From IMG/VR virus record IMGVR_UViG_3300025853_000587, positions 1 to 25,420 of that record: 25,420 nt of DNA; one strand, given 5' to 3'. How positions within the stretch are numbered: position 1 is the stretch's first letter; each line of letters starts with the position of its first letter. This DNA is from a virus. Position numbers and translations under genes: made by a program. Shown one piece after another: positions 1-25,420 of the stretch. A model generated the notes under the pieces. The model did not search any database and had not been told where the DNA came from. It was given only the letters and a program-made list of their open reading frames with translations.

Positions 1-383
1 GTATCGCCATCGTTGAGCGTTAAGCTTGAACCATAGTCATAATAACCAATAAGAGGGTCATTTGTTACAGTGTCATTATAAATGTAAACATAACGGAACG
101 CAGCAACAGAGCCGCCTGACGCAGTAAGCGTTAGATCCGCAAGAACAAGCTTATAAACACCACCTGATTGGCTGGATGAAGTTCTTGTCAGGCTTCTTGA
201 AGACAAGTTGCTGTAACTAATCTGAGTTACATTGCCTAAAATACCATTACCATCAGCAGTTGGGTTAGAACTTTCAGAACCCGGCGCTGTATTTGAGAGA
301 GCAATTACAAGAGAATCACTTCCCAAGTTCATAGCCTCAACTGCGTAGTCAACGAAGTCGTTTATTTTAACAAAGGTTGCCAT
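1..383 (-). CDS. Virion-associated structural protein, N-terminal part (runs off left edge)
   Basis: The reading frame starts with ATG at 383 behind a good ribosome site (AGGAGA) and stays open for 127 codons to the window edge, so the C-terminus is missing. The protein begins MATFVKINDFV and has a segment GSDSLVIALSNTAPGS, followed by a Ser/Thr-rich, beta-strand-like stretch. I recall this start as typical of a phage protein that is common in marine phages and prophages, usually encoded near tail genes and annotated as hypothetical or structural. It is the next late gene after the gp16-like internal protein, separated by 57 bases. A tail-fibre or head-tail role is possible but not shown by the sequence. 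Confidence 0.75.
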   Translation of the reverse strand, partial: MATFVKINDFVDYAVEAMNLGSDSLVIALSNTAPGSESSNPTADGNGILGNVTQISYSNLSSRSLTRTSSSQSGGVYKLVLADLTLTASGGSVAAFRYVYIYNDTVTNDPLIGYYDYGSSLTLNDGD

Positions 384-440
384 ATCTATCTCCTATCTGG
401 CTTAGCTTTCGTTACCATAGTTACTAATTAATTTCAAACC

Positions 441-3400
441 TTACTGTCTGTTGGGTAAATACCCAGTCAGATCTTTCGCTGTATCTTTAATTACATCACC
501 AGTAGCCATAGTTTCTATAAGAGGCGTCATGCGAATAAGACCTTTAGCTCCGTCTTGCACATCACCAGAAAGCATCTGCCCTATAGAGCTTAATACTTCA
601 TAACTCCAATCAGCAGGAGCACCACCTAAAGAAACTAATGCACCAATCTTATCTGGTGGAGCTTGAAACTTTGGTTGGATGGGAAAGTTGTTTTCAAATC
701 CCATTTCACTAGCCATTGCTATACCCCGATAAACCGCATCACTATAAATTGCAGCAAGACCTGAGAAGTCAAAAGATCTCATAATCTTATCCTCTAAATC
801 CATATCCTTCCAAGCCCAGTTTGGGGTGCGTGTGTTTACAATCATATAGCCAAGACCCATAGCAACAGCTATATGAGACAACCGATTGCGAACTGCACCA
901 GAAGCATGGTTAGCAGTAATTTTGCTTAAAGCGCCCATTGTATAGCTGTAAAAAGTAAACGGTAAAGCAAGCAATCCACTTTCTACTCTGCGATATCCTT
1001 TAACTCTTGGATCAACAGATGTTTCAAAAGGTAACATTCTAGCTAAATGCTCTGGAATATAAGCAACACCGCTCATTACAATTGGTTTATCTGCTGGCGT
1101 ACCCATAATAACTCTATTCATAACACCAGATGACAACGCATTTCTAAATGCTTTAACAGCGGCTTCATCAGTCCAAGCCTCTGTATTAGGTAAAAACAAA
1201 CCACCCTGACTTTTTTCATAAGGTGAGTCAGCTATTTGCTTAGCAAGCTTAGGAGTAATATTATACCTAGCTAAAAACTCTTGTTCAAACTTACTAGCCT
1301 TGCCAACACCCAACTTAATCGCTGAGTCAATAATAGTATGACCTCGAACTAAACCATCAAAAGTTTTAATAGCTACAGTTATAGGCGCTAAACCATTCAT
1401 AATATAAAAAGCATTGTTTAACTTATCGGGAATAGTTTTACTAAACACATCGTTAGTAAGGCTCTCCATGTATTTTAAATGCGTTATACCGCGTGTAATT
1501 TCTAAACCTTCGCCAGCAAGATTAAGTTCTCTTTTAGAAAGTTTTAAAGATATATCATCCATTGAGCCAAGCACTGACATACCAATAGATTTAAGCTCAT
1601 GATCCATAAAAATAGAAGCAGTATCACCAATAGCTGCTAATCCAGAGCCACCAAGAAATGTCCAACTTGTTGCTGTTCTAAGAAAGTCAGCTATTTTTGT
1701 ATCTATAGCATCAGGACGTTTAAGCGTTGTTCCAACAACTTGATCATAAATAGCAACAAAGTTTTTAATAAACTTATTTATTGTCTGCTCATTAACGCCA
1801 TCTTTAATTAACCTAGATCTGTAATAATCTATTCGCGCTTCTAGTGGCATTAGCTTGCCAGTTTCTGGATCACGAAAGCGTTTATGATATTCCAGTCGGG
1901 GGCCAACACGATTGGTGTAAGCAATCATAACTTCCTTAATGTCAGTCACAATGTAGTCTTTAATTAAGTGATTGGGAATATTAAGGCGACGAGATACAAG
2001 CGGGCCGCTGCGACCAAACCCAGTAAAGATTGCATCAACAGCATCCTCGTCTGTTTCTCCAAGAATGTTGTCTATAGTTTCGTTGGCTCTACGCTCAACA
2101 GAAACAGGATCAGTTGCTAGCTCTTGTCTTTTAAATAGATTGTCATCGCCCTTAACAATAATCTGAGGATTCTCACGATACCAATTCATTAAGATATTCT
2201 TTAAACCTTCTCGGTCTGATTCAATCTTGCGGCGATTAAAGATACGCATAAGATAATTGCTAGGTGATTTAACCGATGGCATTTCATCAATCATATCCAT
2301 AGCATTATTAATTCTAGCTCTTGTATCATCCATAGCCTTTGCTAAGTCTTGCAAGGCATTACGCATATCTGCTGTAAGATCTAATTCTTTATAAAGCAAA
2401 GCTAACTCATCAATTGATTTTGCGTTTTGTATTTTATCAAATGCATCATCAAACTGAGCTATTAAGTTTTGTTTTCCGACAAGATCTTTTTCTAAATCAG
2501 CTTTAAATTTAACTTGTTTATTTGTTAAGCCTCTAGTTGTAGCGGTTTTTTGTAAACTCTTTAACTTATTAGTTATTTTTTCTATATCTGTTGAAAGTCT
2601 ATCTTGCTGTGGACGCATCCAACGTTTGTTTTGCTCAATAATACTTCTAGTAACGCTTTGAAGTTCCATTTGCCGACCAACATTTTTTAAATAGTTGTCT
2701 TCAAAAAGATCTTTTGGATTAATAAGTCCAACTTCTTCTAACTCTTTTCCATATTGCTCAAAGAATCCACGCGCAGCTTGAACAGACGCAGCCTCTTGTG
2801 GCGTCATCTTATCATATGGCACTTCATCAACCATTAAGCGACCAATGTGATTGTACCACTCATCAGGTGCAAAGCTATCCTTACCTAACTTGCGACGAAT
2901 ACGCTCATAATATTCTCCAACAGGAACATTAAAGAACTCAGCAGTAGGATTACGCGAGCTTACTTCACGATAGCTTTGATTAATAACATCAAGCGCCTTA
3001 AACCAATCACCTTGACGTCTTGCAGATTCAGTAAACGCAGAACTGCCTACACTTTTGCCAAGTTGATTCATAGCAAAGGGCATTCCATTATCGCCACCAA
3101 GCTGAAGCATATCCATCTTAGCCCAGTCTGGTAATAACTTATCTTGTATTGTTACACGAAGAGGCGTTGGTATTGCTTTCATAAACCAAGAATTAGTAAA
3201 CCACTCACCAGTAAAAGATAAATCTTCGCCTCTTTTTGCTGGCTCGTCAGATACACTATTAAGATATTCTTTGTATCTACGACCAAAGGTTGCTTGCCTA
3301 GCTTGCGCAGAAATAGGTCTATTAAGCGCTGCTCCTATACCATATCCGAGTAAACCGCCAACAGCCGCTGTACCCATTGTATAAAGCGCTGCGTCTCCTA

Positions 3401-4013
3401 TTTCAGCTATTGGGTCTTTACCCTCACTAATCTCAGTAAGCGCCTCAGTAAGCGTAATACTGCCATCTACAACTGCTGCATCTAGAGCGCCTATTTTGGC
3501 AAGGTTTTGAGCAGTAAGATTTTTACCTTGCATTAATTGTTTTGCGCGCGCAATTTGTCTAACGCTGCCTTGAAAGCCTAAAGCGTTAAGCCCTTTGCCA
3601 AGATGCAAAGAAGCAGCAACACCGCCGTAAGGAATAGCAATAGATGCATGAAGGCTAGGATCGGTAAGAAATAAATTAAGACCAGTAGAGCGATTTAATA
3701 CGCTATAATTATCTCTACGCTTTTGTATAAACTCTAGCGCAGAAATAAAGTTATCTTGAGAACCAATTCCAAACAAACGAAGATAACGGGCATCTTCTTC
3801 ATTAAACCCTTGTTTTTCTATTACTGTTTCAACACGATCAATTGACTCTGGATCGTAAGTAGAAATCCTAGAATAGAAATTTAATTGATTTTTTATTGGA
3901 TTAAATATTCTTCCATACTGAGCATTACCTGTTTGCCCTATTGTTGGCACTGTAGACTGCATTGGCTGTCTGCCAATATTAAAAGGTCTTGCCTCTGGAA
4001 CAGTTATCTTCAT
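441..4013 (-). CDS. Large internal virion protein, gp16-like (1190 aa)
   Basis: This 1190-residue protein is the last of three consecutive internal-virion-type genes. By size and order it matches T7 gp16, the internal core protein ejected into the host to help form the DNA channel. There are Ala/Gly-rich hydrophobic segments near residues 205-230 and a long charged, probably coiled-coil stretch near 450-570. I do not see the N-terminal lytic transglycosylase that T7 gp16 carries; the N-terminus is extended and polar (starts MKITVPEARPFN). The start codon overlaps the stop of the upstream gene (ATGA). Assignment rests on position and length, not on a catalytic motif, so a generic large structural protein is the fallback. 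Confidence 0.65.
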   Translation of the reverse strand: MKITVPEARPFNIGRQPMQSTVPTIGQTGNAQYGRIFNPIKNQLNFYSRISTYDPESIDRVETVIEKQGFNEEDARYLRLFGIGSQDNFISALEFIQKRRDNYSVLNRSTGLNLFLTDPSLHASIAIPYGGVAASLHLGKGLNALGFQGSVRQIARAKQLMQGKNLTAQNLAKIGALDAAVVDGSITLTEALTEISEGKDPIAEIGDAALYTMGTAAVGGLLGYGIGAALNRPISAQARQATFGRRYKEYLNSVSDEPAKRGEDLSFTGEWFTNSWFMKAIPTPLRVTIQDKLLPDWAKMDMLQLGGDNGMPFAMNQLGKSVGSSAFTESARRQGDWFKALDVINQSYREVSSRNPTAEFFNVPVGEYYERIRRKLGKDSFAPDEWYNHIGRLMVDEVPYDKMTPQEAASVQAARGFFEQYGKELEEVGLINPKDLFEDNYLKNVGRQMELQSVTRSIIEQNKRWMRPQQDRLSTDIEKITNKLKSLQKTATTRGLTNKQVKFKADLEKDLVGKQNLIAQFDDAFDKIQNAKSIDELALLYKELDLTADMRNALQDLAKAMDDTRARINNAMDMIDEMPSVKSPSNYLMRIFNRRKIESDREGLKNILMNWYRENPQIIVKGDDNLFKRQELATDPVSVERRANETIDNILGETDEDAVDAIFTGFGRSGPLVSRRLNIPNHLIKDYIVTDIKEVMIAYTNRVGPRLEYHKRFRDPETGKLMPLEARIDYYRSRLIKDGVNEQTINKFIKNFVAIYDQVVGTTLKRPDAIDTKIADFLRTATSWTFLGGSGLAAIGDTASIFMDHELKSIGMSVLGSMDDISLKLSKRELNLAGEGLEITRGITHLKYMESLTNDVFSKTIPDKLNNAFYIMNGLAPITVAIKTFDGLVRGHTIIDSAIKLGVGKASKFEQEFLARYNITPKLAKQIADSPYEKSQGGLFLPNTEAWTDEAAVKAFRNALSSGVMNRVIMGTPADKPIVMSGVAYIPEHLARMLPFETSVDPRVKGYRRVESGLLALPFTFYSYTMGALSKITANHASGAVRNRLSHIAVAMGLGYMIVNTRTPNWAWKDMDLEDKIMRSFDFSGLAAIYSDAVYRGIAMASEMGFENNFPIQPKFQAPPDKIGALVSLGGAPADWSYEVLSSIGQMLSGDVQDGAKGLIRMTPLIETMATGDVIKDTAKDLTGYLPNRQ

Positions 4014-7000
4014 TTATTTAAACCAGTTATTATTGGCTGCTTTCTCAGGCTTCCATCATTATTGTGTGTGTTTGTATAAAGCTTGTCCCATGCATATAGC
4101 TCTGGAAATGCAGAAAGCTGTTGTTGTACGGTCATGGTCATTATTTCAGTATCAGTGTACTGTGGATAAAGCTCAGTGCGTAATGGACGCGGTGGAACAG
4201 CATGAGCAGCTGCATATTGTTCTTTTAAAGAACCATCAAGATTATAGTAATTTCCATATCTAGAATCCCATGCTTCTATATTAGAAAATGCAGACGCTAA
4301 CTGACTTCTATTCATTGTCATAATTTCTGTATCAGTATATTTAGGATCTCGATTTGGCCTTGGTGGTACATTAGTAGGCAAGTTTTGTATTTCTTCTATT
4401 TCCTGCAAAGACAAATTTAAATCTTTAGCATTCTTAGATCCTGTATAAACTTCGCGCCGACTTCTAAAAATATTTAATGCTGTTGTATTATCACCAAAAA
4501 TTTCTTTGTACGTTGCCATGTTAGAAGGATTATTAATAAATGTTTCTTCATCCATGTGAGGAAGGCTTGCTAAGTAATTTATTTCTGCAATAGCCCTTTC
4601 AGCTTTTGGAGCGTCTGCATTGTTAGCTACAGTTAAATTATTAAAAGACTGAAGAGTTAGATCTTGTTTTCTTGTTGATTCAGTTTTTTCTAAAGTCCAA
4701 GTTTGGTCATTAATCATAATAGGTTGGAAGCTATCAAACTGATCTAGATATCCAACTTCATACATAGGAACACCTGACTCAATAGACGAAACAACAGGAT
4801 TGTATTTTAAATCTATATTTAAAGCAGCTAAACCTTGTCTTATTCTATTTCTATCAGACAGCTCTTCATTAGCACCTACTCCAGTAGTAAACATTTCAAC
4901 AATAGCTCTTGACGTAAGCATTACATCCCCACCAAGAATACCACCTAAAGTAAAAGCCATTGTATCAAGTGCATTATCTCCTTTTAAAAGATCATTAAAC
5001 TGACCTGAATCAGCAAGAAGATTTGTTAGCTGGTTTCTGTTTGCTATAATTTCATCATTTGAAAAATAATTATTCCTAGGGAATGCAGTGCTATCACCAA
5101 TATAAGGCCCAACAACACTAGGATCTTTTTTCATCTTTGAAGTGTAGGTATTTATTACAGAAGATATTAAATCCTCAGTAATTACATTACCCCTTACTTT
5201 TTGCATCCGAAGAGTTGCTAATATTTCTTTTTTATAATTACTACTCATTGGGTAAGTGTCTAATGCTCTGTTGATATTTCCATTTTTTGGCAAATCAAGA
5301 TCTGCCTTAATATCATTATCAACATTTCCATCGTAGTTTCTAAACTCAAGAGCAATAGACAATGGCTCTACGCCTTGTTCGCGAGCAACAAAGTTCATTG
5401 CAGAATATAATGCGTATGTTTCTGGACTAAGATTTTTACGCATTATATCTAAATTAGTGCGTCGACCATCTTCGGTAGTAGCTTCAAGATTAGAAAATTT
5501 ATCAAACACTTGGATTGCATTATTTAAAACATCTTCACTATTTGAAGTAAGGGCAGATTCCATAGCTACTTTAACAGATGGAAGTACAACGCCTTGATTA
5601 AGAGCTTCTACGATTTGAGGAAACTCAAGCATATTAGCAGCATTTATAAACTCATCTTTAAATAAATAAGAATCATACTCTGCTAAATCATTAGGGCTAG
5701 CAGTAGAAAGATTGCTTTGAATAGCATCTATCTTCATACCAATAATATATCTATCGTTTTGCTCTGTAACTGCTTCTAGTTTTCTATCTAAATAAGCAGA
5801 AGTGCTTGAAGCATCAAACTTGTAAACCTCTCTAAGCAAATTGTAAGCTTCTTTAACATTGCCTTTTAAATCTGTTCTTTCTTGAGTTACAGAATTTTTT
5901 AAGTTTTGAATATCTACCTTGCTTAACTTTATTCTGTCTACTTTTATTCTAGATTGTTCGGCAAAGTTTTGCCTAGCAAGTCCTATTAAAGTTTGCTGAA
6001 TTGTTTCATCTAATCCAGATGCTTCTATGTTTGATAAAGCAGACTGAAAGCTTGCATTTAAATCAGTAGAATTTTTAAAATCAATTAAGCTTTGACGTAA
6101 TCTATTTTCTTTTTCTAAGTCAGCTTTACTTTCCATCCGAGTTAAAGCCGCTCGTCTTTCGCTAATCTCAGTTGCAAGATTAGATCTTTGCTCTTGAGTC
6201 ATTCCTTGTATTTGTCTTGCTACAGACTCACCTTGATCACCACCAATTAAATCAGCTATTGCTTGATAATCTGGTGAGGATTCATCTAAAAGAGCTTCAG
6301 AAATAATGTCTATATCAGATGCTTTTTTGCCAGCCGCGTCTAGGTTTTTTTCCACCCATTTTGCTAGCAACTCTGACATTACTTCATTTTTAACAGACTT
6401 GTCTTCAATTTTTGCTCCCATAGCTTCTATATCTGCTACCAATGTCGAAGCGCTTATAGTTGAACCTACTTCAGATAGAATGCTATTAGTCTGGTTCTCT
6501 ACATATTCATCAGCAATAGAGGCAAAAGAATCTAAACCAGCAAGCAAAGTAGGTATGCTTGTTGTTGTCTTGGCTTCTAAAGCTAAAGTCTCTAAGTTAT
6601 TACTGCCTATTTTATTAGCCAAGCTACTCATAATATTTGGCTTAGTAAGGCCAAGCTTAAATAAAGATTGATCTGAAGGCGACAGCGTAGAGTATATATC
6701 TATAAGATTATTGTTAGCATATAACCCTTCAAGCCCATCAATGCGATCATTGGCTGATCTCCATTGTTTAAATGTCATGCTGTCTGTGTCTTTTAAATCT
6801 AAATACCTAGCGCGAAGAGAGTTTGCTAAACTTGTTATGTCTTCATTAGATGCACCAGCCCCAATAAGATTAACCAGCTTTTTTTCATCAAGATAACCAG
6901 ACATTAACTGCTGATTTATTAATGCTTTCTTTGCCGCTTCAGCCTGTTTTTTTGCTAAAGATGCATATGTGCTAGCTACATATTCTTTTCCAGCTTCTTC

Positions 7001-7453
7001 AATGTATCTACTATAAGGAGTTGCTTCACCTTCTGAGTTGTACATTTCCTGTATGTAATTACTTATACGGGATTTATATTGATCTGCACTTGAAGAGCTA
7101 GACGCAAACTCTGAACCCTTAGCAGCAAACTCACTAAGAATAGATTCTTCAAATCTACGATCAATCATGTTTTGATATGATCTAGCAGCAATAGTTCCAA
7201 ATGAAGCAGGCGGCGTGTAAGCCACAGGCATATTAGTAGTAGGATCAATAGCAATTATTTTATCAGATGGTTGAGATTGAGCAGCTTTTTTACCAGCAGC
7301 CTCTGCATTTTGAGCAGCTTCTCTATATGCAAGTTGAGAAATCCTTGAAGCTGCGTTACTAATAGCTTCACCTACTTGCGCGCCGCCAGCATCTGAGCGC
7401 ACAACACCAACAGGCTGATTAAAGACTTGAGTTCTTTGTCTAATAACAGCCAT
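4010..7453 (-). CDS. Internal virion protein, gp15-like (1147 aa), with C-terminal repeats
   Basis: This 1147-residue protein sits between the gp14-like and gp16-like genes, the place of gp15 in T7, but is much longer than T7 gp15 (about 750 residues). The N-terminus (MAVIRQRTQVFNQPVGVV) and the following Ala/Gln/Lys-rich helical region fit internal core proteins of marine podophages. Most of the protein is predicted to be helical and low in cysteine. The last ~110 residues hold two copies of a unit containing VPPRP and YTDTEIMTM (separate entry). The start codon follows the upstream stop directly (TAAATG), and the stop overlaps the next start. A virion role is inferred from context; no enzymatic motif is visible. 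Confidence 0.65.
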   Translation of the reverse strand: MAVIRQRTQVFNQPVGVVRSDAGGAQVGEAISNAASRISQLAYREAAQNAEAAGKKAAQSQPSDKIIAIDPTTNMPVAYTPPASFGTIAARSYQNMIDRRFEESILSEFAAKGSEFASSSSSADQYKSRISNYIQEMYNSEGEATPYSRYIEEAGKEYVASTYASLAKKQAEAAKKALINQQLMSGYLDEKKLVNLIGAGASNEDITSLANSLRARYLDLKDTDSMTFKQWRSANDRIDGLEGLYANNNLIDIYSTLSPSDQSLFKLGLTKPNIMSSLANKIGSNNLETLALEAKTTTSIPTLLAGLDSFASIADEYVENQTNSILSEVGSTISASTLVADIEAMGAKIEDKSVKNEVMSELLAKWVEKNLDAAGKKASDIDIISEALLDESSPDYQAIADLIGGDQGESVARQIQGMTQEQRSNLATEISERRAALTRMESKADLEKENRLRQSLIDFKNSTDLNASFQSALSNIEASGLDETIQQTLIGLARQNFAEQSRIKVDRIKLSKVDIQNLKNSVTQERTDLKGNVKEAYNLLREVYKFDASSTSAYLDRKLEAVTEQNDRYIIGMKIDAIQSNLSTASPNDLAEYDSYLFKDEFINAANMLEFPQIVEALNQGVVLPSVKVAMESALTSNSEDVLNNAIQVFDKFSNLEATTEDGRRTNLDIMRKNLSPETYALYSAMNFVAREQGVEPLSIALEFRNYDGNVDNDIKADLDLPKNGNINRALDTYPMSSNYKKEILATLRMQKVRGNVITEDLISSVINTYTSKMKKDPSVVGPYIGDSTAFPRNNYFSNDEIIANRNQLTNLLADSGQFNDLLKGDNALDTMAFTLGGILGGDVMLTSRAIVEMFTTGVGANEELSDRNRIRQGLAALNIDLKYNPVVSSIESGVPMYEVGYLDQFDSFQPIMINDQTWTLEKTESTRKQDLTLQSFNNLTVANNADAPKAERAIAEINYLASLPHMDEETFINNPSNMATYKEIFGDNTTALNIFRSRREVYTGSKNAKDLNLSLQEIEEIQNLPTNVPPRPNRDPKYTDTEIMTMNRSQLASAFSNIEAWDSRYGNYYNLDGSLKEQYAAAHAVPPRPLRTELYPQYTDTEIMTMTVQQQLSAFPELYAWDKLYTNTHNNDGSLRKQPIITGLNK
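4037..4339 (-). repeat. Two-copy peptide repeat in gp15-like protein
   Basis: Codons 4217-4339 and 4037-4159 encode two 41-residue copies that share about 24 identical positions. Both begin YTDTEIMTM, contain AF...AWD and N..DGSL, and end in Q. Each copy is preceded by VPPRP a few residues upstream, so the whole unit is about 50 residues. The linker between the cores is 19 residues. Similarity is visible in DNA as well as protein, which points to a tandem duplication that has since diverged. Confidence 0.85.
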
Positions 7454-7939
7454 TTACTTGCCTCCTCCACCACCGCGCGGTGCGGCTGGCGCTTTTACAG
7501 TTTGATATTGATAAATACCCTGAGAAGCAGTGCCAACAGCACTAAATAAAGACGCAGTTAAAGCATTGTCTCCACGTCTTCTTTCAGCCATAGCTGCTGA
7601 TTTAGACTTCATATTTTGAAACTGAATTTGTTGATCTATGCGACCAGTGTCTTGAGCAATAATTTCCTTTTGTCTATCTAAGAATGCTTGAACACTTCTA
7701 TCAGAACCAACATCACGACCAGCAGCAGCAAATGCAGCTATATTAGCTGATGTTGCTAAGTCATACTCTTCCTTTCTTGCCCTAGACATTTGCATAGCTT
7801 GAGTTTTATTTAAGGCTTGATCTGTTTTAATTTGAAAAGCATTTAATTTAGATGCTTCTCGTTGAGCAACACCAGCAGATATTTGACCAAATACACTTAA
7901 TGCACTTGCTCCAATCATAGCCATTGTTATTGGTTCCAT
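7454..7939 (-). CDS. Internal virion protein, gp14-like (161 aa)
   Basis: A 161-residue protein between tail tubular B and the gp15-like gene, as gp14 is in T7. It begins with a short hydrophobic segment (MAMIGASALSVFGQ), continues with a long Gln/Lys/Arg-rich helix and ends in a Pro/Gly-rich tail (PRGGGGGK). T7 gp14 forms part of the outer-membrane pore during DNA ejection; a helical protein with a single N-terminal hydrophobic segment is compatible with that. Its start overlaps the tail tubular B stop as TAATG, so translation is probably coupled. The family assignment is by order, size and composition. Confidence 0.7.
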   Translation of the reverse strand: MEPITMAMIGASALSVFGQISAGVAQREASKLNAFQIKTDQALNKTQAMQMSRARKEEYDLATSANIAAFAAAGRDVGSDRSVQAFLDRQKEIIAQDTGRIDQQIQFQNMKSKSAAMAERRRGDNALTASLFSAVGTASQGIYQYQTVKAPAAPRGGGGGK

Positions 7940-10794
7940 TAGACTATTAACTCCGCTACTATTCCATTAATCTGTAAGCCTAGTGGCTTGTCTTGCTCAA
8001 TAGTTATCTGTGGATTCCTATTGTAACCCAAAGTCTTTATTTCTTTTTTGCCAGTAAAACTTGAACTAACAACATCGTTTGAATTTACCTTCATTGATTC
8101 CGTTGATTTAACATCAACAACAATGTTGGTAATTCCTCTTGTTGTGCCAGTCGAAGGCCCATTGCCCATGTTTGCATCTATTGGATTGCTTACTAACTTA
8201 GCAGTAAACTTCTTGCCAAACTCAGCGCTCTCATAAGTATTAACAAAATCACTAACCGCAATTGTATTGCCCATAGAATTACCATGAACTGTGCAATAAT
8301 ACTTTAAAGAAGCTGGCGCATCACTAGCCACTACTATAGTAACCTTTGCTCCAGCTTGCCCAGCGGTTCCTGTTGTTGTTACACCAGTTGTGTAAGACGC
8401 ATCTGCGCTTGTTCTAAATGCAAAAGGATGCCCAGAGTTTGATGAATCTGAAAGATCAAACACATATGTATTACCGCGAGAAAAACTAAGAGTAGGAGCA
8501 GAACCAGATATGCCAGCTATTGCATACTTATTGCCGCCATCATTTACTACAGTAACTGTATAATTTACTGTTGAGGGAGTAGCATATGCAGACAAATCAA
8601 TGTCATCATTACTATCTACAGTGAACTGATTTAAGTAAGTATAGCCGCTAGAAGAAGCATACCCATATACATCAACTACATCTCCATTGCTATAAACGTC
8701 ACTTGCATCTACTTTATTGGCAACAACAGATTTACTTTGCCATAAATCTAAGCCTCTATCTGTATCAAACTCACAAAGATGTAACTTACCATTGCTGTCA
8801 TATACATTTGCAAACAATCTACTGTGTATTGCTATAACAGATCCAAAGCTACCAGACGTGCTAACCCTAGTCCAAGCCGCTCTCTTCTCAGCCCTATTAG
8901 AGGTAAACAGAATTAAATCACCATTAGTTAGTGAGAAAGCGGCATATGAATCTGCAAGATTAAATCCACTATGAGCCACAGATAAATACTTTGGAGAATC
9001 AATTAAGTGAGAAGCTAAAGTCGAAATAGCAGATGCTGTATATGCATCTTCAGAATCACTGTATAAATATTCTCTAATAATCCTACCATTCTTCTGCACA
9101 AATATAGTCGCACCATCTATAGATGTTGGTGTTACAAACTCTGTACCATATGGTGTTTGCATTCTTATCTGAGCGTTAGTCGGAGTAATTGCTTGATTCA
9201 AGTAAGTAGGAACATATAGTTCACCAGTAGAAGTAAACACTTGAAGATCACGATTAGAAATCATGTATCTTATTTCATGAGAATCACCAGTTGCAGCGAC
9301 CAAGTTAATTGAATCATCATCAGCAGCTTCACCTACATCAAAGTTAAAAAAGCTACCAATCTTACTCATCCATATTGTATCAGGCTCAGATAACGTGCCG
9401 CCAAAACACAACCTGTTTTCATGGAATACAACAGCAGCAGGATATCCCCTTACAGCAGAGAATGATTGCTCATCCCATGTTGTTGTTGGAGCATGACAGG
9501 ATATAGACACATGACCGCCACCATCTTCGCTGCTAGATGCGGAGCCACCAGCCTGATATGTGTAAGTATTATCATCTATTATTTCTCTAACCTGATCTGT
9601 AACATTTAAATTACCACTATTAATACCACCTGTTGCAGAAGCATCTTGTACTGTAATTGCATCACCAACATTAAGGCCATGATTAATTTGAGTAACTTCA
9701 ACCGTGCTTGAGCCGTCTCTTGTTCTAAGTGGATTAAGAACAGATAAACGTGCAACAAGCTCATCAACAACAGTACCTGCTATTGTTGCTGCATCTGTTA
9801 CTGCTGTAATTTCTATTTCCTGTTCGTGATATCTAATTATTGTACCAACATGGCCTGATGAAAAATAAGCTGGACTGCCTTTAACTCCAGTATCTATTCT
9901 ATAACCTCCCGTAGCAGAGGTTGTAGTAATACTGGTAACTGTTTTAAAATACTTTGTTGAAGTTGCTGCTGAGTTGCTAGTTGTATTAATGGTTTCACTA
10001 ATAGATGTTCCGCTTATATTAGTGCCATTGATTGTATGTGTTCTTGTAGAACTTATAGAAGGCGTAATTACTATTTGCCTTGCTTCTGGAAATATTCCAG
10101 TTTTTCCAAATTCTGATGCTGCCGCAGGAGTAGGAACCCAAGGTGTATATCCAATGCCTGTGTCAAGCGCTACTGCGGTTACATCATAATATACAAACCC
10201 TGTAATTGATCCACTTACTGCACTTGGGTCAAACAAAAGACTAGAGCTTTGAAATCTTGAGTACGGTTGATAAGTAACCTTATTATCTGCTCGCGCATCA
10301 AATGAATAAGTATCTATTTCAAAAGAAGTAAGGCTTGTTCTTGTAAGCATTCTAGGTGCAAACAAAGGATGCGATATAAACATAACATCGCCATATTGAG
10401 CAGCTGTATATTCTTGCAAATATTGCTGATCAAATGGAAGTGCTACTGAATCAACATCAGTAGTAAGCGTCTGAACTAAAGTTACATTGCCATTTGTCTC
10501 AAGTTGAAAACATCTTACTTTTTGATGCTCAATAGATATTATATACTCTTCATTGTCATCAAATATAAATTTGTATAAATGAGATTGCTCTGGATAAGTC
10601 GAATTAAAAGTAATTCCATAATTATATATATGCTTTAGGCCAGTTCTCTTCTTTACAGAGCCTTCGCTCATAACAATTAAGTTTTCTAATCGTTGAGCCG
10701 ACTGTCCATAAACAGGTGAATCCGTTCTCATTATTAATGAGTCACTGATTTCTCCATACTGAAAGCTGTTAATTGGAACTCTTACTTTCTGCAT
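7939..10794 (-). CDS. Tail tubular protein B (gp12-like nozzle) with inserted cupredoxin-like domain
   Basis: This 951-residue protein is the tail nozzle: it starts with the typical region for this family (SFQYGEISDSLIMRTDSPVYGQSA split over residues 8-31, followed by LENLIV and KKRTGLKHI) and follows tail tubular A directly. T7 gp12 is about 794 residues; the excess is largely explained by an extra domain near residues 740-848. That domain has the layout of a type-1 copper protein: His789 in GHPF, then Cys834, His837 and Met841 in YYCTVHGNSM. Related domains are common in marine phage structural proteins, so an adhesion or stability role is as likely as copper binding. The start overlaps the upstream stop (TAATG). 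Confidence 0.88.
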   Translation of the reverse strand: MQKVRVPINSFQYGEISDSLIMRTDSPVYGQSAQRLENLIVMSEGSVKKRTGLKHIYNYGITFNSTYPEQSHLYKFIFDDNEEYIISIEHQKVRCFQLETNGNVTLVQTLTTDVDSVALPFDQQYLQEYTAAQYGDVMFISHPLFAPRMLTRTSLTSFEIDTYSFDARADNKVTYQPYSRFQSSSLLFDPSAVSGSITGFVYYDVTAVALDTGIGYTPWVPTPAAASEFGKTGIFPEARQIVITPSISSTRTHTINGTNISGTSISETINTTSNSAATSTKYFKTVTSITTTSATGGYRIDTGVKGSPAYFSSGHVGTIIRYHEQEIEITAVTDAATIAGTVVDELVARLSVLNPLRTRDGSSTVEVTQINHGLNVGDAITVQDASATGGINSGNLNVTDQVREIIDDNTYTYQAGGSASSSEDGGGHVSISCHAPTTTWDEQSFSAVRGYPAAVVFHENRLCFGGTLSEPDTIWMSKIGSFFNFDVGEAADDDSINLVAATGDSHEIRYMISNRDLQVFTSTGELYVPTYLNQAITPTNAQIRMQTPYGTEFVTPTSIDGATIFVQKNGRIIREYLYSDSEDAYTASAISTLASHLIDSPKYLSVAHSGFNLADSYAAFSLTNGDLILFTSNRAEKRAAWTRVSTSGSFGSVIAIHSRLFANVYDSNGKLHLCEFDTDRGLDLWQSKSVVANKVDASDVYSNGDVVDVYGYASSSGYTYLNQFTVDSNDDIDLSAYATPSTVNYTVTVVNDGGNKYAIAGISGSAPTLSFSRGNTYVFDLSDSSNSGHPFAFRTSADASYTTGVTTTGTAGQAGAKVTIVVASDAPASLKYYCTVHGNSMGNTIAVSDFVNTYESAEFGKKFTAKLVSNPIDANMGNGPSTGTTRGITNIVVDVKSTESMKVNSNDVVSSSFTGKKEIKTLGYNRNPQITIEQDKPLGLQINGIVAELIV

Positions 10795-11378
10795 TAACTG
10801 CGCCTTTCAGCAATAAACCTCGATGTTGTTAGCTTGCGCGTTGTTTGCTGCTGAGAATCAATGTTCCTAGCCTTCATAAACAATGCCGCAGCTTTCTGCT
10901 CCATTAACTGAGCAAGCTGTGCATCTCTAGCTAAAGAGATTGCAAAGGAACCAGCAAGAGTAAACTCAATTGCTGTAGTAAAGTAAGAAGGCCAGCTAGA
11001 CTCAGGCGCTCTCTCAACATAATCTAAGACAACGGTATCGCTTGCATCCGCGTCACAGAATATTTTATTACTATAGATATCGTACTTAATCAGTGCATCG
11101 TTAATAGTTATGCCTATTACCGTAACGCAAGATGCAGGAATATGATAAGACGCTGAGAACCTACCCTTTGGAGCGGTTGCTAAGCGTGTAAGATTTATCT
11201 GAGTTGTAGCAAAGCGCCAACGAAAAGAAGCAAATGAAGTTTGTATTATGTCTTCATATAAAGCATTAGCTACTTTTGCTTCAGATGTACTAGCTGCAAA
11301 GTCGGTAATCCCGTCAGCACCAATAAGATATAATGCGTTGCTTGCAACTTCTAATGATGAATCAGCTACTCTTGGCAT
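10794..11378 (-). CDS. Tail tubular protein A (gp11-like)
   Basis: A 194-residue protein, nearly the length of T7 gp11 (196), encoded between the capsid genes and tail tubular B. The N-terminal pattern SLEVASNALYLIGADGITDF matches the family's usual helix that packs against the portal. It forms the ring joining portal to nozzle. The ATG at 11378 is the only start that keeps this conserved N-terminus. The ribosome site for this start is unusual: the Shine-Dalgarno lies 25 bases upstream with a stable hairpin between it and the ATG (separate entry). The stop codon overlaps the next gene's ATG. Confidence 0.88.
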   Translation of the reverse strand: MPRVADSSLEVASNALYLIGADGITDFAASTSEAKVANALYEDIIQTSFASFRWRFATTQINLTRLATAPKGRFSASYHIPASCVTVIGITINDALIKYDIYSNKIFCDADASDTVVLDYVERAPESSWPSYFTTAIEFTLAGSFAISLARDAQLAQLMEQKAAALFMKARNIDSQQQTTRKLTTSRFIAERRS

Positions 11379-11409
11379 GTTGGTTTGGGGGCCGAAGCCC
11401 CCACTCCTT
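11376..11409 (-). promoter_or_regulatory. Shine-Dalgarno, C(UUCG)G hairpin and start codon of tail tubular A
   Basis: Reading the minus strand: AAAGGAG (11410-11404), immediately followed by a perfect 7-bp stem TGGGGGC/GCCCCCA (11403-11397 with 11392-11386) closed by a TTCG loop, then 7 unpaired bases (AACCAAC) and the ATG at 11378. The linear distance from Shine-Dalgarno to ATG is 25 bases, too long for normal initiation. With the hairpin folded it becomes 7. There is no U-run after the stem, so it is not an intrinsic terminator. This is the arrangement known from T4 gene 38. Confidence 0.8.
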
Positions 11410-11675
11410 TAGGTATCAGTTGCGCTAATTGTATTACCATCAACAACGTCAACCGCAGTGGTTGCAACGCCGTTAAAGTAAGTCAATGTAGCTACTGGTG
11501 TGCCGCCTGATGCAGAAATAACGAAAATAACATCGTTAATATTTAGCATCGGGTGAGCATCTTCAAAGTAATCTTCTGCACGAACAACAGAAAAAGCATC
11601 TGTTGTAGTATAGTGCCACAAAGAAACACCAGAAGCACCACTCAAACGAGTAAGGTTTGCTGAATTATAAGCCAT
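11409..11675 (-). CDS. Small protein after the capsid gene, probable head decoration protein
   Basis: An 88-residue protein starting MAYNSANLTRLSGASG and rich in Thr, Val and Asp, with alternating hydrophobic residues typical of a small beta-barrel. It follows the major capsid gene by 11 bases with its own ribosome site (GAGG, 7 bases before ATG). I recognise this N-terminus as that of a small protein commonly encoded next to capsid genes in marine phages, usually called hypothetical. A decoration or capsid-stabilising role is inferred from position, size and composition only. Confidence 0.7.
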   Translation of the reverse strand: MAYNSANLTRLSGASGVSLWHYTTTDAFSVVRAEDYFEDAHPMLNINDVIFVISASGGTPVATLTYFNGVATTAVDVVDGNTISATDT

Positions 11676-11686
11676 GATTAATCCTC

Positions 11687-12496
11687 TTAGTTATTATCAA
11701 GGACTTCATAGATACCATCGCTATCAATAACGACAGCACCCATAGACATCATTGATGTGGCAAGGTGTGAGACTTTTTCCGCAATATAGTTTACCTCAGT
11801 TTGAACATCAGCATTTACGCCAAGCCCTACTGAAGATGTATGGTACGAAAAGTTTTTACCACCAGCTACAGCAGACGTTGAAAAGATCTTGAATCCCAAG
11901 AACTCTTTCATTGTCATACCGCCAGCAAACGGCAAGTTCTGAGGGCCAACGTAATCAGAAGAAGCAAACTCGTTAATGTTAAACAAGTCAGCAAAACCAG
12001 AAGGAGACATAGCTAAGTAGCGTTGTCCGTCTTCTGGAACGTCAGCATTCCCAAGAGTTTCAAACAATGACAACAAGTCAGCTTTGCTTACTGCGCTGCC
12101 AGTTGCACCAATCTGAGTGCTGTTAGCACCAGCATCCATTGCTGTGATTAAGATTTCATCAGTCTTACGACCGAGTGCAGCAGCAGCAGATTGTGCTACA
12201 GCTTGACGCTCGTTGATGTTAATCTTTAATTCATCAAGCTTGTCCATATACTCTGAAGCATAGAAGTCAGCCATTGTTACTTCAACATTGGTATGCGCTA
12301 ACTCCATTGGAGTTACGTTGCCATTGCGAGATTTAGTAGTTGCAGTGCCTTTTCCGATTACTTGGAAACGAGCAGTTGAACCTGTGACATTTGTCGTACG
12401 CACAGTGTTCCGTAACTTGGAACCCATACGCTGATACGCCATATGTACTTCAGTTTCAAACTGCTTGATAAAGGCTTGATCAATAGTATTAGCCAT
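11687..12496 (-). CDS. Major capsid protein
   Basis: A 269-residue protein with the character of an HK97-fold capsid subunit. It has an N-terminal helix, a basic and Thr-rich region (QVIGKGTATTKSRNGN), long helix-forming segments near residues 90-120 (INERQAVAQSAAAALGRKTDE), and a C-terminal ILE/VAL-rich beta region. It is shorter than T7 gp10A (about 345). It follows the scaffold and gp13-like genes and precedes the tail tubular genes. The ribosome site AGGA precedes ATG at 12496. The 79-base leader upstream (12497-12575) is one of the few gaps in the late operon and contains a twice-repeated GGATACC, but I see no convincing promoter there. Confidence 0.88.
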   Translation of the reverse strand: MANTIDQAFIKQFETEVHMAYQRMGSKLRNTVRTTNVTGSTARFQVIGKGTATTKSRNGNVTPMELAHTNVEVTMADFYASEYMDKLDELKININERQAVAQSAAAALGRKTDEILITAMDAGANSTQIGATGSAVSKADLLSLFETLGNADVPEDGQRYLAMSPSGFADLFNINEFASSDYVGPQNLPFAGGMTMKEFLGFKIFSTSAVAGGKNFSYHTSSVGLGVNADVQTEVNYIAEKVSHLATSMMSMGAVVIDSDGIYEVLDNN

Positions 12497-12575
12497 TTTT
12501 ACAGTCCTATTAGAAGTTTCAGTTAATCACAGGTATCCGCTTTTCTATCTCAACAAGGGTATCCTTACGGGCCTC

Positions 12576-13118
12576 TCAATGTATTACGGGCTGTCGTGGT
12601 TCATCATAAACACAATTTTGATCTAAATTGCAACGAACAAATTCAACATACTTATTTCCGTTCTGTGTAGAAACGCCAACAGGATCAAATCCTAGCCATG
12701 TTGCCCAGCTTACCATGCCCTCATAATCAGCAAGAATTGTCATAGACATATGCGATTGGCTTTGATCAAAAAACTCTACTAACATCTTCGATCCGCGTGC
12801 TAGCATAGTAAAGTTTTCCTTTATTTTATTGGAAAACATTGCAAACATTTGAGGCCAATCCTGATCCTCACAAAACCAAAGACCGCCAACAAACAAAAGT
12901 TCACCTCCATCTTTACGACAAACATAAGCCTCAGATGTTTTGCTCATTACTTCTAATGCAGTCCTTACATCGCAGTAACCAAGTAATTTTATTTCTCTGC
13001 GATTTTCTTTTGAAAGAACTCTTTCAAGCTCATCAATGTGAAAAGATCTAAGGGGAGTCAAATAATAACTCCCCCTTTTTATAATCTTAACCTCTGTAGA
13101 GTAATTTAAATCCATCAT
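12576..13118 (-). CDS. gp13-like GNAT-fold virion protein
   Basis: From ATG 13118 the product is 180 residues. The pattern LTPLRSFHIDEL near residue 20 and a central GGLWF...W...MFAM segment resemble T7 gp13-type internal virion proteins, which have an acetyltransferase (GNAT)-like fold and are needed for virion assembly but are not known to be enzymes. In T7 this gene lies after tail tubular B; here it lies between scaffold and capsid. The ATG overlaps the scaffold gene by 32 bases. A TTG at 13061, codon 20, has a much better ribosome site (GGGGGAG, 7 bases away) and removes the overlap, but that site lies in a hairpin (separate entry). Either or both starts may be used. Confidence 0.68.
   Translation of the reverse strand: MMDLNYSTEVKIIKRGSYYLTPLRSFHIDELERVLSKENRREIKLLGYCDVRTALEVMSKTSEAYVCRKDGGELLFVGGLWFCEDQDWPQMFAMFSNKIKENFTMLARGSKMLVEFFDQSQSHMSMTILADYEGMVSWATWLGFDPVGVSTQNGNKYVEFVRCNLDQNCVYDEPRQPVIH
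13052..13076 (-). promoter_or_regulatory. Hairpin hiding a strong ribosome site inside the gp13-like gene
   Basis: On the minus strand a GGGGAGT stretch (within 13074-13068) pairs with ACTCCCC (13058-13052) across a 9-base loop whose last three bases are TTG (13061-13059). The paired stretch contains a near-perfect Shine-Dalgarno, and the TTG is in frame with the gp13-like protein. The fold would therefore block internal initiation. Read on the plus strand the same stem is followed by TTTTT, so it could also act as a terminator for antisense transcripts. Confidence 0.6.
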
Positions 13119-13824
13119 CTACCTGCTTTATAAAGTTTGGATCTCTATTTCTAGGCTCCCAATACCTTGGGTCTTTCATCATTTCTTGCAAGCTTGCTTC
13201 TGTTACAGATGGAGATGGGCTAGTATTGCCAGCAAAGTTACCATCCTTCATTTTTTCCATAATAGTTTCTAAGGCTATAATCCCCTCATGAGATTCGCAC
13301 ATACGCTCAATAGCTGGCAGTGCATCCTCTGGGAAAAACTTATTAGCAAACATAGATGCAGCTTCAATTCTTGTGCTGGCATTATCACCAAGCTTTGCCG
13401 ACTCAGCTTCTATATCTGGTTGGCTTCCATTAATTGCCTGAGCATACATTTCTATGCCTTTTTGAAACTCTTCTTGACCATATCCGTTTTCAAAAGAATG
13501 CTCAGACCACCACTGCAAGAGTTCATTATCAACAGCAAGATCATCATCAACAATATCTGGAAGCTGATAATCACCAGCAGTTTCTGGCCTATCAGCAAAA
13601 GCTTCTGTTTTTATTTCTTCAAGCAAAGCTTCTCGTATTTCTTCATCCTTGCCGCCAAGCTTAGATTCAAGTTCCTTATACGCCTTTGCTAAATCCTCAC
13701 CTGTTTTATATTTCTCAGGCAACCACTCTGGACGCTCAGGCGCAGCCGCCTGATCTACATCTTCTTGAATTACAAAATCACGGCCATCTGCTTCTGCTGC
13801 TTCAATTGCTGCTTCATCACTCAT
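13087..13824 (-). CDS. Capsid assembly scaffolding protein
   Basis: A 245-residue, strongly acidic protein with the hallmark of podophage scaffolds: an acidic N-terminus followed by PEWLPEKYKTGEDLAKAYKE (residues 32-51) and LESKLGGKDEE. The middle is Glu/Asp-rich, and the C-terminus is shorter and more basic, where scaffold proteins usually contact the capsid. It helps assemble the procapsid and is lost on maturation. The start overlaps the previous stop (ATGA) and has AGGAG upstream. It is followed by the gp13-like gene and then the capsid gene. Confidence 0.85.
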   Translation of the reverse strand: MSDEAAIEAAEADGRDFVIQEDVDQAAAPERPEWLPEKYKTGEDLAKAYKELESKLGGKDEEIREALLEEIKTEAFADRPETAGDYQLPDIVDDDLAVDNELLQWWSEHSFENGYGQEEFQKGIEMYAQAINGSQPDIEAESAKLGDNASTRIEAASMFANKFFPEDALPAIERMCESHEGIIALETIMEKMKDGNFAGNTSPSPSVTEASLQEMMKDPRYWEPRNRDPNFIKQVDDGFKLLYRG

Positions 13825-14081
13825 TTGTCTTTACTCCTATGTGCATGTGATATGCGCTGTTCAAGAAGGCCAACTATATACCGCTGCCCCTCTATATGTC
13901 TTAGCTCTTCTGTAGATACATTAGGCCCATTAACCATCTCAATAGTTACAGACCTGAGATATTGAAGCACAGCCTTTCCAGTAGGCGTGTTAAATATCTG
14001 AGCTATATTCTTGCTTATTTCAACGTCTCTATCTATGTGACGCTGTATTCCGTCTATGCCAATATTAGCCTTCGTCGCCAA
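13821..14081 (-). CDS. Bbp19-like small protein between portal and scaffold (TTG start)
   Basis: I place the start at TTG 14081 (AAGGA, 7 bases upstream), giving 86 residues beginning MATKANIG and overlapping the portal gene by 17 bases. The upstream in-frame ATG at 14135 is less likely because that extension merely reads the portal's MAQQQ-coding repeat in another frame. The core (IFNTPTGKAVLQYLRS, then EGQRYIVGLLEQRI) matches the pattern of Bbp19-type phage proteins, which are found near portal genes and have no established function. The stop overlaps the scaffold start. Confidence 0.7.
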   Translation of the reverse strand: MATKANIGIDGIQRHIDRDVEISKNIAQIFNTPTGKAVLQYLRSVTIEMVNGPNVSTEELRHIEGQRYIVGLLEQRISHAHRSKDK

Positions 14082-15609
14082 CTTGCATTCCTTGTTGCTG
14101 TTGAGCCATTTGCTGTTGAGCCATTTGCTGCGCAACCGCAGCTATTTGTCTACGCTGTTCTTCGTCACGAATCAAGCTCTCTGGTACACCAAACTTTTTA
14201 GATAGGAATATAGCAGTCTTTTCTGAGTCAATTAACATTTGCATCATCTCAGGGCCAAAGGCTCCACCAACAAGCTCTAAGAAACGCGCAACACTTGAGA
14301 TATCCTCATTTGCTTGTGCTTGAGCGAGCGGAGATACAGATCGCACTTTAACTTCCCTACCATTTACTGTAGGTACTTCTATGCGGCCCTGCTTCTTTAG
14401 GATGTAAATTACACGTTGAAGTACGGGCTGCACGAGTTCAGCTTGCAATCTCCCAAATGAAGAACCCATTCTCCTAGATAAGTCAGCCATTCTTTCGGCC
14501 ACCTCAGTTGCAGTCGCAGGAGTTTTGTTAGGATCAGCAAGCATATCCATGAACAAAGCCTTGCGAATATTAAGGCGCATATCATTAAGAACAAGCTGCG
14601 CTACATCAAAGCGACCCGCTGCTTGTATAGGCTGCAAGCCAGCAGAACCCATAGCTTTTGGTATAATAGTCCCTGGGACTAAATTAATTGTATCAACATT
14701 AACTACGCCATCATCTTCCATCTGATATATACCAGAGATAGACATCTGAGCATTTTCAAGAATAAGCTCAATGGTTAAGTTTGTAGTTTTAATAGCAGAC
14801 AGAGCATTAAGAATAGGCCCACGACCATACACCTCGCCAGAACACTTAGACCACCTAAAACAAATAAAGGGATTAGATCCGACGCCCTTCATTTGTTTTT
14901 CGTATAGCGTTGTTTTGGTACTCATGCAGAATGCATAGTGATAGTAAGCCTCCTCGTTTCGCTTACTGTAGTCGCGGCATACAAGTTCAAGAACAGTAGT
15001 TTCTCTGTCCTTGCCCATTTGTTGCTCGACCTTTGGATCAAACTTACCATCAGGAAAGAGAATCCTTAGATCATCAAACGGAATCTTCTTACGCTCTCTA
15101 AATACATGGTCAATTTTATCGTCTGGCCCAGTATCAAGTACGACATGTGGAAGGGGTATTGCGGTAAAGTTTACTGGATTAATTGAATCCCCTTCTTCGA
15201 CGCACAAGACACCAGTACCAACAGCCAAGTCCATAAAGGATTCATGAACCTCTTGGCTGAAATTGGAGTTCTGCAATACCTCGAATACATATTCAGTAAC
15301 TTCATCTAGCTCATTATCAATTGCTTCACGCTGATCCTTTGGCACCTCACTGCCAGACACAAGATCAGCCCACCTAGCAAAGTTAGGCACAATGCCAGAC
15401 TGCAATCTGCTAGCAAACTCTTGAACACCAACTACTGCTGTTTCATCAAAGATCTTTTCATCCCTGCGTTGCCCAGCTTCTTCATAATAAAACGACTCAC
15501 GTTGAGGCAGAGCGTATTCATAACACTCCTCAAAGAGAGGAACCCAGTTTTCCCGAAAGGCTTTTGCCTTCTGGTACTTCTTTAGTTTTTGCTCTGCCAA
15601 TGTATTCAT
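14065..15609 (-). CDS. Portal (head-to-tail connector) protein
   Basis: A 514-residue protein, close to T7 gp8 (536), with features of the podophage head-tail connector family: a helical N-terminus (KAKAFRENWVPLFEECYEYALP), a conserved segment FASRLQSGIVPNFARWADL around residues 65-83, and a Gln-rich C-terminal tail. It forms the dodecameric ring through which DNA is packaged and ejected. It lies between the MCFG protein and the scaffold, with its start overlapping the upstream stop (ATGA). The C-terminal tail contains a repeated MAQQQ stretch coded by a 15-bp tandem repeat. Confidence 0.92.
   Translation of the reverse strand: MNTLAEQKLKKYQKAKAFRENWVPLFEECYEYALPQRESFYYEEAGQRRDEKIFDETAVVGVQEFASRLQSGIVPNFARWADLVSGSEVPKDQREAIDNELDEVTEYVFEVLQNSNFSQEVHESFMDLAVGTGVLCVEEGDSINPVNFTAIPLPHVVLDTGPDDKIDHVFRERKKIPFDDLRILFPDGKFDPKVEQQMGKDRETTVLELVCRDYSKRNEEAYYHYAFCMSTKTTLYEKQMKGVGSNPFICFRWSKCSGEVYGRGPILNALSAIKTTNLTIELILENAQMSISGIYQMEDDGVVNVDTINLVPGTIIPKAMGSAGLQPIQAAGRFDVAQLVLNDMRLNIRKALFMDMLADPNKTPATATEVAERMADLSRRMGSSFGRLQAELVQPVLQRVIYILKKQGRIEVPTVNGREVKVRSVSPLAQAQANEDISSVARFLELVGGAFGPEMMQMLIDSEKTAIFLSKKFGVPESLIRDEEQRRQIAAVAQQMAQQQMAQQQQGMQVGDEG
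14095..14130 (-). repeat. 15-bp tandem repeat coding MAQQQ in the portal tail
   Basis: The 15-base unit TTGCTGTTGAGCCAT (plus strand) occurs twice in full, followed by six bases of a third copy. On the coding strand it gives MAQQQ repeats near the portal's C-terminus. The copies are identical, so length variation between relatives would be expected here. Confidence 0.9.
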
Positions 15610-15842
15610 GAGTTAAACCGTCCTAAGAATCCAGCGCCACCAGAGCGAAACAAAGATCTTCGACCACGACCGCCGCGCATACCGCGCTGCTGCGTTCTTG
15701 CAGATAAAGCTTCGCTAATATCTTCGCGTTTACTCTCTGCGCGTTTTTCTACTTCTTCTCGTTTAGCAATATCTGCTTCAACCCTTTGATCTGCTGCTGC
15801 TTGCTTTTCGTCACTAGAGGGGCCACCACCACCAAAACACAT
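15606..15842 (-). CDS. Small MCFG-type virion-associated protein (78 aa)
   Basis: This 78-residue protein starts MCFGGGGPSS, has a highly charged helical middle (Lys/Glu/Arg) and ends with a basic Gly-rich segment RGRRSLFRSGGAGFLGRF. A short protein starting MCF is encoded in T7 as gp6.7, a minor virion protein, and similar Gly-rich RRSL endings are common in marine podophage small proteins near the portal. I infer a minor structural role on that basis. The N-terminus is nearly the same as that of the protein at 18778-18963. The ribosome site AGGAGA precedes ATG, and the stop overlaps the portal start. Confidence 0.68.
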   Translation of the reverse strand: MCFGGGGPSSDEKQAAADQRVEADIAKREEVEKRAESKREDISEALSARTQQRGMRGGRGRRSLFRSGGAGFLGRFNS

Positions 15843-15851
15843 AGCTATCTC

Positions 15852-17375
15852 CTACATTCTAGACCAAACGCCAGCGGATCTGCGTGCGCGTGGGCCTTTG
15901 TTAAACACATCAAAGTTTCTTTTAGCTACCACAGGCTTAGACGGTTTCTGATTATTCATCAAGGCTCGTCCTTCGCCAGCACCTAACAAGAGGTATTGAA
16001 GTGCGTCATGAATATGCGAATACATGTTTTTATCTGGTTTGTCAGCATATCTTTCACCAGACACTTCCATGCGCTTATACTGATAGCCACCCTCAAAGCC
16101 CTTAATAAGCTGTGGACAGCGCCTATCAATTAAAAATGCTGGCTTACCTTCGGTCATCTTGTTCAGCTGGGAGCTAACTGATTCAAGACGTAGGTCAACA
16201 GAGTTGGAGGGCGCTGGAAACGCCTTCAAGCCAGCACCGCGCAGAATATGAAAAGGAGTCGATTCATCAGTCTGCGCTCTAAAGTCTCCCGCTGGATCGC
16301 CGTAAATATATACATCAGAACATTCTGAAAATCTTGTGGCTATTTCCTGTCGCAATACTTCTGCAAATCTTACAATACCCATATCAAATGCAACGACTTC
16401 AGCTTGGATTAGCCATCTTCCCCTTACCTTTTGCCCTAGCACGGCGGCGGGGGTTAGGCCAAAGTCTAAGCCGACATAAAGGGGCAACGAAGCGGCAATG
16501 GCGATTTCTTCTTTTGCAACATGCGTGTCTGCTGCGAACATTGGGTATATAGGTTTGCCATCTTGAATGGTTCCAAGCTGGTTCATTACATAAACATCTA
16601 TCCAACTTTTTGTCTTACCTTGAATTAAATTAGGGTAATAAGACTTTAACATATGCTTTGTGTTCTCAGCCTTGGAGTTTGGAGTGTAACCCTCTACTTC
16701 ACCTTCTTCATTCTTCTGCGCCACCATCCCAGAGGGCTGCGTATAGAAAGACCAGTTGTCTGGTTTAACCAGCATCTTAGCTTGCTCACGCGGAATATGA
16801 TCTGGGATTGGAACCTCTCCAGCCATAATGGGCCACCAATGATCTTCCTCAGGGGCGTTGGTATCGGCAATAACGCCAGTCCAACTAGGGCCACCATCAC
16901 GCATAGAAGGAAACCGCCCAACACGCATCGTACATGCGTCAATAATACTTTTAGGAATCTCTCGCGCCTCGTTAATCCAGATGCCAGTAAGTTCCAAAGA
17001 TAAGAGTTTCTTAACATCTTCTGGCCTATCAAGTGCAAGGAAAATAACCTCAAGGTCTATGTCTCCCTTTTTAATGCGGTGAGTGTACGGAACAGACCAA
17101 GTGAATCTACCCCAGTCGCTTTCGGGAAACCAATCAAGCCAAGTCTTAATAGTGGTGGTTCTTAGCTGCGGGTTGGTATTACGAATAATAGCCCAGCGGC
17201 TTTTGCGTATACCGCCTTCTGATTTCTTTTGAGAAAGTGCGCGGCGAAATACTTCAACACAGCAACCAACAGATTTACCAGAACCAACTGGGCCTCTTAC
17301 GCCACGAAAAAACGTATCGTCTTTCATAAAGGCTTTGAGTACGTCACCATCTGGTTTGTACTTGAAGTCAGTCAT
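15852..17375 (-). CDS. Terminase large subunit
   Basis: A 507-residue DNA-packaging motor with both expected activities. The ATPase domain has Walker A GPVGSGKS (residues 28-35) and Walker B GIWINEA with catalytic Glu136. The nuclease domain has acidic residues at the expected places: Asp304 (GLDFG), Asp360 (YGDPAGD) and Asp457 (HIHDAL). It cuts concatemeric DNA and pumps it into the procapsid through the portal. The start overlaps the upstream stop (ATGA). The small subunit is about 2 kb upstream, separated by a cluster of small genes instead of being adjacent. Confidence 0.95.
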   Translation of the reverse strand: MTDFKYKPDGDVLKAFMKDDTFFRGVRGPVGSGKSVGCCVEVFRRALSQKKSEGGIRKSRWAIIRNTNPQLRTTTIKTWLDWFPESDWGRFTWSVPYTHRIKKGDIDLEVIFLALDRPEDVKKLLSLELTGIWINEAREIPKSIIDACTMRVGRFPSMRDGGPSWTGVIADTNAPEEDHWWPIMAGEVPIPDHIPREQAKMLVKPDNWSFYTQPSGMVAQKNEEGEVEGYTPNSKAENTKHMLKSYYPNLIQGKTKSWIDVYVMNQLGTIQDGKPIYPMFAADTHVAKEEIAIAASLPLYVGLDFGLTPAAVLGQKVRGRWLIQAEVVAFDMGIVRFAEVLRQEIATRFSECSDVYIYGDPAGDFRAQTDESTPFHILRGAGLKAFPAPSNSVDLRLESVSSQLNKMTEGKPAFLIDRRCPQLIKGFEGGYQYKRMEVSGERYADKPDKNMYSHIHDALQYLLLGAGEGRALMNNQKPSKPVVAKRNFDVFNKGPRARRSAGVWSRM

Positions 17376-17689
17376 TTTTGCAGCAAACTCTTTTTAGTTG
17401 CCCCGCCTCTTTTACTTCTTGTTTTTGCTGCTTCTACGGCAAGCTCTATAGTATTATATCTAGGAAATTTTTTACCTGTTCTATCCTCAAATGACTTAGC
17501 TTCATTCCAAGCCTTATCTCCTTTAAGGAATTTGGGCTGCTTTGTTTTTGAATCAAACCATATTGTTGGTATGTTCCACGCTTTTCCTTCTGGAGACTTC
17601 TCACTTGCTAAGTATTCTGTAGCAGATCTACCGCCAACAGTTTTTATAGGCTTGTGTTTTTTAGGATCAAATGGAATTAAATCAGCCAT
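17372..17689 (-). CDS. Hypothetical protein with WNIPTIW / TGKKFPRYN pattern
   Basis: A 105-residue protein starting MADLIPFDPKK. Its core pattern (GKAWNIPTIWFD, then ALFEDRTGKKFPRYNT-like helix and KTRSKRGG) resembles a short domain I recall in many podophages, both as a free protein and inside large virion proteins, with no established function. A virion or packaging link is plausible because it is wedged directly before terminase with overlapping start and stop codons on both sides (TAATG upstream, ATGA downstream). Confidence 0.62.
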   Translation of the reverse strand: MADLIPFDPKKHKPIKTVGGRSATEYLASEKSPEGKAWNIPTIWFDSKTKQPKFLKGDKAWNEAKSFEDRTGKKFPRYNTIELAVEAAKTRSKRGGATKKSLLQK

Positions 17690-17889
17690 TATCTTAAACC
17701 CCTGTTGACTCCAAAACGAATCATGTCTTCCACAACTTCTGGCGCAATGCTTTCAATAAGCTTATCGCACTCAGCATTGGTAACAAAAGACTTGCCATGC
17801 TTTTCTTCTATGTAAGCAAAGTGAACCTTGCGAACAATGCCGCGAAGAAGATCTAAGTCTTGCTGCTTAATGGTAGTTATAAAGCTCAC
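17689..17889 (-). CDS. Small conserved hypothetical protein (GTG start, 66 aa)
   Basis: I place the start at GTG 17889, giving a 66-residue protein beginning MSFITTIKQQDLDLLRGI. An AGGGT ribosome site lies a few bases upstream, overlapping the end of the preceding gene. An upstream in-frame ATG at 17940 would add 17 residues that only read the neighbouring gene in another frame. The product is helical with a mixed charge pattern and ends RFGVNRGLR. The N-terminal segment looks familiar from marine phage genomes, but I know no function. Confidence 0.65.
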   Translation of the reverse strand: MSFITTIKQQDLDLLRGIVRKVHFAYIEEKHGKSFVTNAECDKLIESIAPEVVEDMIRFGVNRGLR

Positions 17890-17891
17890 TG

Positions 17892-18056
17892 TTACCCTAA
17901 ATCTTTTTCTAAAAGCTCTTGAAGCGGCTGACCAATACAAGGCTTTGCTTCCTCATACATAGCCTCAATCATTTCTAATTGATCTTTAAAGCTGTCACAC
18001 TTTAAGACGGCACTTGCCATCTGTTTAAATCTCCATACTTGAGTTACTTCATTCAT
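17892..18056 (-). CDS. Short hypothetical protein (54 aa)
   Basis: This is a very short gene: ATG 18056 to TAA 17892, 54 residues starting MNEVTQVWRFK and ending LLEKDLG. Three signs support it: an excellent ribosome site (AGGAGGT, 8 bases from ATG), an ATGA overlap with the upstream stop, and the TAA being part of the next gene's ribosome region. It fills what would otherwise be a gap in a gapless operon. The sequence is helical and acidic towards the end, with two cysteines. I do not recognise it. Confidence 0.7.
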   Translation of the reverse strand: MNEVTQVWRFKQMASAVLKCDSFKDQLEMIEAMYEEAKPCIGQPLQELLEKDLG

Positions 18057-18289
18057 GTTCTATACCTCCTCACTTTGTTGGCAATAGCTTTCGGTTGAGC
18101 CACATGCTGCTTACCTGCTGCCTTACCCTTTCGTTTAGCTGCGGTTGTAGCTGCATATTCAGAATCACTAAGAGCAGCAATAGCCTTACTAGGAAGATAA
18201 CGCTCACCAGTCTCACTGGACTTTTTGCCAGACTTGGTGCGCCATTTCTGCTTGCCCCAGTTAAGTAATGACTTCTGCGGAGCCTTCAT
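18053..18289 (-). CDS. Small basic protein (marine-phage hypothetical family)
   Basis: A 78-residue, Lys-rich protein starting MKAPQKSLLNWGKQKW, with GERYLPSKAIAALSDSEYAA in the middle and a basic GKQHVAQPKAIANK end. I recognise this as a widespread small phage protein also seen in cyanophages; its function is not established. Its strong positive charge suggests nucleic-acid or capsid interaction. It overlaps its neighbours on both sides (ATGA). Confidence 0.68.
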   Translation of the reverse strand: MKAPQKSLLNWGKQKWRTKSGKKSSETGERYLPSKAIAALSDSEYAATTAAKRKGKAAGKQHVAQPKAIANKVRRYRT

Positions 18290-18453
18290 CTGTAGCCGCC
18301 ACCAGCAGCTTTATACCTCTTAGCAAGCAACTGCGCTTTCCTTGCCGACCACTTGCCAGCAGCAGTGCCTTGAACATTCGCAGCCTTTATCCTGTTAAAC
18401 AAAGACTTCCGCATCTTAGGCTTGGTATAATTACCAGCAGCATTAACGGCCAT
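18286..18453 (-). CDS. Small basic protein, AVNAAGNYTKP type (55 aa)
   Basis: The start is taken at ATG 18453, giving MAVNAAGNYTKPKMRK and ending AKRYKAAGGGYR. A longer frame reaches back to 18480, but the extra residues only overlap the upstream gene, while ATG 18453 makes a TAATG overlap with it. This pattern (AVNAAGNYTKP...KWSARKAQLLAK+YK..GGGY+) is familiar from small proteins of cyanophages and other marine phages. It is very basic; the function is unknown. Confidence 0.72.
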   Translation of the reverse strand: MAVNAAGNYTKPKMRKSLFNRIKAANVQGTAAGKWSARKAQLLAKRYKAAGGGYR

Positions 18454-18701
18454 TACATATGCTTCCCTTCTTTGTCCCACTTGGCCTCAATAGACTCAAG
18501 CTGCTTTAATAAACTCTTATATCTAGGATGCTTATCCCTAATGTACTTAACTGCATTGCCAGTAACATTAATATATCTACGCTTCATCTTGTCTGACATC
18601 GAGGCATCAGGTTCGTCACGCTCAACGTCAGGAACCATCTCCTCGAACTTAGCCATCTCCTTAGAAAGCCGATCATAACGCTGCTCTACAGTTTCAGCCA
18701 C
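18453..18701 (-). CDS. Small charged hypothetical protein (GTG start, 82 aa)
   Basis: An 82-residue protein from GTG 18701, beginning MAETVEQRYDRLSKEM, followed by an acidic stretch (VPDVERDEPD) and a basic helical half (KMKRRYINVTGN...KHPRYKSLLKQLE). The start overlaps the stop of the 25-residue gene upstream (TAGTG), and its stop overlaps the next ATG. I do not recognise a family. The strict alternation of acidic and basic halves suggests a small helical protein. Confidence 0.68.
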   Translation of the reverse strand: MAETVEQRYDRLSKEMAKFEEMVPDVERDEPDASMSDKMKRRYINVTGNAVKYIRDKHPRYKSLLKQLESIEAKWDKEGKHM

Positions 18702-18778
18702 TATTTCTTCTTTCCACTTGGCTTCTGCTTGGGAGGACGCCCAACCTTAGATCCATAAGTTCCCTTACCCTTTGGCAT
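18701..18778 (-). CDS. Very short basic protein, MPKGKGTYGSKVGRPP type (25 aa)
   Basis: A 25-residue gene from ATG 18778 to TAG 18701. It starts MPKGKGTYGSKVGRPPKQ and is followed by a Pro/Lys-rich tail. Peptides with this MPKGKGTYGSKVGRPP beginning recur in marine phage genomes, and GRPP is an AT-hook-like core. The stop/start overlaps on both sides (TAATG upstream, TAGTG downstream) leave no other explanation for the 78-base space. The function is unknown; DNA binding is a guess from composition. Confidence 0.7.
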   Translation of the reverse strand: MPKGKGTYGSKVGRPPKQKPSGKKK

Positions 18779-18963
18779 TAGTAATCCCCCATGTTAGTGG
18801 GCATCAGCAAAGAACGAGCCTGATAACCCTTTCGCTTTACATCTTCCAACTTAGGCTTATCCCTCTTAACCTTATCCATAGCCAAAGAAGGTAACTCACC
18901 AAACTCAGGCTTCTGAGCCGCATACAGAGCTGAGGCGCTAGGCCCACTATTTCCAAAACACAT
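18778..18963 (-). CDS. Second MCFG-type small protein (61 aa)
   Basis: A 61-residue protein starting MCFGNSGPSASALYAAQ and ending YQARSLLMPTNMGDY. The first eight or nine residues closely match the MCFG protein next to the portal (15606-15842), while the rest is different. A ribosome site (AAAGG) precedes ATG 18963. By comparison with T7 gp6.7 (also starting MCF) I infer a minor virion protein. The two genes lie on opposite sides of the terminase large subunit. Confidence 0.66.
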   Translation of the reverse strand: MCFGNSGPSASALYAAQKPEFGELPSLAMDKVKRDKPKLEDVKRKGYQARSLLMPTNMGDY

Positions 18964-18981
18964 AACTATACCTTTCCCGCA

Positions 18982-19203
18982 TTAACACTTCCACTTTCGT
19001 AAAGCTAAAGCCTTTCTAGTCGGACGGCCCTTCTCATCTTTCATCGGCCCCTTTACACCACTCATTCTAGCGCAGAAAGATTTCTTTCTAGGTCCGCCCT
19101 TAGGTTGAGGCGGCTGTAGATTAGAGCCTTGGGTTCGATTAAAATACCTGCGACCAGCAGCGTTTAAACCACCCTCAGGATTCTGATATTTTTTTGCGAC
19201 CAT
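18982..19203 (-). CDS. Small conserved protein ending ALALRKWKC (DUF6321-like)
   Basis: A 73-residue protein with a well-known pattern: GGLNAAGRRYFNR, then PKGGPRKKSFCARMSGVKG and the C-terminal TRKALALRKWKC. I believe this is the family called DUF6321, found in many phages and cyanophages; the label is from memory. The two conserved cysteines (in SFCARM and the final KWKC) could bind metal or form a disulphide. The function is unknown. It overlaps the 36-residue gene upstream by 29 bases. Confidence 0.72.
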   Translation of the reverse strand: MVAKKYQNPEGGLNAAGRRYFNRTQGSNLQPPQPKGGPRKKSFCARMSGVKGPMKDEKGRPTRKALALRKWKC

Positions 19204-19285
19204 AACCTTTACTCTTCAATAAAAGCTTCGCCTTGGAATTAGACTTCCGAATAGGCATCTTCTCAGGCTTCTTAGAATATCTCAT
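19175..19285 (-). CDS. Possible 36-residue basic protein
   Basis: ATG 19285 to TGA 19175 gives a Lys-rich 36-residue product beginning MRYSKKPEKMPIRKSNSK. An AAGGGTGAG ribosome site lies just upstream. It overlaps the next gene's start by 29 bases, more than usual in this operon, which lowers my confidence. It fits the character of the surrounding basic micro-proteins. Confidence 0.45.
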   Translation of the reverse strand: MRYSKKPEKMPIRKSNSKAKLLLKSKGYGRKKISES

Positions 19286-19390
19286 TTCTCACCCTTAACA
19301 GATAAAATATTTTTTGAGAACCTTTTTTAAGAAAAATGTGAGTAGGGGATCAGTAACATAGCGTGAGCATAGAGTTTTTCCCCCCACCCC
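19286..19390. other. Short gap after the terminase small subunit
   Basis: On the minus strand a G-rich stretch (GGGTAAGGGGTGGGGGG, 19396-19380) covers the terminase stop and is followed by AAAAAC. The rest is A/T-rich with no reading frame longer than ten codons. No clear terminator or promoter is visible. Confidence 0.6.
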
Positions 19391-19765
19391 TTACCCTAGA
19401 TCAATTGAGACTTTAATGTCCCCCGCCACTTGCACCTGAGAGCGATCAATAGGTTTATAGCCAGCACGATCCAGCAAATCCTTACTAGCCTCAAGCTGAA
19501 CGTACTCAGACTTAGCACTCGTAGCTAACCTACGCACTGTACCAACAGCCAGAGTAGCACTCAATCCAAACTCATCATTCATCCGCTGCATCAGGTACTG
19601 CTGCACATGTGGTAACTTCATTGTCTTGGTTGCAGTCACTCTTCCAGATTCACCCTTAGCATATCCAGCCAACTCTGCTGCTTGTGCTATCGTACAACCT
19701 TTTGCTACAATCGTGTCTACTAACGCCGTCTGTTTATCAGTCAGCTTCTTGTTTGCTGGAACCAT
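19391..19765 (-). CDS. Terminase small subunit
   Basis: A 124-residue protein that begins with a typical helix-turn-helix for terminase small subunits: LTDKQTALVDTIVAKGCTIAQAAELAGYAKG (read in two parts, residues 8-25 and 26-38). The middle is helical (QQYLMQRMNDEFGLSATLA), and the C-terminus is beta-like (DRSQVQVAGDIKVSIDLG). It binds the packaging site and recruits the large subunit. It is the first gene of the leftward late operon, with AGGGGTG just before ATG 19765. The G-rich stretches on either side of it are described separately. Confidence 0.87.
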   Translation of the reverse strand: MVPANKKLTDKQTALVDTIVAKGCTIAQAAELAGYAKGESGRVTATKTMKLPHVQQYLMQRMNDEFGLSATLAVGTVRRLATSAKSEYVQLEASKDLLDRAGYKPIDRSQVQVAGDIKVSIDLG

Positions 19766-19827
19766 GTCACCCCTGTTTTCTAAGCTCAGTCAATATTAAA
19801 ACATCTATCGTATGTCTCATTCGCTAG

Positions 19828-19850
19828 CCCCCCTCTCCCTCTCTCCCCCC
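19828..19850. repeat. 23-base pure pyrimidine tract (purine on the minus strand)
   Basis: Two runs of six C flank CTCTCCC-type sequence, giving 23 unbroken pyrimidines and near mirror symmetry. Such tracts can form triplex DNA. It lies 60 bases upstream of the terminase small subunit start, on the transcribed leader of the late operon. Confidence 0.85.
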
Positions 19851-19881
19851 ATTACGACACCATTTCTTATATGGCTGTCAA
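19851..19881 (-). promoter_or_regulatory. Candidate leftward (late) promoter
   Basis: On the minus strand a perfect TTGACA (19881-19876) is followed after 19 bases by CGTAAT (19856-19851), a 4 of 6 match. It points at the terminase small subunit. The long spacer makes it weak, and late genes may instead depend on a phage-specific factor. Confidence 0.3.
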
Positions 19882-19904
19882 TAGTGACGTTACGTAACTA
19901 TACT
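19875..19904 (+). promoter_or_regulatory. Candidate rightward promoter overlapping element copy 1
   Basis: CTGTCA (19875-19880) and TATACT (19899-19904) are separated by 18 bases; they match the bacterial consensus at 4 and 5 of 6 positions. The left arm of the 37-bp element occupies the spacer, so a bound protein would control it. Transcription from here would give a leader of over 500 bases before the first early gene. Confidence 0.35.
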
Positions 19905-19920
19905 AATTACCCTACGTCAC
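19884..19920. promoter_or_regulatory. 37-bp bipartite inverted-repeat element, copy 1
   Basis: The left arm GTGACGTTACGTAACTA (19884-19900) contains the perfect palindrome GTTACGTAAC. The right end ACGTCAC (19914-19920) is the inverted form of the left end GTGACGT. The outer 17 bases on each side match as an inverted repeat at 13 of 17 positions. Copy 2 is at 21259-21295. A protein-binding site (operator, activator site or replication initiator site) is the simplest reading. Confidence 0.65.
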
Positions 19921-20038
19921 ACCTGATTATTACAGTTGACAGGGTGGCAATGACCTTTGCTGCGATACCGTAGAACAGCCACCTTAGTCAGTCTCTCCAT
20001 GTCTTTTCTCAGCTCGCGGTAGGGTCATTGCAAGAAGA

Positions 20039-20078
20039 GTTGCATGACACTTATTATCTGTCTGTTGAGTCATGCAAC
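20039..20078. repeat. Perfect 10-bp inverted repeat with 20-base loop
   Basis: GTTGCATGAC (20039-20048) and GTCATGCAAC (20069-20078) are exact inverted copies. In RNA they would form a stable hairpin; in DNA they could be an operator. The TGCATGACAC core recurs in direct orientation at 20196-20205. Confidence 0.85.
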
Positions 20079-20135
20079 AATCGCTTCTGCGGCGTCATTG
20101 CAGTCACAGACCCTGCCTATGATTATCTCACAGCT

Positions 20136-20160
20136 GCCACTTTGCTTTGGCAAAGCTGGC
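20136..20160. repeat. 10-bp hairpin with one bulge
   Basis: GCCACTTTGC pairs with GCAAAG-C-TGGC around a TTTG loop, with a single bulged C at 20156. No U-run follows, so it is not an intrinsic terminator. It overlaps the -35 side of the promoter-like site at 20147-20174. Confidence 0.75.
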
Positions 20161-20174
20161 TTGCTGCTTATAAT
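20147..20174 (+). promoter_or_regulatory. Candidate early promoter (TTGGCA, 16 bp, TATAAT)
   Basis: TTGGCA (20147-20152) matches the -35 consensus at 5 of 6, and TATAAT (20169-20174) is a perfect -10; the spacer is 16 bases. It is the best sigma70-type site in the control region and points at the gene at 20444. The -35 box lies in the 3' arm and loop of a hairpin-forming palindrome. Confidence 0.55.
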
Positions 20175-20297
20175 CACAGGAGGCTCTTGTATGTCTGCAT
20201 GACACCTTATCAGCGATGCATCTCTCCCTCACACACAATCTATGAATTATAACTTCCAGTTGGGCCACCGTATTTCATCTGAGTCAATGATGACATG

Positions 20298-20328
20298 GAC
20301 GCTGCATCAGACAAGCTGACGCTGCATC
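20298..20328. repeat. Direct repeat GACGCTGCATC, two copies 20 bp apart
   Basis: Identical 11-base copies start at 20298 and 20318, about two helical turns apart, so they present the same DNA face. A related GCGATGCATC is at 20213. This looks like an iteron-type protein-binding array just upstream of the first early gene. Confidence 0.75.
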
Positions 20329-20443
20329 CATATCACCAGCAGAGCTGGCGCTTACGCGTCTTTGACACAGTTGAAATCCTTATGGCGTCTAATCTGTATA
20401 CATAGAAGACTGTGTATGAACGATAGATATAGGAGAATATAAC

Positions 20444-20971
20444 ATGACTATCGCTACTTTGATTAACGAACTAAGCTTTGAATATGACCGCTTTGACTAT
20501 GAGACAAAGGACTTCTTGCCGCATGATGAGATGAGCTTTGCCCGCAAAGTACTAATGGAGAAGATGCTCGACGGATTATTCTTCTTACGATACGGCGGCA
20601 AGAACGGCGTTGATTCAGAAGTCAACGCTAACAACAAGAAGAACCGTTACGAGGCTGATCGCAAGTTGTTCGATGGCACTGAGATAAGCACTCAGCGGAT
20701 ACGCGGATCATTTGGAGCGGCTCAAGCGGCACAATACAAGCACGAACAACTTGACGATATGTACAAGGATATGCAGATGGCATGGTTTGATGCCAATGGC
20801 GAATGGTACACACCATACGGCGCACCTGTTGGATATTCATACGGATCACAGAACGTAACTCAACAGGAGGTAGACATCCCGCAAGAACTGTTGGACATGG
20901 ATGCAGAAATGGGCATCAACGTTGAGGTTGCTAACGACCTAATTGAACCGTCGAAGAAGAAGAAAGCTTAA
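20444..20971 (+). CDS. First early gene, unrecognised protein (175 aa)
   Basis: A 175-residue protein starting MTIATLINELSFEYDRFDYE, with AGGAG eight bases before the ATG. I do not recognise it. It is rich in Asp, Glu, Tyr and Met. It has a helical N-terminal half and a middle segment QRIRGSFGAAQAAQYKHEQL, a Tyr/Gly-rich stretch (WYTPYGAPVGYSYGS), an acidic segment and a short basic tail (PSKKKKA). It is the first rightward gene after the control region and is closed by its own strong terminator, so it is probably expressed as a single-gene unit, possibly early and at high level. There is no signal peptide or membrane segment. A host-takeover role would be a guess. Confidence 0.78.
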   Translation: MTIATLINELSFEYDRFDYETKDFLPHDEMSFARKVLMEKMLDGLFFLRYGGKNGVDSEVNANNKKNRYEADRKLFDGTEISTQRIRGSFGAAQAAQYKHEQLDDMYKDMQMAWFDANGEWYTPYGAPVGYSYGSQNVTQQEVDIPQELLDMDAEMGINVEVANDLIEPSKKKKA

Positions 20972-20974
20972 CAG

Positions 20975-20998
20975 AAGGGGGCATCAGCCCCCTTTTTT
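20975..20998 (+). terminator. Intrinsic terminator after the first early gene
   Basis: A perfect 8-bp stem AAGGGGGC/GCCCCCTT with an ATCA loop is followed by six T. It starts four bases after the stop codon. It should stop most transcription, so the genes beyond need their own promoter or an antitermination mechanism. Confidence 0.92.
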
Positions 20999-21043
20999 AT
21001 TTTGCTAAGGTCACTTCTAGGAGGCACGCCAAGAGGGGTAAGT

Positions 21044-21069
21044 GTGTGCAGCAGTAAGCTGCATGCAGT
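21044..21069 (+). promoter_or_regulatory. GCTGCA/TGCAGC palindrome, site A
   Basis: Two overlapping structures are seen here: a hairpin GTGTGCAGC-AGTAA-GCTGCATGC (with two G-T pairs) and the perfect 10-bp palindrome CTGCATGCAG (21059-21068). The string AGTAAGCTGC followed by ATGCAGT is shared with the site at 25067-25091. It lies in the 105-base gap between the terminator and the next gene, where a promoter is expected. Confidence 0.55.
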
Positions 21070-21103
21070 CATCAGCAAAATCAAAATTAAAAAAGGAAGC
21101 CAA

Positions 21104-21262
21104 ATGTTAAAAACAGTTTGGATTGCATTCGTTGCATTCAGTTCACCAGAAGATTGCGATCAGTTTGTAAAAAAGAATCCGTCACTTGTTCATGGTGAAA
21201 TACAATGTGTCATTCATAAACATGAGGTGCCAGCAATAAAACCAAAACAAAAACCAAAGTGA
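21104..21262 (+). CDS. Small hypothetical protein (52 aa)
   Basis: I place the start at ATG 21104, behind AAGGA. A longer in-frame version from 21002 would begin inside the terminator region and has no ribosome site. The 52-residue product begins MLKTVWIAFVAFSSPEDCDQF: a hydrophobic N-terminal stretch followed by a polar part with two cysteines and a Lys/Pro-rich tail (KPKQKPK). The hydrophobic stretch is too short for a clear membrane segment. I do not know a function. Confidence 0.6.
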   Translation: MLKTVWIAFVAFSSPEDCDQFVKKNPSLVHGEIQCVIHKHEVPAIKPKQKPK

Positions 21263-21295
21263 CGTAACGTAACTAATGACAGTAACTATTGTCAC
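21259..21295. promoter_or_regulatory. 37-bp bipartite element, copy 2
   Basis: GTGACGTAACGTAACTA (21259-21275) matches copy 1 at 16 of 17 positions, and the element ends with GTCAC at exactly the same distance, so both copies span 37 bases. GTAACTA is repeated inside this copy (21269, 21282). The first four bases overlap the stop codon of the upstream gene; the rest is intergenic, ahead of the gene at 21332. Confidence 0.65.
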
Positions 21296-21308
21296 TGCAA
21301 TACTGCAG
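21295..21308. promoter_or_regulatory. CTGC-N6-GCAG palindrome, site D
   Basis: CTGC (21295-21298) and GCAG (21305-21308) are six bases apart and abut the end of the 37-bp element. It lies 23 bases before the ATG at 21332. On its own it is a weak signal; it is listed because similar sites precede other early genes. Confidence 0.35.
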
Positions 21309-21331
21309 GGCATAACCCACGGAGAACTAAC

Positions 21332-21529
21332 ATGTATACAACTTTATCACTGCACGACATCACTAACATCACAATAGATGAGCGTGTAAGCAAAACCTAT
21401 GTAACTAGAAAACTAACAATGACAGATAAAAATGGTGACCAAGCTTTTGTTACCCTTTTTGCAGATGATCGTAATGCATTAACATTTAATTATAATCCAA
21501 TAGAAGACATAAGGGAGAACGCAGCATGA
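21332..21529 (+). CDS. Small hypothetical protein (65 aa)
   Basis: A 65-residue protein, MYTTLSLHDITNITIDERV..., with beta-strand-like alternation and a segment KNGDQAFVTLFADDRNAL. GGAG lies seven bases before the ATG. Proteins starting with SLHDI and carrying an ITLFADD-like strand are common small hypotheticals in phages; the function is unknown. The stop overlaps the next gene's ATG (ATGA), so it is coupled to the DUF932 gene. Confidence 0.68.
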   Translation: MYTTLSLHDITNITIDERVSKTYVTRKLTMTDKNGDQAFVTLFADDRNALTFNYNPIEDIRENAA

Positions 21530-22359
21530 AACATTTCTCAATGAACGACTTCAACTTTCCCGTTGAACAACAACCAATCCATGACCAGCTTGGCAATATC
21601 ATTGCTGGTCATCAAGCTGTTGTGCGTACCGACACCGATCAAGTGTTGGGCGTACACGGGTCACGCTACAAGATTGTATCACACGATGATGTAGTCAACT
21701 CAGTTCTCGACGGAGTAAAGTCAGCAGATCTATCAGACGATTATGAAGTCAGCGTCGATGTGCTTGAAGACGGTCGCAAGCTAAGAGGTGAGATACTATT
21801 TAATAACATTGTTATTGAACCAGATGTCGGTGACTACGTTAAGTTCCGAGTAAACTTCTTTAATAGCTACGATGCGTCTTGGTCTTTTTCTCAGGTAGCA
21901 GATGCTTATAGATTATGGTGTAAAAATGGTTGCACTACACCAGACGCAGTGGCGCGCAGTAGATACAAGCACACTGCATCGATCAACGTCGAAGGCGCAG
22001 CAGCCAAAGTAATCAATGGCCTTGAGCACTTTCAATCACGCAAAGATGTGTGGCAAAGCTGGATGCAAACTAAGCTAGAGCAACCACAGATCGAAAACTT
22101 CTTTAAGAAGACTGTCTGCAAAGCATTCACACGTCAGCAGTCAATCACCAAGACCAACGAAAAGCAACTAGAAAACTTGCTAAGTATTTGGAGTGACGAG
22201 CGCAGCAGCCTCGGCTCCAATAAGTGGGCACTATACAACTGCCTTACTTACTGGGCTACGCACACACAAGATCTGCGTAAGCCTGAGATCGCTAAGTACA
22301 ATCGTGAAATACAGATTGCTAGCGCAATGAAGTCAAAACAATGGAACGATATGGTATAA
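21526..22359 (+). CDS. DUF932 family phage/plasmid protein
   Basis: A 277-residue protein of the DUF932 family, which occurs in phages and plasmids and has no settled biochemical function. The family pattern is visible. VLGVHGSRYKIVSHDDVV (near residues 39-56) lies in the N-terminal half. The core VKFRVNFFNSYDASWSFSQ is followed by YRLWCKNGCT, where Asn, Ser-Tyr-Asp and Cys-x-Asn-Gly are the typical conserved residues. The C-terminal third is helical and charged. It is translationally coupled to the upstream small gene and followed by the DGQ-motif gene after only 11 bases. Confidence 0.8.
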   Translation: MKHFSMNDFNFPVEQQPIHDQLGNIIAGHQAVVRTDTDQVLGVHGSRYKIVSHDDVVNSVLDGVKSADLSDDYEVSVDVLEDGRKLRGEILFNNIVIEPDVGDYVKFRVNFFNSYDASWSFSQVADAYRLWCKNGCTTPDAVARSRYKHTASINVEGAAAKVINGLEHFQSRKDVWQSWMQTKLEQPQIENFFKKTVCKAFTRQQSITKTNEKQLENLLSIWSDERSSLGSNKWALYNCLTYWATHTQDLRKPEIAKYNREIQIASAMKSKQWNDMV

Positions 22360-22370
22360 GGAGAATCACC

Positions 22371-23192
22371 ATGCATATCTACAAAAGACCAAACATAAAC
22401 TATGAACTAATCTTAATTACGCCAGACAAAGCAAGTAAATTGCTAGAAATAAACAGCAAGAATCGGCGTATTAATAAAACTAAAGTTGCTCAATATTCAA
22501 GAGATTTAATAAACGGTGACTTTGAATACAACGGTCATACAATATGTACATCTAATACAAACATATTGTTAGACGGTCAGCAAAGATTAACTGCTTGTGT
22601 TGAAACTGGCATTTCCTTTTGGACAATTATTGTTGGAGGATTAGCTGAGCAATGTATGGTTACTATAGATAGCGGCAGAACTAGATCATATTCTGATAGG
22701 CTTAAGATAAGAGGCTTTGAAAATTACACTGGACTTGCTGCAACCATTACTCACTTATGTTTAATAGCAACGAAACATCCAAAGCATTCTGGATTCACAG
22801 CATCACAAATGGATGGTGTTCTAGAGAAACATGGAGCAGTAATAGATAGCGTTAAATATGCTGCGGCAACTTTCACAAGATGTGACCCATTGTTAGGCGC
22901 AATACATTACATCGCAAAGCAAACAGGTTACGACAGTCAAGCTGATGAGTTTATTAAAACTTGGAAAGATGGACAGATAAATTATGAAGATGATCCTGTT
23001 CATTACATCAGAGAACTAATTAGTCGAGATGCTCTTCGCCAAAAGAAGATGACTACAATTCATAAGATGCGCTTAATAATGTTGTCTTGGAATAAGTTTA
23101 AAAGTTACGACACCCTTAAGAGCGCAAAGATTAGCAAGCATGCATATGAAATGGATGGTTGGGATTTAAATACATGTAACTTAATTTTGTAG
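22371..23192 (+). CDS. ParB/Srx-like protein with DGQQRL motif
   Basis: The start is ATG 22371 (AAGGAG upstream), giving 273 residues; an earlier in-frame ATG at 22341 lies inside the DUF932 gene. The N-terminal domain shows NRRINKTKVAQYSRDLINGDF (read as residues 31-38 and 39-51), then LLDGQQRLTACV with D68-G-Q-Q-R-L73, then IDSGRTRS (99-106). This arrangement is the ParB/Srx-like fold of phage proteins often annotated ParB-like nuclease, and DGQ(H/Q)R is also the signature motif of DndB- and DUF262-type modification or restriction proteins. The C-terminal half is helical without a recognisable domain. Whether it cuts, modifies or only binds DNA cannot be told. Confidence 0.72.
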   Translation: MHIYKRPNINYELILITPDKASKLLEINSKNRRINKTKVAQYSRDLINGDFEYNGHTICTSNTNILLDGQQRLTACVETGISFWTIIVGGLAEQCMVTIDSGRTRSYSDRLKIRGFENYTGLAATITHLCLIATKHPKHSGFTASQMDGVLEKHGAVIDSVKYAAATFTRCDPLLGAIHYIAKQTGYDSQADEFIKTWKDGQINYEDDPVHYIRELISRDALRQKKMTTIHKMRLIMLSWNKFKSYDTLKSAKISKHAYEMDGWDLNTCNLIL

Positions 23193-23200
23193 AGGACAGC

Positions 23201-23434
23201 ATGGTACACGGAGAAGTATACAAAAAGAAAAGCTCTTGGTGGTATAGCAAGCAATCAGATAATAGCGATTTGATTTTATCAACTAAACATAGAACGCAAG
23301 GAGATGCTTGGAAAGCTGCTTCTGTAGATTTGAAAGAAGGTCGAATCAATAAGCTTTATGTTTATCACGGAACTGGTTCGCTTAAAGAGATAATGTCGTA
23401 TGACTTAAACTACTCATGGGAGACAGTAAAATGA
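23201..23434 (+). CDS. Small hypothetical protein (77 aa)
   Basis: A 77-residue protein starting MVHGEVYKKKSSWWYSKQSD, with AGGA just before the ATG. It is rich in Lys, Ser, Tyr and Trp with a strand-like pattern (INKLYVYHGTGSLKEIMSYD). There is no recognisable domain. It overlaps the next gene by four bases (ATGA) and follows the DGQ gene by eight. Confidence 0.68.
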   Translation: MVHGEVYKKKSSWWYSKQSDNSDLILSTKHRTQGDAWKAASVDLKEGRINKLYVYHGTGSLKEIMSYDLNYSWETVK

Positions 23435-23634
23435 GAATGAGTAAACAACATTATGAATTTATTGCAGACACGATTGGGCCAATGGTAGGTTGGCCCTCTC
23501 ATCTACATTCAATAGCTGATGAGCTAGAGAAGACTAACCCACGTTTTAATCGTGAGAAGTTTTTACAACGTGCAACTAAAGCTTGGGAGGACAACCATGA
23601 CATACCAAATGTTGATGACCACATCCCTTATTGA
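23431..23634 (+). CDS. Small helical hypothetical protein (67 aa)
   Basis: The start at ATG 23431 is chosen because GGAG lies eight bases upstream and it makes an ATGA overlap; an upstream ATG at 23416 has no ribosome site. The 67-residue product MRMSKQHYEFIADTIG... contains ADELEKTNPRFNREKFLQRA. This TNPRF.RE+F pattern is very common among small phage proteins of unknown function. It overlaps the zinc-finger gene by 38 bases. Confidence 0.7.
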   Translation: MRMSKQHYEFIADTIGPMVGWPSHLHSIADELEKTNPRFNREKFLQRATKAWEDNHDIPNVDDHIPY

Positions 23635-23800
23635 ATGCCCAGAGTGCTACGGTCATGGCACTCTGACTTACACTAGATTTATTAGGCAAGGTTTCGATGT
23701 CGATGTAGGCTATGAAGAAGAATACAAAGACACTTGCTTTAATTGCAATGGTGACTGCGAGATTGAGATTGAACCAGAAGATCTTGACAACGATGAATGA
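23597..23800 (+). CDS. DnaJ-like zinc-finger small protein (67 aa)
   Basis: The start is ATG 23597 with GGGAGG six bases upstream. The 67-residue product has two zinc-knuckle halves: CPECYGHG near residue 14 and CFNCNGDC near residue 48, spaced like one DnaJ-type CxxCxGxG pair, then a very acidic tail (EIEPEDLDNDE). Small phage proteins of this type are frequent in replication modules; their partners are unknown. Because of the 38-base overlap it is probably coupled to the previous gene. Confidence 0.72.
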   Translation: MTYQMLMTTSLIECPECYGHGTLTYTRFIRQGFDVDVGYEEEYKDTCFNCNGDCEIEIEPEDLDNDE

Positions 23801-23814
23801 AGTGCTGCACTAAT
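23784..23814 (+). promoter_or_regulatory. Candidate promoter for the Cro/CI-like gene, placing +1 at its ATG
   Basis: A perfect TTGACA (23784-23789) lies in the end of the zinc-finger gene, and ACTAAT (23809-23814; 4 of 6) follows after 19 bases. Seven bases further on is the ATG at 23820, so the transcript would start at or next to the start codon. The palindrome at 23802-23821 covers the -10 region. Confidence 0.4.
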
Positions 23815-23821
23815 GCAGCAT
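23802..23821. promoter_or_regulatory. TGCTGCA-CTAA-TGCAGCA palindrome, site B
   Basis: This perfect 7-bp inverted repeat fills the whole 19-base space between the zinc-finger stop and the Cro/CI-like ATG and shares bases with that ATG. It leaves no room for a ribosome site. It fits an operator for autoregulation, or an RNA hairpin over the start codon. Confidence 0.65.
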
Positions 23822-24083
23822 GAAATCATATCTCAAATATCTACAAGACAAAGCAGAGGGGTGCGATATCCCTTTGCTTAAAGCATTCAAGCAAGCTGAT
23901 GTACCAACATCAACTTACTACCGTACAATTAACTTAGTGTCTGAGCTTAGATATGAAACAGCAAGTAAAGTTTCAAATGCTATTGAGTATCTACACAGGG
24001 CTAATGAAATGAGAGAACACGCAAAGAAAGTAGGGCCATCAAAGCGCAAAAACATTTCAATTAGATCTAAGTTTAAGGCTTGA
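23820..24083 (+). CDS. Cro/CI-like helix-turn-helix DNA-binding protein (87 aa)
   Basis: An 87-residue protein MKSYLKYLQDKAEG... with a helix-turn-helix around residues 19-58: LLKAFKQADVPTSTYYR followed by LVSELRYETASKVSNAIEYL. The TYYR recognition-helix region and the TA.KV..AI helix are those of lambda-repressor-like small regulators. A Lys/Arg-rich tail (KKVGPSKRKN...) may add non-specific DNA binding. There is no Shine-Dalgarno; the ATG abuts a perfect palindrome and a possible promoter, suggesting a leaderless, self-controlled mRNA. The stop overlaps the next gene's TTG start. Confidence 0.7.
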   Translation: MKSYLKYLQDKAEGCDIPLLKAFKQADVPTSTYYRTINLVSELRYETASKVSNAIEYLHRANEMREHAKKVGPSKRKNISIRSKFKA

Positions 24084-24388
24084 AAAAAGCACAAGCTATT
24101 AACTGCATTGCTTGCGAAACAAAAACAACTTGGTTCGTTGCAATACTTAAAAACAATAGCGGCGGTACATACGAGAAACATTGGTACGTCTGCCTTCATT
24201 GCTATGAGGAGGACAAGTGGCAAATCGTAACAAGAACAAAGGAACTTACCACGAAAAATGGTTCGTCGACTGGCTTACGAAAGCGGGTATCAAAGCCAAG
24301 AGGCAACCCCTCTCAGGCAGTTTGGGAGGAGAGTATAGCGGAGACATCAAGCTTGAACTCTTCGGTCAAGAACTGGTGGGAGAAGTAA
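24080..24388 (+). CDS. Zinc-ribbon protein with long overlap into the nuclease gene
   Basis: From TTG 24080 (TTGA overlap with the upstream stop) the frame encodes 102 residues. The first half looks real: CIAC near residue 10 and CLHC near residue 38 with WFVAILKN and EKHWYV strands between, a four-cysteine zinc ribbon. After the second pair the frame continues for over 50 residues of Ser/Thr/Lys-rich, low-information sequence that overlaps the nuclease gene by 172 bases. Either this tail is genuine, or a recent frame change removed the original stop. The ribosome site is weak, so coupling to the upstream gene is likely. Confidence 0.55.
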   Translation: MKKAQAINCIACETKTTWFVAILKNNSGGTYEKHWYVCLHCYEEDKWQIVTRTKELTTKNGSSTGLRKRVSKPRGNPSQAVWEESIAETSSLNSSVKNWWEK

Positions 24389-24555
24389 AGTATAGGGACA
24401 AGTCTAACTTCCCCAGCCCATATACAGTATTAGATAAGCGAGACATTGCTTTCTATAAAAGACGGACAGGCAGTCCGCAAACTCTAGTCATAATGACTGG
24501 CGAACAATTCCTTACATTCATGGAGAACGCAAATGCAGAAAGAAATAACACCTGA
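24217..24555 (+). CDS. PD-(D/E)XK nuclease, Holliday-junction-resolvase-like
   Basis: GTG 24217 with a perfect AGGAGG four bases upstream gives 112 residues. The Hjc-like arrangement is visible: Glu13 in GTYHEKWF, RQPLSGSLGGEYSGD ending in Asp43, then Glu56-x-Lys58 in GEVKYR. In this superfamily these residues bind the metal and cut DNA. A resolvase or recombination role fits the YqaJ exonuclease gene nearby, but a restriction or repair endonuclease is also possible. It overlaps the zinc-ribbon frame upstream and the winged-helix gene downstream (23 bases). Confidence 0.72.
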   Translation: MANRNKNKGTYHEKWFVDWLTKAGIKAKRQPLSGSLGGEYSGDIKLELFGQELVGEVKYRDKSNFPSPYTVLDKRDIAFYKRRTGSPQTLVIMTGEQFLTFMENANAERNNT

Positions 24556-24826
24556 GTTTGACGGAGATGATTACGTTTCTAGTCGAGACAAACCAAGACT
24601 AACACAGCAAATACATCAGGTAAGAATGTATATGGAAAACAATGATTGGTTATCTGTAAAACAAATTTCAGACGATCTTAATTTTCCAGAGCCAAGTGTG
24701 TCTGCGCAAATAAGAAATCTAAGAAAAGAAAAATTTGGCTATAGAATTGTAGAGCGCCGCTATCAAGGCAACGGTCTTTATGAATTTAAACTAATACCAA
24801 AGGACAATAATAATGAAGAAACCTAA
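24533..24826 (+). CDS. Winged-helix DNA-binding protein (97 aa)
   Basis: A 97-residue protein with GGAG seven bases before ATG. Residues 24-90 read as a winged helix: TQQIHQVRMYMEN, then LSVKQISDDLNFPEPSVSAQ (helix-turn-helix), IRNLRKEKFGY and the wing VERRYQGNGLYEFKL. Small proteins of this kind (PE.SVSA.+R.LRK..FG) are common in phage recombination modules, and their role is not established. It overlaps genes on both sides. Confidence 0.72.
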   Translation: MQKEITPEFDGDDYVSSRDKPRLTQQIHQVRMYMENNDWLSVKQISDDLNFPEPSVSAQIRNLRKEKFGYRIVERRYQGNGLYEFKLIPKDNNNEET

Positions 24827-25070
24827 ATCAATAGGCACTGCTGTAGCTAGCAGCGTGTGGGATGCACACATTACCAAAGCCACAAGCTCACCTCACTATG
24901 CCAAGGAGTACAAAAAATATTCTTATGTACTAGATGAGTATGAAATAATAGCCAAACGCATTAAGAACGGCGAACCTGTTGGCGAGTCATATCTTAAAGG
25001 TGAACAGAAGAAAAAACTTCTTGAGCTTACTGACTTACATCACGCTGACTTCAAGAAATACCTTGAGTAA
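24813..25070 (+). CDS. Hypothetical helical protein (85 aa)
   Basis: An 85-residue, Lys-rich protein starting MKKPKSIGTAVASSVWDAHI. AGGA lies eight bases before the ATG at 24813, which overlaps the previous gene by 14 bases. The sequence is mostly helical (YAKEYKKYSYVLDEYEIIAK) with no recognisable motif. It lies directly before the YqaJ gene, separated by a 47-base gap with a palindrome and a promoter-like -10 box. Confidence 0.68.
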   Translation: MKKPKSIGTAVASSVWDAHITKATSSPHYAKEYKKYSYVLDEYEIIAKRIKNGEPVGESYLKGEQKKKLLELTDLHHADFKKYLE

Positions 25071-25091
25071 GCTGCGTATATGCAGTAAGCT
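25067..25091. promoter_or_regulatory. AGTAAGCTGC...ATGCAGT palindrome, site C
   Basis: CTGCG-TATA-TGCAG (25072-25085) is a 5-bp stem with one G-T pair, flanked by a GTAAGCT direct repeat (25067 and 25085). AGTAAGCTGC and ATGCAGT are shared with site A, here separated by four extra bases. It lies right after the upstream stop codon. Confidence 0.55.
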
Positions 25092-25097
25092 AACCTA

Positions 25098-25103
25098 TAT
25101 AAT
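25098..25103 (+). promoter_or_regulatory. Perfect -10 box before the YqaJ gene
   Basis: TATAAT lies 12 bases after site C and 14 before the ATG at 25118. No -35 match is present at 16-18 bases; the palindrome occupies that place. This pattern would fit an activator-dependent promoter. Confidence 0.4.
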
Positions 25104-25117
25104 AAAAGGAGAACTTA

Positions 25118-25420
25118 ATGAACCGCAAAGGTTTCATAGGCGGCAGCGACTGCGTAAAAATCATGCAAGGTAACTGGCTTGAGCTATGGCAGATCAAGAC
25201 TGGTCGCATAGATTCAGACGACTTGTCTCGCAATATTGCAGTACAACTTGGTAGCTGGACTGAAGACTTCAATCTTAAATGGTTTGAGCAGGAGCATGAT
25301 TGCGTATTGTCTGGACATCAAGAAGAGCTAGAAGATATGATTGGTAATGTGCCAGCTAAAGGTATGATCGATGCTCGCTGGGGATCTCGCATTGTCGAAG
25401 CCAAGCACACCAATCCATAC
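25118..25420 (+). CDS. YqaJ/lambda-exonuclease family recombinase, N-terminal part (runs off right edge)
   Basis: The first 101 residues of a 5'-3' exonuclease used with an annealing protein in phage recombination. The family start FIGGSD (residues 6-11) is clear, and LGSWTED (44-50) supplies the conserved Glu49. Asp85 (GMIDAR) and Glu94-x-Lys96 (VEAKHT) match the metal-binding residues of lambda exonuclease. AAGGAG lies just upstream of the ATG. The frame is open to the window edge. It suggests a single-strand annealing protein or DNA replication genes further right. Confidence 0.88.
   Translation, partial: MNRKGFIGGSDCVKIMQGNWLELWQIKTGRIDSDDLSRNIAVQLGSWTEDFNLKWFEQEHDCVLSGHQEELEDMIGNVPAKGMIDARWGSRIVEAKHTNPY

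Follow-up and report, generated by a model that had tools for sequence, protein, structure and literature searches.

Within the window, the whole 25,420-nt stretch of viral DNA that was analysed, a unit containing a small ORF, a DUF932 gene and a phrog_5931 gene is followed by the gene for an 87-aa lambda-repressor-like HTH protein (hereafter the regulator) and by the start of a YqaJ-type recombinase gene, a relative of which (L011:13498-14271) matches PF09588. Three related palindromes, operators D, B and C, stand in front of these early units (Table 1).

Table 1. Positions of the genes, palindromes and promoter elements of the early region
Feature	Position	Strand	Remarks
Site A, CTGCATGCAG	21059..21068	.	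judged not an operator
-35-like hexamer TTGTCA	21289..21294	+	putative, adjoins operator D; conservation below that at C
Operator D, CTGCAATACTGCAG	21295..21308	.	
-10-like hexamer CATAAC	21311..21316	+	putative, past operator D
Small ORF	21332..21529	+	first gene past operator D
DUF932 gene	21526..22359	+	in unit downstream of D
phrog_5931 gene	22371..23192	+	in unit downstream of D
-35 TTGACA, regulator promoter	23784..23789	+	30 nt before ATG
Operator B, TGCTGCACTAATGCAGCA	23803..23820	.	overlaps expected -10, abuts start codon
Regulator gene (87-aa HTH protein)	23820..24083	+	recognition helix about residues 30-37; predicted leaderless
-35 hexamer TTGAGT, C promoter	25063..25068	+	
Operator C, CTGCGTATATGCAG	25072..25085	.	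within 17-bp spacer
-10 hexamer TAAGCT, C promoter	25086..25091	+	
YqaJ-type recombinase gene, start	25118..25420	+	past operator C; runs off window

Conserved palindromes at three early promoters

An enrichment scan of the window and its relatives bears out in part the palindrome family proposed in a preliminary description of this DNA. The window contains six copies of CTGC-N6-GCAG where 0.54 would be expected; none of 100 shuffles reached six. CTGCA-N4-TGCAG occurs twice (D and B; 0.08 expected). The earlier description cautioned that the bare pattern also occurs in the portal gene (14128, 14632); these copies and a third (15690) all lie within structural ORFs. In 80 relatives (loci fetched by DUF932; several share a contig, which makes the locus counts non-independent), the pattern occurs 193 times and other spacings 2 to 69 times. 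An early gene start lies directly downstream of 173 of these copies: 58 adjoin the start of the regulator gene, 43 stand in front of a YqaJ-type gene and 72 in front of some other early gene (site D, or C sites with an inserted gene), the remaining 20 being elsewhere. The regulator is present in 71 of the 80 loci; the other nine end less than 1.25 kb past DUF932. The three sites recur at corresponding places across the relatives, with variable palindrome centres; as judged by this comparison, D, B and C are genuine, related and strongly conserved palindromes at early promoters. The CTGC cores of D (21295) and C (25072) stand where they had been described, and B adjoins the regulator gene as claimed; its palindrome is real (core at 23805), but its 18 bp lie one base to the right of the position first given (23802). 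Site A had been included in the family. Its sequence is as described, yet among 13 distinct contexts (one of which, L031, looks unrelated) only six preserve CTGC-AT-GCAG. As the palindrome is not kept among relatives, site A was rejected as a fourth operator.

The promoter at C had been described as a palindrome in place of the -35 box, ahead of a perfect TATAAT. This TATAAT is real (25098-25103), but TANNNT is found at its offset in just 23 of 87 distinct C contexts, a set restricted to C sites with a YqaJ-type start directly after (inserted-gene sites such as L012 and L034 were left out). In the same contexts, TTG stands at exactly -9 from the palindrome in 79 and TANNNT directly adjoins it (offset 0) in 80. 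Comparison thus identifies the hexamers flanking the palindrome as the conserved promoter pair; C sits between the -35 and the -10, and the distal TATAAT was set aside.

At B, the -10 hexamer is uncertain, but the operator overlaps the regulator's own promoter. TTGAC or TTGTC ends 28-31 nt before the regulator ATG in all 68 distinct upstreams and a Shine-Dalgarno motif is found in none of them, the fixed distance and the lack of this motif together implying that the regulator message is leaderless. In L167, L115, L133 and L109 the palindrome is shifted towards the -35, with an unchanged distance from -35 to ATG. Counting against the proposed operators, B is half TTGC in L070-type loci and imperfect in L051- and L200-type loci, and L225-L227 have no clear palindrome adjoining the regulator. 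Both promoter hexamers at D are uncertain; a few of the D rows compared are not genuine D sites (e.g. L025). The promoters at B and C are both missing from the output of a consensus promoter scan run on the window.

The regulator and the joint change of its recognition helix and operators

The AlphaFold (AF2) model of the regulator (pLDDT 83.2; helices 4-14, 19-25, 30-37 and 45-70) predicts a lambda-repressor-like HTH fold, with modest structural scores: Z 4.9 against 434 Cro (2cro; 2.7 A over 56 residues), 5.0-5.2 against P22 c2 and 4.9-5.7 overall against 434 Cro, P22 c2 and C.Esp1396I. In the VIA comparison, HNF-1A chains (Z 7.1, rmsd 10) rank highest, above the Cro-type matches. Foldseek returned no match at E <=0.001. 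At E 0.1 the protein hits neither a Pfam nor a PHROG family, and at E 1 it has no match in cultured phages; a 94-aa relative has a LacI match below the cut-off (E 0.063). At least 548 stretches in IMG/VR encode a relative; a search of titles and abstract openings found no paper describing the regulator or its operator.

Most relatives have a further HTH gene, XRE85, which shares up to 128 nt with the regulator gene in a different frame, an unusual arrangement for two HTH genes. The YdaS match of XRE85 is below the cut-off (E 0.022).

A clade in which the recognition helix has changed from STYYR to TTYWR carries TTGC-N6-GCA(A/G) at all three sites. Among B sites fitting NTGC-N6-GCAN (those like L051, L105 and L200 are thus not counted, nor are contexts under 54 nt or repeated contexts), the outer bases in the STYYR class are C..G in 51 of 59, T..G in seven and C..A in one; in the TTYWR class they are T..A in 10 of 10. 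Other sites before an RBS are C..G in 122/155 cases in the STYYR class; the 22 of the TTYWR class include 13 T..A, eight T..G and no C..G. Four loci (L059, L060, L061, L067) have TTGC..GCAA at D; B stays CTGC..GCAG in L059, L060 and L067, as does C in L060 and L067, and their helix is STYYR where readable, which goes against a strict pairing of helix and operator.

A tree of 98 distinct regulators, built without the helix columns, places the joint change in one clade, as one event; the single TTYWR row in it that lacks a TTGC operator probably represents L155, whose contig begins 4 nt ahead of the ATG. STFYR regulators were rejected as a second independent event, their outer base being A, T or C with no joint pattern. 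A wider search for independent changes, via XRE85 in viral contigs, kept 80 loci, of which 39 and then 18 were examined (13 of the 39 had no candidate regulator, and duplicates were left out of the table). Because the change is a single event, another co-inherited factor could in principle be the reader. Even so, the concerted change of helix and operators indirectly supports the 87-aa protein as the predicted reader of these operators, and this natural change provides a ready-made test case for DNA specificity.

A putative early repressor circuit

We consider it likely that the 87-aa protein, translated from a leaderless message, is a self-repressing, Cro-like dimeric repressor with operators at three early promoters. 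A dimer would bind the 14-bp palindrome (C/T)TGC-N6-GCA(G/A) at each of them. At C, where the site fills the spacer between -35 and -10, bound protein would block RNA polymerase and silence the unit of the YqaJ recombinase. Binding at D would silence the DUF932 unit, and binding at B, over the regulator's own promoter, would provide negative feedback. Since transcription from this last promoter would begin at the ATG or only a few bases away from it, the mRNA would be leaderless. After infection, we infer, the early units would fire, the repressor would accumulate and early transcription would go down. The regulon of several early units suggested by the preliminary description is thus well supported, at the level of sequence, by conservation, promoter geometry and the joint helix/operator change, with three operators instead of four. 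The result is a circuit that can be put to the test, in a group of phages with many IMG/VR representatives, whose regulator has no match in cultured phages.

Activation of the three promoters by the same protein, or activation combined with repression as in the C proteins of restriction-modification (R-M) systems, is unlikely. The poor -10 at B and D would suit an activator, as would the two palindromes at the regulator in L223 and L224, and according to PMC4824078 the C proteins, which are leaderless regulators, act as activators when scarce and as repressors when abundant. The window, however, has one palindrome per promoter, and the one at C lies between hexamers whose spacing of 17 bp is normal, a position from which bound protein should keep polymerase away.

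It is very unlikely that another phage HTH protein reads the palindromes. XRE85 is the obvious candidate, being found in 133/154 STYYR and 30/30 TTYWR loci with enough sequence and sharing a unit with the regulator gene, but its frame is broken by stops in the window, it is unmatched in the window clade, where the operators persist, and its helix (GCTxSLIHKWE) is similar in the two operator classes. The window-clade contigs G002-G004 have no HTH_3 match, yet carry all three operators. An 88-aa XRE protein (7/92 eligible STYYR and 0/18 TTYWR loci), a Fis-like 63-aa protein (46/92 and 0/18) and a winged-helix 97-aa protein (20/154 and 0/30) are absent from the TTYWR loci in these counts, which rest on L011 queries and could miss distant versions.

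Host regulators can be recruited by phage early promoters, but use of these sites by a host transcription factor is slightly less probable still. Loci spanning 39% to 61% GC have palindromes both beside the regulator gene and at an early gene downstream, among them far relatives of GC 0.49-0.61 (the Novosphingobium MAG contig L137, L218, L219, L221, L223 and L224; in the first three the regulator palindrome has one outer base off). A regulator-less relative, Hodr (L082), lacks YTGC-N6-GCAR in 29966 of its 34238 bases, although this is a single genome of GC 0.33. Finally, the palindromes can hardly work as RNA hairpins (attenuators or translation blocks): RNA folding is possible and B adjoins a start codon, but C, located between -35 and -10, would not be transcribed from its own promoter.

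A second conserved palindrome, TGACG-N3-CGTCA, lies near divergent promoters and is matched at >=9/10 positions in 14/15 loci without XRE85 and 89/113 loci with it. As loci without XRE85 keep the match, there is no association, and XRE85 was rejected as its reader. Tyrosine integrases were detected in 0/29 contigs of 24-44 kb and in 1/5 more distant contigs, and serine recombinases in 0/34, all of which may be incomplete. We regard as rather unlikely a compact two-repressor switch in this large uncultured, mostly integrase-less phage group, made up of the Cro-like protein, the out-of-frame second HTH protein and an input through TGACG-N3-CGTCA, of which the window phage would be a simplified form that has lost the second gene.

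Comparison with known systems

HigA-type antitoxins provide both the best PDB sequence match of the regulator (2icp, E 0.031) and the top Foldseek row (E 0.43), each weak; they differ in that no toxin family over cut-off lies beside the regulator. R-M C proteins (C.Esp1396I, C.AhdI) share its size, fold (Z 5.5-5.7) and own-promoter operator, and the leaderless transcript that PMC4824078 describes for them is predicted for the regulator. Here, in contrast, the targets are phage early units, and the ten early proteins have no restriction or methyltransferase family over cut-off in Pfam or PHROG (a GmrSD_N match, E 0.035, is far below it).

Cro/lytic repressors of phages (434 Cro, PY54 Cro) are likewise small lambda-repressor-like HTH proteins with palindromic operators in early promoters; the system described here differs in having three separate promoters with one site each, and in that none of the 29 contigs of 24-44 kb yielded a tyrosine integrase. 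As regards a CI-type partner, two or more HTH_3 matches occur in 10 of 34 contigs. PMC4488713 reports a leaderless mRNA for PY54 Cro, and operators that vary between phages in the peripheral base pairs that set Cro specificity, both of which are reminiscent of the predicted leaderless message and the variable outer bases of this regulon. The same source reports that PY54 Cro spares its own synthesis, whereas operator B predicts self-repression of the regulator.

Palindromes before early genes

An ORF survey of the IMG/VR virus record places mostly leftward structural genes beside a rightward early region. Megablast of the window against the phage collection gave no match; the terminase of Pelagibacter phage EXVC031P Hodr shares 67% identity with the window's. 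CTGC-N6-GCAG occurs six times in the window against 0.54 expected. Three copies fall within structural ORFs and the others (D, B and C) in early gaps; the bare pattern is not specific to early gaps, as the preliminary description had cautioned.

The proposed enrichment before early genes was borne out by a motif scan of 80 relatives fetched through the DUF932 gene, in which 193 CTGC-N6-GCAG were found; the remaining spacings between 0 and 20 yield 2 to 69 copies, with a few repeated strings accounting for the higher counts. Early starts follow 173 of the 193: 58 adjoin the regulator start (B), 43 lie upstream of the YqaJ-type gene (C) and 72 upstream of some other early gene (D, plus those C sites that have a gene inserted). 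The other 20 are largely repeated strings of coding-like appearance. The six central bases vary from phage to phage. Where more than 1700 nt follow the start of the regulator, 166/167 loci have at least one YTGC-N6-GCAR at +300 to +3500, and 29 long records contain 4 to 10 each, versus 0 to 2 for the reversed pattern. Thus D, B and C, three of the four sites first described as related, are real family members, which we predict with high confidence from sequence to be operators; site A was rejected, its palindrome being intact in only 6/13 contexts.

The site A region also holds an inverted repeat, TGCAGC-N4..6-GCTG(C/T)A, which is better conserved than that palindrome (10/13 distinct contexts); a coding constraint or hairpin formation in RNA could account for it. 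The fetched loci also contain 162 copies of a second palindrome, TGACG-N3-CGTCA, in 91 distinct contexts, versus 0-4 for other spacings from 0 to 8. It often lies close to operator D and upstream of early genes, some copies being coding-like. Between structural and early genes, about 500 bases without a convincing gene contain several GTCATTGCA- and TGCATGACA-like strings. With an extra gene (start MDDRICMY) separating operator C from the YqaJ-type gene in some relatives, the first gene behind C can differ.

Coordinates of palindromes, promoter elements and overlapping genes
Feature	Location	Remark
Site A	window 21059	two-base centre
Inverted repeat at site A	window 21047-21063	
Site D palindrome	window 21295	early gap
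Site B palindrome	window 23805	early gap
Site C palindrome	window 25072	early gap
TTGAGT	window 25063-25068	-35 of C promoter
Operator C (predicted)	window 25072-25085	between TTGAGT and TAAGCT
TAAGCT	window 25086-25091	-10 of C promoter
TGACG-N3-CGTCA copies	window 19885-19897 and 21260-21272	one mismatch
Stretch without convincing gene	window 19950-20440	
Broken XRE85 counterpart	window 23977-24235	frame holds stops
XRE85 of L011	L011:12225-12482	overlaps L011:12068-12352
C site followed by the extra gene	L012:4148	similar C sites elsewhere
Doubled CTGC-N6-GCAG	L223 and L224, 3753-3788	regulator promoter

Predicted operators within promoters

Among 87 distinct C contexts, picked by a downstream protein motif plus the palindrome and not by promoter hexamers, TTG starts exactly 9 nt upstream of the palindrome in 79 (the remaining 8 have TTTA) and TANNNT follows it directly in 80; the next best offsets reach 7 (TTG) and 23 (TANNNT) contexts. 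Site C had been taken to replace the -35 box; by its coordinates, operator C instead fills the 17-bp spacer between the two hexamers.

At B, a single TTGAC or TTGTC is found in 68/68 distinct 45-nt upstreams of the regulator, the -35 hexamer ending 28 (1), 29 (17), 30 (40) or 31 (10) nt from the ATG, and in a few lineages the palindrome is shifted with this distance unchanged. GGAG, GAGG, AGGA and AAGG are absent at -16 to -4 in all 68, and GGAGAAC stands upstream of the genes after D and C in most contexts shown. The natural reading is that transcription starts close to the ATG, which would make the regulator mRNA leaderless. At D, TTGTCA and CATAAC are plausible hexamers of lower conservation. 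The B and C promoters did not come up in a plain consensus promoter scan of the window, which near D gave ATGACA-17-AATACT, overlapping the site.

The regulator and its recognition helix

The regulator was identified in 206 loci, and at least 548 related stretches encode a relative. It matched no cultured phage at E 1, and neither Pfam nor PHROG gave a matching family at E 0.1. AlphaFold2 (37 sequences; pLDDT 83.2) predicts an HTH whose recognition helix spans residues 30-37, for which Foldseek listed, at weak E-values, HigA, DdrO, SinR, P22 c2, 434 Cro and C proteins. For proteins of these kinds VIA-align gave Z of roughly 5-6 across some 57 residues, its top rows being HNF-1A chains with rmsd 10.

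Most relatives carry a second candidate reader, XRE85, a conserved HTH_3 gene in the +1 frame that begins within the regulator gene (overlap up to 128 nt); that of L011 matches PF01381 (E 7e-8). In 306 close, non-independent pairs of 94-aa regulator genes, 71% of substitutions outside the overlap fall at codon position 3, and 71% of those inside at regulator-frame position 1, which is XRE85 position 3; by this codon pattern XRE85 is therefore under selection. Its window counterpart is broken and the window clade has no match to it (nor have G002-G004, contigs of that clade, any HTH_3 match), yet the three predicted operators persist there, which argues that XRE85 is not the palindrome reader.

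The predicted operators are most likely read by the adjacent regulator. Its recognition helix is STYYR in 173 loci, TTYWR in 31 and neither in 2. With STYYR, the outer bases at B are C..G (51), T..G (7) or C..A (1), and at other sites before an RBS C..G (122), G..A (17), T..A (5), T..G (2) or others (9). With TTYWR, B is T..A in 10/10, and the other sites are T..A (13), T..G (8) or G..A (1), never C..G. All three sites changed together in L056-L058, which retain one CTGCTTCATAGCAG elsewhere. The TTYWR rows group in a single clade (SH-aLRT 99), so that the joint change of the helix and the outer bases of these predicted operators counts as one event. Contrary cases are L059, L060, L061 and L067, where D is TTGC..GCAA and B, and C where present, remain CTGC..GCAG; the helix, readable in L059, L060 and L067, is STYYR.

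Distant relatives and known systems

Distant STYYR regulators occur in a Novosphingobium MAG contig (L137, GC 0.61) and in viral contigs L218, L219, L221, L223 and L224 (GC 0.49-0.60). In each of them palindromes mark both the regulator (with one deviating outer base in L137, L218 and L219) and an early gene further downstream. The product of that early gene in L137 resembles the window YqaJ-type protein as judged by eye, not by family search. The pattern is not clear in L225-L227. In L223 and L224 the regulator promoter has two copies of CTGC-N6-GCAG rather than a single one. The palindromes of L220 are identical to those of L219 and its contig carries an integrase; thus the proposed circuit is present in a probably temperate phage too. 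A search for tyrosine integrase found none in 29/29 long contigs nearer to the window.

The regulator would work like Cro; since neither a family model nor a cultured homologue matched, it was left outside the known Cro families. According to PMC4488713, PY54 Cro has a leaderless mRNA, as predicted here, and operators whose specificity is set by peripheral base pairs, a further likeness, and is reported not to repress itself. The regulator also resembles C proteins as described in PMC4824078.
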